Below are positions 1 to 64,000 of a stretch of DNA of 64,000 bases, in pieces. A program made the position numbers and the translations under genes. The stretch spans positions 3,243,001-3,307,000 of the forward strand of contig NZ_CP060298.1 in NCBI RefSeq assembly GCF_014303395.1, written 5' to 3'. Within the stretch, counting starts at the first letter, position 1. Each line of letters opens with the position of its first letter. This stretch comes from Nakamurella sp. PAMC28650. GTDB taxonomy: Bacteria; Actinomycetota; Actinomycetes; Mycobacteriales; Nakamurellaceae. The notes beneath the pieces are model-generated. The model searched no databases. It was not told where the DNA came from and saw only the letters and a program-made list of their open reading frames with translations.

Positions 1-1
1 G

Positions 2-283
2 TCAACGTCGGCCACGTTCGATGCACGACTGCCTTTCGCCGTGACTGGCTCCTCCCTCATCGCCGGTGTCGCGATCACCGATGCGATCTACGGGCTGACG
101 GCTGTTGCGGACACGACCAGTCCTGCCTACTGGGTGATCGCAGGAACAGCCGGAGTCGTCTTCCTTGGTTGCGCGGGTCTGCGACGGCCAGTCCGATGGT
201 GGGTTGTCGCCCTGCGGGTGGGTCTGACCATCGGGTGGGTCTCCCTCGGATCGGCGGGCTACGCCGCGTTGAACACCGCGTAG
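2..283 (+). CDS. hypothetical membrane protein, C-terminal part
   Basis: The frame is open to the left edge of the window, so only the last part of the gene is visible. A GTG at 41 could be an internal start giving 80 residues, but the frame continues upstream without a stop. The visible protein has two to three hydrophobic stretches (around the AIYGLTAVAD, WVIAGTAGVVFLGCAG and WWVVALRVGLTIGWVSL segments), so it is probably an integral membrane protein or the tail of one. I do not recognise the family. The next gene starts 78 bases downstream with its own ribosome-binding site. Confidence 0.5.
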   Translation, partial: STSATFDARLPFAVTGSSLIAGVAITDAIYGLTAVADTTSPAYWVIAGTAGVVFLGCAGLRRPVRWWVVALRVGLTIGWVSLGSAGYAALNTA

Positions 284-361
284 GGCACATGACCGGACTG
301 CAGCTTCTCACCGACATCCGGCTCGGCGGCGTCGAGCACCGAACCACGCAAAGGAGTAGAT

Positions 362-976
362 GTGGCGCGAATTCCAGTCGATCAGCGGCGAAAAGATCTG
401 GTGGATGCGGCATTCCGCGTCATGGCACAGACCGGAATCGCGCAGGCAACCACTCGGGCGATCTGCGCTGAAGCCGGCGTACATCAAAGCGTTTTCCACT
501 ACTGCTTCAAGTCCAAGAAGGAACTGCTGCAGGAACTCATCCGGGTCGTCGTGGCCGACATGACAGACGCAGCAATCCTCGTCGCCGCGGTGGACTCCGA
601 CGCACTTGCCTCCCTCAGGTCGGCTTTCACGCTCCTCTGGGAGCAGGTCAAAGCCCACCCGGACCGTCAGTTGGTGTCCTACGAACTCACCGCCTACGTG
701 CTGCGGGATGCGGAACTGGCGGACCTCGCGAAATGGCAGTACGAACACTACTTCGCACAATCAGTTCGTTTGTTGACCGCCATCGAGGCATCGGCCGACA
801 TCGCGTGGAGCCTGCCGACGCCTACGTTGAGCAGGATGATCGCCACCGTCATCGACGGTCTCGTGCTCGGTTGGCTGGCCGATCGGGACGACACCCTGAC
901 CGAAGCGGCGCTCGATGAATTTGCCACCATCTTCGCTGGTCTGGCCGGACGGCGACCAGAGGGCCACGGGGGATAG
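362..976 (+). CDS. TetR/AcrR family transcriptional regulator
   Basis: A 204-residue protein with the family layout: an N-terminal three-helix DNA-binding domain (residues about 10-55, with the QATTRAICAEAGVHQSVFHY recognition region) followed by a variable all-helical ligand domain. The GTG start is supported by AAGGAG at 351-356, five bases upstream. TetR proteins usually repress a neighbouring or their own gene and are released by a small ligand. No target is evident: the upstream gene is an unknown membrane protein and the downstream one a CorA-type transporter. The C-terminal domain does not let me name a ligand. Confidence 0.85.
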   Translation: MARIPVDQRRKDLVDAAFRVMAQTGIAQATTRAICAEAGVHQSVFHYCFKSKKELLQELIRVVVADMTDAAILVAAVDSDALASLRSAFTLLWEQVKAHPDRQLVSYELTAYVLRDAELADLAKWQYEHYFAQSVRLLTAIEASADIAWSLPTPTLSRMIATVIDGLVLGWLADRDDTLTEAALDEFATIFAGLAGRRPEGHGG

Positions 977-1126
977 CCCAGCCCTGAAGTCATCATCGCT
1001 CGAACCTGCGCACCGTTGGGATGACACACATGAAAGCTACCTACACCCATATTCGAGCAGGGCTCCCAACAATCGGCGTCTGCCTCCAGCATCGGTCCCT
1101 TCGTCGCCGGCGCAACTCCTGGATTC

Positions 1127-2020
1127 GTGTGGATCCACCTTGATCAGCCGGACGCCGCCCAGATTTCGGAGGTAGCCGGCCACCTGAAGATTCCGGCCGA
1201 GGTTGCCCGCGTCATTTCCGGTCCGCACCAGCGCCCGACACTTCTGATGCTGGACTCGATCGCAGTCGTCGGGCTCAAGGTGAGCCGACCCGGAGGCGAA
1301 AGCTCGTCGACGGCCTTCGACGACGTCTTCATCGTCCTGGGCCATCGCTTCGTGCTGACCATGATGTGGTCGCCGAGCACCGTGATGCTGGAGGTCGAGC
1401 GGAGGGTGAAAGCCGAGGTCGAGACCGTTTCGCTCGGCTCGGTCGGAGTGCTGGTCACCATCGCCAGTTGCGTGATCAACGGGTACGAGGAGAGGATCAG
1501 CGCCATCAACAGCGAGGTGGACGTCCTGGAGGCGCATGTCTTCGGCTCAGGAGATGCGGACCACTCGGAGCAGATCTACCTGTTGAAAAGGAGGACCGCC
1601 GAATTCCGCCGATCGGTGGTCCCGCTCGCGCGCGGCCTGGAGCGACTGGCCAGGACCGACCTGCCGTGGCTGCTGGCCATGCCGGGCCCCGTACTCCAGG
1701 GAGTGCTCGCCGATGCCCTCAGTGCTTCGGAGGACATCGAGGGATTGGACCTACTGCTCAACGACGTGCTGCAGGCGAACGTAGCGAGAGTGACGGCAGG
1801 CCAGAACCGCACGGGACTGCAACAGAACGAAGACACCCGCAAGATTTCTACGTGGGCCGCGATCGCCCTCATACCCACCATGGTGACAGGCGTCTACGGC
1901 ATGAATTTCACCAATATGCCGGAGTTGCAATGGAAGTACGGCTACCTGCTCGCGTTGGTCGCCATCGTGATCCTGTGCTTGATCGTGCATCGACTGTTTC
2001 GCCGCAACGACTGGCTCTAG
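1127..2020 (+). CDS. CorA-family divalent metal ion transporter
   Basis: CorA proteins are pentameric inner-membrane channels for magnesium or other divalent ions. The protein has a long cytoplasmic N-terminal domain with a helical stalk, then two C-terminal membrane helices. The signature YGMNF loop lies between them near residue 260, and the protein ends in a basic RLFRR tail. At 297 residues it is shorter than usual. The conserved GFVWI strand is split by the chosen start: in-frame codons for PGF lie just upstream of the GTG, but no ATG, GTG, TTG or CTG occurs between there and the stop at 1031. The start is therefore uncertain, or the gene has lost its 5' end. The substrate metal cannot be told from the sequence. 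Confidence 0.85.
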   Translation: MWIHLDQPDAAQISEVAGHLKIPAEVARVISGPHQRPTLLMLDSIAVVGLKVSRPGGESSSTAFDDVFIVLGHRFVLTMMWSPSTVMLEVERRVKAEVETVSLGSVGVLVTIASCVINGYEERISAINSEVDVLEAHVFGSGDADHSEQIYLLKRRTAEFRRSVVPLARGLERLARTDLPWLLAMPGPVLQGVLADALSASEDIEGLDLLLNDVLQANVARVTAGQNRTGLQQNEDTRKISTWAAIALIPTMVTGVYGMNFTNMPELQWKYGYLLALVAIVILCLIVHRLFRRNDWL

Positions 2021-2293
2021 CAGGTTCAGCGCGGCGAAGAGGCCGATCGCATCGCCTGCAGACGACTGCAGCACCCGGTGCACGCCCTCCCACTGGAGTC
2101 GGGGGTGATCGACGGATCGCAGGCTCATCAGCCACCGCGGCCCGGTGTGCGGATCCTCGTCGGTCAGGCGCACGTGGGCGCCGAGGGCGGTCTCGAATTC
2201 CCCGACCTCGGCCCGTAACAGGGGCCCGGCGTGCGCCGGTTCGGGCGGCACGACGACCGTCAGGCAGTCGTCAGGTCTCAGGCCGGGGAGCAT
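1751..2293 (-). CDS. hypothetical protein downstream of the crcB pair
   Basis: The ATG lies three bases after the stop of the second crcB gene, so translation in the fluoride-channel operon is plausible. The first 90 or so residues (LTVVVPPEP, GPRWLMSL, LQWEGVHRVLQSSAGDAIGLF) look like real protein. The rest of the frame lies antisense to the last 270 bases of corA and reads like shadow sequence (GDQREQVAVLPLQLRH). The natural C-terminus probably sat near 2021 and its stop has been lost, or the two genes genuinely overlap tail to tail. I do not recognise a family. Confidence 0.45.
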   Translation of the reverse strand: MLPGLRPDDCLTVVVPPEPAHAGPLLRAEVGEFETALGAHVRLTDEDPHTGPRWLMSLRSVDHPRLQWEGVHRVLQSSAGDAIGLFAALNLLEPVVAAKQSMHDQAQDHDGDQREQVAVLPLQLRHIGEIHAVDACHHGGYEGDRGPRRNLAGVFVLLQSRAVLACRHSRYVRLQHVVEQ

Positions 2294-2296
2294 CGG

Positions 2297-2668
2297 CTAC
2301 CAGACCTGGCCGATGGCGTAGCCCAGCACGGCTGCACCCAACCCGGCCACCAGGGTGCCCAGCAGGTTGGCCACCGCGAAGAACCTGGCGCGCTGTTCGA
2401 ACAGCCGGACGGTTTCGAAGGAGAACGTCGAGTAGGTGGTCAGCGTTCCGCAGAATCCGGTGCCGACCAGTAGGTGCAGGTTCGAGGCGCTGCTGCCGGC
2501 AAGCGTCAGACCGGTCATGATGCCCAGGATCAGGCTGCCCGCCACGTTCACGCTCAGGGTGCCCCACGGGAACAGGCTGTCGTGACGGGACTGCACCGCG
2601 CGGTCGGTGAGATATCGCAGGGGTGCACCGACTGCGGCCCCGGCGGCCACCAGTAGGTATCCGATCAT
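2297..2668 (-). CDS. crcB: fluoride efflux channel CrcB/Fluc, second subunit
   Basis: Fluc/CrcB proteins export fluoride as antiparallel dimers of small four-helix subunits. This 123-residue protein has four membrane helices, the conserved GAPLRYL start of helix 1, the WGTLSVNVAGSLILG segment and the GFCGTLTTYSTFSFE pore motif, whose phenylalanines line the fluoride path. Its ATG overlaps the stop of the preceding crcB by four bases. As in many Gram-positive bacteria, two adjacent crcB genes probably make a heterodimer. I saw no fluoride riboswitch upstream of the pair. Confidence 0.92.
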   Translation of the reverse strand: MIGYLLVAAGAAVGAPLRYLTDRAVQSRHDSLFPWGTLSVNVAGSLILGIMTGLTLAGSSASNLHLLVGTGFCGTLTTYSTFSFETVRLFEQRARFFAVANLLGTLVAGLGAAVLGYAIGQVW

Positions 2669-3177
2669 CGGAGCGGCCCTCCGGCGTCGGTGCCGTCGGC
2701 ACGCGGGAACAGACGTCGGCCGAGGTACAGGCCGAGGCCGACGGCCGCGACGGCGCCCGCTGCCGTTGCGAACAGGTAGGCCAGTGCGATGCCGGCGTCG
2801 CCGTGTCGCAACAGCGTCTGGATGTCCACCGCGTAGGTCGAGAAGGTGGTGAAACCTCCGAGCACCCCGGTACCCAGGAATGGCCTGAGCAGCGGCGGCG
2901 GCGAACTCATCTCGCCGATCACACCCAACAGGACGCCGATGGCCAGGCAGCCGGTGAGATTGATGGTCAGGGTTGCGGACGGGAAGTGATCCGTCGGAGT
3001 CGGCCACCAGCGCCCGATCTGGTATCGCAGGAGCGCCCCGATGACACCGCCGACGGCGATCACGCCCAACACCGCCGGATGACGGGCGCCGTACTCCCGA
3101 CGTTGCGACACGTCACGCAGATCGACGTCGGGATCCGTCGACGCGGGTTCGTTACCCGGTGGCCGGGGGTCTGACAT
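2665..3177 (-). CDS. crcB: fluoride efflux channel CrcB/Fluc, first subunit
   Basis: This is the upstream partner of the crcB pair, 170 residues long. It has a hydrophilic extension of about 35 residues before the first membrane helix, which its partner lacks. It shows the family marks GALLRYQIGRW, the TLTINLTGCLAIG segment and GVLGGFTTFSTYAVD, followed by a fourth helix and a short basic/acidic tail. The ATG is the first gene of the operon on this strand. Tandem 19-base repeats lie directly upstream in the 5' region. Confidence 0.92.
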   Translation of the reverse strand: MSDPRPPGNEPASTDPDVDLRDVSQRREYGARHPAVLGVIAVGGVIGALLRYQIGRWWPTPTDHFPSATLTINLTGCLAIGVLLGVIGEMSSPPPLLRPFLGTGVLGGFTTFSTYAVDIQTLLRHGDAGIALAYLFATAAGAVAAVGLGLYLGRRLFPRADGTDAGGPLR

Positions 3178-3204
3178 GACTCTCCTAGACGTAGGTCCAC
3201 ACCT

Positions 3205-3261
3205 CAGGCGGGTCGGCGTGGATCAGGCGGGTCGGCGTGGATCAGCCGGGTCGGCGTGGAT
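3205..3261. repeat. three tandem 19-bp repeats
   Basis: Three head-to-tail copies of CAGGCGGGTCGGCGTGGAT fill the spacer upstream of the crcB pair. The first two copies are identical and the third differs at one base. No frame or promoter explains them. Confidence 0.9.
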
Positions 3262-3333
3262 CAACTTCGCAGGCATGGATGAAAGTTGCCCGTTTGGTGC
3301 GCGTGGGACAGAAATCGACAACTTGATCCATGC
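3254..3333. repeat. dispersed palindromic intergenic repeat, copy 1
   Basis: The arms GCGTGGATCAAC (left) and the reverse complement of CAACTTGATCCATGC (right) face each other across about 50 bases. The interior carries TGGGACAGAAATCGAC. The same 16 bases occur in inverse orientation inside a similar palindrome at 15971-16083, so this looks like one copy of a REP-like family. Confidence 0.6.
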
Positions 3334-3405
3334 GGCCCGGCGACAACTTGATCCGTGCGGCCCGGCGACGACTTGATCCATGCGGCCCGGTGACGCCTTG
3401 ATCCA
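3316..3405. repeat. tandem 25-bp repeats, 3.6 copies
   Basis: Three full copies (starting at 3316, 3341 and 3366) of a 25-base unit reading CGACAACTTGATCCATGCGG plus CCCGG, then a 15-base partial copy. Copies differ by one or two bases. The array ends just before the reductase gene at 3424, and its first unit overlaps the right arm of the dispersed palindrome. Confidence 0.9.
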
Positions 3406-3411
3406 AACGCC

Positions 3412-3417
3412 TATCTT
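3412..3417 (+). promoter_or_regulatory. -10 element for a leaderless start
   Basis: TATCTT begins exactly 12 bases before the ATG at 3424, which places transcription start on the A of the start codon. No Shine-Dalgarno sequence precedes this gene. Leaderless mRNAs of this form are common in actinobacteria. Confidence 0.55.
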
Positions 3418-3423
3418 GTCCGT

Positions 3424-4290
3424 ATGCCAACCCTCGCCGTGACGGGCTCGACCGGCAAGGTCGGCGGGATGGTCGCTGCGCGGATCGCCACGGCCGGCCG
3501 CCGACAGCGACTGATCGTCCGGGATGCCTCACGGGCCCCGGACCTCCCGGGCGACGTGGCGGTCGCCGACTACCTGGATCGCCGGGCGGGTACGGCCGCA
3601 CTTCGGGGCATCCGGACGCTGTTCATGGTGTCGGCCGCGGAGAAACCGGACCGCGTGCAGGACCATCTGACGTTCATCGACGCAGCCAGGGAGGCCGGGG
3701 TCGAGCAGTTGGTCTACCTGTCCTTTTTCGGCGCCGCGCCGGACGCCACCTTCACCCTCGGCCGCGACCACTGGGCCACCGAGGAACACCTCCGCGCCAG
3801 CGGGATCGATCACGTCATCCTCCGGGACAACCTCTACCTCGACTTCCTCCCCGGGCTGGTCGGTGACGACGGGGCGATCCGCGGTCCGGCCGGCGCCGGA
3901 AAGGTGGCGGCCGTCGCCCAGTGCGATGTCGCCGAGGTGGCGGCGAACGTCCTGCTCGACCCGGAGCCGCACCTGGGAAAGACGTATTCATTGACCGGCC
4001 CGGAGGACGTCTCGCTGGCCCGGGTCGCCGAGATCATCACCAGCCGTCGGGGACGGCAGGTCCGGTACGTCGACGAGACGCTGGACGAGGCCTACGCCTC
4101 GCGGGAGGTGTACGGCGCGCCGGCCTGGCAGGTCGAGGCCTGGGTCAGCACCTACACGGCGATCGCGGCGGGCGAGATGGCCGGGGCCGGCGGGGATGTC
4201 CAGTCCCTGACCGGTCACCGGGCGACCAGCCTGGAGGATCTGCTGGTCGGTCCGCCGAGCGGGGAATTCTCCGTTGATCGCCGCGACTAG
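3424..4290 (+). CDS. NmrA-like NAD(P)-binding oxidoreductase
   Basis: A 288-residue Rossmann-fold protein with the nucleotide-binding motif GSTGKVGG at residues 8-15. It has the NmrA/HSCARG layout: no canonical YxxxK catalytic pair, but the family features [12 protein letters not shown] and [24 protein letters not shown]. Family members either reduce quinones or flavonoids, or act as NAD(P)-sensing regulators, so the activity is unproven. It is probably leaderless, and no ribosome-binding site is visible. It stands between the repeat-filled spacer and thrS, and no operon partner suggests a substrate. Confidence 0.8.
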
Positions 4291-4349
4291 CATCGAAGCA
4301 CCAGATCCACCCGGAAAATCAGGTCCGTACCGAAAGAGGAGTTCCCCTC

Positions 4350-6428
4350 GTGTCCGTCGTCGCTCATCCCCCCGCTGCTGCGCGCGTGAGGGTTCCGGCG
4401 GGCACGACCGCCTCCCAGGCGATCGGGGAGGCCGGGCTTCCCCGCAACGGGGCAGACGCCGTCGTCGTGGTCCGCGATGACACGGGCCAGCTGCGAGACC
4501 TTGCCTGGTCGCCGCCCCAGGACACCGAGGTCGAGGCGGTCGCGGCCAACACCGAGGACGGCAGGTCGGTCATCCGTCACTCGGCCGCCCACGTCCTGGC
4601 GCAGGCCGTCCAGCAGCAGTTCCCGGACGCCAAGCTCGGGATCGGCCCGCCGATCCGGGACGGCTTCTACTACGACTTCAGCGTCGAGAAGCCCTTCACT
4701 CCAGAAGATCTGACTGCTCTGGAAAAGCGGATGAAGCAGATCGTCAAGGCCGGCCAGCGGTTCTCGCGTCGTGTCTATCCTTCGGTCGAGCAGGCGCGGG
4801 TCGAGCTGGCGGACGAGCCGTTCAAGCTCGAACTCGTCGACCTCAAATCCGACCACAGCGTCGACACCACCGAGATCATGGAGCTCGGAACCGGTGAGCT
4901 GACCGCCTACGACAACCTGCACGCGCACACGGGCGATCGGATCTGGGGCGACCTGTGCCGCGGACCGCACCTGCCGACCACCAAGGGAATTCCGGCGTTC
5001 AAGCTGACCAAGTCCTCTGCCGCCTACTGGCGGGGCGATCAGAAGAACGCCGGCATGCAGCGCATCTACGGCACCGCGTGGGAGGACCAGGAGGCGTTGG
5101 ATGCCTACCTCCTCGCCCAGGCCGAGGCCGAACGCCGGGATCACCGCAAGCTCGGCAACGAGTTGGATCTGTTCAGCTTCCCCGAGCAGCTGGGTTCGGG
5201 GTTGGCGGTATTCCACCCGCGGGGCGGCATCATCCGGAACGAGATGGAGCAGTACTCGCGTCTGCGTCACATCCAGGCCGGCTACGAGTTCGTGAACACC
5301 CCGCACATCACCAAGGGCCAGCTGTACGAGACCTCCGGGCACCTCGACTGGTACCGCGAGGGCATGTTCCCGGCGATGCACCTGGACGCGGAGCTCAACG
5401 ACGACGGAACCGTTCGCAAGCCGGGTCAGGACTACTACCTGAAGCCGATGAACTGCCCGATGCACAACCTGATCTTCGACGCTCGCGGGCGTTCGTACCG
5501 GGAACTCCCCTTGCGGCTCTTCGAGTTCGGCACCGTCTATCGCAACGAGCCGTCCGGTGTCATCCACGGCCTGACCAGGGCACGCGGCTTCACCCAGGAC
5601 GACGCCCACATCTACTGCACCCGCGACCAGATGCGTGACGAGCTGGCGAGCCTGCTCACCTTCGTCCTCGATCTGCTCAAGGACTACGGCCTGGACGATT
5701 TCTACCTCGAGCTGTCCACCCGGAACCCGGAGAAGTCGATCGGGGACGACGAGACCTGGGACGTCGCCACCAGCACCCTGGCCGAGGTGGCCATCGCCTC
5801 CGGTCTCGAACTCGTCCCGGATCCCGAGGGCGCGGCGTTCTACGGACCGAAGATCTCGGTGCAGGCGAGGGACGCGATCGGCCGGACCTGGCAGATGTCG
5901 ACCATCCAACTCGATTTCATGCTGCCGGAACGGTTCGAGCTCGAATACTCGGCGGCCGATGGCACCCGCCAGCGGCCGGTGATGATCCACCGGGCCCTGT
6001 TCGGGTCGATCGAACGGTTCTTCGCCGTGCTCACCGAGCACTACGCCGGTGCCTTCCCGGCCTGGCTCTCGCCCGTGCAGGTCGTCGGCATCCCGGTGGC
6101 CGAAGCCTTCGGCGACCATCTGGAGAAGGTCGCGGCGGTGGCGAGAGCTCGCGGCCTCAGGTTCCAGGTCGACCATTCCGACGACCGGATGCAGAAGAAG
6201 ATCCGCAATCACACCACCGGCAAGGTGCCGTTCATGCTGCTGGCCGGCGCGAACGACGTCGAGAACGAGGCCGTGTCGTTCCGGTTCCGCGACGGGTCGC
6301 AGATCAACGGGGTCCCCGTCCAGGAGGCGGTCGGCGCCATCGACCGCTGGATCACCGGGCGGAACAACCTCTCACCTTCGGCGGAGAACTTCGCCGTTGG
6401 AGTCACGGTCAAGACAGTCGAGGTGTGA
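4350..6428 (+). CDS. thrS: threonyl-tRNA synthetase
   Basis: This cytoplasmic class II enzyme charges tRNA-Thr with threonine. The 692-residue protein has the full bacterial layout: an N-terminal TGS domain, the second additional (editing) domain with HSAAHVLAQ, then the catalytic core with the zinc/threonine-binding cysteine in KPMNCPMHN. Motif 2 is [12 protein letters not shown], motif 3 is [15 protein letters not shown], and an anticodon-binding domain ends the protein. The GTG start has AGAGGAG eight bases upstream. The stop lies four bases before the HIT gene, so thrS opens the operon that continues into PIM-lipid synthesis, as in Mycobacterium. No T-box leader was seen. Confidence 0.97.
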
Positions 6429-6432
6429 GTCG

Positions 6433-7017
6433 GTGACCGGCGCGCCGGACGCTCCCGCCACTCCGGCCGCCGGGCTGCCGGATGGCGTCGAACTGGTGCG
6501 GCAGGACGGAATCGGCATCCCTGACCGCTGGGCCAGGCTCTGGACGCCACACCGGATGGCGTATGTCACAGCGGAGGACCGGGGGAGCCCCGACGGTGCC
6601 GTTGACTGCCCGTTCGACCGCATCCCGACCCTGGAGGACGCCGCCGGGCTGGTCGTCGCGCGGGGTGCCACGGTCTACGCGGTGCTCAATCTGTTCCCGT
6701 ACAACCCAGGCCATCTCATGGTGGTGCCCTACCGGCACGTCGCCGACTACACCGAACTCGACCCGGCCGAGATGGGTGAGTTGGGCGAGTTCACCAGCCA
6801 TGCGATGACGGTGCTGCGCAGGGTGTCCGCTCCGCACGGATTCAACATCGGGATCAACGCGGGGGAGTCGGCCGGTGCCGGCATTGCCGCCCACCTCCAT
6901 CAGCACGTGGTGCCCCGGTGGGGCGGCGACGCCAACTTCATGCCGGTCATCGGCGCGACGAAGGTCCTGCCGCAGCTTCTGGGCGAGACCAGGGCGCTGA
7001 TCGCCGCCGCCTGGTGA
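6433..7017 (+). CDS. HIT-family protein, Ap4A phosphorylase type
   Basis: HIT proteins hydrolyse or phosphorolyse nucleotide phosphate bonds. This 194-residue protein has the histidine triad in AAHLHQHVVPRW and the upstream AVLNLFPYNPGHLMVVP strand region. It sits directly between thrS and pgsA. That is the position and size of mycobacterial Rv2613c, which acts as a diadenosine tetraphosphate phosphorylase, so the same role is likely here. The GTG start is four bases after the thrS stop. Ap4A is a side product of aminoacyl-tRNA synthetases, which fits the thrS linkage. Confidence 0.88.
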   Translation: MTGAPDAPATPAAGLPDGVELVRQDGIGIPDRWARLWTPHRMAYVTAEDRGSPDGAVDCPFDRIPTLEDAAGLVVARGATVYAVLNLFPYNPGHLMVVPYRHVADYTELDPAEMGELGEFTSHAMTVLRRVSAPHGFNIGINAGESAGAGIAAHLHQHVVPRWGGDANFMPVIGATKVLPQLLGETRALIAAAW

Positions 7018-7196
7018 CCGCCCGTCGCCCACCGGGCCGGTGGTCCGCTCGCGGGTGAGCAGAGGCGGATGCGCCGGACCGGGTTGTTCGCCGACTATCG
7101 TGAACGCTTGCACTGACGTTTCCGCAGGCCCCGTTCCAGCCCCGCCCGACACCGTTCCAGCCCCGCCAGCCCGCCCGCCGACCCGAGGGGACCGAC

Positions 7197-7868
7197 ATGC
7201 TCAACTCGATTGCGCGCGGCTCGGTATCCAAGGTCACCGATCCGGTGGGACGGACGCTGCTGCGCTGGGGTCTGAGCCCTGACCTGGTCACCGTCATCGG
7301 CACGGTCGGTGCAGTGGCCGCCTCGATCTCGCTGTTCGGTACCGGGCACCTCTTCTGGGGCACGATGGCCGTCACCGCGTTCGTGTTCTTCGATCTCTTC
7401 GACGGCGCGATGGCCAGGGCCCGCGGATTCGGCACCGACTTCGGCCTCGTCCTGGATGCCTCCTGCGATCGAATCGCCGACGGCGCGCTCTTCGGCGCGC
7501 TGACGTACTACAGCTTCGTGCTCAAGCACGACCCGTGGCTGGGTGCGGCCTGTCTGATCATCCTGGTGGCCGGTCAGGTGATCTCCTACGTCAAGGCGCG
7601 CGCCGACTCGGTCGATCTCCGGATCGGCGGCGCGTTGGCCGAACGCGCCGAACGCAACGTGCTCGGGCTGGTCGGAGCCGGGCTGGCCGGTCTGGGACTC
7701 AAGATCGCTCTTCCCATCTGCCTGTGGCTGCTCGCCGCGGCCTGTCTGGTGACCGTGGTGCAACGCCTCGTCCAGGTCCGCAACGCCGCCAAGGCCAAGG
7801 GGCAGTTCGGCCCGACCCAGCCGTCCGGCACTCCCGGGCACGGTCCGGCCACCGGCCGGCAGCGGTGA
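7197..7868 (+). CDS. pgsA: phosphatidylinositol phosphate synthase (CDP-alcohol phosphatidyltransferase)
   Basis: This integral membrane enzyme joins inositol phosphate to CDP-diacylglycerol, the first step of phosphatidylinositol and PIM synthesis in actinobacteria. The catalytic motif DGxxAR(x8)GxxxDxxxD is complete: DG and AR in FDGAMARARG, then G, D and D in FGLVLDASCD. About six membrane helices follow or flank it. The ATG start has a GAGGGGA sequence nearby. The stop overlaps the next gene (GTGA), and the following patA and pimA genes support the phosphatidylinositol assignment over phosphatidylglycerol phosphate synthase. Confidence 0.92.
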   Translation: MLNSIARGSVSKVTDPVGRTLLRWGLSPDLVTVIGTVGAVAASISLFGTGHLFWGTMAVTAFVFFDLFDGAMARARGFGTDFGLVLDASCDRIADGALFGALTYYSFVLKHDPWLGAACLIILVAGQVISYVKARADSVDLRIGGALAERAERNVLGLVGAGLAGLGLKIALPICLWLLAAACLVTVVQRLVQVRNAAKAKGQFGPTQPSGTPGHGPATGRQR

Positions 7869-8839
7869 GCCCCGCTGTCGACGAACTGATCGCCCTTGGT
7901 TACAGCGCCGCGTGGTCGGCGGCGCGCACCGTGCCCGGCCGACCGGCGTACCGCATCGCCAGATCCGCCGCCGATCTGGCCATGTCCCGGCAGGGGCCGT
8001 CGGTCGTGCAGTACGCCCGGAACCTGCGCAGGGTGCTGGGGGAGCGGGCCACCCCGTCCACGCTGCACGACACCACCGCCGCCGGCCTGAGGTCGTATGC
8101 GCGGTACTGGCTCGAGACCTTCCGCCTCCCCTCGATGGATCGCGAAGAGGTGTTGGCCAGGGCGATGTCGGACACCGACGGCATGGAACACATCGCGGAC
8201 GCGGTCGCCGCGGGCCGGGGAGTCGTTCTGGCCCTGCCGCATTCGGGCAACTGGGATGTCGCAGGGCTGATGCTGGCCCATCAGTACGGCTCGCTGACCA
8301 GCGTGGCCGAGCGACTGGAACCGGAGAGTCTGTACCGCAGATTCGTGCAGTTCCGGGAGTCCCTGGGCATGGAGATCCTCCCGCTGACCGGCGGCGCCAC
8401 CTCGACATCCTCGATCCTGAAGGAACGACTCAGGGCCGGTGGCATCGTCTGCCTGCTCGGCGACCGCGACCTCACGGCCAGCGGTGTGCCGGTCGAGTTC
8501 TTCGGCGAACAGACCCGGATGCCGGCCGGTCCGGCCATGTTGGCCGCGCTGACCGGGGCTGATCTGTGCGTGGCCCATCTCGGCTTCACGCAGCAAGGGC
8601 ACGAGTACGGATGGAAGACCCACGTCTCGCCGCCGGTGGAACTTCCCGGGACCAGACTGGCGGAGCGGGTGCGGGTCGGTACCCAGCGGGTCGCGAACCT
8701 GTTCCAGAGCACCATCTCGGAGCGACCGCAGGACTGGCACATGCTCCAGCCGCTGTGGCTGGCCGATCTCCGGGCCGGTCACGAGGCGCTGGGTGAACCC
8801 GCCGACACCGGTGGCCGGCGAACGCGGTCGGGCCCGTGA
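7865..8839 (+). CDS. patA: phosphatidylinositol mannoside acyltransferase
   Basis: PatA transfers an acyl chain to the first mannose of PIM1/PIM2 at the cytoplasmic face of the membrane. The protein (324 residues from the GTG) belongs to the LpxL/HtrB-like acyltransferases. It has the catalytic HxxxxD in PHSGNWDVAG and the conserved LLGDRDLTASGVPVEFFG block. The GTG overlaps the pgsA stop by four bases, and the stop overlaps or abuts pimA, so the three genes are translated together as in Mycobacterium (Rv2612c-Rv2610c). Confidence 0.9.
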   Translation: MSPAVDELIALGYSAAWSAARTVPGRPAYRIARSAADLAMSRQGPSVVQYARNLRRVLGERATPSTLHDTTAAGLRSYARYWLETFRLPSMDREEVLARAMSDTDGMEHIADAVAAGRGVVLALPHSGNWDVAGLMLAHQYGSLTSVAERLEPESLYRRFVQFRESLGMEILPLTGGATSTSSILKERLRAGGIVCLLGDRDLTASGVPVEFFGEQTRMPAGPAMLAALTGADLCVAHLGFTQQGHEYGWKTHVSPPVELPGTRLAERVRVGTQRVANLFQSTISERPQDWHMLQPLWLADLRAGHEALGEPADTGGRRTRSGP

Positions 8840-9969
8840 TGAGGGTCGGACTCGTGTGTCCCTACTCGTTCGACATCCCGGGTGGGGTGCAGGGTCACGT
8901 CGCGGACCTGGCCCAGACCCTGATCGGGCTCGGACACGACGTGTCGGTGCTGGCCCCGGGCGATGACGACGGCGACTTCCCGGACTTCGTCGTCCCGGCC
9001 GGCCGCAGCGTCGGCATCCCGTACAACGGGTCGGTCGCCCGCCTGTCCTTCGGTCCGGTGTCCTACTCGCGGGTGCGACGGTGGATGCGGGCCGGGCAGT
9101 TCGACGTGCTGCACCTGCACGAGCCGGTCGCCCCCAGCCTGTCGATGCTGGCCCTGATGGTCGCAGACGGCCCGATCGTGGCGACGTTCCACACGGCGAA
9201 TCCGCGCTCCAAGATGTTGGCCACCTTCCAGGGCCTCCTCCAGCCCTTCCTGGAGAAGATCACCGGGCGGATCGCCGTCAGCGATCTTGCGCGGCAGGTG
9301 CAGGTCGAGCATCTGGGGGGCGACGCCGTCGTCATCCCCAACGGTGTGGACGTGCAGCTGTACGCGGCGGCCGAGCCGCTGCCCGGGTACCCGCGGGCCG
9401 GCGGCACGGTCGGGTTCATCGGCCGCTTCGAGGAGCCCCGCAAGGGGATGGCGACCCTGCTGGACGCGCTCCGCATCCTGGTCGTGGATCGGCCCGACCT
9501 GCAGTTGCTGGTCGCCGGGAGCGGTGACGAGAAGGAGCTGATGGAGCTGGCCGGCGATTTTGCCGGCGGCATCCGGTCCCTGGGGCTGATCTCGACGCAG
9601 GACAAGGCTTCCCTGCTGCACTCCGTCGACCTCTACTGCGCCCCGAACACCGGCGGCGAGAGCTTCGGGATGATCCTCACCGAGGCGATGAGCGCCGGTT
9701 GCCCGGTGATCGCCAGTGATCTCGACGCCTTCTCGCGGGTCCTGGACGGCGGTGCGGCCGGAGTGCTGAGCCCGGTCGGGGACCCGGTCGCGCTCGCAGC
9801 CTCCATCGCCGCCCTGCTGGACGACCCGGCTCGCCGGACCGCCCTGGCGACCGCCGCGAGGGCGACCGTGGCCGGCTACGACTGGCCCGTGGTGGCGGCC
9901 AGGGTGGTCCAGGTCTACGAGACCGTGGTGGCGGCCGACCCGCGGTCGGTCGTCGTCGAAGCGGACTAG
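8839..9969 (+). CDS. pimA: phosphatidyl-myo-inositol mannosyltransferase
   Basis: PimA adds the first mannose from GDP-mannose to phosphatidylinositol. The 376-residue GT-B/GT4 enzyme begins MRVGLVCPYSFDIPGGVQGH, close to characterised PimA. It carries the PYNGSVARL and HLHEPVAPS segments of the acceptor domain and the EX7E nucleotide-sugar motif in GGESFGMILTEAMSAG. I chose the ATG that shares one base with the patA stop; a GTG three bases earlier is equally possible. The gene completes the pgsA-patA-pimA unit. Confidence 0.93.
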   Translation: MRVGLVCPYSFDIPGGVQGHVADLAQTLIGLGHDVSVLAPGDDDGDFPDFVVPAGRSVGIPYNGSVARLSFGPVSYSRVRRWMRAGQFDVLHLHEPVAPSLSMLALMVADGPIVATFHTANPRSKMLATFQGLLQPFLEKITGRIAVSDLARQVQVEHLGGDAVVIPNGVDVQLYAAAEPLPGYPRAGGTVGFIGRFEEPRKGMATLLDALRILVVDRPDLQLLVAGSGDEKELMELAGDFAGGIRSLGLISTQDKASLLHSVDLYCAPNTGGESFGMILTEAMSAGCPVIASDLDAFSRVLDGGAAGVLSPVGDPVALAASIAALLDDPARRTALATAARATVAGYDWPVVAARVVQVYETVVAADPRSVVVEAD

Positions 9970-9978
9970 GCGCCCACC

Positions 9979-10953
9979 GTGAGCACCCTCGTGATCGTCA
10001 TCGTGCTGGTGGTGTTGTTGCTGGCCGCCCTCCGCCTGTGGCTGACCGCCAGCCGGCTCGATCGCCTGCACGTGCGCACCGAGGCGGCGTGGGCCGCGCT
10101 GGAGGGGGCGCTGTCCCGGCGGATCGTCGCTACCAGGGCAGCCGCGGCCGCCGGTGCGTTCGCCGAACGCGATGCCGATCTGCTCCGGCGACTGACCAGC
10201 GCCGCCGACCGAGCGCCCCGCCGGGCCCGCGCGGACGCGGAGAACGACCTGTCCAGAGCGTTGGCCACCCAGCCGCCGGTGATAGCGCGCGAGTTGGCCG
10301 CCGAACTGCTCGATGCGGGCGAGCGGGTGGCGCTCGCGCGGCGCTTCTACAACGACGCGGTCCGCGACACCAGGGCGTTGCGGGCCGTCTGGTTCACCAG
10401 GTTGTTCCGGTTGGCCGGGCGGGCCGCCCTGCCGGACTACTTCGAGATCGCGGACCAGGTGCCGACCGGCCCGGCCCAGCGGACAGCAGCACGGGTGGTG
10501 CTGCTGGACGAGTCGGAGCGGGTGCTGATGTTCTCCAGTGCCGAGCACGGCCGGGCCGTCTGGTTCCCGACCGGCGGCGGCGTGGAGGCCGGCGAGGATC
10601 TGCGCACCACCGCGCTGCGCGAGTTGCGGGAGGAGACCGGGCTCGTTCTGGAGTCCGCGGATCTGACGGGGCCGATCTGGCGCCGTTCGGCGCGCTTCGT
10701 CTTCACCGGCGTGCTGTACGAGCAGACGGAGTTCTATTTCCTTGCGTCCGCCCCGCCCGGATTCCAGGTCGACGTCAGCGGATTCACCGACGTGGAGAAG
10801 GACAACATCACCGGTCATCGATGGTTCTCCGAGGAGGAACTGCGGCACTCCTCCGAGACCTTCTATCCGACCGAGCTCGCCGATCGGATGACCGAGGGGC
10901 GCAGCGTGATGGGGCGTGCGGAGGCGATCCCGGCCGTGGTGGAAATCTTCTGA
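9979..10953 (+). CDS. membrane-anchored NUDIX hydrolase with LemA-like N-terminus
   Basis: A 324-residue protein in two parts. The first 20 or so residues form a membrane helix (LVIVIVLVVLLLAALRLWL). It is followed by a helical segment (TEAAWAALEGALSRR) that resembles LemA proteins. The second half is a NUDIX domain with a complete box: G, E, then REL-EE-GL in GGVEAGEDLRTTALRELREE. NUDIX enzymes cleave nucleoside diphosphates linked to another moiety; the substrate is unknown. The position after pimA and the fused layout match mycobacterial Rv2609c. The GTG start follows pimA by nine bases, so it is probably co-transcribed. Confidence 0.85.
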   Translation: MSTLVIVIVLVVLLLAALRLWLTASRLDRLHVRTEAAWAALEGALSRRIVATRAAAAAGAFAERDADLLRRLTSAADRAPRRARADAENDLSRALATQPPVIARELAAELLDAGERVALARRFYNDAVRDTRALRAVWFTRLFRLAGRAALPDYFEIADQVPTGPAQRTAARVVLLDESERVLMFSSAEHGRAVWFPTGGGVEAGEDLRTTALRELREETGLVLESADLTGPIWRRSARFVFTGVLYEQTEFYFLASAPPGFQVDVSGFTDVEKDNITGHRWFSEEELRHSSETFYPTELADRMTEGRSVMGRAEAIPAVVEIF

Positions 10954-11011
10954 CGGTCCGTTCGCGGCGGGTCTGACCGTATCCACACAGGTCCCACGCC
11001 TACGGTGGGTC

Positions 11012-12133
11012 ATGCGTTCTCACCGAGTCCTCGTTGCCGCCCTTGCCGTCCCGGTCCTGGTCCTGTCCGCCTGCTCGTCGAGCACGAAGGCGACGCCGTC
11101 CAGCAGCGCAGTGGTCAGCAGCCAGGCCGTGGTCAGCAGCCAAGCCGTGGTCAGCAGCCCGGCGGTCAGTCCGACCGCCGGCGCGGCAGCCACCACCCCC
11201 GGCACCACGACCAAGGCGTCGACGACGACCAGGTCCGTCAGTACACCCGCTCCGCGGCCCGCGGCTCCCGTCGACCCCCTGACGGGTGGTCCGGTCAGCA
11301 AGAACCCCGTGATCGCCGTCAAGGTCGACAACACCTACTTCGACGTGCCCCAGTTCGGTGTCTCGGACGCCGACGTGGTGTTCGTCGAACAGGTCGAAGG
11401 CGGGCTGACCAGGATCATCGCGGTGTTCCACAGCACGCTCCCGACCGAGGTCGGCCCCGTCCGGAGCGTCCGCTCGACCGACGCCCAGCTCCTACCGGCC
11501 TTCGGCACACCGGGGCTGGTGTTCTCCGGTGGAGCAGGCGGACCGTTGGCCGACCTCGCCAAGACCTCCATCGTGGACACCTCCGCGATGGGCGACGCCT
11601 ACTTCCGCTCCGATGCGGCGACCGGCACCTACAACCTGCACGCCGACCTGACGAAGATCGCCGCGGAGGCGAAGGGCCTCGGGCCGGTGCGCTCGATCGG
11701 GTTCGCCTTCGTCGCCAGGTCCGCCGAAGTGGACAAGGGCAGATCGGTCTCGGCCATCCACGTGGTGATGGAGCAGGGCCAGACCGACTTCGCCTACACC
11801 GGAGGACGTTTCGTGAGAATGCGCGACAACGCACCGGTCTCGGACTACCAGGGCAAGCTGGAGGCCGCCGACAACGTCGTGGTCCTGGACGTCAAGGACA
11901 CACCCGACGGCACGGTCGACACCAACGGTCAGCCGTCGTACCTCACCCAGACCGTGGGATCAGGATTCATGACGCTGTTCCGCGATGGTCACCAGGTCAC
12001 CGGACGATGGTCGCGGTCGGCCGCCGACAAGCCGTTCGCGTTCGTCGGCTCGGACGGGAAACCGATGCCGTTCAAAGCGGGCAGGACCTGGGTGATGCTG
12101 GCACCGCAGACCGCCCTGCTGACGGTCGGCTGA
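11012..12133 (+). CDS. DUF3048 lipoprotein
   Basis: A secreted protein of 373 residues with a lipoprotein signal (MRSHRVLVAALAVP, lipobox LSAC near residue 23). A low-complexity Ser/Thr/Val/Pro linker of about 70 residues follows, then a DUF3048 domain with AVKVDN, VEQVEGGLTRIIAVFHS and GPVRSVRSTD. The family (YerB-type) is thought to act at the cell surface, but its biochemical role is not established. Part of the linker is encoded by three 18-base tandem repeats. The ATG at 11012 was chosen because it opens the signal peptide; the frame runs further upstream without signal features. The gene is convergent with the MocR gene. Confidence 0.85.
   Translation: MRSHRVLVAALAVPVLVLSACSSSTKATPSSSAVVSSQAVVSSQAVVSSPAVSPTAGAAATTPGTTTKASTTTRSVSTPAPRPAAPVDPLTGGPVSKNPVIAVKVDNTYFDVPQFGVSDADVVFVEQVEGGLTRIIAVFHSTLPTEVGPVRSVRSTDAQLLPAFGTPGLVFSGGAGGPLADLAKTSIVDTSAMGDAYFRSDAATGTYNLHADLTKIAAEAKGLGPVRSIGFAFVARSAEVDKGRSVSAIHVVMEQGQTDFAYTGGRFVRMRDNAPVSDYQGKLEAADNVVVLDVKDTPDGTVDTNGQPSYLTQTVGSGFMTLFRDGHQVTGRWSRSAADKPFAFVGSDGKPMPFKAGRTWVMLAPQTALLTVG
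11111..11164 (+). repeat. three in-frame 18-bp repeats in the DUF3048 gene
   Basis: Three tandem copies of GTGGTCAGCAGCCAGGCC (one or a few substitutions between copies) encode a VVSSQA repeat in the linker after the lipobox. In-frame length change would alter only the linker. Confidence 0.9.
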
Positions 12134-12253
12134 CGCCCGTCTGAAGGTCGGCTGACTCCCTGCTGAGGGTCGAGACCCGACGGGCGGCCCGGCGCTGCTG
12201 CGCCTGCATCACGGAGGGCCTTGGCGCGGCCTTCGTATCGCAGCGCACTGCGC

Positions 12254-13780
12254 TCAGGTGAGCCAGCCGGGCACGTCCGACAGGCGGCCGGCCGTCGCCG
12301 CGGCCCGATCGGCGATGGCCGAGAGTCGGCGGACGCCTGTGACCAGCCGGTCGGCCGGTTCGGTGAACGGCAGCCGCAGATAGGACTCCATGGTGCCGTC
12401 CGGTCCGAACCGCGGTCCCGGTGTGATCAGGACGCCGACCGCGTGGGCCGCCCGAGCCAGCTCGGTGGCGAACGGTCCGGGCAGGGCCACCCACAGAAAA
12501 GCTCCGCCCTGCGGACGACTCACCTGCCACTCGGGCCGGATGTCGGCCAACTCGGCGGTGAGCAGAGCGGCTCCGTCGGCCATCCGCCGGCTCTGCTGAT
12601 CAAGCACGGCCACCGGGTCGGCCAGGAGGTGGGCGGCCATCAACTGTTCCAGGACCGGCCCGGACATGTCGGCCAGGGATCGTGCCGCAGCCAACCGGTT
12701 GATCACTGCGGGGGCACCCCGCACCCAGCCGATCCGGAGTCCGCCCCAGACCGACTTGGACAGCGAGCCGAGCGTCAGGACCCGCTGGCCGTCGTCGAAC
12801 GAGCCCATCCGCGGTGGCAGCGCCGGGTGTCCGGGGAACGGCACGTCGCGGAACGTCTCGTCGACCAGCAGGATGGTGTTGCTCGCCCGCGCGGCATCGA
12901 CGATCCGTCGCCGGGTGGCCTCGTCCATCAGTGCGCCCGTCGGATTCTGGAAGTCCGGGATCAGATACGCGAGGCGCGGTGCGGTCTGCCGCATCGTCGC
13001 GGCGATCAGGTCGGCATCCCACGGCGCGGTCGTGTCCCCGATCTGCCCGGGACCCGGCAGGCCGACCGGACCCGGGATCCGGCGCGCCGCCCTGATCGCG
13101 TCCAGCGCCACCGGATAGGTCGGGCATTCGATCATCACCCGATCACCCGGAACCGAGAGTTCCTGCAGCGCAAGGGTGAAGGCGTGTTGTCCGCCGCTCG
13201 TCACCAGGATCTGGTCTGCCTTGGTGGGCAGGCCGGCCGCGCTGTAGTGGTCAGCGATCGCCTGCCGCAACACCGGTAGCCCGAACGGTGCGTATCCGCC
13301 GCCGGCCGCATAGGCGGGGAGGTCTTCGACGGCCAGCGCGGCCAGCTGCTCGATCAGCCCGGCCGGTGCGGGCAGGGACGCCACGCTCAGGTCGATCTCG
13401 TCCCCGGTCGATCCCGGATACCCGAGCAGGCCGGCCGGACCGAGCCCGATGGATGCACCCGAAGTGCCGGAAGCGCCGGATGCGCCGCGCGAGTCCGGCA
13501 GCCGCAGGCGGCTGCCGGAACCCCGGCGCGAGTCGAGCCAGCCCTCGTCCCGCAGCAGGCTGTAGGCCGCAGCGACGGTGGTCCGCGAGATCCGCAGGCC
13601 GACGGCCAGATCGCGTTCGCTCGGCAGGCCGGACGTGACGGCCAGCCGCCCGTCGAGCACAGCGCTGCGAATGCGGTGGGCCAGCTGCCGATAGGCCGGA
13701 CCGGTGCCGGCGGGGGATTCCGGGCCGAGCCGGCGGGCCAGGGTGGCTGCTGAGATCCGAGCGGTGGACTTTTGCATCAT
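12254..13780 (-). CDS. MocR/PdxR-type GntR regulator with aminotransferase-like domain
   Basis: MocR regulators fuse a GntR winged helix to a PLP-binding fold-type I aminotransferase domain. Here the winged helix (AYRQLAHRIRSAVLDGRL to LRDEGWLDSRRGSG) precedes an approximately 350-residue aminotransferase domain. That domain has the DFQNPTG region and LGSLSKSVWGGLRIGW, in which the lysine of SLSKS is the PLP anchor. Starts at 13780, 13777 (ATG) and a TTG at 13834 are possible; the ATG at 13780 leaves room for the promoter. The gene is divergent from a yczE-type membrane protein gene, a pairing known from the YczR subgroup. Confidence 0.88.
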   Translation of the reverse strand: MMQKSTARISAATLARRLGPESPAGTGPAYRQLAHRIRSAVLDGRLAVTSGLPSERDLAVGLRISRTTVAAAYSLLRDEGWLDSRRGSGSRLRLPDSRGASGASGTSGASIGLGPAGLLGYPGSTGDEIDLSVASLPAPAGLIEQLAALAVEDLPAYAAGGGYAPFGLPVLRQAIADHYSAAGLPTKADQILVTSGGQHAFTLALQELSVPGDRVMIECPTYPVALDAIRAARRIPGPVGLPGPGQIGDTTAPWDADLIAATMRQTAPRLAYLIPDFQNPTGALMDEATRRRIVDAARASNTILLVDETFRDVPFPGHPALPPRMGSFDDGQRVLTLGSLSKSVWGGLRIGWVRGAPAVINRLAAARSLADMSGPVLEQLMAAHLLADPVAVLDQQSRRMADGAALLTAELADIRPEWQVSRPQGGAFLWVALPGPFATELARAAHAVGVLITPGPRFGPDGTMESYLRLPFTEPADRLVTGVRRLSAIADRAAATAGRLSDVPGWLT

Positions 13781-13822
13781 CAGGCCACTTTCCCGCAATT
13801 GGCTATAGAAGTCCAGGCCACT
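13781..13822. promoter_or_regulatory. direct repeats and promoters in the MocR/yczE divergent region
   Basis: CAGGCCACT occurs at 13781-13789 and again at 13814-13822, 33 bases apart, about three helical turns. Between the copies lie TATAGA (13804-13809, + strand) and, on the - strand, TTCTAT placed 18 bases after a TTGTCA. MocR proteins commonly bind direct repeats, so this is a good operator candidate for control of both genes. The function is inferred from position only. Confidence 0.45.
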
Positions 13823-13892
13823 CACCCGTGACAATCGTCAGGTGTCCAGATCTCTGAAGTCCACCCGTCGAACGAGCCGACGACGAGGCCCG

Positions 13893-14585
13893 ATGTCGCT
13901 CCTGACGCCGATCCCGGCCGATCGGCGAATCCGGCGGTTCGGGCAGCTCGTCGTCGGGCTGCTGCTCTACGGCTTCACCATGGGCCTGATGGTCAGGGCC
14001 GTGTTCGGGCTCGACCCCTGGGACGTGTTCCACCAGGGCGTCACCAAGGTCCTCGGGCACTGGGTCGACATCTCCTACGGCACGGTGATCACCGTGGTGT
14101 CGGTGATCGTGCTGCTGGCCTGGATCCCGCTGCGTCAGCGACCGGGCGTCGGGACCATCCTGAACGCGGCCATCATCGGATGGACCACGGATGCCACGCT
14201 CTCGGTCGTTCCGGCCACCGGGATCCTGACCGTCCGGATCCTCATGCTGGTGATCGCAGTGCTGGGCAACGCCGTGGCCGGCGGCCTCTACATCGGGGCC
14301 GGCCTCGGCCCCGGACCGAGGGACGGGCTGATGACGGGCCTGGTCGCCCGCGGGGTCGGTTCCGTCCGGGTGGTCCGCACCGGAATCGAATTGACCGTAT
14401 TGCTGATCGGCGCGGCGATGGGCGGGAGCATCGGCTTCGCGACCGTCGTCTACGCGCTCGCCATCGGTCCCCTCCTGCAGGTGTTCCTTCCGCGACTGAG
14501 CGTGCGATCACGCGGAGCCGACGGCGATCGGGAGATGTTCGGATCCGGCGCGGCCGTTGCGGTCGAAGGCGTCGAGGGCCGATAG
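13893..14585 (+). CDS. YczE/YitT-family integral membrane protein
   Basis: A protein of about 230 residues with five or more membrane helices, starting RFGQLVVGLLLYGFTMGLM. It contains the GLGPGPRDGLMTGL loop typical of COG2364 (YczE/YyaS/YitT-like) proteins. Its biochemical function is not known; members are often controlled by an adjacent MocR regulator, as here. The ATG at 13893 has GAGG five bases upstream; a GTG at 13842 would add 17 basic residues. Confidence 0.82.
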   Translation: MSLLTPIPADRRIRRFGQLVVGLLLYGFTMGLMVRAVFGLDPWDVFHQGVTKVLGHWVDISYGTVITVVSVIVLLAWIPLRQRPGVGTILNAAIIGWTTDATLSVVPATGILTVRILMLVIAVLGNAVAGGLYIGAGLGPGPRDGLMTGLVARGVGSVRVVRTGIELTVLLIGAAMGGSIGFATVVYALAIGPLLQVFLPRLSVRSRGADGDREMFGSGAAVAVEGVEGR

Positions 14586-14588
14586 CCT
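14583..14588 (+). promoter_or_regulatory. -10 element, probably leaderless
   Basis: TAGCCT begins 13 bases before the ATG at 14596 and overlaps the stop codon of the yczE-type gene. No Shine-Dalgarno sequence is present, so the downstream gene may be transcribed from its own start codon. Confidence 0.4.
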
Positions 14589-14595
14589 GGCAGCT

Positions 14596-15039
14596 ATGAA
14601 TACTGTCCTGGTGAGCCTGCACGTGGTGGCGGCGGTGTTCATCGTCGGCCCGATGGCGATCCTGCCGCAGACGGCGCTGCGGGCGGTCCGTGCGCAACAG
14701 GCCGGCACCGTCAAGACCCTGGCGCGCTCGACCATGGTCTTCAGCCTGCTCTCGCTGTTGGTGGCGATCCTCGGGTTCGGCGCGCTGGCCACGTCGGACA
14801 AGAAGGACGGTCTGACCGTCACCACGCCGTGGGTGCTGATCTCGCTGGTCCTCTACGTGGTGGCGATCGCCCTCAGCCTGCTGGCGGTCGTGCCGGCCCT
14901 GCGCAGCGCCGGCGAGCACCTGTCCGATCCTTCCACGCCTATACTGCAGAACCACGACTACAAGCGCATCGCGATGGCCTCGGGGGTGGTGTCGTTGCTG
15001 CTCGTCGCCATCGTCGTGCTGATGGTCTGGAAACCCTGA
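14596..15039 (+). CDS. DUF2269-like integral membrane protein
   Basis: A 147-residue protein with four hydrophobic helices: VSLHVVAAVFIVGPMAIL, MVFSLLSLLVAILGFGAL, LISLVLYVVAIALSLLAVV and a C-terminal SLLLVAIVVLMVW. The first helix with its HVVAAVFIVGP motif resembles DUF2269 and related predicted membrane proteins. The function is unknown. It begins 11 bases after the upstream gene and may be read from a separate promoter overlapping that gene's end. Confidence 0.65.
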   Translation: MNTVLVSLHVVAAVFIVGPMAILPQTALRAVRAQQAGTVKTLARSTMVFSLLSLLVAILGFGALATSDKKDGLTVTTPWVLISLVLYVVAIALSLLAVVPALRSAGEHLSDPSTPILQNHDYKRIAMASGVVSLLLVAIVVLMVWKP

Positions 15040-15206
15040 GGCCGGGTCCGGTGGCCGGTCGCGCCGGACTGGCCGGGTGATTGCGGACGGAGACGTAAGA
15101 TTTTGGGGTTCGGCCGAGCCTGAGCTTCCGGCGGCCGGCGTCCATGACCAAGTCAGGGCGATCGCACGCAGGTCGCCCGTACCGATGCACAAGGGGTACT
15201 TCGCAG

Positions 15207-15965
15207 ATGAGCGGCCACTCCAAATGGGCTACCACCAAGCACCAGAAGGCGGCCAAGGACGCCAAGCGGAGCAAGGCGTTCGCCAAGCTGATCAAGAACA
15301 TCGAGGTCGCGGCCCGGATGGGCGGCGGTGACGTCGACGGCAATCCGACGCTGTTCGACGCCATCCAGAAGGCGAAGAAGACGTCGGTCCCCATCGACAA
15401 CATCAACCGGGCCGTCAAGCGAGGGTCCGGTGCCGAGGCGGGTGGCGCCGTCTACATCGGCATCACCTACGAGGGCTACGGCCCCAACGGCGTCGCCATG
15501 ATGATCGAGTGCCTGACCGACAACAAGAACCGCGCGGCGAGCGAGGTCCGGGTCGCCGTGACCCGCAACGGTGGCAACATGGCTGACCCCGGTTCGGTGG
15601 CATACCTGTTCTCGCGCAAGGGACTTGTCGTCGTGCCGAAGGCCAAGGACCTGACCGAGGACGACCTTCTGCTGGCCGTGCTCGACGCCGGAGCCGAGGA
15701 GGTGCTGGACTCCGGGGACGTGTTCGACGTCATCTCCGAGGCCACCGACCTGGTCGCGGTCCGGACGGCCGTCCAGGACGCCGGCATGGAGTATGACTCC
15801 GCGGACCCGACTTTCATCCCCTCGCTGAACGTCCCGCTGGACGCCGAGGGCGCCCGCAAGGTGATGAAGCTGATCGACGCCATCGAAGATCTGGACGACG
15901 TCCAGAACGTCTACACCAACGCCGAGATCCCGGACGAGGTGCTCGCCGAACTCGACGAGGAATGA
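15207..15965 (+). CDS. yebC: YebC/PmpR-family DNA-binding regulatory protein
   Basis: A 252-residue protein with the family start [20 protein letters not shown], the [17 protein letters not shown] region and the acidic C-terminus. YebC proteins are implicated in transcription control and in translation through difficult sequences. In actinobacteria the gene stands directly before ruvC, as here. AAGGGG lies ten bases before the ATG. A TAAGAT at 15096-15101 is a candidate -10 element. The downstream spacer carries a palindromic repeat, so coupling to ruvC is doubtful. Confidence 0.93.
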
Positions 15966-15970
15966 CCGCC

Positions 15971-16083
15971 CCGGGCCGCGCTGATCAACTTCGTCCGCGC
16001 TCATGATCGGGTCGATTTCTGTCCCATGAGTCGCAGATCCGCCAACTTCGTCAGCGCTGGCGATGTTGATCAGCGCGAGCCCG
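15971..16083. repeat. dispersed palindromic intergenic repeat, copy 2
   Basis: GCGCTGATCAAC (15978-15989) and its exact reverse complement (16065-16076) form 12-base arms across 75 bases. The pairing extends outward through CCCGGGC-like sequence with a few mismatches. The interior contains GTCGATTTCTGTCCCA, the reverse complement of 16 bases inside the repeat at 3254-3333. It could also end yebC transcription. Confidence 0.65.
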
Positions 16084-16133
16084 GGCTCGGCGTGGCGATC
16101 ACGGGTGGGAGTGGTCCCGCCGGGTAGCGTTCC

Positions 16134-16149
16134 TCGGACAAGTGTTCGG
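16134..16149. promoter_or_regulatory. LexA/SOS-box-like site upstream of ruvCAB
   Basis: TCGGACAAGTGTTCGG matches the actinobacterial SOS consensus TCGAACNNNNGTTCGA at 10 of 12 defined positions. It lies 51 bases before ruvC. Mycobacterial ruvC is LexA-regulated, which makes a damage-inducible promoter plausible. Confidence 0.5.
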
Positions 16150-16199
16150 TAGGTCGAGGCGCTCCGCCGCAGACCGTCCGGAGTCGGAAGGTGTGAGCT

Positions 16200-16781
16200 G
16201 TGCGCGTGCTCGGGGTCGATCCAGGGCTGACCCGCTGCGGGGTGGGCGTGGTCGACGGGGGACCGGGCCGGAAACCGACTCTGGTCGAGGTGCTGGTGGT
16301 GCGCACCCCGGCCGATGACGACCTGGCCTATCGGCTCCTGGCGGTGGCCGAGCGGGTCGAGGCCATGCTGGATCTCCACCGGCCGGACACCGTGGCCATC
16401 GAGCGGGTGTTCAGCCAGTCGAACGTGCGGACCGTGATGGGGACGGCGCAGGCCGCCGGTGTCGTGGCGCTGGCCGCGGCCAGGCGGGGAATTCCGGTGG
16501 CCTGGCACACTCCGAGCGAGGTCAAGGCTGCGGTGTCCGGCAACGGCAATGCGGACAAGGCGCAGGTCACGGCCATGGTGACGCGCCTGCTCCGGTTGGA
16601 CGCCGCTCCCCGGCCGGCCGACGCCGCCGACGCTCTCGCCCTGGCCATCTGCCACCTCTGGCGCTCGCCGATGCAGAGCAGGCTGGCCGCGGCACTGTCC
16701 CGGCCCGCCCTCGGCGCAGGGCCGGCGGTGCCGGCACGCACCAGCCGACTGTCGGGGCCGACCGGGATGATGAGCCGATGA
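16200..16781 (+). CDS. ruvC: Holliday junction endonuclease RuvC
   Basis: RuvC is a dimeric RNase H-fold nuclease that cuts Holliday junctions held by RuvAB. The four acidic catalytic residues are visible: D in [11 protein letters not shown] in AIERVF, and two D in [11 protein letters not shown]. At 193 residues it is slightly longer than usual through a variable C-terminal tail. The GTG start follows a GGAAGG sequence. Its stop overlaps the ruvA ATG, so ruvCAB is one translational unit. Confidence 0.96.
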
Positions 16782-17389
16782 TCGCCTCCGTGCGCGGCAC
16801 CGTCACCGCCATCACGCTGGACCACGTGGTGATCGAGGTGGGTGGGATCGGCCTGGCCATCCGCACCACGCCGACGACCCTTGCCGGTCTGCGCCGGGGC
16901 GAGCCGGCCCGGCTGTCCACCACCCTGGTCGTCAGAGAGGACTCGCTGACGCTGTTCGGCTTCGCATCCGACGAGGCCAAGGAACTGTTCGAGCTGGTGC
17001 AGTCGGTGTCCGGTGTCGGTCCCAAGATCGCCCTCGCGCTGATCGCCGTGCTCGAACCGGACGAACTCCGCCGCGCCCTGGCCTCCGGCGACTACGCCAC
17101 CCTGACTCGTGCACCCGGTATCGGGCGCAAGGGTGCGGAGCGACTGGTCCTCGAGCTGCGCGACAAGGTCGGTGTGGTCAGCACGGCGACGCCCTCCGGT
17201 GGTGGGGCGGCGGCCGCCGCCTGGCGGCCGAAGCTGTCCGAAGCGCTGGTGGGGCTCGGCTTCACCGTCAAACAGGCCGATGACGCGATGGCCACCCTCG
17301 CCTCCGACGTCGACGACCCCGCCGTCGTCGACGGCGACGTCGGGTTGCTGCTGCGACGGGCTCTGGGCCTCCTCGGGCGGCACCGGTGA
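16778..17389 (+). CDS. ruvA: Holliday junction branch migration protein RuvA
   Basis: RuvA binds the four-way junction and loads the RuvB motor. The 203-residue protein has an N-terminal OB fold ([20 protein letters not shown]), paired helix-hairpin-helix motifs ([12 protein letters not shown] and [19 protein letters not shown]) and, after a Gly/Ala linker, the C-terminal RuvB-contact domain. Four-base ATGA and GTGA overlaps join it to ruvC and ruvB. Confidence 0.96.
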
Positions 17390-18495
17390 GCATTCCCGAC
17401 CACACCCAGGGCGGCGCGCGCCCCTTTGATCCCCAGAGCAGTGCCCAGAACGATGCGAACGCCGAGGACCAGCTGGACCCGAGCCGGCTGCCCGGTGACG
17501 CCGACATCGAGGCCTCCCTCCGGCCCCGCACCCTGGCCGAATTCGTTGGTCAGGTCCGGGTCCGCGAACAGCTGGAACTCGTGCTCTCGGCCGCGAAGCT
17601 GCGCGGGGCCGTGCCCGATCACATCCTGCTGGCCGGTCCGCCCGGTCTGGGCAAGACCTCGCTGGCCATGATCATCGCCGCGGAACTCGGGGCGGCCATC
17701 CGTCTGACGTCCGGTCCGGCCCTGGAACGCGCCGGCGATCTGGCCGCGATGCTGTCCAACCTGGTCGAGGGCGATGTCCTGTTCATCGACGAGATCCATC
17801 GGATCGCCAGGCCGGCGGAGGAGATGCTCTACCTGGCGATGGAGGACTACCGGGTCGACGTGATGGTCGGAAAGGGTCCCGGAGCCACCTCGATCCCACT
17901 GGACATCGCTCCCTTCACCCTGGTGGGCGCCACCACCCGGTCCGGTCAGCTGACCTCGCCACTGCGCGATCGGTTCGGCTTCACCGCCCACATGGAGTTC
18001 TACTCACCGGCCGAGTTGCTCAGGGTGATCACCAGATCAGCGGGCATCCTCGGTATCGAACTCCCGAAGGATGCCGGAGCGGAGATTGCGAAGCGGTCGC
18101 GCGGGACACCGAGGATCGCCAACCGGCTCTTGCGTCGTGTGCGCGACTTTGCGCAGGTCAGGGCGGGTGGCGTGGCAAACCTGGCGGTGGCCCGCGCCGC
18201 CCTCAAGGTCTATGACGTCGACGAACTCGGCCTCGATCGCCTGGATCGGGCCGTGCTGACCGCACTGTGCCGGTCGTTCGGCGGGGGACCGGTGGGGCTC
18301 ACCACGCTCGCGGTCGCGGTGGGGGAGGAGCCGACCACGGTCGAGGAGGTGTGCGAGCCGTTCCTCGTCCGCCTCGGCATGCTGGCCCGCACCCCCCGGG
18401 GCCGCGTCGCCACGTCGCTGGCCTGGTCCCATCTGGGTCTCAAGCCCCCGGCCGGCATCGGATCCGCGGTCACGCTGTTCGACGATCAGGACTGA
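17386..18495 (+). CDS. ruvB: Holliday junction DNA helicase RuvB
   Basis: RuvB is the hexameric AAA+ motor of branch migration. The 369-residue protein has Walker [12 protein letters not shown], Walker B FIDEIHR, sensor 1 in GATTRSGQL, the arginine finger region PLRDRFG and a C-terminal winged helix. It carries an N-terminal extension of about 35 residues before the conserved [11 protein letters not shown]. The GTG overlaps the ruvA stop by four bases. Confidence 0.96.
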
Positions 18496-18771
18496 ACTGC
18501 GCGGGCTGATCTGCACAGGTCAGAACGGTGCCGGTCGTCGGCGGACACTGCGCGTCGGCCGCCGCGGTGGGGGGCCGTGGCGATCTCCATCGGCTACCCT
18601 GAAGTCATCTGTCGCAGGCGTCAGCGGCGAGGGGTCGAGATTGCTGCGGGGTCCGTGCATCAGGGCCGACAGGAACTTCGGTCGCCCACCGGTCGTTGCC
18701 CGCGTAGTTCCTGGCATTCCCCGGGCTGGTGGCCGAACGGTCCCCGCCCCCGCAATCCTTCGAGGAGAAGC

Positions 18772-19167
18772 ATGCAGAATCTTGCGCTCATGGTCCTGAT
18801 GTTCGGCGCGATCGGCGTGATGATGGTCTTCAGCTCGCGCAACAAGAAGAAGCAGGCCATCAGGGCGAAGGAACTGCAGGAGTCGATCGTCCCCGGCACC
18901 CGCGTGATGACGACCTCCGGTATGCACGCCACCGTCACTGCGGTCGCCGACGACACCATCGAACTGGAGATCTCCCCCGGCATCTACACGACCTGGGTCC
19001 GCGCCGCCGTCCGTGAGATCGTGGTCCCGGTCGCGGTCGACGAGGAGTTCGCCGCCACCGACTTCGACGATGCCGACTACGCCGAGCTCTCCGGTCAGGG
19101 CCAGGAGATCGAAGCCATCCACGACGACCGGCCGTCGCTGGAGAAGCGCAGCAACGACGTCAACTAG
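18772..19167 (+). CDS. yajC: Sec translocon accessory protein YajC
   Basis: YajC is a single-pass membrane protein that associates with SecDF and SecYEG. The 131-residue protein has one N-terminal helix (LALMVLMFGAIGVMMVF), a basic stretch (RNKKKQ), the conserved GTRVMTTSGMHATV domain and an acidic tail. GAGGAGAAG lies just before the ATG. The 276-base spacer after ruvB contains no convincing gene; a TACCCT near 18595 could be the -10 element for yajC-secDF. Confidence 0.9.
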   Translation: MQNLALMVLMFGAIGVMMVFSSRNKKKQAIRAKELQESIVPGTRVMTTSGMHATVTAVADDTIELEISPGIYTTWVRAAVREIVVPVAVDEEFAATDFDDADYAELSGQGQEIEAIHDDRPSLEKRSNDVN

Positions 19168-19301
19168 GCTCGTTGACCGTGCCGGATGTGCCGTCAGGGC
19201 ATCCGGTGGTGAACGCATGGGCGCAATCGCCCCGGCGTGTTGACGATTTTCGGCGTCCTGATCGCCTGTCGTCTGGAACGTATTGAGGAGATAGGCGCGA
19301 C

Positions 19302-21254
19302 GTGGCAAGCCCTGTTGGTCAGTTCCGACCCTGGCGGTTGATCACCGTTTTCGGGATCCTGGTGGTCGTTCTCTACGGACTGGTGTTCGGCACCTCGGGG
19401 TCGAATGCCCCCAAGTTGGGGATCGATCTCCAGGGCGGGACCCAGATCACCCTGACGGCCGAGACCCTGGACAAAAAGGCACCCTCTTCCTCCGCGATGC
19501 AGCAGGCGCAGGAGATCATGACCCGCCGGGTCAATGGTTCCGGCGTCGTCGGAGCCCAGGTCGCGATCGAGGGCAGCTCGAACCTCGTGGTCACCGTGCC
19601 GGGCAACGACGCGCTCACCGGCCTCACCGCCCCGGCCCGGCTGAACATCCGGCCGAACATCGCCCAGGGTTACGACTACGACCTGATCAGTGCTGCTCAG
19701 TCGACGGCGAAGACCACTGGGTCATCGACCACTGCGTCATCGGGCGCAGCAACCTCTGGCGCGTCCACGTCCGCGGGGGCGACCACCAAGGCGACGCCGG
19801 CGGCGGTCGTCGGTCAGCCGGGTGCCACCACCACCGCCTCGCCCCAGGGCGTCCGAGCGGCCGTGGCCGTCACGCCGCCGGTCATCACCACGCCCAAGGC
19901 CGCCGCGAACAAGACCACCACCGGCAAGACCGCCGCAGCCAAGACCACGGCCGCCACGAAGGCGGTAGCCGCACCGGCGGCTCCTGCATCGGCGGCTCCT
20001 GCGTCGTCGGCTGCCGCGTCGTCGGCTGCAGCGACCCCCGCGGCGGCGACCACGGCCGCAGCGGTCACGAAGACCGCATGGCCGTTGGCCGGAAGCAATC
20101 CGAGCAACCCCAACCAACCGGCCAGTGCTGCCACGTCCACCGCCTGGGTCGCAGCCGCGACGGCGGCCGTGAACGCCGGCGGGATCAGCTGCAAGAACAT
20201 CGCCGTGACCAGGGGCCTGGACGTGCCCGGTCTCCCCCTGCTGGCCTGCGGGAGCGCGCCCTACACGGCCGGGGCCAACCCCTGCTCGCCCGACACGACC
20301 ACCGCGTGCGTGTCGCTGGTCGACAAGACCCTGATCCCGGGCGACCAGATCTCCACTGCCGCCGCGGGTCTGAACCAGCAGGGCGCAGGCTGGATCATCA
20401 ACGTGACTTTCGACAGCACCGGATACCGGACCTGGTCGAGCTACACCGCCAACAACATCCAGAAGCAGACGGCGTTCACGTTGGACGGCGTGGTCATCTC
20501 CGACCCGGCCATCCAGCAGGCGATCACCACGACGACCACCCAGATCAGCGGGAGCTTCACCCAGTCCAGCGCCACCGACCTGGCCAACTCGCTGAACTTC
20601 GGCGCGCTGCCGTTGAACTTCAGCCAGGGCACCGCGACCAGCATCAGTGCCCAACTCGGCTCGCAGTACCTGAATGCCGGCCTGATCGCCGGCGGCATCG
20701 GACTGCTCCTGGTCATCGTGTACTGCCTGATCTACTACCGGCTGCTGGGCCTGATCACCATCGGTTCGCTGGTCCTGTCCGGCGGTCTGGTCTACGGGAT
20801 CATGGTGCTGCTCGGACGCTGGATCAACCTGAGCCTGGACCTGGCCGGCGTGGCCGGTCTGATCGTGGCGATCGGTATCACCGCCGACTCGTTCGTCATC
20901 TATTTCGAACGATTGAAGGACGAGGTACGGGAGGGTCGGACCTTCCGGTCCGCCGTCCCGCGGGGGTGGGAACGGGCCAAGCGGACCATCCTGTCCGCGG
21001 ACGCCGTGTCGTTCCTGTCCGCGGTGATCCTCTATCTGGTGGCGATCGGTGACGTGAAGGGTTTCGCCTTCACCCTCGGGCTCTCGACCATCCTCGACCT
21101 GGTGGTCGTCTACCTCGTGACGCATCCGTTGGTCGCCCTGGCATCCGGCAGCAAGATCTTCAATTCGGCGCGGTTCTCCGGGCTGGGATCGGTGGCCGCC
21201 GCCGGTGCGCGGCAACGGGCCGCGACCGCACGTCTGACTGCGAAGGAGGCCTGA
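19302..21254 (+). CDS. secD: protein translocase subunit SecD
   Basis: SecD works with SecF to pull exported proteins across the membrane using the proton gradient. The protein has a first membrane helix (residues about 13-33), the conserved LGIDLQGGTQITL strand, a periplasmic domain and five C-terminal helices including the AIGITADSFVIYFERLKDE region. It is 650 residues long because of an Ala/Thr/Ser-rich insert of about 130 residues (roughly 135-265) in the first periplasmic domain. The GTG start lies 13 bases after GAGGAG, a long spacing. secF follows after one base. Confidence 0.95.
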   Translation: MASPVGQFRPWRLITVFGILVVVLYGLVFGTSGSNAPKLGIDLQGGTQITLTAETLDKKAPSSSAMQQAQEIMTRRVNGSGVVGAQVAIEGSSNLVVTVPGNDALTGLTAPARLNIRPNIAQGYDYDLISAAQSTAKTTGSSTTASSGAATSGASTSAGATTKATPAAVVGQPGATTTASPQGVRAAVAVTPPVITTPKAAANKTTTGKTAAAKTTAATKAVAAPAAPASAAPASSAAASSAAATPAAATTAAAVTKTAWPLAGSNPSNPNQPASAATSTAWVAAATAAVNAGGISCKNIAVTRGLDVPGLPLLACGSAPYTAGANPCSPDTTTACVSLVDKTLIPGDQISTAAAGLNQQGAGWIINVTFDSTGYRTWSSYTANNIQKQTAFTLDGVVISDPAIQQAITTTTTQISGSFTQSSATDLANSLNFGALPLNFSQGTATSISAQLGSQYLNAGLIAGGIGLLLVIVYCLIYYRLLGLITIGSLVLSGGLVYGIMVLLGRWINLSLDLAGVAGLIVAIGITADSFVIYFERLKDEVREGRTFRSAVPRGWERAKRTILSADAVSFLSAVILYLVAIGDVKGFAFTLGLSTILDLVVVYLVTHPLVALASGSKIFNSARFSGLGSVAAAGARQRAATARLTAKEA

Positions 21255-21255
21255 G

Positions 21256-22722
21256 ATGGCAACGGACACCACCGAACTCGTCAGCCACGACGAGGCCGTC
21301 AGGCTGAGCCGGGCGCTGCACACCGGAAGCTTCGTCTCGCGCCTGGCCACCGGTACCGGGGCGTTCGACGTCATCGGACGCCGCCGCTACTACTACATGT
21401 TCTCCAGCTTTCTGCTGGTTTCTTCGATCCTGCTGATCCTGATCAAGGGTTTCCACCTCGGCACGGACTTCGCCGGTGGATCGACGCTCACCTTCACGCC
21501 GGCCAACGGCGGCAGTGTGTCGACCTCCAGCGTCAACCAGGTCCTGACCACGGCGTTGGGCAGCGGCAAGGTCGAAGCCGTCCAGACCCTGGGTGGCAAG
21601 ACCATCCAGGCCACCCTGGTCGCGCTGAACGAAACGCAGGTGGCGACCGGCAAAGCGGCCCTGGCCAAGGCGTTCTCGCTGGGCGCGGGCTCGGTGTCCG
21701 GTTCTGACGTCTCGTCGTCCTGGGGTGCGCAGATCTCCCAGCGGGCCATCCTCGCCGTCATCATCTTCCTCGTCGCGGTCGGCCTGTTCATCTGGATCCG
21801 CTACGAGAAGCGGGTGGCCATCGGAGCAGTGCTCTCGGTCATCCACGACGTGATCGTCACGGCCGGCATCTACTCGCTGGCCGGTTTCGAGGTCACCCCG
21901 GCCACCGTGATCGGGCTGCTGACGATCCTCGGATTCTCGCTCTACGACACCGTGGTGGTCTACGACAAGGTCCAGGAGAACGCCAGGGGTCTGACGTCGC
22001 TGCTGCGGCGCACCTATCCGGAGACCGCGAATCTCGCCGTCAACCAGACGCTGATGAGATCCCTCAACACCTCGCTCATCGCGCTGCTCCCGGTGGCCGG
22101 CCTGCTGGTCGCAGGTGTCGCGGTGCTCGGTGGTGGCACGCTCAAGGATCTCGCGCTGGTGCTGCTCGTCGGCATGCTCATCGGTGCCTACTCGTCGATC
22201 TTCGTGGCCGTGCCCATCGCGGTCGACCTGAAGATGCGGGAGACCACCATCATCAATCACACGGCACGCGTGCTGGCCAAGCGCAAGGCCGACGGGCTGA
22301 TCGTCGACGCGGACGGGGACCCGGTCGGGGTCAAGTCGTCGACCGGGATCGACCGACCCAGAACGGCCCCCGCCGTGAACCCGCTGGCGGCGGGCCTGAA
22401 GCCCAGCGCAGCCCCGAAGCCCGGCGTGAAGCCGCAGCGCCCCGGCCGTCCGGCGGCCGGCAAGGTCGTCGCGGGAAGATCGGTTCCCGCCGGCAGGCCG
22501 GTGTCCACCACCAAGGCGCCCGTGAAGACGGCCGCCTCTCCCGTCGACGAACCTGCCGCCGCCGTGCCTTTCACCCAGGCCGGTCCGGCCGAGTCGCAGC
22601 CGACGGCGGCCGAGACGGTCGCGATGTTGGCCAACGAGGCGGTCAATGCTTCCCCGGCACCGGCGTCGAAGGCGCGACCCAGTGGCAAGGTGGCCCGACC
22701 GACGGGCAAGCGTGGGCGCTGA
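21256..22722 (+). CDS. secF: protein translocase subunit SecF
   Basis: SecF is the partner of SecD in the translocase motor. It has the first membrane helix, the diagnostic GTDFAGG motif, the short periplasmic domain and five further helices with the GFSLYDTVVVYDKVQEN signature. At 488 residues it is longer than usual because of an Ala/Pro/Lys-rich cytoplasmic tail of about 130 residues. The ATG is one base after the secD stop, and its own end overlaps apt by 11 bases, giving a yajC-secD-secF-apt unit. Confidence 0.95.
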   Translation: MATDTTELVSHDEAVRLSRALHTGSFVSRLATGTGAFDVIGRRRYYYMFSSFLLVSSILLILIKGFHLGTDFAGGSTLTFTPANGGSVSTSSVNQVLTTALGSGKVEAVQTLGGKTIQATLVALNETQVATGKAALAKAFSLGAGSVSGSDVSSSWGAQISQRAILAVIIFLVAVGLFIWIRYEKRVAIGAVLSVIHDVIVTAGIYSLAGFEVTPATVIGLLTILGFSLYDTVVVYDKVQENARGLTSLLRRTYPETANLAVNQTLMRSLNTSLIALLPVAGLLVAGVAVLGGGTLKDLALVLLVGMLIGAYSSIFVAVPIAVDLKMRETTIINHTARVLAKRKADGLIVDADGDPVGVKSSTGIDRPRTAPAVNPLAAGLKPSAAPKPGVKPQRPGRPAAGKVVAGRSVPAGRPVSTTKAPVKTAASPVDEPAAAVPFTQAGPAESQPTAAETVAMLANEAVNASPAPASKARPSGKVARPTGKRGR

Positions 22723-23254
22723 CCTCGGCGCCGTCGGGCGCGCAGGGCGGGCCATCGACCGGCTGACCCGGGTCCAGCAGGACTTCCCGGCACCCGGAGT
22801 GTTGTTCCGTGACCTGACGCCGGTGCTGGCCGATGCCGATGCTCTGCACGCCATCGCTGCCGCCCTGGCCGGCGGGCTCGGCGACTTCGACGTGGTGGCC
22901 GGTCTGGAATCCAGAGGCTTCCTGCTGGGTGCGGCCGTCGCCATGACGGCCGGCACCGGCGTGCTCGCCATCCGCAAGCCCGGGAAACTGCCCGGCGAAA
23001 TCCTGTCGGAGGACTACGCCCTGGAGTACGGAACGGCCGGTCTGGAGCTCAACCCCGATGACGTCTCCCAGGGGCCCCGGGTCCTGGTCGTCGACGATGT
23101 CCTGGCGACCGGGGGCACTGCTGCCGCGGCCTGCCGGCTGCTCCGCCGGGCCGGCGCCACCGTCGTCGGAGTCGCCGTCTGCATCGAGCTGGTCGCCCTC
23201 GGCGGCCGTGGGCAGCTCGCCGACACCCCGTGCACGGCGATCAGGGAGTACTGA
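22712..23254 (+). CDS. apt: adenine phosphoribosyltransferase
   Basis: Apt salvages adenine to AMP using PRPP. The 180-residue protein has the PRPP-binding motif [17 protein letters not shown] and the family segments [18 protein letters not shown] and [13 protein letters not shown] chose the GTG inside the end of secF, which gives the usual N-terminus; the open frame extends further upstream. The apt-relA order is conserved in actinobacteria and ties purine salvage to (p)ppGpp metabolism. Confidence 0.94.
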
Positions 23255-23345
23255 GCGCGGGTCGTTCGGTGGTCGGCGGCGGGCATCCCGGTCGGGAAGG
23301 TCGCGCAGCCCCCCGGCGTTATGCTCGGAAGGGAGCGGAGATTCG

Positions 23346-26072
<2,727 letters not shown>

Positions 26073-26113
26073 TCCGCTGGGCCCTGTCGCGTCACCCGCG
26101 CGGCCGGTTGCGA

Positions 26114-27031
26114 CTACTTGCTCGACGCCGCGGTCGGCTTGACGGTGGCGCCACCGGTGGGCACGACTGCAGCGGAGGCCGCGGCCGAGGACGCCGTCGC
26201 GTAGGTGCCGGTGGCGCTCAGTGCGTCGGACGGGACGGTCACCGAGTCGATGACGGCCTTGGCCACCGGGGCACCGTCCTGGGAGTTGTTCCTGGACCCC
26301 TTCGCGGCGATGTCCTGGATGACGGCCATGCCGGCGTCTGAGACCTTGCCGAACACCGTGTACGTCGGTGACAGCGTCGAGTCCTTGTAGACGATGAAGA
26401 ACTGGGAACCGTTGGTCCCGGACCCCGAGTTGGCCATCGCGATGGTGCCCCTGGGGTAGGTTTTCGTCTTCCCGAGTTCATCGGCGAAGGAGTAACCGGG
26501 CCCGCCGTTGCCGACGCCCGTCGGGTCGCCGCACTGCAGGATGTTCAGCGCGGAGTTGCCGGTCAGACGCCAGCAGGGGGAGTTGTCGTAGAACTTCTGC
26601 GACGCCAGCGACACGAACGAGTTGACCGTGCAGGGAGCCGCAGCCCGGTCCAGGGTGATGTCGACCTTCTGGCCGTTGAGCGTGATGGTCGACGCGACGG
26701 TTCCGGTGTTGGCGGGGGAGAGGTTCGACGGCTTGTCCACCTTCTTCGCCGCCTTGCCGGCGGTGGTGTAGGTGCACGGTGTCTTGGGTGCGGCCGGGCT
26801 GGTGGCCGCCGTTTCGGTACCCGTCCCGCTGGCGGTGGAGGCCGCCCCGGAGCCGCTGCCCCGGGTGGTCGCGAACCAGATGCCGCCGCCGATGACCAGG
26901 ACGGTCGCGACCACTCCGACGATGACGAGCCGCTGACGGCGGCCGCGTTCCCGCTCCTCGCGGCGGACGAGCTGGCGCTCAAGCTTCCGCTTGGCTGCTT
27001 CGCGTCGCTGCTGGTTGCTGGGCACTGTCAT
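26114..27031 (-). CDS. membrane-anchored cyclophilin-type peptidyl-prolyl isomerase
   Basis: A 305-residue protein with a basic, charged N-terminus and one membrane helix (LVIVGVVATVLVIGGGIWFA, residues about 37-57). A Ser/Thr/Ala linker follows, then an extracytoplasmic cyclophilin domain with SQFFIVYKDSTLSPTYTVFG and GTIAMANSGSGTNGSQFFI. Two cysteines (in APKTPC and APCTVNSF) may form an external disulfide. Its place next to relA matches mycobacterial PpiB (Rv2582). The ATG at 27031 was chosen because homology and the charged N-terminus begin there. Confidence 0.88.
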   Translation of the reverse strand: MTVPSNQQRREAAKRKLERQLVRREERERGRRQRLVIVGVVATVLVIGGGIWFATTRGSGSGAASTASGTGTETAATSPAAPKTPCTYTTAGKAAKKVDKPSNLSPANTGTVASTITLNGQKVDITLDRAAAPCTVNSFVSLASQKFYDNSPCWRLTGNSALNILQCGDPTGVGNGGPGYSFADELGKTKTYPRGTIAMANSGSGTNGSQFFIVYKDSTLSPTYTVFGKVSDAGMAVIQDIAAKGSRNNSQDGAPVAKAVIDSVTVPSDALSATGTYATASSAAASAAVVPTGGATVKPTAASSK

Positions 27032-27287
27032 CCTCCATGCAAGGTTCAACGAAGGGCCGGTCGTGTGACAAGGGCCCCGGCGGGTGAGTCTAGGTGACGC
27101 GCGGACCGGCCTCTGGCGCAAACCGATGTGAACGGCCTGTGGGTGGTCCGCCCGGGTGCCCGTGGGTGGTCGCCGCCGGGTCCCCCGAGTGGTCGCTGCC
27201 GCTGGCGGCGTGCGGTGACGGTGGGCGGTCTGCGCGGGCCGGGGGTGGGCGGTCTGCTCGGGTAGAAGGCGCAGGGGGCGGCAGCGT

Positions 27288-27293
27288 TAGGGT
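27288..27293 (+). promoter_or_regulatory. -10 element for a leaderless start
   Basis: TAGGGT begins exactly 12 bases before the GTG at 27300. The 268-base divergent spacer behind it holds G-rich imperfect repeats (GTGGGCGGTCTGC twice) but no gene. Confidence 0.5.
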
Positions 27294-27299
27294 TGTGGG

Positions 27300-27962
27300 G
27301 TGTTCATCGCAGGTTTCCCCGCTGGCTCGTTCCAGGCCAACTGCTACGTGATCGGCGGCGAGCGCGGTGGCGACGCGCTGGTCGTCGACCCCGGCCAGGA
27401 CGCCTCCGAGCGACTGTCGAGCGTGCTGGCCGAGCATCGGATGCGTCCCGTCGCCGTGCTGCTCACCCACGGGCACCTGGATCACGTCGCATCGGCCGCC
27501 GCGGTCGCCGATGCCGCGGGCATTCCGGCCTACCTCCACGGAGCCGACGACTACATGCTCGACGATCCGCTGGCGGCCCTGTCCCCGGGAGCCGGGGTGA
27601 TGCTGGCCGGCATGGACCTGACCGGTCTGCGTCCGGACACCGTCCTGACGCTGACCGACGTCGAAGAACTTCGATTGGCCGGGCTGACGCTCCAGATCGA
27701 TCACACCCCCGGCCATACCGGCGGTGGTGTCGTCTACCGGATCGGCGCGGACGGCGACCGGCCCGAGGTGCTGCTGACCGGGGACACGCTGTTCGCCGGC
27801 TCGATCGGGCGGACCGATCTGCCCGGGGGTTCCACCGAACAGCTGATGGCCTCGATCGCCACCCACCTGCTCACCCGCGGCGACGAGGCGGTCGTGCTGC
27901 CCGGTCATGGGCCGACCAGCACCATCGGCGACGAGCGTCGCAGCAACCCGTTCCTGACCTGA
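27300..27962 (+). CDS. metallo-beta-lactamase-fold hydrolase (glyoxalase II-like)
   Basis: A 220-residue hydrolase with the zinc-binding motif THGHLDH and later metal ligands in [17 protein letters not shown] and PGHGPTS. The family contains glyoxalase II-like thioesterases and other hydrolases; the substrate here is unknown. It lies between the cyclophilin gene and hisS, as Rv2581c does in Mycobacterium. It starts with GTG immediately after a -10 element and is probably leaderless. Confidence 0.88.
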
Positions 27963-28017
27963 GGTCCCGCGTTCCGCAGGATCACCGATCGCCACCGAGA
28001 AAAGACGGATCGAGCAG

Positions 28018-29322
28018 ATGGCCGGCAAGACCACGATCAGCGCGCCCAAGGGCGTACCCGACTACATCCCCCCGGCCTCCCGGACGTTCGTCGCCGTCCG
28101 GGACATGCTGGTCGCAGCCGCCGACCGGGCCGGCTACTCCCCGATCGAGCTCCCGGTGTTCGAGGACACCGCGCTGTTCACCCGCGGGGTCGGGGAATCG
28201 ACCGACGTGGTCTCCAAGGAGATGTACACCTTCACCGACCGGGGCGACCGTTCGATCACGTTGCGGCCGGAAGGGACCGCCGGCGTCATGCGGGCCGTCA
28301 TCGAGCACGGCCTCGACCGCGGCGCCCTGCCCGTCAAGCTCGTCTACGAGGGCCCGTTCTTCCGCTCCGAGGCTCCGCAGGCCGGGCGCTACCGTCAGTT
28401 CCACCAGGTGGGCATCGAGGCGATCGGTTCCGACGACCCCGCGTTGGACGCAGAGGTGATCGCCGTCGGGCACGAGGCCTACCGGGCCATCGGCCTGACC
28501 GGGTACCGGTTGGAGCTCACGTCGCTGGGCGATGCCGTCGACCGCCCCGCCTACCGGGAGAAGCTGCAGGCATTCCTGGCCGGTCTCCCGCTGGACGAGG
28601 CGACCAGGGAGCGGGCGAAGCTCAACCCCCTGCGGGTGCTGGACGACAAGCGCCCGGCCGTGCAGGCCCTGCTGTCCGATGCGCCGCTGATGCTGGACCA
28701 CCTGTCGTCGGGGTCCGGAGAGCACTTCAGGCAGGTGCTGGCGATCCTGGACCGGCTGGCCGTGCCGTACGTCGTCAACCCGCGGATGGTGCGCGGGCTG
28801 GACTACTACACGCGGACCACGTTCGAATTCGTGCACCCGTTGCTGGGCGCGCAGTCCGGCCTCGGCGGCGGCGGGCGGTACGACGGCCTGATGGCCGAGC
28901 TCGGTGGACAACCGTTGTCCGGCATCGGGTTCGGGCTCGGTGTCGACCGCACGGTGCTCGCGGCCGCTGCGGAGGGTCTCACCGTGGGGCAGAGCGCCCG
29001 GTGCGAGGTCTACGGCGTGCCGATGGGCGAAGGCGCCTCCCGGGAACTCGCGGTGATCGCCGGGCGCCTGAGGGCCGCCGGCATCAGGGTCGACCGTTCC
29101 TACGGTGGTCGCGGCCTCAAGGCCGCGATGAAGTCGGCCGACGCGTCCGGGGCCAGGATCGCGCTGGTGCTCGGCGACCGCGACCTCGAGCAGGGCACGG
29201 TGATGGTCAAGGATCTGTTGTCCGGCGATCAGCACCCGGTCGCGCTCGACCGGGTGGAGTCTGCGGTGCGGGACATCCTCGGCGATCCGACCCCGACCGT
29301 GCCGGCGCATCGACCGGAATGA
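28018..29322 (+). CDS. hisS: histidyl-tRNA synthetase
   Basis: This class II synthetase charges tRNA-His. The 434-residue protein has motif 2 in [20 protein letters not shown], the histidine-binding [10 protein letters not shown] and [11 protein letters not shown] segments, and a C-terminal anticodon-binding domain ending with [19 protein letters not shown]. The ATG start is 55 bases after the hydrolase stop, so the two may be co-transcribed. Confidence 0.96.
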
Positions 29323-29421
29323 CATCCGCGGTTTTGGCGCTGTGGACGCGGGATCTCATTCCGGTCGATGAGGCGGGGCGGCGGCGTGGGACTGCGGGGG
29401 TGGGCGGGAGTTGCCGGCTGG

Positions 29422-29437
29422 TCAAACATGTGTTCGA
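29422..29437. promoter_or_regulatory. LexA/SOS box upstream of the radical SAM gene
   Basis: TCAAACATGTGTTCGA matches TCGAACNNNNGTTCGA at 11 of 12 defined positions. It ends seven bases before the ATG, where LexA binding would block transcription or initiation. The mycobacterial counterpart Rv2578c is reported to be in the LexA regulon. Confidence 0.75.
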
Positions 29438-29444
29438 ATGAGGG

Positions 29445-30503
29445 ATGCGCTGGGAGAAGCAGACCGTCGAAGCAGAGGACGTGACGGCACTTCCGGGAAT
29501 GGGCCGGATGGCCGGTCTGGTGCGGACCGTGCGAACCCCTGAGTTCGCCGGCGTGACGTTCCACGAGGTCAACGCGAAGTCCGCGCTGAACCACATCGCC
29601 GGCACTTCACCGGTGCCGTTCCCCTGGTCGGTCAACCCCTACCGGGGGTGCACGCACGGGTGCGTGTACTGCTTCGCGCGAGGCACCCACTCCTATCTGG
29701 AGTTCGACACCGGCCACGACTTCGACACCCAGATCGTCGTCAAGATCAACGTCGCCGACGTGTTGCGTCGAGAGCTCGGCCGTCGCAGCTGGCAGCGGGA
29801 ACACGTCGCGATGGGGACCAACACCGATCCCTACCAGCGGGCCGAGGGGCGCTACCGGCTGATGCCGGGGGTGATCAAGGCGCTGGCGGACAGCGGAACG
29901 CCGTTCTCCATCCTGACGAAGGGCACCGTGCTCTCCCGCGACCTCCCGCTGCTGACGTCCGCCCAGCGGCAGGTTCCCGTCGGGATGGGGGTGTCGCTGG
30001 CTCTGCTGGACCCTGATCTGCAGGCGCTGCTCGAACCGGGCACCCCGTCTCCGAGAGCGCGACTGGACCTGGTCCGCAGGATCACCGCCGCCGGACTCCC
30101 GTGCGGGGTGCTGATCGCTCCGCTGCTACCGCACCTGACGGACGGCGAGGATCAGCTGAGGCAGTTGGTGGGCGAGCTGGTGGAGGCGGGCGTCACCGGC
30201 GTCAGCGCGATCGCGCTGCACCTGCGTCCGGGAGCACGGGAATGGTTCTTCGGCTGGTTGCGCCGCACGAGACCGGACCTGGTGGCGGTCTACGAGCGCC
30301 TCTACGCCCGGGGGTCCAACGCTGCACCGGAATACCGTCGGTTGCTGTCGGAGAGGTTCCGGGCGGTCCGCTCCGAGTTCGGGCTCGACGCGGCCGACCC
30401 GCCCTCGAACCGGGGCGTGCCCGGCGAGACCGGCGCGTCGTTCCCGGCCGGAAGTCTTCCCCGGCAGCATGTCCCGGCTGTCGAGCAGGAAACACTGTTC
30501 TGA
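29445..30503 (+). CDS. Rv2578c-family radical SAM protein
   Basis: A 352-residue radical SAM enzyme with the iron-sulfur motif CTHGCVYC (cysteines near residues 69, 73 and 76), preceded by the family's SVNPYRG. The fold and the CX3CX2C spacing are those of the SplB-related group to which Rv2578c belongs. The reaction is not established; a DNA-damage role is suggested by the LexA box directly upstream. The gene follows hisS, as Rv2578c lies near hisS in mycobacteria. Confidence 0.85.
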   Translation: MRWEKQTVEAEDVTALPGMGRMAGLVRTVRTPEFAGVTFHEVNAKSALNHIAGTSPVPFPWSVNPYRGCTHGCVYCFARGTHSYLEFDTGHDFDTQIVVKINVADVLRRELGRRSWQREHVAMGTNTDPYQRAEGRYRLMPGVIKALADSGTPFSILTKGTVLSRDLPLLTSAQRQVPVGMGVSLALLDPDLQALLEPGTPSPRARLDLVRRITAAGLPCGVLIAPLLPHLTDGEDQLRQLVGELVEAGVTGVSAIALHLRPGAREWFFGWLRRTRPDLVAVYERLYARGSNAAPEYRRLLSERFRAVRSEFGLDAADPPSNRGVPGETGASFPAGSLPRQHVPAVEQETLF

Positions 30504-30574
30504 GCCACAGCCGAAGAAGACCGCCGAGGAAGACCGCCGGGGCGAGGTCCCTGGGACCGCCGTCAGGTCAGGGG

Positions 30575-31030
30575 TCAGAGGTCGAACTCGGTCGGTGCGA
30601 TACCGACCGCGAAACAGGCCTCCTTGACCGCGGCCCGCTCGTGCTCGTCGAAGTTGCCGTCGGCGCCGCCGATGATGATCCCGATCTGCAGCACCGCACG
30701 GGCCTGGTCCGGCTTGGACTTCAGCTTGCCGATCCGTGAGATGGCCTCGACCTTGCCGAAGTCGTAGTCCTTGGTCAGCTTGTCGCAGTAGAAGTTGAAC
30801 TGCTCCTGCAGGTCGGCGGGCGGGAAGATGCCCAGGACGTCGTTGCTCATGATCAGGGCCGCGGTCTTCTGGCGCTCGCTGGGATCGATGGTGCCGTCCG
30901 CAGCGGCGATCAGCGCACACATGGCCATCGAACCGGCGGCGAACTCCTTGTTCTTGAACTGGCTGGCCTTGAGTTTGAGACCGTCGTTCATCTCCTTCGA
31001 CTTGGACTTCAGCTGATCCCAGAAAGCCAT
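30575..31030 (-). CDS. TerB-family tellurite-resistance-like protein
   Basis: A 151-residue all-helical TerB protein. It shows the repeated metal-site segments ALIAAADGTIDPSERQ and GIIIGGADGNFDEHERA, whose acidic residues are thought to bind calcium or another divalent metal. Actinobacterial copies of this form also stand alone, outside ter operons, and their function is unclear. GGAGGAAAC precedes the ATG. No other ter genes are nearby. Confidence 0.88.
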   Translation of the reverse strand: MAFWDQLKSKSKEMNDGLKLKASQFKNKEFAAGSMAMCALIAAADGTIDPSERQKTAALIMSNDVLGIFPPADLQEQFNFYCDKLTKDYDFGKVEAISRIGKLKSKPDQARAVLQIGIIIGGADGNFDEHERAAVKEACFAVGIAPTEFDL

Positions 31031-31169
31031 CGTGTTTCCTCCATTGCAGAGAACTGCTCGCGTGCACCCGCCGGTCCGGCGGTGCCCTCCCTGAACGGTC
31101 GGCCTGGCGGAACAGTTCCTGAACCCGTCCTGCCGACCAACGGGATGGACCGACCGCGCCCGCGAGCGG

Positions 31170-32252
31170 TCAGTAGAACTCGCCGGGCGTCACCACGTTC
31201 GTCATCCGCCGGCCGGCCAGGAACATCGTCATGTTGCCCGCGAACAGCTCGGCGATGCGTTGGTCCTCCTTGGCATTCAGGGCCGCGGTGTGCGGCGCGA
31301 TGACCACATTGGGGAGATCCCACAGCGGTGATTCGGCCGGCAGCGGCTCCACCGCCGTCACGTCGAGATACGCCGACCCCAGAGGCCCTGTGGTCAGGCC
31401 GTGGATCAGTGCCGGTTCGTCGATCACGGTGCCCCGCCCGACGTTGACGATCACGGCGCCAGGTTTCGTCGCGGCGATCAGCTCGGCGTCGTACAGGCCG
31501 GCGGTCGCGGCGGTGCCGGGAAGGGTGAAGATGATCGCGTCGGCGCGGCCGACCAGCTCGGGCAGGGCCGACAGCGGATGTACCTCGTCGACATGGTCCA
31601 CCGGGCCAGCGGTCCGCTTGACGCCGAGCACGGTCGCGCCGAAACACTTGAGCAGGCGAGCGGTCTCGCCGCCGATGCCACCCAGGCCGACCACCAGGAC
31701 GGTCTGCTCGCCGACCTGACCCATCGCCCAGCGTTCCGGCCATTCATGCGCGCGCTGCAGGCGTTGGAGCCGCGGCAGATCCTTGGCCGCGGCGAGGACG
31801 CCGAAGAGTGCGAACTCGGCGAGGGTGCCGCCATGGACCCCGGCCGAGGTGGTGAACACGACCCGGGCGAGATCCTCCTCGGACAGGTTCGCGGCCTGCA
31901 CCGTCGCGCCTCCGCCGGCGGCCATCGTCTGCACCCAGCGCAGCCCCGGGTTGGTGGTCACGGTGCGGGCCAGCATGGTGGGGTCCACGTCCGGAATCCC
32001 GTACAGCACATCGGCTCTGGCCAGCAGGGCCTCGAAGGCCGCCTGCTGTCCCGGCGTCCGCCGGTAGGCCGGATCACCGGAGTGATCGCCCGGAAACCGC
32101 TGCGGTGGAAGGAGTTCGTCGTCGACCAACAAAGCCACCCGGGGGTCGACATCGGTGATCAGATGCCGCAGGTCGGGGGCCAGCGGAGTGGCCAGCACGA
32201 CGGTGACCGGGTCGGACGACGCCGGCGGGGGAGCGGTGGAGGGAAGGTTCAC
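31170..32252 (-). CDS. D-isomer-specific 2-hydroxyacid dehydrogenase
   Basis: A 360-residue NAD(P)-dependent dehydrogenase with the nucleotide-binding GLGGIGGE motif. The catalytic arginine lies in NVGRGT, an acidic residue in DVTAVEPLP and the catalytic histidine in IAPHTAA. Substrate specificity within the family (glycerate, phosphoglycerate, lactate and others) cannot be read from this. It lacks the C-terminal ACT domain of SerA. A strong hairpin lies just upstream of its start. Confidence 0.88.
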   Translation of the reverse strand: MNLPSTAPPPASSDPVTVVLATPLAPDLRHLITDVDPRVALLVDDELLPPQRFPGDHSGDPAYRRTPGQQAAFEALLARADVLYGIPDVDPTMLARTVTTNPGLRWVQTMAAGGGATVQAANLSEEDLARVVFTTSAGVHGGTLAEFALFGVLAAAKDLPRLQRLQRAHEWPERWAMGQVGEQTVLVVGLGGIGGETARLLKCFGATVLGVKRTAGPVDHVDEVHPLSALPELVGRADAIIFTLPGTAATAGLYDAELIAATKPGAVIVNVGRGTVIDEPALIHGLTTGPLGSAYLDVTAVEPLPAESPLWDLPNVVIAPHTAALNAKEDQRIAELFAGNMTMFLAGRRMTNVVTPGEFY

Positions 32253-32312
32253 TGGACGACCATACGAAATGTCGGCCTACTGCGGACGTTCGGCTGCGGA
32301 AGGCCCACCGCG

Positions 32313-32358
32313 GACGTCCTGCAGAGTGATGGCTATTGCCATCACTCTGCAGGACGTC
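32313..32358. terminator. perfect 21-bp hairpin between the helicase and dehydrogenase genes
   Basis: The left arm 32313-32333 (GACGTCCTGCAGAGTGATGG plus C) pairs perfectly with 32338-32358 around a TATT loop. It lies between the helicase stop and the dehydrogenase start, both on the minus strand, so it probably terminates or attenuates helicase transcription. There is no T-tract, as is usual for many actinobacterial terminators. Confidence 0.7.
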
Positions 32359-32372
32359 GGGCGGTCGGAGGG

Positions 32373-34493
32373 TCAGTGTCCGGCGCGGGATCCGGTACGG
32401 GCCGGGCGTTCGTGGCCGGGGCCGGAGCGGCGCGGACCCGAGCTGGCGCCCCCCGCGGTGTGCGGCGTCGTAGTGTCCAGCTGGATCTTGAGCGACTGCC
32501 CGCTCACCTTGGCCGCGGAGATGCGACCGAAGGCGGCGGGGGAGATGTGGCCGCCGATCTCGACCAGCGAGTAGGTGTCGAAGATGTCGATCCGGCCGAG
32601 GTCGCGGCCGGTCAGGCCGCCTTCCGCGGTGATCGCACCGACGATACCGGCCGGACGGACGCCGTGGGCGTGACCCACCGCGACTCGGTAGCGGGGGCCG
32701 GCCGGGACGGCGTCGCGCTTGCGCGGACGATCCGGGCGGTTGGTCTCGGCGCGCGAGTTGGTGAAGTCGTCACGACCGCCGTCGCGGCTGCCACGGGAGA
32801 AGCGATCGTCGCCACGCCGTGAGGCGTACTCGCCGCCGCGCTCCGGTCGCTCCGAGGCGAAGGAGGCGGTCGACTGCTTCGGCGCGACCACACCGTCGTC
32901 ACCGGCGGCCAGCGCCAGCAGGGTGGCGGCCAGCTCGGCGGCCGTCAGGTCCTGCTGCGACAGATACGTGGCGACGGCCTGGCGGTAGTGTTCCAGCCGA
33001 CCGACGGCCAGACGATTCGTCGCATCTTCGAGCACCTTGGCCGCCTTGTGCGCAGCGACGTCCGCCCGGGTCGGCGGGGTGATCTGCTCGAGGGTGGTCT
33101 TGGTGTAGCGCTCGATCAGCCGGAGGCGGCTCATCTCGCGAGGCGTGAAGAAGGTCAGGGCTTCACCACTGCGTCCCGCGCGCCCGGTCCGGCCGATGCG
33201 GTGCGTGTACGACTCGACCTCGCCCGGAGCATCGAAGTTGACGACCAGGTCGATCCGGTCGACGTCGAGCCCGCGGGCGGCGACGTCGGTGGCGACCAGG
33301 ACGTCGAGCTTGCCGGAGCGGAGGCGCTCGATGATGCGCTCGCGCTCCTTCTGCGGGACGTCGCCGTTGATGGCGGCGGCGGAGACGCCGCGCGCGATCA
33401 GTTCGGCACCGACCTCGTCACAGGCGCCCTTGGTGCGGACGAACACGATGGTGGCGTCGCCGGCGCTGACCTGGAGGATGCGTGCCAACGCGTCGACCTT
33501 CTCGCGGAACGGGACGACGGCGTAGGTCTGGCGGATGCTGACCGTGTTGCCGGCCTTCTTGGCGACGGTGATGTCGATCGGCTTGTTCATGTGCCGGTTC
33601 GCGACGTTACGGATCGCCGACGGCATGGTGGCCGAGAACAGGGCCGTCTGACGGTCCTTCGGCGCGTCCTGCAGAATGCGGTCCACGTCTTCGGCGAAGC
33701 CCATCCGCAGCATCTCGTCGGCCTCGTCCAGGACGAGGAAGCGGATGCCGGTCAGGTCGAGCGTCCCGCGCTCGAGGTGATCGATGATCCGGCCGGGGGT
33801 GCCGACGACGACCTGGGCACCGTTCTTCAGCGCCATCTTCTGCGGGAGGAAACTGGATCCACCGTAGACGGGCACCACGGTCAGCTTGGGCATGAATTCG
33901 GCGAACGAGCCGATGGCCTCGGCCACCTGCATGGCGAGCTCGCGGGTCGGCGTCAGGACCAGGGCCTGGACCTGACGGAGCGAGGGATCGATGGACGCCA
34001 GCAGCGGGAGGCCGAAGGCGGCCGTCTTGCCGGTGCCCGTCTGTGCGACACCGGTGATGTCACGGCCGGACAGCAGCGCCGGGATGGCCTGCTCCTGGAT
34101 CTCGGAGGGCACCGTGAAGCCGAGAGCCTTGACGCCCTTCAGCAGCGCAGCGGGGAGATTGAGATCTTCGAAGCCGAAAGCAGCCTCTTCGACGAGAACG
34201 TCGTCGAAGTCGGCTTCTTCGGTGCTGTCCTGGGTGAGGAGAGCGTCGGTGGAGAGATCGTCCGCATCGGTGGTGTCGACGTCGTCGATCTCCAGCTCGA
34301 AACCTTCGTTGAGCTCGGAGTCGAGCTCCAGAATCGATTCAGTAGTCTGGGCAGGGGCAGCAAGGGGCGCCATTTTGGCCAATCGCTTCGAGGCAGGAGC
34401 TCGAGAACCCGCCCGGTTGGCAGGGATTCCGGTCGCAGCCTTCGATTGATAGGACATCCCGGCGAAACTTCCACCGTCGAAAACGCGCGACAC
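32373..34493 (-). CDS. DEAD-box ATP-dependent RNA helicase
   Basis: An RNA helicase of the DeaD/CsdA type, active in ribosome assembly and RNA decay. It has an acidic N-terminal extension of about 115 residues, then the Q-motif region. Motif I is AQTGTGKT, DEAD occurs in LVLDEADEMLRMGF, SAT in LFSATMP, and the second RecA domain ends with HRIGRTGRAGR. An Arg/Gly-rich linker leads to a DbpA-type RNA-binding domain (YRVAVGHAHGV ... SLVEIGGHIS) and a basic tail. The GTG at 34493 gives 706 residues; an ATG at 34457 is also possible. The spacer upstream has a GATAAG -10-like element near 34515. Confidence 0.93.
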   Translation of the reverse strand: MSRVFDGGSFAGMSYQSKAATGIPANRAGSRAPASKRLAKMAPLAAPAQTTESILELDSELNEGFELEIDDVDTTDADDLSTDALLTQDSTEEADFDDVLVEEAAFGFEDLNLPAALLKGVKALGFTVPSEIQEQAIPALLSGRDITGVAQTGTGKTAAFGLPLLASIDPSLRQVQALVLTPTRELAMQVAEAIGSFAEFMPKLTVVPVYGGSSFLPQKMALKNGAQVVVGTPGRIIDHLERGTLDLTGIRFLVLDEADEMLRMGFAEDVDRILQDAPKDRQTALFSATMPSAIRNVANRHMNKPIDITVAKKAGNTVSIRQTYAVVPFREKVDALARILQVSAGDATIVFVRTKGACDEVGAELIARGVSAAAINGDVPQKERERIIERLRSGKLDVLVATDVAARGLDVDRIDLVVNFDAPGEVESYTHRIGRTGRAGRSGEALTFFTPREMSRLRLIERYTKTTLEQITPPTRADVAAHKAAKVLEDATNRLAVGRLEHYRQAVATYLSQQDLTAAELAATLLALAAGDDGVVAPKQSTASFASERPERGGEYASRRGDDRFSRGSRDGGRDDFTNSRAETNRPDRPRKRDAVPAGPRYRVAVGHAHGVRPAGIVGAITAEGGLTGRDLGRIDIFDTYSLVEIGGHISPAAFGRISAAKVSGQSLKIQLDTTTPHTAGGASSGPRRSGPGHERPARTGSRAGH

Positions 34494-34701
34494 ACTCCAA
34501 GAACGTCGTCAGCTTATCAGGAAACCTCCCGGAAACCTGCGGTGAGCTGCCGCACACCGCCACGAACTACCCTCCCCCGGCCGGTCGGATCTCGCGCTGC
34601 AGGAACTCCGGATGTGTTGTCGAATTCAGCTGAGGTTGCTCGTCTTTGCTTGCAGGGAGCCGGCACACCGCCCGTACCCACTGACCGCCAAGGAGCACGA
34701 C

Positions 34702-35052
34702 ATGCCCAAGTACTTCCTCTCGATCGTCGAGGCCGAGGCAGCGTAGGCCGGGACGGCGAATTTCGACGAGATCATGCAGGCCCACAGCGAATTCGGCCAG
34801 GCGGTCAAGGACGCCGGGGCCAGTGTCCTGTCGGGTGAGGCGCTCCAGCCCACCCCCACCGCCGTGTTCCTCCGCGGCACCAGGACCGCCGGCGTCAGCG
34901 CCGTGGACAACCCGCTGCCCGAGGCCAGAGAGGTGATCGGGGGCTACTACCTGATCGAGGCGGCCGACGACGAGCAGGCGCTGGCCCTGGCCAAGCTCTG
35001 CCCCGCACCGTTCGGCTACATCGAGATGCGGCCGATCTGGGAATTCAGCTGA
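34702..35052 (+). pseudogene. YCII-related (DGPF-type) protein gene with an in-frame TAG
   Basis: From the ATG at 34702, with AAGGAG seven bases upstream, the frame reads MPKYFLSIVEAEAA. It then meets TAG at 34744-34746 and continues in the same frame as AGTANFDEIMQAHSEFGQAV through SGEALQPT to GGYYLIEAADDEQALALAK and RPIWE. That is a complete YCII-like protein with one nonsense codon at position 15. Such proteins are typically paired with the COG4941-type sigma factor that follows. Internal initiation at an ATG (34774) would give 92 residues lacking the first strand. Confidence 0.8.
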
Positions 35053-36305
35053 GCGAACATCTGTCGGCCGCGGTAGGTGCGGCGGCGGCGGCGGCCCGAC
35101 GGGAACTGTCGGGCCGGGTGCTCGCCGCCACCCTGCGCACCGTTCGCGACCTCGACATCGCCGAGGAATCGACGGCGGACGCCTTTCTGCTGGCGTTGCA
35201 GAGTTGGCCCACTACTGGCATTCCGGCGTCCATCGAGGCCTGGTTGGTGACGGCGGCCAGGCGTCGGGCGGTGGATCGCATCCGCCGTGCACAGGTGGCC
35301 CGGCGCTCGCTGGTGAAGCTCGCCGGGGGATGGTCAGGCGTCACCGGTGTCTCCGATGTGGTGGCCGAGGCCGCGATCGTCGGCGACGACGAGCTCCGGA
35401 TGGTGGTCCTGTGCTGCGATCCGCGGCTGGCCGTCGGTGATCAGGTCGCACTGACCCTCCGGCTCGCGTGCGGGGTCAGCACCGCTGGAATAGCTGCCGT
35501 GCAGGGTGTTTCGACGCCGACGATGGCAGCCCGCCTGACCAGGGCCAAGGCGAAGCTGGCTGCCGCCGGTCCCAGGCTGGAGCTGCCGGACGACGCCACG
35601 GTGGATGCGCGGCTCCCGGCGGTGGCCACCGTGGTGTACCTCGCTTTCACCCTCGGCCACACCGCAGCCGACGGGAAGGCCCTCACCGACGACGATCTCG
35701 CCGACCGGGCCCAGTACCTGGCCGGTGTCCTGCATGCCCTGCGCCCCGCCAGCGCGACCTTCACCGCGCTGCTGGCGCTGATCCTGCTGACCAGGGCGCG
35801 GTCGGCCGGACGGTTCGATCCGGCGGGGTAACAGGTCCTGCTGGCTGCCGCCGACCGCACCAGCTGGGACCAGGCTCTGATCCGGACCGGGACCTCGCTG
35901 CTGGCAACGGCCTCGGCACGCGCTCCGATGGACCCGATGGTCCTGCAGGCCGCCATTGCCGCAGAGCACTGCAGCGCAACGGATTTCACGGGTACCGACT
36001 TCCACCGCGTGGTCGATCTCTATTCCAGACTGCTGTCGGTCGATCCATCGCCCGGGTTCGCGCTCGGCCGGTGCGTGGCGCTGTCCTACGCGGCCGGGCC
36101 GGCGGCCGGCCTGGCAGATCTAAACGAGGTACTGGCCCTGCGGGTGCTCGATGCCTACCCCTACGCGGCGGCCGCCCGCGCCCAGATGCTGCAGCGACTG
36201 GACCGGACGGCCGACGCCGATCTGGAATGGACACGTGCCGCCCGTCTGGCCCGCACCACCGCTGAACGGAGCTTCTTCCTCGCGCAGGTGCAACTCAGTC
36301 CTTGA
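35049..36305 (+). pseudogene. ECF sigma factor (COG4941/DUF6596 type) with an in-frame TAA
   Basis: The frame encodes sigma region 2 (IAEESTADAFLLALQSWP, AARRRAVDRIRRAQ), region 4 (AVGDQVALTLRLACGVS), and the start of the long C-terminal domain typical of this sigma group. TAA at 35829-35831 interrupts it. In the same frame the protein continues with VLLAAADRTSWDQALI, LQAAIAAEH and TAERSFFLAQVQLSP to a stop at 36305. The N-terminus is uncertain: GTG 35118 is the first usual start, but similarity-like sequence runs back to a CTG overlapping the YCII stop. Both genes of this operon carry one stop codon each. Confidence 0.78.
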
Positions 36306-36513
36306 GGGCCATCCGGTGCTTGTGGTTGCGGACGTGTCCGGCGATCTCGCCGAGCCGCTGGGCCCGGGTCTGCTGGCCCGGTTTGCCCAGCCAGTGGACG
36401 TACTCCAGCTGATCGGTGGCCCAGAGGGCCCCGAAGGCCGTCAAGGTTTCCGGATCTTCGGCGAGCGCGGCAGCCATGTCCTCGGGGACGGCGATTCCGG
36501 TGGTGGTGATCAT
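36295..36513 (-). CDS. short YdeI/OmpD-associated-like protein
   Basis: A 72-residue protein resembling the C-terminal domain of YdeI/OmpD-associated (bacteriocin-protection-like) proteins: a VPEDMAAALAEDPETLTAF start, then EYVHWLGKPGQQTRAQRL. Free-standing short versions occur, so it may be complete. AAGGAG lies nine bases before the ATG. It converges with the sigma-factor pseudogene, overlapping by 11 bases. The function is unknown. The first IS110 element begins 70 bases away. Confidence 0.65.
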   Translation of the reverse strand: MITTTGIAVPEDMAAALAEDPETLTAFGALWATDQLEYVHWLGKPGQQTRAQRLGEIAGHVRNHKHRMALKD

Positions 36514-36607
36514 CTACGGTGACTCCTTCACATCATCGGGAAGACGTCCGTCCATTGTGCGCTATGCCGGCTCTTCGAACTTGGTAGACATCCCATGTCG
36601 AGTCGTG

Positions 36608-37870
36608 TCAAGCAGCTGAGGTCATCGGTTCCCGCGTGTTGATGGGTTCGGCCGGCCACGCTACTGTCTCGTCATAGAGGGTGCCAGAGTCTAGGCACCC
36701 GTGGAGGATGCCGACCAGGCGGTTGGCAACCTGGCGGAGAGCGGCGTGGTGGTTGGTTCCCCTTGCTCGGATGGTGTCGTAGTACGCGCGGGTACCTGGT
36801 GATCCGTTGAGGGCGCCGTATGCCTGCAGGTGCAGGGCCACTCCGAGTCGGCGGTTCGTGGCGTAGCGGGCCATCACCGTGGTCTTCTTCCCCGATGCGC
36901 GGGTAATCGGGCTTTGGCCAGAGTAGTTCTTCCTGGCGCGGGAGTTAATGAATCGCGTGTCGTCGTCCCCGAATTCGCCCAGTACCCGGGCGGCCAGGAT
37001 TGGTCCGAGGCCCGGCTGGCTCAGGTAGATCTGGGCGGCCGGGTGTCGATCAAAATTTTGTGTCATCACAGCCTGCAGTGCAGTGATCTGCTCGTTCAGT
37101 GCTGTGAGCACCTTGACCTGGCTGGCGACCACGGCGGCGTAGGCCGCCTCGAGGGTGGGAGGTTGCCGCAGAGCTGGTTGCCGCAGCAGTGCTCGCAGTG
37201 GTTCGACCCGATCGTCCACGTGGTGTCGGCGAGCTGCGGTCAAGGCCGACACCACCTGGCCACGGGTCAGTTTTGCGGCTCGGTCAGGGTCAGGTGCGCG
37301 ACCGAGCAGGATCAGCGCATCGGCGGCAGCCAGATCCGGGAATGCCTGCACCGCAACGGGAAAGAATTCCAACAGCGCTGACCGCATCCGTAAGGTGTGA
37401 CGAACTCGTTCCCAGATGAGGTTCTGGTGGGCGCGGGCCAGCAGCTTCACTGCATCGGCCAGATCGGTGTCACCGGCGATCTCGCGGTGGTGATCTCGGT
37501 CGACGCGGACTATTTCTGCCAAGACGTGAGCATCACCGGCGTCGCTCTTAGCACCGGAAGTGCTGTGCCGCTCCCGGTAGCGGGCCGAAGACATCGGGTT
37601 GATCGCGAACACGTGATAGCCGGCTGCCCGCAATGCCACCACCCACGGACCGCGGTCGGTCTCGGTGCCGACGAAGACCAGGTCCGCGGCCAGCTCTGGC
37701 GTGAGGTCCGTCCAGTCGCTCGGGGCGTGCTGAGCGATCAGCTCATGGAGCCTGGAGATCCCGGGCAATCCCTCCGGGAGCCTGGCTTTGCACAAGCGCC
37801 GCCCGGTCTCATCCTCGATTTCGATGTCGTGGTGATCTTCGGCCCAGTCGTCGCCGATCATCAACCGCAT
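36608..37870 (-). CDS. IS110-family transposase (element A)
   Basis: A 420-residue recombinase with an N-terminal RuvC-like DEDD domain. The acidic residues are visible in MIGDDWAEDHHD, FVGTETDRG and GAKSDAGDAHVLAE. The C-terminal Transposase_20 domain has PGLGPILAARVLGEFGD and the serine-containing NYSGQSPITRASGKK. The ATG at 37870 matches the start of the other copy; a longer frame exists. IS110 recombinases integrate a circular form at sites chosen by an element-encoded bridge RNA. The two transposases are clearly homologous but differ at many positions. Confidence 0.93.
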   Translation of the reverse strand: MRLMIGDDWAEDHHDIEIEDETGRRLCKARLPEGLPGISRLHELIAQHAPSDWTDLTPELAADLVFVGTETDRGPWVVALRAAGYHVFAINPMSSARYRERHSTSGAKSDAGDAHVLAEIVRVDRDHHREIAGDTDLADAVKLLARAHQNLIWERVRHTLRMRSALLEFFPVAVQAFPDLAAADALILLGRAPDPDRAAKLTRGQVVSALTAARRHHVDDRVEPLRALLRQPALRQPPTLEAAYAAVVASQVKVLTALNEQITALQAVMTQNFDRHPAAQIYLSQPGLGPILAARVLGEFGDDDTRFINSRARKNYSGQSPITRASGKKTTVMARYATNRRLGVALHLQAYGALNGSPGTRAYYDTIRARGTNHHAALRQVANRLVGILHGCLDSGTLYDETVAWPAEPINTREPMTSAA

Positions 37871-37912
37871 TGGCCCAGTCCTTCCGTTGTCCACAGCCTT
37901 GATGGAACACAC

Positions 37913-38104
37913 GGCAGCATGCGGTGGCTTCTGCGACCTAATGAACCAGTGCTCACGTCAACCGCCCGGGCACGACATCTCATCAGCAGTTCGAGCCGCC
38001 GGCAACCGGTGGGCGCACGGTCTACCAATAGGCATCCCCGAAGTGGCGGTGCCCGGGGCTAGAGGAGTGCTGACCCACCGGCTGCTGTCGCAACCAAGCC
38101 TCGC
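37913..38104 (-). ncRNA. putative bridge RNA of IS110 element A
   Basis: The non-coding left end is highly conserved between the two IS110 copies, more evenly than the spacer next to the start codon. It can fold into two loops. An outer stem GGTGGG/CCCACC plus GCAC/GTGC encloses TTGGTAG (complement of 38022-38028). This is the reverse complement of CTACCAA at the element's right-hand junction, seen as TTGGTAG at 36581-36587. A second loop contains GATGTC, equal to the right end, and TCGCAG, antisense to the first bases of the left end (CTGCGA). These are the placements expected of target and donor guides. Confidence 0.65.
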
Positions 38105-38121
38105 AGATGTGAGACCCGATT

Positions 38122-39568
38122 GCTCTCATTAGGGCTGGGGTGGCCTGACGGGCGGCGGCGCGTCGGCGGGGTTGAGGGCTGGTAGTCCTTGCAAACTGGT
38201 TGTTCTCACGCATCCAGACCGAAGGACCACCAGCCATGGATCAGGGTAGTTCACTGCTGTTAGGAATCGAAGGATTGCAGGTCATCGACGTCCGGTTGGA
38301 CGCGGACGGCCGGCGGGTCGCCCAGTGTGTGACGGACCCGGAATTGGCGGGGTGGTGCCCGCAGTGCGGTGAGCAGTCCAGCTCGCCGAAAGGCTGGGTC
38401 ACGACGCGGCCGAGGGACGTGACGATCGGACCGGATGTCCCGATCCTGTTGTGGCGCAAACAGAAGTGGCACTGCAAAGTCGTCTGGTGTGAACGGAAGT
38501 CGTTCACCGAATCGCTGCCGGGCATCCCCGCCCGGTCCCGGTTGACGACCCGGCTGCGGCAACGGGCCGCCGAGGCGATCGGCGAACACACCCGGTCGGT
38601 GTCCGACGTCGCCGGCGAGTACGGCATGACCTGGCCGATCGCGCACCGCGCGTTCGTCGCGTACGCCGAGCTGATGATCCCCGTTGCCGGGCCACCGCCG
38701 GCCGTGACAGTGCTGGGCATCGACGAGACCCGCCGCGGCAAGGGCCGCTACGAGATCGCGACCGACACCGGGGTGAAGGTATGGATCGACCGGTTCGACA
38801 CCGGGCTGGTCGACATCAGCGGCCCTGGTGGGCTGTTCGCGCAGGTCAACGGCCGCAGCTCCAAGACGGTCATCGAATGGATCGAGGCTCAGACCGATGC
38901 GTGGCGGGCCGGCATCACGCACGTCGCGATCGACACCTCGGCGACCTACGCCAAGGTCGTCCGGGAAGCGCTGCCCCACGCGATCGTCATCCTGGACCGC
39001 TTCCACCTGGTCGCCTTGGCCAACCGGGCCGTCACCGACTACCGGCGGGAACTGGCCTGGACCAACCGCGGCCGCCGGGGCCGCAAGATCGACCCCGAGT
39101 GGGCGCGGGCGCAACTCCTCTGCTGCGCGCCGGCGAGACGCTGACCGCCGCGGAACGGGTCAAGATGTTCCAGGCAATGAAGGCCGCCGACCCCACCGGC
39201 GGGTTGCACAACTGTTGGCGAGCAAAGGAACTGCTCCGTCACCTGCTGAAGCTGGCCGGCACCGAACCAGACTGGGCGCTGGTCTGGCAGCGACTCACCG
39301 ACTTCCAGATGTTCTGCGCCGACCACATCGACATCGGCGCAGATCCGCCGCCTCGCGCAGACCGTCGACGACTGGCGATCCTCCATCATCGAAGGGATCT
39401 TCACCGGCATCAGCAACGGCCGGTCCGAAGGCTACAACCGGATCGTCAAGCACATCGGCCGCATCGCGTTCGGGTTCCGTAACCCCACCAACCAGAAACG
39501 CCGGATACGATTCGCCTGCACCCGCGCATCACGCCGGGCGGCAACCACGCTCAAGCCCTAATGAGAGC
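38122..39568 (+). mobile_element. ISL3-family element
   Basis: Terminal inverted repeats GCTCTCATTAGGGCT (38122-38136) and AGCCCTAATGAGAGC (39554-39568) are perfect over 15 bases and enclose one ISL3-type transposase. The length of 1447 bp suits the family. The 8-bp flanks (ACCCGATT and TATCAAGC) do not match, so no target duplication remains. The element lies exactly between the left ends of the two inverted IS110 copies. Confidence 0.85.
38236..39561 (+). pseudogene. ISL3-family transposase with two compensating frameshifts
   Basis: The product has a zinc-finger N-terminus (WCPQCG ... WHCKVVWCERKSF), a helix-turn-helix region and the DDE catalytic core (TVLGIDETRRG, HVAIDTSATYAKVV, AIVILDRFHLVALAN). 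Near 39115-39140 the family reading moves to the -1 frame (LLRAGETLTAAERVKMFQAM), and near 39337 it returns to the first frame (IRRLAQTVDDWRSSIIEG) until TAA. Read straight, translation stops at 39144 before the last acidic residue, so the transposase is probably inactive. The ATG at 38236 follows GAAGGA. Confidence 0.85.
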
Positions 39569-39585
39569 TATCAAGCCTGAACTCT

Positions 39586-39779
39586 GGAAGGCTTGATGAC
39601 GACAGCAGCCGGTGGGTCAGCACTCCTTTAGCCCCGGGCACCGCCTCTTCGGGGATGCCTATTAGCAGACCGTGCGCCCACCGGTTGCCGGCGGCTGGAA
39701 ACTGCTGATGAGATGTCGTGCCCGGGCGGTTGGACGTGAGCACTTGTTCATTAGGTCGCAGAAGCCTCCGCATGCTGCC
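39586..39779 (+). ncRNA. putative bridge RNA of IS110 element B
   Basis: The left end conserved with element A, from GACAGCAGCC (39601) to GCATGCTGCC (39779). The outer stem GGTGGG (39611-39616)/CCCACC (39677-39682) with GCAC/GTGC encloses TTAGCAG at 39662-39668, the reverse complement of CTGCTAA at the right junction (41110-41116). This loop differs from element A at two bases, and the junctions differ at exactly the corresponding two. GATGTC (39712-39717) equals the right end. TCGCAG (39756-39761) fits the left end of element A better than that of B (CTGGAA). Confidence 0.65.
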
Positions 39780-39826
39780 CGCCCGTTCCACCAGGCCAGA
39801 CACGGACAAGGGAAGAGCTGGGGCCA

Positions 39827-41089
39827 ATGCTGTTGATGATCGGCGACGACTGGGCCGAGGACCACCACGACATCGAGATCGAGGACGACACCGGGCGGCG
39901 GCTCAGCCGCGCCAGACTGCCCGAGGGACTGGACGGAATCGCGAAGCTGCACGCGCTGGTCGCCGAGCATGCCCCCGCCGACTGGGTCGACCTCACCCCT
40001 GAGCAGACCGCCGACCGGGTCTTCGTCGGCATCGAAACCGACCGCGGCTCCTGGGTGGTCGCCCTACGAGCATCGGGCTACCACGTCTACGCGATCAACC
40101 CGATGTCCTCGGCCCGCTACCGCGACCGGTACTCCACCTCGGGGGCCAAAAGCGACGCCGGCGACGCCCACGTCCTAGCCGAGATCGTCCGGCTAGACCG
40201 AGCCCATCACCGCGAGATCGCCGGGGACACCAACCTGGCCGACGCGGTGAAGCTACTGGGCCGTGCTCATCAAAACTTGATCTGGGAACGTGTCCGGCAC
40301 GTGCTGCGCCTCCGATCGGCACTACTTGACTTCTTTCCCGTTGCGGTGCAGGCATTTTCGGATTTAGCCGCCACGGACGCCCTCATCCTGCTCAGCCGCG
40401 CGCCGGACCCGGCCCGCTCCGCCCGGCTCACCCGCAGCCAGGTGGTGTCGGCGTTGGCCGCGGCGCGGCGGCACCACATCCAGGACAAAGCCGGACCACT
40501 GCTCACGCTGCTGCACACGCCGGGCCTTCGGCAACCCGCCGCCGTGGAGGCGGCCTACGCCGCGATCGTGCTCGGCCAGGTCAAGATCCTGACCGCTATC
40601 AACGAACAGATCACCGCGATGCAGTCGGTGATGGCAGAAAATTTTGACCGACACCCGGCCGCGCAGATCTACCGGAGCCAGCCGGGCCTGGGACCGGTCC
40701 TGGCCGCCCGCGTCCTGGGCGAATTCGGCGACGACCCGCAACGGTTCGCCAACTCCCGCGCCCGAAAAAACTACTCCGGACAGAGCCCGATCACGAGGGC
40801 ATCGGGGAAAAAATCCGTCGTCCTAGCCCGGCACGCCACCAACCGCCGGCTCGGCGTCGCCCTGCACCTGCAGGCCTACGGCTCCCTCAACGGATCGCCC
40901 GGCACCCGCGCCTACTATGACGCCATCCGAGCCCGCGGAACCGGCCACCACGCAGCCCTCCGCCAAGTCGCCAACCGACTCGTCGGCATCCTGCACGGCT
41001 GCCTCGAGAGCGGAACCCTCTACGACGAAACCGTCGCCTGGAACTCCTCAGCCAGCGTCACGCAAACTGCAATGGCACCCGCCGCTTGA
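39827..41089 (+). CDS. IS110-family transposase (element B)
   Basis: A 420-residue recombinase homologous over its full length to that of element A. It has MIGDDWAEDHHD, FVGIETDRG and GAKSDAGDAHVLAE in the DEDD domain, and PGLGPVLAARVLGEFGD and NYSGQSPITRASGKK in the C-terminal domain. No frameshift or stop interrupts it, so it may be active. The stop codon lies within the conserved right end of the element. Confidence 0.93.
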   Translation: MLLMIGDDWAEDHHDIEIEDDTGRRLSRARLPEGLDGIAKLHALVAEHAPADWVDLTPEQTADRVFVGIETDRGSWVVALRASGYHVYAINPMSSARYRDRYSTSGAKSDAGDAHVLAEIVRLDRAHHREIAGDTNLADAVKLLGRAHQNLIWERVRHVLRLRSALLDFFPVAVQAFSDLAATDALILLSRAPDPARSARLTRSQVVSALAAARRHHIQDKAGPLLTLLHTPGLRQPAAVEAAYAAIVLGQVKILTAINEQITAMQSVMAENFDRHPAAQIYRSQPGLGPVLAARVLGEFGDDPQRFANSRARKNYSGQSPITRASGKKSVVLARHATNRRLGVALHLQAYGSLNGSPGTRAYYDAIRARGTGHHAALRQVANRLVGILHGCLESGTLYDETVAWNSSASVTQTAMAPAA

Positions 41090-41284
41090 CACCAATCGAC
41101 ATGGGATGTCTGCTAAATATGAAGACCCGCTATGCCCACCCCGGGGGGCCGGGAAGACCCCGTCACACGGTGGGGCTCCGGTCAGAACTGCTCGGGATCG
41201 GCGTCAACCTTCTGCCCGAGTCGCCGTCAGGATAGGCAGGGCCGACGGATCGCACAGCCCTTCGGTGAACAGGAGAGGGCGGCA

Positions 41285-41788
41285 GTGGTTGTGATAGAGG
41301 CGGGGACCGACCTCGAACAGCTCTACCAGGACAGCTTTCACACGCTGCTGCGCCTGGCGGTGCTGCTGACCGGCGACCGCGGCGCGGCCGAGGATGCCGT
41401 CCAGGATGCCTTCGTCGGCTTCTGGCGCCGGGTGGAGGCGCTGGACAACCCACAGGCGGCCAAGGGCTACCTGCGCACCGCGGTGGTCAACAATTCCCGA
41501 TCGGTGCTGCGCCGTCGCCGGACTGCGACCCAACATCTGCGGGAATTGCGGCAACCCGATCCGCCGGGAGCAGACAGTGCGCTGCTGGCCGATGCCCATG
41601 ACGAGGAACTACGCCTGGCGGTCGGGCGACTACCTCGAAGGCAACGTGAGGTCGTCGTGCTGCGGTACTGGTCCGAGCTGTCCCTGGCCGAGGTCGCCGA
41701 GACGCTCGGGGTATCGGTCGGCACCGTCAAGTCTTCGGCCAGCCGCGCGCTGGACACCCTGGAACAGAGTTTGGGAGGCACGAGATGA
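41285..41788 (+). CDS. SigE-family ECF RNA polymerase sigma factor
   Basis: A 167-residue ECF sigma factor with region 2 (YQDSFHTLLRLAVLLTGDRG, EDAVQDAFVGFWRR) and region 4 (RLPRRQREVVVLRYWSELS, LGVSVGTVKSSASRALDTL). AGGAGAGGG lies just before the GTG; a second GTG two codons later is also possible. Its stop overlaps the ATG of a membrane PASTA protein, the usual position of an anti-sigma factor. The IS110 element ends 173 bases upstream and could affect its promoter. Confidence 0.9.
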   Translation: MVVIEAGTDLEQLYQDSFHTLLRLAVLLTGDRGAAEDAVQDAFVGFWRRVEALDNPQAAKGYLRTAVVNNSRSVLRRRRTATQHLRELRQPDPPGADSALLADAHDEELRLAVGRLPRRQREVVVLRYWSELSLAEVAETLGVSVGTVKSSASRALDTLEQSLGGTR

Positions 41789-42894
41789 CCAAGCCCGTCG
41801 AGGACCGGCTGCGCAGCGTGCTGCGTGCCACCGCACTACGGGAAGTGCCGGACTCCCTGGTGATCCCGCCGCGGCGGACCGCTACCGGACCCGCCCGCAT
41901 GCGCACCCGAGGGCTACGGCCGTGGCTTTTCCCGGCGGTCGCCGCACTGGCGGCGGCGGTCATCGCGCTGGTCACCACGGTGGTCGTCGTCCGCCATTCG
42001 AGCACCCAGCACGATGCCGCACCGAACCCGGTGGTGGCGGGAACCGTGACGACAACCCCGTCCGGACGGGTGCTGATCCCGCCGCCCGTCACCGCTCTGC
42101 CGGGTGCCACCGCGCTGGCCGGTGTACCCGCGCTGCCTGGTGTCACCGGGTCGTTGAAAGTCGGGGTGGGGCCCGAGGTCACGGTGCCCAGGGACCTGAT
42201 CGGCATGAGCCTCGACCGGGCCTCCGCGGAACTGGCGCGTCTGGGCCTGAAGACCACCCGGCAGGCGGTCGACGGAACTGCGCCGTTGGACATCGTCGTC
42301 GGGCTTTTGGGCGTGGCTGCCGGACGCCGGACGGGTACCGGTTCCACCATCACCCTGCAGGTCTCCAACAACGCGTTGTTCGTCGTTCCCGACCTTTCGA
42401 ACCTGACCCCGGCCGCCGCGGCCGGGCGGCTGAATGCCGTCGGGTGGAAGGGTGACGTCGCTTCGATCAACCAGCGCATCAGTCCGACGCTGGACCCCCG
42501 CTCGTACGGCCGGATCGCGTCCGGTCCGGTCCTGGTGGTCGGTCGGACCGGCGATCCGGTGCAAATCCCGTCCCAGACACCCGCTGCGGGTCGGCCGGCC
42601 AACAAGGCCGTCGGAATCACCGTGGCCGTCTACGGCCGGAAACTCATCACCGTGCCCAGCTTCACGCCCGGGGTCGCGCGCCTGGCCGACATCCAGAACC
42701 AGATCATCACTGTTGGATTCATCGACGTCACCTTCGCGATCGTCGGCCCGGCGGTACCGCCGCACGTGCCGCACAGTTTCATCTCGATCAGCGGAGCCTC
42801 GCCGGGGGACCAGATCCCCTTCGACACACCCATCACGATCACGGTCTGGGGTGATGCTCCGGCCTCCGGCGCGCCGCCGTCGGCGACCAGGTGA
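41785..42894 (+). CDS. membrane protein with PASTA-like domains, candidate anti-sigma or partner of the ECF sigma
   Basis: A 369-residue protein with a cytoplasmic N-terminus of about 45 residues (KPVEDRLRSVLRATALREVP), one membrane helix (LFPAVAALAAAVIALVTTVVVV) and a secreted part. The secreted part contains a Pro/Ala linker and about three PASTA-like repeats, for example TVPRDLIGMSLDRASAELA and VVPDLSNLTPAAAAGRLNAV. PASTA domains bind muropeptides or cell-wall material in kinases and PBPs. The ATGA overlap with the sigma gene and the short cytoplasmic part suggest a cell-wall-sensing regulator of that sigma factor. This is inference; no known anti-sigma domain is visible. Confidence 0.7.
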   Translation: MTKPVEDRLRSVLRATALREVPDSLVIPPRRTATGPARMRTRGLRPWLFPAVAALAAAVIALVTTVVVVRHSSTQHDAAPNPVVAGTVTTTPSGRVLIPPPVTALPGATALAGVPALPGVTGSLKVGVGPEVTVPRDLIGMSLDRASAELARLGLKTTRQAVDGTAPLDIVVGLLGVAAGRRTGTGSTITLQVSNNALFVVPDLSNLTPAAAAGRLNAVGWKGDVASINQRISPTLDPRSYGRIASGPVLVVGRTGDPVQIPSQTPAAGRPANKAVGITVAVYGRKLITVPSFTPGVARLADIQNQIITVGFIDVTFAIVGPAVPPHVPHSFISISGASPGDQIPFDTPITITVWGDAPASGAPPSATR

Positions 42895-42921
42895 GACGGA
42901 CCGGGGATCAGGCGGTCAGGT

Positions 42922-42961
42922 CAGTGCAGTGCAGTGCAGTGCCGTGCCGTGCCGTGGCGTG
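42922..42961. repeat. 5-bp tandem repeat tract
   Basis: Eight pentamers in a row: CAGTG four times, CCGTG three times and GCGTG once, in the short spacer between two convergent genes. The stepwise change of unit suggests slippage followed by point mutation. Confidence 0.9.
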
Positions 42962-42973
42962 GCGACCGCCGCC

Positions 42974-44305
42974 CTACTTCGCCAGGTGACCTGCCACGGT
43001 CAGCTGCGAGAGCAGTGCAGGGTCCGTCAGGCCGCCGACGGCGCGGCGCACCGCTGCCGGGTCCAGCACGGTGCTGTCGAAGCTCGCGCTGATCTCCATG
43101 TGACCCCGCAACCTGATCGCGAACACGCTGATCCCGAGCCGCCCGACCGGATATCCGACACCGCAGTATCGCCTGGCCCCTTCACCGAGCCACGGAACCT
43201 CGGCCAGCCCGGGCAGCGTCGGCATCGAGACGAACGACAGCGTGACGGGTCCGTCCGGCACCGGCGGCCCGTCGTGGGTCGTCCGGCGGATCCCGGTGGT
43301 CAGCGCGCCCATCACCAGACCCGGGAGCGCCCAGCCGGATTCGATGACCTGCTCCATCGCAGTGCCGATGGAGAACGGATCGGTCATGTCCGCGTCGAGG
43401 AAGACGCTCTTGGCCAGATTGCCGAACTTTTTCGCCGCGTCCCGGGAATTTGCCGGTACGTACCGGCGAATGTCGAACAGGCTGTAGTAGCCCGCCGGAT
43501 TCATCGGAATACCCTCGATCATCGTGGCCCGGTAGGTGGCGGCAATCAGGACCGAGGTCAGGGAGACGCCGCGGCAGTTCTGGTTGCGCCAGCGGGTGAG
43601 ATCGCGCAGTTGCGCATTGGTCAGGATCGAATCGGCGAAGGCCGTCTTCCCCTGGATTGCCGGCACGTGCGCCGTGGCCGCCGGCACAGCTGTTGGCCAC
43701 GCGGCATTCTCGGCCGTCGTCGAGGAGCGTATCGGCACCCTGGACGTAGTTCTACGATTGATGATTCTCTTCACCGGGCGCAGTCCCAGTTTCCCCCATT
43801 CGCGGTAGCTCGATCCCGGTTGGCGTATCAGCGTGCGAAGGGCCACCGCGAGCCCGGCTCTGGGTTCCAGGCCCGAAAGACCTTCCTGATGACCCAGGGC
43901 CAACTGCACCACCAATTGCGAGAAGGACGACGCATCACCATACATATGGCTGTGATAGAGACAGATGGAATGTTGGCCGAGGACGATCCGCGGAGAGTTG
44001 GAATCCGCGTCCGGCCGATAGCGGTCGATGTGCTCGGACATCTTCTCCAGATCGGGATCATCGCCGCTGACGATCGCCCGGCGCAGGAAATCCTGGCGCT
44101 CTGCGACCGGTACGGCATTCCACCGACGGGATTTGGCATCGATGGTCGCCGCCAGTGGTGACGCCGGATCTGCTGCCAGGAACCGCATCAGCAGGTCGGT
44201 GAGTTCCGCCGGCGTCGGGACGCTGACGGGCGCGATGGCGATCGCGGTCCAGTGCCCCTCCCAGGGGATGTCGAGCAGTCCGATCCGGCTGTGCGTGGCG
44301 TTCAT
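42974..44305 (-). CDS. condensation-domain-like acyltransferase (PapA/WS-DGAT type)
   Basis: A protein of about 443 residues that resembles CoA-dependent acyltransferases of the condensation fold. An HxxxxD-like element (SHMYGDASSFSQL) sits where the catalytic HHxxxDG lies. A C-terminal half has LSFVSMPTLPGL and LGISVFAIRLRGHMEISASFD, typical of the family's DFGWG-side strands. No substrate can be named. Its ATG overlaps the stop of a glycosyltransferase fragment, so it once belonged to a glycolipid or polysaccharide modification operon. Family assignment is moderate. Confidence 0.55.
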   Translation of the reverse strand: MNATHSRIGLLDIPWEGHWTAIAIAPVSVPTPAELTDLLMRFLAADPASPLAATIDAKSRRWNAVPVAERQDFLRRAIVSGDDPDLEKMSEHIDRYRPDADSNSPRIVLGQHSICLYHSHMYGDASSFSQLVVQLALGHQEGLSGLEPRAGLAVALRTLIRQPGSSYREWGKLGLRPVKRIINRRTTSRVPIRSSTTAENAAWPTAVPAATAHVPAIQGKTAFADSILTNAQLRDLTRWRNQNCRGVSLTSVLIAATYRATMIEGIPMNPAGYYSLFDIRRYVPANSRDAAKKFGNLAKSVFLDADMTDPFSIGTAMEQVIESGWALPGLVMGALTTGIRRTTHDGPPVPDGPVTLSFVSMPTLPGLAEVPWLGEGARRYCGVGYPVGRLGISVFAIRLRGHMEISASFDSTVLDPAAVRRAVGGLTDPALLSQLTVAGHLAK

Positions 44306-44640
44306 CTGATGCCGTCCTTCTCCATCGACGAGGAATTGACACGGTGGTCGCGATCCGGTCGTCGGAGATAGACCTCGACGGTTCGTCGCGCCACCTCCGA
44401 CCAGTCCGGCAGTTCGGCATGGACACGGCCCGGTTGCCAGAGCTGCTCCTGGATGGCCTTGGCGAGCGCATCGGCGTCGCCGGATGGCAGGCAGATCGCG
44501 GCCGGGCCGAGAAAATCGCGGACGATCTCCCGGTGGGCCGGGATGTCGCTGAGCACCACCCGTGCGCCGGCGCAGACAGCTTCCGGCGGCACCATGCCGA
44601 AGGCCTCGTGATCGGACAGCGAGACCAGTAAGGCGGCGGT
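44302..44640 (-). pseudogene. glycosyltransferase family 4-type, C-terminal remnant
   Basis: The last 110 or so residues of a GT-B glycosyltransferase: STAALLVSLSDHEAFGMVPP with the EX7E-type EAFGMVPPEA, then AHREIVRDFLGPAAICLPSG to the end. Upstream of about 44640 the frame reads as shadow sequence of the opposite strand, and no start or donor-domain N-terminus exists. The gene has therefore lost its 5' two-thirds. The stop overlaps the ATG of the acyltransferase-like gene. Confidence 0.75.
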
Positions 44641-45141
44641 GCTGCCCCCGGACGGCGATGACCCCCGGCGCGGGGTCGCACTGGTGCACAAGGTGGTCCG
44701 TCCGTCCGTGGTGCTGCGGGTGGATCCAGCCGACTGGGGGTCCGAGCCGCCACGGGTCAAGCGAAACCTCCAGGAATCGTTGCGGCGCTGCAGGAACCGG
44801 ATGCCGGCGGTCGAGGTGCCGGTGCGGATCAGTTGGGACGGCGCGATCAGCTGTGGCTGTCGATCTCCGGCATGGACGCGACGGGTGCCGAGTTGTCCGC
44901 GGTGACGTGGCTGCAGTCGGAGGCGATCCGGCGGGCGAGTGCGGCCGGCGTCACCGAGGCGGCCTTCTCGATCGGGGTCGACACGGCGAAACTGCGGTGG
45001 AGCGAGCAGGTGCGCAGCCACCACGAGTTCTTCCTCGTCAGCCGCACGCCGTTCGCCCTCGCCACCTTCGCCCTCTACCAGGTGGCCAGGACGGTGCGCA
45101 CGGTCCTGGGTCACCGCCGCGGGTCTGGATCGTCCAGGTAA
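44639..45141 (+). pseudogene. degraded GNAT (BioF2/FemAB-like) acetyltransferase gene
   Basis: Two fragments in different frames look like one gene. A first piece has VVRPSVVLRVDPADW and RVKRNLQESLRRCRNRMPAV, which resembles the mid region of polysaccharide-linked GNAT proteins. A second piece has LWLSISGMDATGAELSAVTW, EAIRRASAAGVTEAAFSIG and AKLRWSEQVRSHHEFF to a TAA, which resembles the C-terminus. The frame changes near 44840, and the first piece lacks an N-terminus. The locus abuts the glycosyltransferase remnant head to head, suggesting a deletion junction near 44640. Confidence 0.55.
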
Positions 45142-45228
45142 ACCGGCAGCAGGCGGCCAGTAGGATCGGTGAGCCTGATCCGCCTGGTTCAGCGCGGTCA
45201 CCAGACCCCCGACCCAAAGGATTCCCCT

Positions 45229-47061
45229 GTGCTTCGCGACCGTCTTGCCGGCTCACTCCGTCCCGCCGACGCCGCCGGGGCGGGGACGCCGGACGAGCGA
45301 GGCAACGGCACCGTGACGCTGGCCGGGTGGGTGGCCCGGCGTCGGGATCACGGTGGGGTCATCTTCATCGACCTCCGGGACTCCTCCGGGGTGGTGCAGG
45401 TGGTCTTCCGGGAAGGGGCGATCCTCGAACAGGCCCATCGGCTGCGCAGCGAGTACTGCATCCAGGTCACCGGCGTCGTCGAGGTGCGTCCAGAGGGCAT
45501 GCAGAACGCCGAGCTGACCACCGGTGCGGTGGAGGTCGACGCCTCGGTCCTGACGGTCCTCAGCGAGGCGGCCGCCCTGCCGTTCCAGATCGAGACCGAC
45601 GCCGAGATCGGCGAGGAGACCCGGCTCAAGTACCGCTACCTCGACCTCCGACGGTCCGGTCCCGCGGCGGCGCTGCGGTTGCGCTCGGCCGTCAACAAGG
45701 CCGCCCGCACGGTGCTGGAGGGTCACGACTTCGTCGAGATCGAGACGCCGACGCTCACGCGGTCCACGCCCGAGGGAGCCCGCGACTTCCTGGTTCCCGC
45801 GCGGTTGCGGCCGGGATCCTGGTACGCCCTGCCGCAGTCTCCGCAGTTGTTCAAGCAGCTGCTGATGGTCGCGGGGATGGAGCGCTACTACCAGATCGCC
45901 CGCTGCTACCGCGACGAGGATTTCCGCGCCGACCGACAGCCGGAGTTCACCCAGCTGGACATCGAGATGTCCTTCGTCGACCAGGACGACATCATCGCGC
46001 TGGCCGAGCAGGTCGTCGGTGCGCTCTGGCAGCTGATCGGTCACGAGATCCCCACGCCCATCCCAAGGATGACCTTCCGCGATGCGATGGATCGCTACGG
46101 ATCGGACAAGCCGGACCTGCGTTACCGCGGCGAGCTGACCGAGCTGACCGGCTACTTCTCCGACACCCCGTTCCGCGTCTTCCAGGCCGCCTACGTCGGC
46201 GCGGTCGTGCAACCCGGCGGCGCTTCCACCCCGCGGCGCGGCTTCGACGCGTGGCAGGACTGGGCCAAGCAGCGCGGGGCCAAGGGCCTCGCGTACGTCA
46301 CGGTGGCGGAGGACGGAACCCTCGGGGGCCCGGTCGCCAAGAACATCTCCGAGGCCGAGCGCGACGGTCTGGTGGACGCCGTGGGTGCCCGCCCGGGCGA
46401 CGCCATCTTCTTCGGAGCCGGTACTCGCCGCGGCGCGCAGGAACTGCTCGGGGCCGCACGTCTGGAGATCGCCCGCCGCGGCGGTCTGATCGACGAGAAG
46501 GCCTGGGAATTCGTCTGGATCGTCGACGCACCGCTGTTCGAACTGGTCGCAGAGTCCTCGGACGACGCCGCGACCGCCGTCGGTGGCGCGAACAGCACCT
46601 GGACCGCGGTGCACCACGCGTTCACCTCGCCGAAGCCGGAGTTCGAGGGCACCTTCGACAGCGACCCCGGCAGTGCCCTGGCCTACGCCTACGACATCGT
46701 CTGCAACGGCAACGAGATCGGCGGCGGGTCCATCCGGATCCACCGTCAGGACGTTCAGGAGCGGGTCTTCGCGATCATGGGTCTGACCCAGGCCGATGCA
46801 CGTGAGAAGTTCGGATTCCTGTTGGACGCCTTCACCTTCGGCGCCCCGCCGCACGGTGGGATCGCCTTCGGCTGGGACCGGATCGTGATGCTGCTGGCCG
46901 GGATGGACTCGATCCGCGAGGTCATCGCGTTCCCGAAGTCCGGCGGCGGTTACGACCCGCTGACCGCGGCCCCCGCGCCGATCACGCAGGCCCAACGTCG
47001 CGAGGCGGGCGTCGACGCGGTCCCGGTCAAGAAGAGCGAAACGTCGCAGGCCGCCGGCTGA
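45229..47061 (+). CDS. aspS: aspartyl-tRNA synthetase (probably non-discriminating)
   Basis: A class II synthetase of 610 residues: an N-terminal OB fold ([20 protein letters not shown]), motif 1 and flipping-loop region ([19 protein letters not shown]), motif 2 in [20 protein letters not shown], the bacterial GAD insertion domain, and motif 3 in [15 protein letters not shown]. Actinobacteria commonly lack AsnRS and use an AspRS that also charges tRNA-Asn; that is family knowledge, not visible here. The GTG follows AAAGGA by seven bases. TAGGAT near 45161 may be the -10 element. Confidence 0.95.
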
Positions 47062-47110
47062 CCTGCACCCGCGCCGCCGCTTCCGGACCTGTCGAGGAGC
47101 GTTGCTCCGG

Positions 47111-48520
47111 TCACCGGTTCTCCGGACGGTGCTCTTCGCACGCTGCCCTGCGGACGGCCTCGACGGAGCGGAGGATGTCCTGGTCGTCGGTCACCCAGTT
47201 GCTCACCGAGATGCGGAGCACCACCCGGCCCCGCCATCGGGATCCGGACATCCACACGGTCCCTTCCGCGAGCAGCCTCGCGGTCACCGCCGCGGTGCGG
47301 AGGTCGTCTCCGAACGCGACGCAGACCTGCGTGTAGACCACCTCGTTGAGGACCTCGGCCCCCTCGATGCCCCCGATACCGTCGGCGAGCGCCCGCGCCC
47401 CGGTGCAGAGCCGATCCACCAGAGCACCGACGCCGGTACGGCCCAGCGACCGGAGCACGGCCCAGACCGGGACGCCCCGTGCCCGACGGGACAGTTCGGG
47501 CACCCGCTCGAACGGGTTCCCCGGGCCGTCGGCGTCCGTGGGCAGATAACTGGCCTGCACGCCGAAGGCCGCCCGCATGGCCCGTGGGTCGCGCACCACG
47601 GCCACGCCGCAGTCGTAGGGGACGTTGAGGGTCTTGTGGGCATCGGTGGCCCACGAGTCCGCTCCGTCCAGACCCTCGGCCAGGTCACGCCTTCGGGGTG
47701 ATGCTGCGGCCCACAGCCCGAAGGCTCCGTCCACGTGGACCCAGGCGCCGTGTCGGTGGGCGGCCGGCACCGCCTCGGCGAAGGGGTCGAAGGCTCCGGA
47801 ATGCAGGTTGCCCGCCTGCAGGCACACGATGGCGGGCTCGCCGTCCGGTATCCGGTCCAGCGCCGCGGTCAGCGCGGTGATCAGGATCCGCCCCTGGTCG
47901 TCGGCTGCCACCGGGGTCGGGCGGCCCAGACCCAGGTAACGAAGGGCGGCGTCGATGGTGTCGTGGCGTTCCGCGCCGACCAGCACGTGAATCCTCGGGG
48001 CGCCGGACAGTCCCTGCGTTCCGACGTCCCACCCGATGCGGTCGAGAACGGAGAAGCGCGCTGCGGCGAGCCCGGTGAAATTCGCCATCGTCGCGCCGGT
48101 GACGAACCCGACGTCGGCGCCGCCGGGAAGCCCGAGCAGGTCCAGCAGCCACTGCGCGGCGCACTCCTCGATGGCCGACGTCGCGGGCGTGGGGGCGCGC
48201 ATTCCGGCGTTCTGGTCCCAGGCGCTCACCAGCCAGTCCGCGGCCAGCCCGGCCGGCAGTGTTCCACCCATCACCCAGCCGAAGAAGCGTCCGGAGCCGA
48301 TCGCCATCAGGCCGGGCTCTGCGCCGATGGCCAGGGCATCGATGACGTCGGCCGGGTCGCAGCCCTCCTCCGGGAGGGGCCCGCCGAAGGTGCGACCCAA
48401 CTCGTCGATCCCCAGTCGGGGCCCTACCTGACGGCTGTCGAGCCGGGTCAGCCAGTCCCTGGCGTGATGCCAGGCGCGTTCGAGTGCCCGCGTGTAGTCA
48501 GCACCGTGGTCGGTCATCAT
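47111..48520 (-). CDS. group II PLP-dependent amino acid decarboxylase
   Basis: A 469-residue fold-type I PLP enzyme of the aromatic amino acid/glutamate decarboxylase group. It has the PLP-contact segment GFVTGATMANFTGLAAAR, the aspartate in HVDGAFGLWA and the PLP lysine in WATDAHKTLNVPYDCG. The substrate is not determined. The ATG overlaps the stop of the upstream SARP-type gene (ATGA), and a second ATG follows immediately. It ends a three-gene unit: tautomerase, regulator, decarboxylase. Confidence 0.88.
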   Translation of the reverse strand: MMTDHGADYTRALERAWHHARDWLTRLDSRQVGPRLGIDELGRTFGGPLPEEGCDPADVIDALAIGAEPGLMAIGSGRFFGWVMGGTLPAGLAADWLVSAWDQNAGMRAPTPATSAIEECAAQWLLDLLGLPGGADVGFVTGATMANFTGLAAARFSVLDRIGWDVGTQGLSGAPRIHVLVGAERHDTIDAALRYLGLGRPTPVAADDQGRILITALTAALDRIPDGEPAIVCLQAGNLHSGAFDPFAEAVPAAHRHGAWVHVDGAFGLWAAASPRRRDLAEGLDGADSWATDAHKTLNVPYDCGVAVVRDPRAMRAAFGVQASYLPTDADGPGNPFERVPELSRRARGVPVWAVLRSLGRTGVGALVDRLCTGARALADGIGGIEGAEVLNEVVYTQVCVAFGDDLRTAAVTARLLAEGTVWMSGSRWRGRVVLRISVSNWVTDDQDILRSVEAVRRAACEEHRPENR

Positions 48521-50340
48521 CGTCCTTCATCTGTCGGTGGTCCCTCGGTCACTCGGGCGAGATGTCTGTGCAGCGCCGGATTGTCGATCCCGCGTGCGAT
48601 TTCGACGGCGGCCGGGAGGCCGGTGCGATCGCCGACCCCGGCGCGGTACACGGAGGCCCAGGCCTGGAATTCGGGGAGGTCGTACCGCACCGCCTCGGTG
48701 TGCAGGCGCTCGGCCAGCGCCCCGACCAGCGTCGGTTCTGCCTGCACCGCGAGCTCCATCTGCGCCAGGCCCACGTAGGCCGAGACCCACACGTAGCGGT
48801 CGGACACCCGGTCGCTGCGCCGCCGCGCGTCCACGATCCACTGCCAGGCCGAGGGGGCGTCGCCGCCCTGGTGCGCCGTCAGGCTGAGCACTCTGGCCGC
48901 CATGCCCTCCCAGCACGGATCGCCCAGTTCGCACCCGAGGGCGAACGCGTGCTCGGCCTGGGTCCTGGCCTGCTGCCATCGACCCTGTCGGGCAAGACAT
49001 TCGGCGCGCAGGGACTGCGGCCAGGGCAGGAACGCGTTCCAGCGGAGCTGCTGGGACCGGTCGATGCTGGCCTCGGCAGCGGCGACGGCCTCGGCGGTCC
49101 GCCCGGAGAGCATGAGCGACCGGGCCAGGACGCCGAGCGACCAGACGCCCTGCCGGGGCCGATCGTTCTGATCGGCGATCCGGACCGAGCGGGTCAGCAG
49201 GTCGACGGCTGCCCCGTGGCGTCCCTGGTCCGCCTCGTTCATGCCGCGCAGCGCCAGGGTGCCGGCACCTGGTCCGGTGTCGTGGTCGCCCGGGACCTCC
49301 CGCAGGGCTTCGTCGAGAGCCAGACCGGCCGACGCATGCCGGCCGGCCTGGATGTCGACGAAGGCGAGTTCCCCCAGGACGTCGACGGCCAGCGCCGATC
49401 GGCCGGCCGCGCGTGCGGCACGCAAGGCCCGGTGCAGGACGACGGCGCCCTCGCCGTCGAATCCCCGCACCGAGTGGACCAGGGCCGATCCCAGGGCGTG
49501 GAGGACCTCGGCCAGCAGCCCGGGGTCCCGGGCGCGCTCGGCGTCCGCGGCTGCGCGGCGCAGCGTCTCGACGCCACCGTCCGCGGCGCCCGCGTCCAGC
49601 GCCGCCTGCCCGGCCTGCAGCAGGGCGGCGGCGACCACCCCGGACCTGACCCCGACAGGGGGTGGCAGGCCCGGATCCTGCGCTGCCGCACGCAGGGACG
49701 GCGACACGATCAGGCCCTCGCGGGCGAACATCCCCTCGCAGGCCGCCAGATGCGATGCGGCCACACCGCTCCGGCCGTCGGCCACCAGCGCCCGCAGCAG
49801 GAGTTCCTGCGCCGGTTCGTCGAATGGTTCGAGCCGGACGGCCGCCTCCGCCGCCGTCACCGCCGCTGATGCCCGGCCCGCGGCGAGGAGCCGCAGGACG
49901 GTGGTCCGCAGCTGCTGCCTGCCGGTGGCCGCGCAGTGCACCCTGGCCAGCAGCAGCCAGGTGTCGAAGGCGGGGGAGTCCCGCAGGTCGACGCCCTCGA
50001 GCAGGTCGCCGCCGACCTCGGAGGCGTCCAACTCGCCCGCGTCCAGCTGCCACACATCGACCTCCAGGGGCCCGCGCGGCAGCGAAACGGGATCACCCCG
50101 CAGGAGCTCGGCGCGGCCCAGCGCGCGCCGCAGATCGGCCAGCGCCCACCGCAGAGCGGCGGCCGGATCGTCGGCCTCGGTGAAGAGCTCGGCCATCAGC
50201 TCGCTCCGGCGCAGCGGCCGATCGGCCAGCGCGATCCTGGCGAACACCGCCTAAGATTTCCGTCCTCGGGCGGGCGGGCGCGGCGCCTCGTCGGTGAACT
50301 CCGGACGAGGTCGTCCCAGCAGCCGCACCCGCACCGTCAT
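48517..50340 (-). pseudogene. SARP/BTAD-type transcriptional regulator with an in-frame TAG
   Basis: From an ATG at 50340 the frame reads MTVRVRLLGRPRPEF through RGRKS, meets TAG (complement of 50251-50253) at codon 30, and continues AVFARIALADRPLRRSELMA. This is a typical SARP winged-helix N-terminus in which a tryptophan normally follows the RGRKS-like segment, so TGG to TAG is the likely change. The rest is a BTAD domain (RLEPFDEPAQELLLRALVAD) and a long TPR-rich C-terminus. A GTG at 50247 just after the TAG could allow a shortened protein lacking the start of the DNA-binding domain. Confidence 0.78.
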
Positions 50341-50352
50341 GGAGCGGGCCGC

Positions 50353-50592
50353 TCAGCCGTTCGCCGGCGCCAGGTCGGCCCGTCCCTGCAGGCCCCGGAT
50401 GTCGGCGGTGCCCAGTCCCTGGCCACCGATGCCCCAATCACCACTGCGGACCTCCTCCACGACGACCCAGGTGATGCCGCGAAGGTTCTCGCCCTCGACC
50501 GCCACCATGGCGTCGGTGATACCGGCGATCATTTCCTGCTTCTGGCCGGATGTGAAGACACCCTCGATGACCTTGACGTTGACAAATGGCAC
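50353..50592 (-). CDS. 4-oxalocrotonate tautomerase-family protein
   Basis: A 79-residue protein whose second codon is CCA, so removal of the initiator exposes the catalytic Pro-1 of the tautomerase superfamily (PFVNVKVIEGVFTSGQKQEM). The GTG start has AGGGAG upstream. The longer open frame does not fit the family, because Pro-1 must be N-terminal. The family isomerises enol/keto acids; the substrate is unknown. It opens the operon with the SARP-type regulator, 12 bases upstream of that gene. Confidence 0.85.
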   Translation of the reverse strand: MPFVNVKVIEGVFTSGQKQEMIAGITDAMVAVEGENLRGITWVVVEEVRSGDWGIGGQGLGTADIRGLQGRADLAPANG

Positions 50593-50777
50593 GGTGTGCT
50601 CCCTGCGTCGTGGTGAACTGCTGACGGAGAGCACCATCGCCGCCGACCGTGTGAGGATGCGTGTGAGGCGGCAGCGCCTGTTCCACAACGGAAACACGCG
50701 GTCCATAGAGTTCTCCGAGGTGGCGGGTCGTCGACGCTGCACCGCACGGTACTGAGCGCTTCATCGAGAGGAAACAC

Positions 50778-53700
50778 GTGGGCATCAAGGTCGCGCTGGA
50801 GCACCGGACCACCTACAAGTTCGATCGGCTGGTCACCATCAACCCGCACGTCGTACGGCTGCGTCCGGCGCCGCACTCGCGGACCAAGATCGAGTCGTAC
50901 TCCTTCAAGGTGACGCCGCAGGACCACTTCCTGAACTGGCAGCAGGATCCGTTCGGCAACTTCCTGGCCCGGCTGGTCTTCCCGGAGCGGGCCACCGAGA
51001 TGTCCATCACCGTCGGGATCGTGGCTGATCTGCAGGTGTTCAACCCCTTCGACTTCTTCATCGAGGACTACGCACAGCACTACGGATTCCTCTACCCGCC
51101 CGAGCTGGCCGCCGATCTGGAGCCCTATCTGCACCAGGTGGACGAGGGTGCGCCCGGCAGCGGCCCAGGTGCGGTGGTCACCGACTGGGTCAAGCAGCTG
51201 GTGATCGCTCCGAACACCCCGATGATCGACTTCCTGGTGCAGGTCAACGCCGCCGTTCGCGGCGACGTCGGCTACTCCGTCCGGATGGAGCCCGGCGTGC
51301 AGACGCCGGATCACACGCTGACCACCGCGATCGGTTCGTGCCGGGACTCCGCCTGGCTGCTGGTCTCGGTACTGCGGCAGCTCGGACTGGCCGCCCGGTT
51401 CGTCTCCGGCTACCTGGTGCAGCTGTCCTCGGACATCCCGTCCCTGGACGGCCCGTCCGGTCCGGTCACCGACTTCACCGACCTGCACGCCTGGTGCGAG
51501 GTCTACGTCCCCGGGGCCGGGTGGATCGGACTGGATGCGACCTCCGGACTGTTCGCCGGTGAGGGCCACATCCCGCTCTCGGCCACACCCCATCCGGCCA
51601 GCGCAGCCGCGATCACCGGCACGACCGGTATCACCCAGACCACCCTGGAGTACTCCAACACCGTCATCCGGGTGCACGAGGACCCGCGCGTGACGCTGCC
51701 GTACTCGCCGCAGCAGTGGGCGGCGATCCAACAGCTGGGGACCGCGGTCGACCGGCGGCTCGTCGACGGGGACGTCAGGTTGACGATGGGCGGCGAGCCC
51801 ACCTTCGTCTCGATCGACGACTTCGTGGCACCGGAGTGGACCATCGCCGCAGACGGACCGGCCAAGCGTGAGCGGGCCGGCGTGCTGGCCAACCGGTTGG
51901 CCGACATCTATGCGCGCGGCGGCCTGGTCCAGCGCAGCCAGGGCAAGTGGTATCCGGGAGAGCCGTTGCCCCGCTGGGCGATCTCGCTGCTCTGGCGGAC
52001 CGACGGTGTGCCCCTGTGGCGCCAGCCCGCACTGCTCGCCGACCCGTGGGCGCTGCCGGGCGGGGCCAGGGCGGTCGACCCATTGGCTCCCAGGGTGAAG
52101 TGGGCGCCGCCGAAGGCCGGGCAGGTGTCCATCGCCCAGAAGTTCGCCACCGCCGTGGCCGCGAGCTTCGGGCTGCCGGACACCCAGGTCCGCCCGGCCT
52201 ACGAGGATGCCGTCGCACGGCTCGCCCAGCAGGTCCGGCTGCCCGAGGGCGAGCCCCCTGCCGACCTGGACCCCGGGTCCGATGCGCCGTATGCCCGCGC
52301 CGACCTGGTCGCTGCGCTGGAGCAGACGGTGAACGAGCCGACGGCGTTCGTCCTGCCCCTGGTGCGCCTCACGCTGCCCGAGGCGAAGGAGGCGAAGGAG
52401 GCGGGTGAGGTCTGGGGGAGTCCGAACTGGAGTCTGCGCCGGGCCCGGATCGTGCTGCTGTCCGGGGACTCGCCGGCCGGTCTGCGGCTGCCGCTTGACT
52501 CCATCTCCTGGGTGCCGCCGCAACCACAGGTCGAGCCGGATCCGTTGCACGCCAAGGCTCCGCTGGATCCCGAGCCGACCCGCGCGGTCGTCCTGGACGA
52601 CCCGGGGGGGCTGCCGACGACCGCTCTGGTGGTCGAACAGCGCGGCGATCACCTGTACGTCTTCCTACCGCCGCTGGAGGAACTGGACCCGTTCGTCGAG
52701 CTGATCGGCCGGATCGAGGACGCGGCCAGAACCCTGCGGACGGCCGTCGTCATCGAGGGCTACGGCCCGCCTTCCGACCCACGCCTGACCAGCATGTCGG
52801 TGACGCCCGACCCGGGTGTGATCGAGGTGAACGTCCAGCCGACGTCGTCCTGGGCGCAGCAGGTGGAGCTGTCCACCACGCTGTACGAGCAGGCCAGGCA
52901 GACCCGCCTCGGCACCGAGACGTTCGCCGTCGACGGCCTGCACGGCGGCACCGGGGGCGGCAACCACATCACCCTCGGGGGGCTGACCCCGGCCGAGTCG
53001 CCGATGCTGCGCAAACCGGACCTGCTGGTCTCCCTGCTCACCTACTGGCAGCGTCATCCGAGCCTGTCGTATCTCTTCTCGGGCCGATTCATCGGCCCGA
53101 CCTCGCAGGCGCCGCGGGTCGACGAGGGTCGTCCCGAGGCCGTCTACGAACTGGAGATCGCCTTCGCAGAAATACAGCGACTGACCGAGAAGGACGGCAG
53201 CGCACCGCCGTGGGTGGTCGACCGGGCGCTGCGTCACCTGCTGACCGACCTGACCGGCAACACCCACCGCGCCGAGTTCTGCATCGACAAGCTCTACTCG
53301 CCGGACTCGGCCCGCGGCCGGCTCGGGCTTTTGGAACTGCGCGGGTTCGAGATGCCTCCGCACGCCCAGATGGGTCTGGTGCAGGCCCTCCTGGTCCGCT
53401 CGCTGGTGGCCAGGTTCTGGGAATCCCCCTTGCGGGCCAGGCTGATCCGGCACGGTGAGAACCTGCACGGGCGGCACCTGTTGCCGCACTTCGTGATCGC
53501 CGACATCGCCTCGGTGGCCGCGGATCTGCGGGACCACGGCATCGAGTTCGCGACCAGCTGGCTGGATCCGTTCTGCGAGTTCCGGTTTCCCCGGATCGGG
53601 ACGGTCAGCGTCAGCGGGGTCGGGATGGAGTTCCGGTCGGCCATCGAACCCTGGAACGTGCTCGGCGAGGAGGCGACCGCCGGTGGAATGGCCCGGTACG

Positions 53701-54161
53701 TCGATTCCTCGGTCGAACGGATGCAGGTGCTCGTCGACGGCGCGGACAACGGTCGACATGTACTGACGTGCAACGGCTATCCGGTACCGCTGATGAACAC
53801 CGAGACGCCGGGTCGTCAGGTCGCCGGCATCCGCTACCGGGCGTGGCAGCCGCCCAGCGCCCTGCACCCGAGCATCGAGCCGCACTCCCCGCTGGTGTTC
53901 GACCTGATCGACACCGACACCGGTGTGTCGCTGGGTGGCGCGACCTACCACGTGGTCCATCCCGGTGGCCGGTCCTACGATGCCCCGCCGGTCAACGCGC
54001 TCGAGGCCGAGTCCCGCCGGACCAACCGGTTCGAGGCGTCCGGCCACACCAGCGGCCGGGTCGACGTCGCGGAGATCCGTGAGCGGATCGCCCGGCTTGC
54101 CGTCGACGCCGCACCGACCGGCATCCTCGATCTCCGTCGTGCCACGGCCGTCTGCAGATGA
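50778..54161 (+). CDS. transglutaminase-like protein with C-terminal DUF2126
   Basis: A large cytoplasmic protein of 1127 residues. The N-terminal part is a bacterial transglutaminase/protease fold with a Cys-His-Asp triad in GSCRDSAWLL (Cys about 188), DLHAWCEVYVPG (His about 237) and GWIGLDATSG (Asp about 253). The long C-terminal part is the DUF2126 domain. Such proteins occur with circularly permuted ATP-grasp and alpha-E proteins in predicted peptide synthesis/modification systems; the product is not known. GAGAGGAA precedes the GTG. The layout matches mycobacterial Rv2566. Confidence 0.9.
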   Translation: MGIKVALEHRTTYKFDRLVTINPHVVRLRPAPHSRTKIESYSFKVTPQDHFLNWQQDPFGNFLARLVFPERATEMSITVGIVADLQVFNPFDFFIEDYAQHYGFLYPPELAADLEPYLHQVDEGAPGSGPGAVVTDWVKQLVIAPNTPMIDFLVQVNAAVRGDVGYSVRMEPGVQTPDHTLTTAIGSCRDSAWLLVSVLRQLGLAARFVSGYLVQLSSDIPSLDGPSGPVTDFTDLHAWCEVYVPGAGWIGLDATSGLFAGEGHIPLSATPHPASAAAITGTTGITQTTLEYSNTVIRVHEDPRVTLPYSPQQWAAIQQLGTAVDRRLVDGDVRLTMGGEPTFVSIDDFVAPEWTIAADGPAKRERAGVLANRLADIYARGGLVQRSQGKWYPGEPLPRWAISLLWRTDGVPLWRQPALLADPWALPGGARAVDPLAPRVKWAPPKAGQVSIAQKFATAVAASFGLPDTQVRPAYEDAVARLAQQVRLPEGEPPADLDPGSDAPYARADLVAALEQTVNEPTAFVLPLVRLTLPEAKEAKEAGEVWGSPNWSLRRARIVLLSGDSPAGLRLPLDSISWVPPQPQVEPDPLHAKAPLDPEPTRAVVLDDPGGLPTTALVVEQRGDHLYVFLPPLEELDPFVELIGRIEDAARTLRTAVVIEGYGPPSDPRLTSMSVTPDPGVIEVNVQPTSSWAQQVELSTTLYEQARQTRLGTETFAVDGLHGGTGGGNHITLGGLTPAESPMLRKPDLLVSLLTYWQRHPSLSYLFSGRFIGPTSQAPRVDEGRPEAVYELEIAFAEIQRLTEKDGSAPPWVVDRALRHLLTDLTGNTHRAEFCIDKLYSPDSARGRLGLLELRGFEMPPHAQMGLVQALLVRSLVARFWESPLRARLIRHGENLHGRHLLPHFVIADIASVAADLRDHGIEFATSWLDPFCEFRFPRIGTVSVSGVGMEFRSAIEPWNVLGEEATAGGMARYVDSSVERMQVLVDGADNGRHVLTCNGYPVPLMNTETPGRQVAGIRYRAWQPPSALHPSIEPHSPLVFDLIDTDTGVSLGGATYHVVHPGGRSYDAPPVNALEAESRRTNRFEASGHTSGRVDVAEIRERIARLAVDAAPTGILDLRRATAVCR

Positions 54162-54296
54162 GCCCCAAGCCCGGCGTGCGGCCGCGATCAGGTGTTCTTG
54201 ACCCGTTCGGGGTAGCGCCGGGGTCCGTTCCCGGGCGATCGTGCGTCACAATCGAGAGCGTGAACTGGACGGGCGCGTGAAGTGGACGGGGCGCCG

Positions 54297-56927
54297 ATGA
54301 CGACCGGTCTGGCGCGCGGTGCCGAGTCGCTGGTGGAGAGCTACCTCGGTCGGTACGGGATGTTCCCGCCGGCCGACTCGGCGGCGCACCGCCGCTACGA
54401 CGAGATGACCGGCACCACCGGAAACATGCTGCCCGGCTGGGCGGAGATCGCCGGAGCACTGGACTCCATCGGAGCGACCGGCCTGAGCGGCCTGACCGGT
54501 CTGGTCGACCGACTGCTCGAGGACGACGGCGTCACCTACACGCCGGTCAACGCGGGCTGGCAGGCATCTGCGGAGCCGGCGGCCGGGGCGGTGCGGGCGC
54601 AGCGGTGGCAGCTGGACCCGGTGCCGCTGCTGGTCGATGCCGGCGACTGGGGTCGGCTGGAGGCCGGACTCCTGCAGCGTTCGCAGCTGATGGACGCCCT
54701 GCTGACCGACATCTATTCCGCGCGCAGCGTTCTGACCGGTGGGCTGCTCCCCCCCGAACTGATCTTCGAGCACGAGGACTACCTGCGTCAGGCGCACGGC
54801 ATCACGATCCCCGGGTCGCACCAGTTGTTCTTCCATGCGGTCGACGTGTGCCGTGGTCCCGACGGCGCCTTCCAGGCGTTGGGCGACCGGACGCAGGCGC
54901 CGTCGGGGGCGGGCTACGCGATGGCCGACCGGCGGGTGGTGTCGCGGGTGCTGCCGGAGTTGTTCCGCCGCAGCGCACCTCGTGGTCTCGGCAACTTCTT
55001 CCACAGCATCCTCGGGTCGCTGCAGGCGGTTGCGCCGACCGGTGCGGAAAATCCGAGAATCGTCGTGCTCAGTCCCGGCACGCACTCCGAGACCGCCTTC
55101 GACCAGGCCTTCCTGGCCTCCATGCTGGGTCTCCCACTGGTCGAGAGCGCCGACCTGACGGTGCGCGGCGGCCGGCTGCTGATGCGCGCGCTCGGTCGCT
55201 ACGAGCCGGTCGACGTCGTACTGCGCCGGGTCGACGCGGCGTGGTCGGATCCGCTGGAACTGCGTTCGGAATCCCAGCTCGGGGTGGTCGGCCTCACCGA
55301 GGCGTGCCGCCGCGGAACGGTGACCGTGGTCAACAGCCTCGGGAGCGGCGTCCTGGAGAACCCGGGACTGCTGCCCTACCTGCCGGTCCTGTCAAGAGAG
55401 TTGCTGGGTGAGGAGCTGAGACTGCAGTCGGTGCCGACCTTCTGGTGCGGTTCGGACATCGGCCGCTCCCACGTGCTGGCCCATTTCGACGAGATGGTGC
55501 TGCGGCCGACCGGGCCAGGACCCTCGGTCACGCCGGCCCTGATGAGTTCGGCGGACCGGGAGAAGTGGCGTCGGCGCATCCTGGCCCGTCCCACCCGGTG
55601 GGTCGGGCAGCAGCAGGCCGCCTTCTCCGAGGCGCCGGCGATCGGCGTCGACGGGCTGGCGGCCCAACGGGTCGGGATGCGTGTGTTCACCGTCGCGCAG
55701 CAGTCGGGGTACCTGGCGATGCCCGGCGGCCTCGGGCGGCTGATCAGCGACGCGGCGGTGCCCGGTTCGATCACGGTGCGATCGGGCCACTCCGCGGCTC
55801 CCTCGGTGGCCAAGGACATCTGGGTCCGATCCGTGCGGGCCGACCCGAGTGCGTCGACCGAATTGGTCAGCGTGCTGGATTCCGGACCGTTGGTCGAGCC
55901 GGTGGAGATGGCGGCCGCGGCGTCCCCCCGCGTGCTGGAGGACCTGTTCTGGCTGGGTCGTTATGCCGAGCGCACCGAGGACCTGACCCGCCTGCTGATC
56001 ATCGCGCGCGGCCTGGCCGACACGTTCCGGTTCCGGCCGTACGACGTCGGAGCCGGCTCGGTGCCGGTGTTGCTCTCCGCCGTCGCCGCCGTCTCGGCTG
56101 CCTACCCTGCGCTGCCGCCGTGGGTGGATCCGGCCGACCGGATGCGTCAGCTGGTCCTCGATGCCTCGACACCCGGGACCGTCGCACAGTCCCTGGCGGG
56201 TTTGCAGGAGACGGCCCGTGCGGTGCGCGACCAGCTCTCGGGCGACACCTGGATGGTGCTGGCGGGTGTCGACCGGGCGATCGCCGAACTGGCGGCCGCA
56301 ACCGACGACACCGGCGCCGTGCTGCAGTCCACGCACGCCGCGATCCTGTGCGGCATGCTGGCGCTGTCGGGTCTGGCCAGCGAGAACATGGTGCGCGACC
56401 CGGGCTGGCGTCTGATGGATCTCGGCCGGAGGCTCGAGCGGGGACAACAACTCGCGGCCCTCCTCCGGGCCACCCTGGCGACGGCTCATCCCGCCGACGT
56501 GGAGACGATCGTCATTGAGTCCGTACTGGCCGTCGCCGAGTCAGGGCTGACCTACCGACGCCGTTACCGCGGCCACACCCAGGTGGGCACCGTGCTGGAG
56601 CTGCTGCTGCTGGACGCCGGCAACCCCCGGTCGCTGGCCTACCAGGTCAACGCCATCGCGGAGGATCTGCGGATGCTCCCTGATGCATCCGGTACCAGCC
56701 GGCCGGAGCGGTTGACCGAGGAGCTCGCGATCACCCTGCGTCGGGCCCGGCCGGCGCGGATGGACGACATCGACGCCGGTGGCGACCGTCCGGAGTTGGC
56801 CGCCTTCCTCGGTGACGTCCATGACGCACTGCGTCATCTGGCCGATGCCGTTGCCACGTCGCACTTCTGGCGGTCGCGGCCGATGTTGCCGCTGGGTCAG
56901 CACGTGCGGGGGGGTGCGACGCTGTGA
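54297..56927 (+). CDS. circularly permuted ATP-grasp and alpha-E domain fusion protein
   Basis: An approximately 876-residue protein that joins two usually separate proteins. The N-terminal 490 or so residues are the circularly permuted ATP-grasp (DUF404/DUF407) with VLSPGTHSETAFDQAFLA, MRALGRYEPVDVVLRRVD and LPYLPVLSRELLGEELRLQ. The C-terminal 320 or so are the helical alpha-E domain (DUF403) starting SPRVLEDLFWLGRYAERTED. ATP-grasp enzymes form peptide or amide bonds, and alpha-E is their constant partner. A GTG at 54282 would add five residues. The stop overlaps the next transglutaminase gene. Confidence 0.9.
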   Translation: MTTGLARGAESLVESYLGRYGMFPPADSAAHRRYDEMTGTTGNMLPGWAEIAGALDSIGATGLSGLTGLVDRLLEDDGVTYTPVNAGWQASAEPAAGAVRAQRWQLDPVPLLVDAGDWGRLEAGLLQRSQLMDALLTDIYSARSVLTGGLLPPELIFEHEDYLRQAHGITIPGSHQLFFHAVDVCRGPDGAFQALGDRTQAPSGAGYAMADRRVVSRVLPELFRRSAPRGLGNFFHSILGSLQAVAPTGAENPRIVVLSPGTHSETAFDQAFLASMLGLPLVESADLTVRGGRLLMRALGRYEPVDVVLRRVDAAWSDPLELRSESQLGVVGLTEACRRGTVTVVNSLGSGVLENPGLLPYLPVLSRELLGEELRLQSVPTFWCGSDIGRSHVLAHFDEMVLRPTGPGPSVTPALMSSADREKWRRRILARPTRWVGQQQAAFSEAPAIGVDGLAAQRVGMRVFTVAQQSGYLAMPGGLGRLISDAAVPGSITVRSGHSAAPSVAKDIWVRSVRADPSASTELVSVLDSGPLVEPVEMAAAASPRVLEDLFWLGRYAERTEDLTRLLIIARGLADTFRFRPYDVGAGSVPVLLSAVAAVSAAYPALPPWVDPADRMRQLVLDASTPGTVAQSLAGLQETARAVRDQLSGDTWMVLAGVDRAIAELAAATDDTGAVLQSTHAAILCGMLALSGLASENMVRDPGWRLMDLGRRLERGQQLAALLRATLATAHPADVETIVIESVLAVAESGLTYRRRYRGHTQVGTVLELLLLDAGNPRSLAYQVNAIAEDLRMLPDASGTSRPERLTEELAITLRRARPARMDDIDAGGDRPELAAFLGDVHDALRHLADAVATSHFWRSRPMLPLGQHVRGGATL

Positions 56928-57796
56928 CGGCCGAGCAGCGGAGGTACCGGATCGAGCACCGCACCGCGTACCGGTATTCCGACAGTGTCTCGGCGTCCTA
57001 CGGTCGCGGCTACCTCCGGCCACGCGAGCTGCCCTGGCAGGACTGCCAGGAGTACACGCTGCTGATCGAGCCGGCGCCCTCGGACGCCGCCGAGTCCACC
57101 GATGTCTACGGCAACGTCGACAGCTACTTCCACGTGACCAGCAGCCACACCGAACTGGTGGTGACCGGCGTGTCGATCGTGCAGGTGCGGCGCCCGGAGT
57201 TCGACCGTGCCGCGGCCGACCGTCCGTGGGAGGGCGCCCGCACCACCGAGGGTGATGCCGAGGGCGTCGAGTTCCTGCTCGCATCGCCGTACGTCCAGAT
57301 CACCGACGGCGTACGTGAATACGCCTCGGTGAGCTTCCGGCCGGGCCGCCCGGCGCTGGAGACCCTGTTGGAACTGACCGGGCGCATCCACGCGGACTTC
57401 AAGTACACCTCGGGCGCCACCACGATCGGCACGCCGATCGACGAGATCCTGGTCGAACGCGAGGGTGTCTGCCAGGATTTCGCGCACCTCGCCGTGGCGT
57501 GCGCCCGATCGCAGGGTGTGCCGGCCAGGTACGTCTCGGGCTACCTGGCGACCACCCCACCACCGGGCCGGGCGCGGATGGTCGGCGTGGACGCGAGTCA
57601 CGCCTGGGCTGCGGTCCGGCTGCCGGGCGGGCACTGGCTGGCCATCGATCCGACCAACGATCAACTCGCCGACGAGCGCTACACGACGGTGGCCTGGGGT
57701 CGCGACTACGGCGATGTCCCGCCGTTGCGTGGGGTGATCTTCACCGATGCCGAGACGAGCACGATGAAGGTGGCCGTCGACGTCGCACCGCTCTGA
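56924..57796 (+). CDS. transglutaminase-family protein
   Basis: A 290-residue transglutaminase-like cysteine protease/transferase. It has the N-terminal Bact_transglu_N beta domain (YRIEHRTAYRYSDSVSASYG) and a complete catalytic triad in GVCQDFAHLAVACAR, DASHAWAAVRLPG and LAIDPTNDQ. GTGA overlap couples it to the ATP-grasp/alpha-E gene. It is shorter than and distinct from the DUF2126 fusion upstream; systems of this type often carry both. It may cleave or join peptides made by the ATP-grasp partner (inference). Confidence 0.92.
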   Translation: MTAEQRRYRIEHRTAYRYSDSVSASYGRGYLRPRELPWQDCQEYTLLIEPAPSDAAESTDVYGNVDSYFHVTSSHTELVVTGVSIVQVRRPEFDRAAADRPWEGARTTEGDAEGVEFLLASPYVQITDGVREYASVSFRPGRPALETLLELTGRIHADFKYTSGATTIGTPIDEILVEREGVCQDFAHLAVACARSQGVPARYVSGYLATTPPPGRARMVGVDASHAWAAVRLPGGHWLAIDPTNDQLADERYTTVAWGRDYGDVPPLRGVIFTDAETSTMKVAVDVAPL

Positions 57797-57988
57797 GCGG
57801 CCTATGTGTTTTCTGGCTCGTGGGCGACGGTCTCTGTTTGGGCCTCTGCCGGCCGGGTATCACCTCTGTGGCGTCGTCGACGACGCGATCGGGCCGATAG
57901 GGTTCGTCCGGGCCTGTGCTTCGCCGTGGCCCGCACCGAACAGTGGGCGCACGATCAGCGGCGCCGGAGACGAAATGGACTTTTTACG

Positions 57989-58990
57989 ATGCGTGACTTC
58001 CTGTGCCCGAACTGCGGGCAGCGGCTGGCCTTCGAGAATTCGGTCTGTCTGAGCTGTGGCAGCAACCTGGGATTCGACCTGGTCGCCCGCGATTTCGTGC
58101 AGGTCGGACTCGACGGCCTGACCGGCGAGCAGCTGCCGAGGGTGATGTGCGCCAACCTCAACATCGCCTCTTGCAACTGGCTGGTGTCGACCGGGAGCCC
58201 GGTGGGGTTGTGCTCGGCGTGCTCGCTCACCAGGACCAGGCCTTCCGATCAGGATCTGGTCGCTCTCCCCGAGTTCGCCGCGGCCGAGGCCGCCAAGCGC
58301 CGTCTGGTGATGGAGCTGACCGAGCTGGGTCTGCCGATCACCGGTCGGGATGTCGACCCGGAATCCGGTCTGTGCTTCGATCTGCTGTCAAGTCAGCACG
58401 CGCCGGTGATCACCGGGCACGACGACGGGGTGATCACCCTCGACCTGGCCGAGAGCGATGACGTGCACCGGGAGCAGCTCCGCGTCTCGATGGCCGAGCC
58501 CTACCGGACCCTGCTCGGACACTTCCGGCACGAGACCGGCCACTACTACTTCTCGGTGCTGGCCGAGAATTCTCCGGCCAGGGGCGAGTTCCAGGTGCTG
58601 TTCGGCGATCCCGACCTGGATTACCAGCAGGCTCTGGACCGTCACTACTCGCAAGGTGCACCGATCGGCTGGGAGGAGACCTACGTGTCGTCCTACGCCA
58701 CCATGCACCCGGCCGAAGACTGGGCCGAAACCTTCGCCCACTACCTCCACATCCGCGACACCATCGACACGGCAGCAGCTTTCGGGATCGCGCCGGCCGG
58801 TGCCACGCTCGATCGCCCGATGGCGGGCGATGCCGGTTTCGATCGGATGATCGAGATCTGGCTGCCGCTGTCCTGGTCCCTGAACATGCTCAACCGGTCC
58901 ATGGGGCACCCGGACCTGTACCCGTTCGTCCTGGCACCGGCCGTCCTGGAAAAGATGCGGCTCGTCCACAAACTCGTTGCCGCTGCCTAG
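57989..58990 (+). CDS. putative zinc-binding metallopeptidase with N-terminal zinc ribbon
   Basis: A 333-residue protein. A zinc ribbon with four cysteines (CPNCG and CLSCG near residues 6-9 and 20-23) is followed by further cysteines in SCNWLV and LCSACS. A metallopeptidase-like domain has HETGH (an HExxH motif, residues about 181-185) and a downstream WAETFAHYLH segment that could give the third ligand. It is the COG4307 type, commonly found with this transglutaminase/ATP-grasp cluster. The ATG at 57989 was chosen because the zinc ribbon starts there; the frame is open further upstream without recognisable protein. Confidence 0.85.
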   Translation: MRDFLCPNCGQRLAFENSVCLSCGSNLGFDLVARDFVQVGLDGLTGEQLPRVMCANLNIASCNWLVSTGSPVGLCSACSLTRTRPSDQDLVALPEFAAAEAAKRRLVMELTELGLPITGRDVDPESGLCFDLLSSQHAPVITGHDDGVITLDLAESDDVHREQLRVSMAEPYRTLLGHFRHETGHYYFSVLAENSPARGEFQVLFGDPDLDYQQALDRHYSQGAPIGWEETYVSSYATMHPAEDWAETFAHYLHIRDTIDTAAAFGIAPAGATLDRPMAGDAGFDRMIEIWLPLSWSLNMLNRSMGHPDLYPFVLAPAVLEKMRLVHKLVAAA

Positions 58991-59529
58991 TTCTGATCGC
59001 TGCTGAGCAGCTTGCTCGGTGTGCTGGCCGGTTCACTCGGCTGGTCGGACGGCGAGCTGCTTCTGGCGGTGTCCGCCCTGATTGCCTTCACCTCGGGGAT
59101 CATTATCTGGGTCGATGACGCCGGCGCGGCCACCCTCTGGGTCGATGACGCCGGCGCGTACAACGGGTGGGCGCCGCTCGCCGGCCCGGGCCGGTCGACT
59201 CGTTGCGATCGGCCCGCGTCCACTCCGACCACGTCGGTCCTATGCAGCGGGGTGGCTCTGGCTGTTGCACCCCAGCGGCGGTACCGGGGTGATCATTTGC
59301 TCTGGTCCAGGAATGGTCGTTCAGAAGATGACGGCAAACACTGTCTGGGTCGTCAGTGCCTGTGGTGTCGGTGCCGGTGCCGGTGCCGGTGCCTGCGCCG
59401 GTGCTGTCGTTGTCGATCTCGGTTTTGGTGTCCTTGTTTGGGTCGAAGGGCAGGGTTGACGGGCGCTTGCCCCGCCAGGCCAGTGCCTCACGGACAGGGA
59501 TATGACAAGCCTTCGCTGCACCAGTTCAT
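58991..59529. other. 539-base region without a convincing gene
   Basis: Several frames are open, but none has family features. A 22-base direct repeat, CTGGGTCGATGACGCCGGCG plus CG (59107-59128 and 59137-59158, period 30), encodes a doubled WVDDAGA in one frame after a hydrophobic stretch. A GGTGCC hexamer tract follows near 59372-59400. The first part could be the remnant of a small membrane protein; the rest reads as low-complexity spacer. Confidence 0.4.
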
Positions 59530-61689
59530 TCAGAAGGGTGGTTCGTCGCTGCTCGGCTGCACCGCGGGAGGGCGGCACGTAGCATCATCCGGCTCTACCT
59601 CCATCTGCGGCAACGCTTTCCTGCGTCGTCGGGATCGTTCGAGTAGGGCGGCGATCTGGAAGGTTTCGGTGAGGTCGGCTTTTTCGCGGGTGGCGGCGTC
59701 GAAGTCGGCCGGGTCGAATTGGTGGCCGTCGGTGTCGAACTGTTTGCCGGCGATGAAGTCCCGTTTGCGTTGCTCGACGGGGTCCAGCGCGGTGCGCAGG
59801 GTGGCCAGCCTGCGCAGGGAATGTTCCCGGGACTGTCGGCGCAGGATCCGGTAGGTGGTGATCTCGACGCTGCCGGGGTGCGGGATGGTGGCGGGGTCCT
59901 CCAGTTCGGTGTTCGGCTCGATCCAGTCGGCGCCGGCCGGGACGACCGGGATCGTCGGTCCGAAGACGGTCGGGCCGATGATCACCCTCGTCTCGTCCGG
60001 TTCGGTGTCCGCCGGGCCTGCTACCCGGTCCGGGGCAGTCTTCTCTCCTGAAGACTGGACACCCGGCTCAGCCAACGCCGATGGTGGTGGTCGGAGCCAC
60101 TCGCCGGGCAGGGTGAACTCCCGCGGATGGGAGATGGCGTGGTGGCCGGTGTTGGTGGTCCACCGGATCGACAGGTCCGGTTGCAGCTGCGGCGTCCAAT
60201 CCGTGTGGTGCTTCAACAGATGATGCCACGTGCACAACGAAATACTGTTGCACAACAACGTCTTCCCACCTCGGGTGGGATCCTGGTGGTCGAACGGGTC
60301 CAGGTGGTCGATGTCGCACTTCCACGCCGGCATCGCACACCCGGCCATCCGGCACGTCCCGGACAACACCACCACCTGATCGCACAGTTGCTGCCCGGGC
60401 CGATAGGTCAACGCCCCGACCGCAGTGGCCGTCCCGGTCACCGGATCCACCCCGACGGCGGTCAACGTCCCCCACGACACGGCGATCTGGCGCAGCAGCT
60501 GCGCGGTGATCACCCCATGCCCATCCAGCTGCCCGGGCAGATCATCCCACCCGATCACCGTGGACCACGCCCCCGTCACATTCAGGTGCGGCCGGCGGCC
60601 GTGCCGTGACAACGCCCGCGCCCACCGCCCCGCCCGATCAGCGAGATCCACCCCGCCGGAGACAGACCCGACCGGGCGACCCGCGGGAGCTGCGTCGTGG
60701 GGAGCAGCGTCGTGGGGAGCAGCGTCGTCCGGGTCGGTCCGTTCACCCATGTCGGGCTCAGCCGTGCCAGCCGGAGCAGCAGGCCCGGCAGGCCCGGCAG
60801 GCCCGGTGTGCGCAGTGTCGGTGGCGGTGGCGTGTTCGGCGCGGGCGATCAGGCCGTGCAGATCCACGAACCCGAACGTCAACAACTCCTGGGCGATGTC
60901 GGCGACCGCATCAGCGCGACGCTGATCCACGCTCCGGGCATCAAGTCCCTTGTTCGCATCGGCGATCAGATCGATCAACGTGAACACCATCACCGCCGCC
61001 TCCGCCGGCACCAGGGCGTTGATGATCCCCATCCCGTCCCGGTCCGGCCGGTGCGTCACACCCCGGTCGGCCACCGCTTTGACCCGCCGGTGCTCCGCCG
61101 CCGCCGGGTCGGCCAGGATCACCTCCCGGTCCACGATCGTCTCCAACCGCGCCTTGGACCGGCCCTTCACACACCGCAAAATCCGCCGCTCCACCTGGCG
61201 GCACACCTGCGGCGACAGCACCGCGGTCCGGTCCACGATCATCCGGACCCGCCCCACATCCACCCGCCCCGCCCACAACGCATCCAACGTCCGGGGCAGC
61301 GCCGTTTCCAGCCGCATCGACTGCCCGATCCGGATCTTCGCCGTCACCGGCGACCAGTCCAACACCGCCGCCACCTCCGTGGCGGCCACCCCGATGCTGC
61401 GGTCGCAGGTCAACTCCGCCACCACTACCGGATCCACCAGCCCGTCCGGTCCGCGGCCCTGCCCGGCCTTGTCCACCAGAGCGGCCACCAACGCGGTGAC
61501 ATCCCCGCAGCGGTGCGGGCGCCCCAACTCCGCCAACAACCGGGTCTGCAACGCATTCACATACGCCAACAACCGTTCAGCGGTGATCACCGCATCGACC
61601 AGATCAGAAGGGGACAACGCAGCCGGATCAACAGCAGCCAACACCGCCAACGACCCGACCCCGGGCAGGCCGGCTGCAGCGACCGCCAC
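59530..61689 (-). CDS. DUF222/HNH endonuclease-domain protein
   Basis: A 719-residue protein of the actinobacterial 13E12-like family. The N-terminal DUF222 helical region (LAAVDPAALSPSDLVDAVIT ... RMIVDRTAVLSPQVCRQVE) is followed by a Pro/Ala/Gly-rich linker with short repeats (GPAGPAGPAAPAG and three DAAPH-like units). Then comes an HNH domain with CDIDHLDPF, zinc-ligand cysteines (CRMAGC, LLCNSISLCTWHH) and a variable tail. Nuclease activity is presumed from HNH; the cellular role is unknown. The genes are often multicopy and highly mutable. The start lies 42 bases from the IS1595 end. Confidence 0.85.
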   Translation of the reverse strand: MAVAAAGLPGVGSLAVLAAVDPAALSPSDLVDAVITAERLLAYVNALQTRLLAELGRPHRCGDVTALVAALVDKAGQGRGPDGLVDPVVVAELTCDRSIGVAATEVAAVLDWSPVTAKIRIGQSMRLETALPRTLDALWAGRVDVGRVRMIVDRTAVLSPQVCRQVERRILRCVKGRSKARLETIVDREVILADPAAAEHRRVKAVADRGVTHRPDRDGMGIINALVPAEAAVMVFTLIDLIADANKGLDARSVDQRRADAVADIAQELLTFGFVDLHGLIARAEHATATDTAHTGPAGPAGPAAPAGTAEPDMGERTDPDDAAPHDAAPHDAAPAGRPVGSVSGGVDLADRAGRWARALSRHGRRPHLNVTGAWSTVIGWDDLPGQLDGHGVITAQLLRQIAVSWGTLTAVGVDPVTGTATAVGALTYRPGQQLCDQVVVLSGTCRMAGCAMPAWKCDIDHLDPFDHQDPTRGGKTLLCNSISLCTWHHLLKHHTDWTPQLQPDLSIRWTTNTGHHAISHPREFTLPGEWLRPPPSALAEPGVQSSGEKTAPDRVAGPADTEPDETRVIIGPTVFGPTIPVVPAGADWIEPNTELEDPATIPHPGSVEITTYRILRRQSREHSLRRLATLRTALDPVEQRKRDFIAGKQFDTDGHQFDPADFDAATREKADLTETFQIAALLERSRRRRKALPQMEVEPDDATCRPPAVQPSSDEPPF

Positions 61690-61730
61690 CGCAGAACCAC
61701 CGCCCGCAGCCCCCAGACTGGATCGAACCT

Positions 61731-62769
61731 ATGTACCGGGTAGCTGCTTGAGTCAAGTAGTATTTGGCCATGTCAGAGCCAGTGTGTGCCTACCCGGTCG
61801 GTGGTGTCGATTACCCCCGGACCTTTCAGGAGTTGCTGGAGTGGTTCCCGGATGACTCGTCGTGTCTGGCGTATCTGGAGCGTCTGCGGTGGCCCCAGGG
61901 GTTTGTGTGTCCGGTGTGCGGGGCGCCCGGCGGTTGGCGTACGGCGAAGGCGAAATGGATGTGCACCAGGTGTGGCCGGCAGACGTCGGTGACCGCCGGC
62001 ACGATCTTCCACCGGCTCCGGACGCCGCTGTCGACGTGGTTCGCGGCGATCTGGTTCATCACCTCGCAGAAGAACGGGATGTCCGCGCAAGGTCTGCAGC
62101 GGGTGCTGGGTTTCGGATCCTACGAAACAGCGTGGGCGTGGCTGCAGAAGCTACGCCGGGCGATGGTCCGCCCCGAGCGGGAGTTGCTCTCCGGTGTGGT
62201 GGAGTTAGATGAAGTGTTCATCGGCAACGAGTCTCGCGGCCGCGCAGGCGGCGTGAAGGACCACACCGCGGCGATGATCGCAGTGGAATCGATCCCCGGC
62301 CGCAAGCTGGGCAGGGTCCGCATCGAGCTGGCCGAGACAGCCCGATCGGTCAGCATGCTCGGCTTCGCCGACCGCGTCATCGCCAAAGGATCAACGGTCA
62401 GAACCGATGACGCCAACTACCTGAAGAAGCTGACCGCGGCCGGCTACGAGCACGTCGCGTTCGTCGGGACCGACAGCGCCGAGCCCGCCCACATCAACCT
62501 CCCCGGCGTCCACATGGTCGCCTCGCTGCTCAAACGCTGGCTGACCGGCACCCTGCATTACGCGGTCTCCCAGGAGCACCTGGCCTACTACCTGGACGAA
62601 TACACATTCCGGTTCAACCGACGCACCTCGAAGAGTCGCGGGCTTTTGTTCTACCGACTGTTGCAGCAGGCCGTGAACACAGACCCACACCCGCTCGCTG
62701 AACTGCGCAATCCTGTTGCAGCAGTGGACGTCCCGTTCTGAACTTTACTCAAGCAGCTACCCAGTACAT
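61731..62769 (+). mobile_element. IS1595-family insertion sequence
   Basis: One transposase is bounded by inverted repeats: ATGTACCGGGTAGCTGCTTG (61731-61750, continuing AGT) and its near reverse complement ending at 62769, with one mismatch in 23 positions. The 8-base flanks (TCGAACCT and CTGTTCTC) do not match, so the target duplication is unclear or the true ends are a few bases inside. It sits just upstream of the DUF222/HNH gene. Confidence 0.8.
61770..62741 (+). CDS. IS1595-family (ISXO2-like) transposase
   Basis: A transposase of about 323 residues. The N-terminal zinc ribbon has four cysteines in CPVCGAPGGWR and WMCTRCGRQT. The ISXO2-type DDE-related catalytic domain has VVELDEVFIG, DSAEPAHINLPG and the late LDEYTFRFNRR segment. 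The frame is intact. The ATG at 61770 lies two codons inside a TTG. Confidence 0.92.
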   Translation: MSEPVCAYPVGGVDYPRTFQELLEWFPDDSSCLAYLERLRWPQGFVCPVCGAPGGWRTAKAKWMCTRCGRQTSVTAGTIFHRLRTPLSTWFAAIWFITSQKNGMSAQGLQRVLGFGSYETAWAWLQKLRRAMVRPERELLSGVVELDEVFIGNESRGRAGGVKDHTAAMIAVESIPGRKLGRVRIELAETARSVSMLGFADRVIAKGSTVRTDDANYLKKLTAAGYEHVAFVGTDSAEPAHINLPGVHMVASLLKRWLTGTLHYAVSQEHLAYYLDEYTFRFNRRTSKSRGLLFYRLLQQAVNTDPHPLAELRNPVAAVDVPF

Positions 62770-62988
62770 CTGTTCTCATTCTATCGCCGGTCTGGGGTAA
62801 AGCAAGTGCAAAAACCGGAAACTTCATCCATGCAGAGGCACCAGAGAGGCTGCTGGGACAAGGGTTCACTGACGTGACGTGACGGGCCGACATGAAGCCA
62901 GGCACTACCGAAAGCAAAAGGTGCCGAAGCCCGGTGATGCCGGTCGCACCCGAGGACAGTGCACCACTCTTTAGGGCATCCCTCTTTC

Positions 62989-63058
62989 GATCAGTACGTG
63001 CGGATGAGTAGGTGCGGATGAGTACGTGTTGATGAGTACTTGTCGGCGAGTACGCGAC
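62989..63058. repeat. five tandem 14-bp repeats
   Basis: Five head-to-tail imperfect copies of GATGAGTACGTGCG lie in the approximately 490-base spacer between the IS1595 element and rarA. The copies differ at one to five positions. From 62770 to 62988 I see no gene or clear signal. Confidence 0.85.
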
Positions 63059-63245
63059 ACGGTGGGTCGAGAGCTTCGCCCGGACTCCCCGCTCCGAGCT
63101 CAACCCCGCGGCCAACATCTCGGCCCAGGCTGACCCGACGCGTGACCCGACGCCGACCCCGACGCCCGACCAGACACCGACGCCCGACCAGACGCCTGAC
63201 TCCACGGGACGCCGCCGGCGCCGCCGGGGCGGGAGCGGCCGGTAG
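63036..63245 (+). pseudogene. orphan C-terminal gene fragment before rarA
   Basis: One frame, open after a TGA at 63033, has no start codon but reads like a protein tail: GEYATRWVESFARTPRSELN, then TPTPDQTPTPDQTPDSTG, then RRRRRRGGSGR and TAG. Basic Arg/Gly ends of this kind are common in actinobacterial proteins. It may be the 3' remnant of a gene lost upstream, where the 14-bp repeat array now lies. I do not recognise the family. Confidence 0.35.
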
Positions 63246-63248
63246 CCT
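63243..63248 (+). promoter_or_regulatory. -10 element for leaderless rarA
   Basis: TAGCCT begins exactly 12 bases before the GTG at 63255, and there is no Shine-Dalgarno sequence in between, as expected for a leaderless transcript. Confidence 0.5.
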
Positions 63249-63254
63249 GCCCTC

Positions 63255-64000
63255 GTGACCGATACCGAGCCCGGGCTGTTCGGGCACGACGCCGAGGACG
63301 GGGGGGCCGGACCCGATCCAGCGGGTCCGACAGGCCCGGTCCACCAGCAGCCCCGGTTCGATACTCAGGCCCCGCTCGCGGTGCGGATGCGCCCGCGCAC
63401 CCTGGACGAGGTGGTGGGCCAGAAGCATCTGCTGGGGCCCGGGGCACCTCTGCGGCGTCTGGTCGAGGGTGGTTCGCCGTCGTCGATGTTGCTCTACGGT
63501 CCGCCCGGCACCGGCAAGACCACGCTGGCCACGCTGGTGGCGGGCGCCACCGGGCGTCGCTTCGCCCAGCTCTCAGCCCTGTCCGCCGGTGTCAAGGAGG
63601 TACGGGCAGTCATCACCGACGCCTCGAACGCGCTCAGGCGGACCGGCGAGCAGACCGTGCTGTTCATCGACGAGGTGCACCGCTTCTCCAAGACGCAGCA
63701 GGATTCGCTGCTGGGCGCGGTGGAGAACCGCACCGTCATCCTGATCGCGGCGACCACCGAGAACCCCTTCTTCGCAGTGGTGTCGCCGCTGCTCTCCCGG
63801 TCTCTGGTCCTCCAGCTCCAACCTCTCGCCGACGACGAGGTGGGCGACCTGCTGGATCGCGCGATGACGGACGAGCGCGGCCTGGACGATCGCCTCACCC
63901 TCGAGCCGGAGGCCCGCACCCACATTTTGGCGCTGGCCGGCGGCGACGCCAGGAGAGCGCTGACCGCGCTGGAGGCGGCGGCCGACAGCGTCGAGAACGA
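63255..64000 (+). CDS. rarA: replication-associated recombination protein RarA (MgsA), N-terminal part
   Basis: An AAA+ ATPase acting at stalled replication forks, cut off by the right edge of the window. Visible are an approximately 35-residue acidic leader, the conserved [19 protein letters not shown], Walker [10 protein letters not shown], Walker [11 protein letters not shown], sensor 1 in AATTENPFF and the start of the lid domain ([16 protein letters not shown]). The KTQQD segment after Walker B separates RarA from clamp-loader subunits. The GTG start is leaderless. Confidence 0.93.

What the first reader, a model, noticed from the sequence alone, without database searches (positions are those of the whole stretch)
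36581..41116. IS110 left-end RNAs covary with each copy's own right-hand target junction
Seen: the non-coding left ends of the two IS110 copies are nearly identical, but one stem-enclosed loop reads TTGGTAG in copy A (complement of 38022-38028) and TTAGCAG in copy B (39662-39668). The DNA at the outer junctions reads CTACCAA for A (complement of 36581-36587) and CTGCTAA for B (41110-41116). Both are perfect 7-base antisense matches, and the two bases that differ between the loops are the two that differ between the junctions. Known: IS110 elements such as IS621 use a bridge RNA whose right-target guide is antisense to the core (CT) plus right target. Inference: these are two natural bridge RNAs with different programmed targets, preserved next to the sites they selected.
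Basis: partly seen in the sequence, partly recalled or inferred. Interest (0 to 1): 0.85.

Follow-up and report, generated by a model that had tools for sequence, protein, structure and literature searches.

The report
Paired RNA-guided elements occupy transposon ends
Two related jumping genes that probably find their landing sites with a small guide RNA sit in the two opposite ends of a third jumping gene, and their guides differ at just the two letters by which those two ends differ.

Summary
Loops TTGGTAG (A) and TTAGCAG (B) are perfect antisense matches to their own right junctions. In the 60 of 102 examined loci where both ends were recognised, guide and junction match in 59 or 60 of 60 at each of four programmable bases and in 37 of 60 at a fifth. 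The left-end RNA has a covarying two-loop structure like published IS110 bridge RNAs.

CTACCAA and CTGCTAA are inner parts of the left and right terminal inverted repeats of the ISL3-family element between A and B, which has its own 8-bp duplication (GCTATGCC) outside both repeats. Uninterrupted repeats exist elsewhere in the genome. The four A copies sit in left repeats and the four B copies in right repeats of two ISL3 types only 63% identical, so each end type was entered at least twice.

Mechanism: ordinary bridge-RNA-guided insertion. IS110/IS1111 elements that target transposon ends are known. I did not find described two sister elements, each with a guide fitted to one end of the same transposon. 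Filed as a new member of a known kind, with that division of labour as the twist.

The parts
36561..36568 (+). left copy of the 8-bp target duplication of the ISL3 element (GCTATGCC)
   Evidence: identical to 41129-41136; outside the ISL3 tips
36569..36587 (+). outer 19 bp of the ISL3 left inverted repeat (GGCTCTTCGAACTTGGTAG); its last 7 bases are, in complement, core CT plus right target of A
   Evidence: uninterrupted repeat at genome 3648396
36588..38132 (-). IS110 copy A, 1545 bp, from CT|AATGAGAGC (left) to ATGGGATGT (right)
   Evidence: A1, A2 (window) and A3 identical; boundary from empty sites
36608..37873 (-). IS110 transposase A
   Evidence: Pfam DEDD_Tnp_IS110 and Transposase_20; NCBIfam IS110 RNA-guided transposase above cut-off
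38022..38028 (-). right target guide of A, TTGGTAG
38057..38063 (-). left target guide of A, TCTAGCC (followed by CC at the core)
   Evidence: position set by eye against the better-matching left guide of copy C; moderate match to left target CCCAGCC
37938..37944 (-). right donor guide of A, TCATTAG, antisense to its own left end CTAATGA
38133..39557 (+). interior of the ISL3-family element (type I) with a frameshifted transposase gene (302 aa from 38236)
   Evidence: Pfam ISL3 domains; frame comparison
39558..41109 (+). IS110 copy B, 1552 bp
   Evidence: B1-B4 identical
39627..39633 (+). left target guide of B, TTTAGCC (followed by CC at the core)
   Evidence: position set by eye as for A
39662..39668 (+). 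right target guide of B, TTAGCAG
39708..39717 (+). left donor guide of B, ATGAGATGTC, resembling its own right end ATGGGATGTC (9 of 10)
   Evidence: by inspection
39748..39754 (+). right donor guide of B, TCATTAG
39827..41089 (+). IS110 transposase B, 80% identical to A
41110..41128 (+). outer 19 bp of the ISL3 right inverted repeat (CTGCTAAATATGAAGACCC); first 7 bases are core plus right target of B
41129..41136 (+). right copy of the ISL3 target duplication (GCTATGCC)

Best explanation
A and B are IS110-group insertion sequences. The non-coding left end of each is very likely transcribed as a bridge RNA (inferred, no transcript data), whose target loop holds a left and a right target guide and whose donor loop reads the element's own ends. 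A's right guide (UUGGUAG) pairs with CT-ACCAA in the left inverted repeat of an ISL3-family element; B's (UUAGCAG) pairs with CT-GCTAA in its right inverted repeat. The transposase inserted each element at that CT core, right end outward, leaving 19 bp of repeat outside. The outcome is ISL3 tip / A / ISL3 body / B / ISL3 tip. Shown: element boundaries, empty sites, guide-target match, repeated occupancy of the fitting end, covariation across relatives. Inferred: RNA expression, recombination activity, and whether the ISL3 element can still move with its ends split.
For: Guide-junction match across 60 loci and 27 distinct guides. All 12 exact matches to the tip pattern in the genome: 4 left tips carry A, 4 right tips carry B, 3 left and 1 right are empty; a further right repeat with a changed tip is empty at 5047824. 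A is identical in ISL3 types I and II, and so is B, although the two ISL3 interiors are only 63.1% identical (887 of 1406 aligned bases) and the bases on both sides of A or B are those of the respective type: at least two independent insertions at each end type. Perfect 8-bp duplications outside the composite at 3 of the 4 IS110-bearing ISL3 loci tested. RNA: 20 of 41 pairs with double changes, 94.6% of cells paired, 0 of 500 shuffles as good on any of five measures. Right donor guide covaries with the element's own left end (23 distinct pairs: position 6 22, position 7 19, shuffle maxima 18 and 17). Transposases pass the IS110 Pfam and NCBIfam cut-offs; the only two solved relatives found are ISCro4 and IS621. 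Copy C in the same genome: right guide GGGTGAG and CTCACCC, left guide TTCAACCT and left target TTCAAC-CT.
Against: Left guides of A and B fit only moderately (best match 6 and 5 of 7) and carry CC, not CT, at the core. No Rfam bridge-RNA hit. Single-sequence folding is unremarkable (z -1.30 for B; -2.16 for A). One of the four IS110-bearing ISL3 loci tested lacks a target duplication, as does the empty hybrid at 5046-5048k. 42 of 102 loci could not be used in the guide test. No RNA or activity data.
Confidence: 0.94

Rival explanations
1. Hitch-hiking only: A and B each entered an ISL3 element once, and the whole composite was then copied by ISL3 transposition or duplication. The guide-junction agreement would rest on two events and the repeated occupancy would say nothing.
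For: The three complete A copies are identical, the four B copies are identical, and ISL3-I interiors differ by at most 3 of 1425 bases; composites have 8-bp duplications at three places.
Against: The same A and B sit in two ISL3 types only 63% identical, with the bases of the respective type on both sides, so each end type was entered at least twice. One ISL3-I copy has B but no A (3645-3648k). The relation holds for 27 distinct guides.
Confidence: 0.03
2. CTRCYAA is part of the IS110 element itself (a variable right end), so loop and junction agree because both belong to one element.
For: The four A copies share CTACCAA and the four B copies share CTGCTAA.
Against: The same bases occur in uninterrupted ISL3 repeats with no IS110 present, and flank sharing runs to the ISL3 tip, where the 8-bp duplication starts.
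Confidence: 0.01
3. Protein-directed end targeting: the transposases recognise ISL3 repeats (or an ISL3 transposase bound there), and the RNA match is incidental.
For: All eight copies of A and B with a right end are in ISL3 ends; five other genomic sites reading S-CC-CT-ACCAA are not occupied.
Against: Guides match junctions in relatives whose flanks do not read like ISL3 tips: the right-end-plus-tip pattern matched none of the 80 named relative loci or the class-search loci used in the guide test. The A/B difference follows the two repeat bases. B has no S-CC-CT-GCTAA site outside ISL3 to choose.
Confidence: 0.03

Closest known systems
IS621 and the IS110-group bridge RNA system (Durrant et al. 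2024, PMC11208160; passages seen)
   Same: left-end RNA with target and donor loops; CT core included in the guides; 5' side of each loop reads the left part and 3' side pairs with the top strand over 4-7 nt; guide-target covariation over thousands of elements
   Different: the target here is a transposon end; transposases match IS621 only weakly by sequence (E 5.6e-05); here matching ends four to five bases after the core
seekRNA of IS1111 and IS110 elements (Siddiquee et al. 2024, PMC11187229; passages seen)
   Same: RNA from the non-coding region guides target choice; each element has its own target
   Different: a reprogramming experiment in the passages seen uses ISEc21; the word ISL3 does not occur in the main text
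[quoted passage not shown] title seen in reference lists, paper not held)
   Same: elements of the wider family inserting into a transposon's terminal inverted repeats
   Different: IS1111 group and Tn21 family; whether pairs with different guides occur there I could not check
IS1383 in the inverted repeats of IS1384 (Muller et al. 2001; title seen in a reference list)
   Same: one insertion sequence has another one's inverted repeats as its specific target
   Different: as far as the title tells, one element for both repeats; here two elements with different guides

Membership tests
IS110 family, IS110 group | DEDD N-terminal domain plus Transposase_20 C-terminal domain | tested here: met
   Pfam both domains in A and B; NCBIfam NF033542 149.6 (B) and 161.3 (A) bits, cut-off 140
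IS110 family, IS110 group | long non-coding left end and short right end | tested here: met
   B: 269 bp left of the gene, 20 bp right of it
IS110 family, IS110 group | insertion at a CT core | tested here: met
   occupied and empty sites compared for A in types I and II and B in type II and type I
IS110 bridge RNA | conserved two-loop RNA structure in the left end | tested here: met
   27 sequences, 41 pairs, 20 with double changes, 0 of 500 shuffles as good; structure derived from the same alignment
IS110 bridge RNA | right target guide antisense to CT plus right target | tested here: met
   60 loci
IS110 bridge RNA | left target guide equal to left target | tested here: met
   mean best match 5.73 of 7 over 62 distinct loops against 4.29 shuffled, maximum 4.60; individually moderate for A (6) and B (5)
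IS110 bridge RNA | right donor guide matches the element's own left end | tested here: met
   91 loci; positions 1, 2, 4 and 5 were imposed by the search pattern, positions 3, 6 and 7 match in 89, 90 and 86 of 91; among 23 distinct pairs 21, 22 and 19 against shuffle maxima 21, 18 and 17
IS110 bridge RNA | left donor guide matches the element's own right end | tested here: inconclusive
   9 of 10 bases in B by inspection; no statistical test made
IS110 bridge RNA | RNA is transcribed and needed for recombination | not testable with these tools
   no expression or activity data
ISL3 family (the target element) | ISL3 transposase domains | tested here: met
   three ISL3 Pfam models above their cut-offs; NCBIfam 174.7 bits, just under the 180 cut-off, on a frame cut by a frameshift
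ISL3 family (the target element) | GG(C/G)TCTTC inverted repeats and 8-bp target duplication (family features recalled) | tested here: met
   duplication at 3 of 4 IS110-bearing loci tested, not at the empty hybrid; tips

The most novel reading that the evidence does not exclude
A and B are a co-adapted pair: sister IS110 elements that evolved end-specific bridge RNAs (a two-base switch, A's version shared with relative D) tracking the standing difference between the left and right repeats of an ISL3 group, and that also spread as passengers because the ISL3 element can still be moved by its outer 19 bp.
Probability: 0.3. Interest if true: 0.62.

Novelty: new member of a known kind. Interest (0 to 1): 0.45.

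Why it matters
It is a clean natural experiment on bridge RNA specificity: two right guides that differ at two bases are found only at ends with the fitting two bases, in eight of eight copies in one genome, with empty sites present. Both differences are transitions such that A's guide could still form G-T and U-G wobble pairs with the right repeat, so its absence there bears on how strictly natural bridge RNAs discriminate. It also gives a pair of native actinobacterial recombinases with known targets and shows how a guide-bearing parasite can take up residence in both ends of another transposon.

Tried and rejected
Rfam search for a known bridge RNA family: none; only two Ms_AS-4 hits below that family's cut-off. 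Plasmid search for the composite: 123 records match parts at 60-80% identity, none covers 80% of the query. IS110 right end followed by an ISL3-type tip in 397 genomes of the order (drawn from a larger group): 8 places in the own genome and one hit in each of two others. One (G484) looks like ordinary coding sequence by eye; the other (G611) has an IS110-like right end but no ISL3 repeat in the same register. So the arrangement is so far seen in this genome only, which weakens the idea of a widespread co-adapted pair. The tip pattern alone was found in 8 of 394 genomes of the class, the own genome included. In three of the other seven (unnamed, same order) four places read by eye like ISL3 right repeats with TTAGCAG and no IS110; in the other four genomes the hits do not look like ISL3 ends. 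For two of the four places a left repeat could be read, with TTGATGG and TTGGTGG, not A's TTGGTAG; no transposase test was made there. Tree of A, B, C, D and two relatives: A groups with D (support 89), so which guide is ancestral is undecided. Whether composites moved as units could not be decided because the copies are identical. My first estimate of ISL3 type I/II similarity (83-88%) was inflated by the identical IS110 stretches inside the alignments; one search gives 63.1%. Dropped rows: 42 of 102 loci, of which 36 had a right guide but no recognised right end, 2 a right end but no recognised guide, 4 neither; a number of these lie at contig ends. The tool found 327 relatives and kept the best 80.

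Full report
What is there. The window holds two IS110 transposase genes facing outward (A, 36608-37873 on the minus strand; B, 39827-41089 on the plus strand; 80% identical proteins) with an ISL3-family transposase gene between them. Each IS110 has a long non-coding left end towards the middle and a very short right end outward.

Copies in the genome. The window lies in a single-contig genome of 5,629,850 bases at 3243001-3307000. It has four B copies identical over 1552 bp. It has four A copies: three are identical over 1545 bp, and the fourth is interrupted by a 1,687-bp insert. There is also a 71% identical relative C, a truncated relative D, and one distant IS110 (31% identical) that I did not analyse. 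The four A copies read TTGGTAG and are followed by CTACCAA; the four B copies read TTAGCAG and are followed by CTGCTAA.

The junctions are ISL3 ends. Right of the junction the copies share a stretch of 19 bases that ends in GAAGA(G/C)CC, the inverse of GG(C/G)TCTTC, and then diverge. In the window the next 8 bases on both sides are GCTATGCC; the loci at 2726-2732k and 3651-3656k have their own perfect 8-bp pairs (GCCATTGG, CCCAACGC). The locus at 3645-3648k (B, no A) and the empty hybrid at 5046-5048k do not; the fifth IS110-bearing locus, at 2687k, was not tested. Uninterrupted repeats exist: left type I at 3648396 and 5046404, left type II at 5052645, right type II at 5048497, and right type I with a changed tip at 5047824. 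Read from the tip, left repeats are GGCTCTTC....TTGGTAGGG and right repeats GG(C/G)TCTTC....TTAGCAGGG. The two guides therefore differ at the two positions where the two ends differ.

Independence. A (identical) sits in the left repeats of ISL3 types I and II, and B (identical) in their right repeats. The two ISL3 interiors are 63.1% identical (887 of 1406 aligned bases) and their transposases about 50-53%. The bases on both sides of A and B are those of the respective type: left target CAGCC and GGCCC for A, CAAGCC and ACGCCC for B. So each end type was entered at least twice. Occupancy: of 12 exact tip matches in the genome, 8 are occupied, each with the fitting element. The genome has five further S-CC-CT-ACCAA sites outside ISL3 that are free, and no S-CC-CT-GCTAA site outside ISL3.

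Guide-target covariation in relatives. I processed 102 loci: 80 of named genomes (best 80 of 327), 1 from the genus search and 18 from the class search, and three own copies. Of these, 60 gave both a guide and a right junction. Matches at positions 3-7 were 60, 59, 60, 59 and 37 of 60. With one row per distinct guide they were 27, 27, 27, 26 and 17 of 27, against shuffle maxima of 18, 15, 21, 18 and 16. Positions 8-10 show no excess. Left guides: mean best match 5.73 of 7 over 62 distinct loops against 4.29 in shuffles, maximum 4.60. The donor loop also fits: the right donor guide against the element's own left end matches in 89, 90 and 86 of 91 at positions 3, 6 and 7, the positions not imposed by my search pattern. 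Among 23 distinct pairs, positions 6 and 7 exceed every shuffle (22 and 19 against maxima 18 and 17), while position 3 (21) only equals the shuffle maximum.

RNA structure. RNAalifold on 27 left ends gives two stem-loops; 20 of 41 pairs show changes on both sides. With that structure counted as given, 94.6% of cells pair and no shuffle of 500 equals any of the five measures; sliding by 1-3 columns gives 36-50% paired. The structure was derived from the same alignment, so the slide control leans its way. Single-sequence folding energies are not striking.

Mechanism. The anatomy equals the published IS110 scheme: the 5' side of the target loop reads the left target, the 3' side is antisense to core plus right target over 4-7 nt, and the core CT is shared (PMC11208160, passages). 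Here the 3' guide covers CT plus four to five bases. Expression and activity are inferred.

What is known and what is not. Insertion of family members into terminal inverted repeats is known for IS4321/IS5075 in Tn21 transposons and IS1383 in IS1384 (titles in reference lists). My seven literature searches (listings, plus passages of two papers) showed no account of IS110 elements in ISL3 ends or of a pair with one guide per end, but most subscription papers are not in that library and I did not open the other listed papers.

Limits. The arrangement was found only in this genome among 397 genomes of the order. The ISL3 gene of the window is frameshifted relative to the free copy at 5046k (open frame 322 against 461 aa), and the three type I copies beside A/B have no indel between them. 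Copies with this frame therefore reached more than one place, either moved by another ISL3 transposase or duplicated otherwise; I cannot tell which. Relative D carries A's right guide but its left flank does not read like an ISL3 repeat, and it has lost its right end, so the element group may not be confined to ISL3.

Noticed in passing
window 40678-40759 (-) and 36932-37019 (+): Rfam hits to Ms_AS-4 below that family's cut-off (40.1 and 29.4 bits, cut-off 50) lie antisense inside both IS110 transposase genes; that family may describe an RNA antisense to IS110-type genes.
   Followed up: no
window 38236-39144; genome 5046.4k: The ISL3 transposase in the window is frameshifted (322-aa open frame) compared with the free type I copy (461 aa); the other two type I copies beside B have the same length and frame.
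   Followed up: partly
L024, genome 2726261-2729492: The fourth A copy is interrupted by a 1,687-bp insert with ends reading CCTCGATCAGTGGACCTG.
   Followed up: no
L027, genome 1031707-1033215: Copy C (71% identical) is a third guide-target pair in the same genome, with both left and right guides matching its flanks.
   Followed up: partly
window 35118-36305: A sigma-factor-like open reading frame (ECF type, weak hits) seems split into two frames just left of the ISL3 insertion.
   Followed up: no
L065, near the IS110 match: The IS110 in Ornithinimicrobium murale is flanked on both sides by the same sequence (GCGGTAGCGTCCGCTC), as if it lay in a repeat.
   Followed up: no
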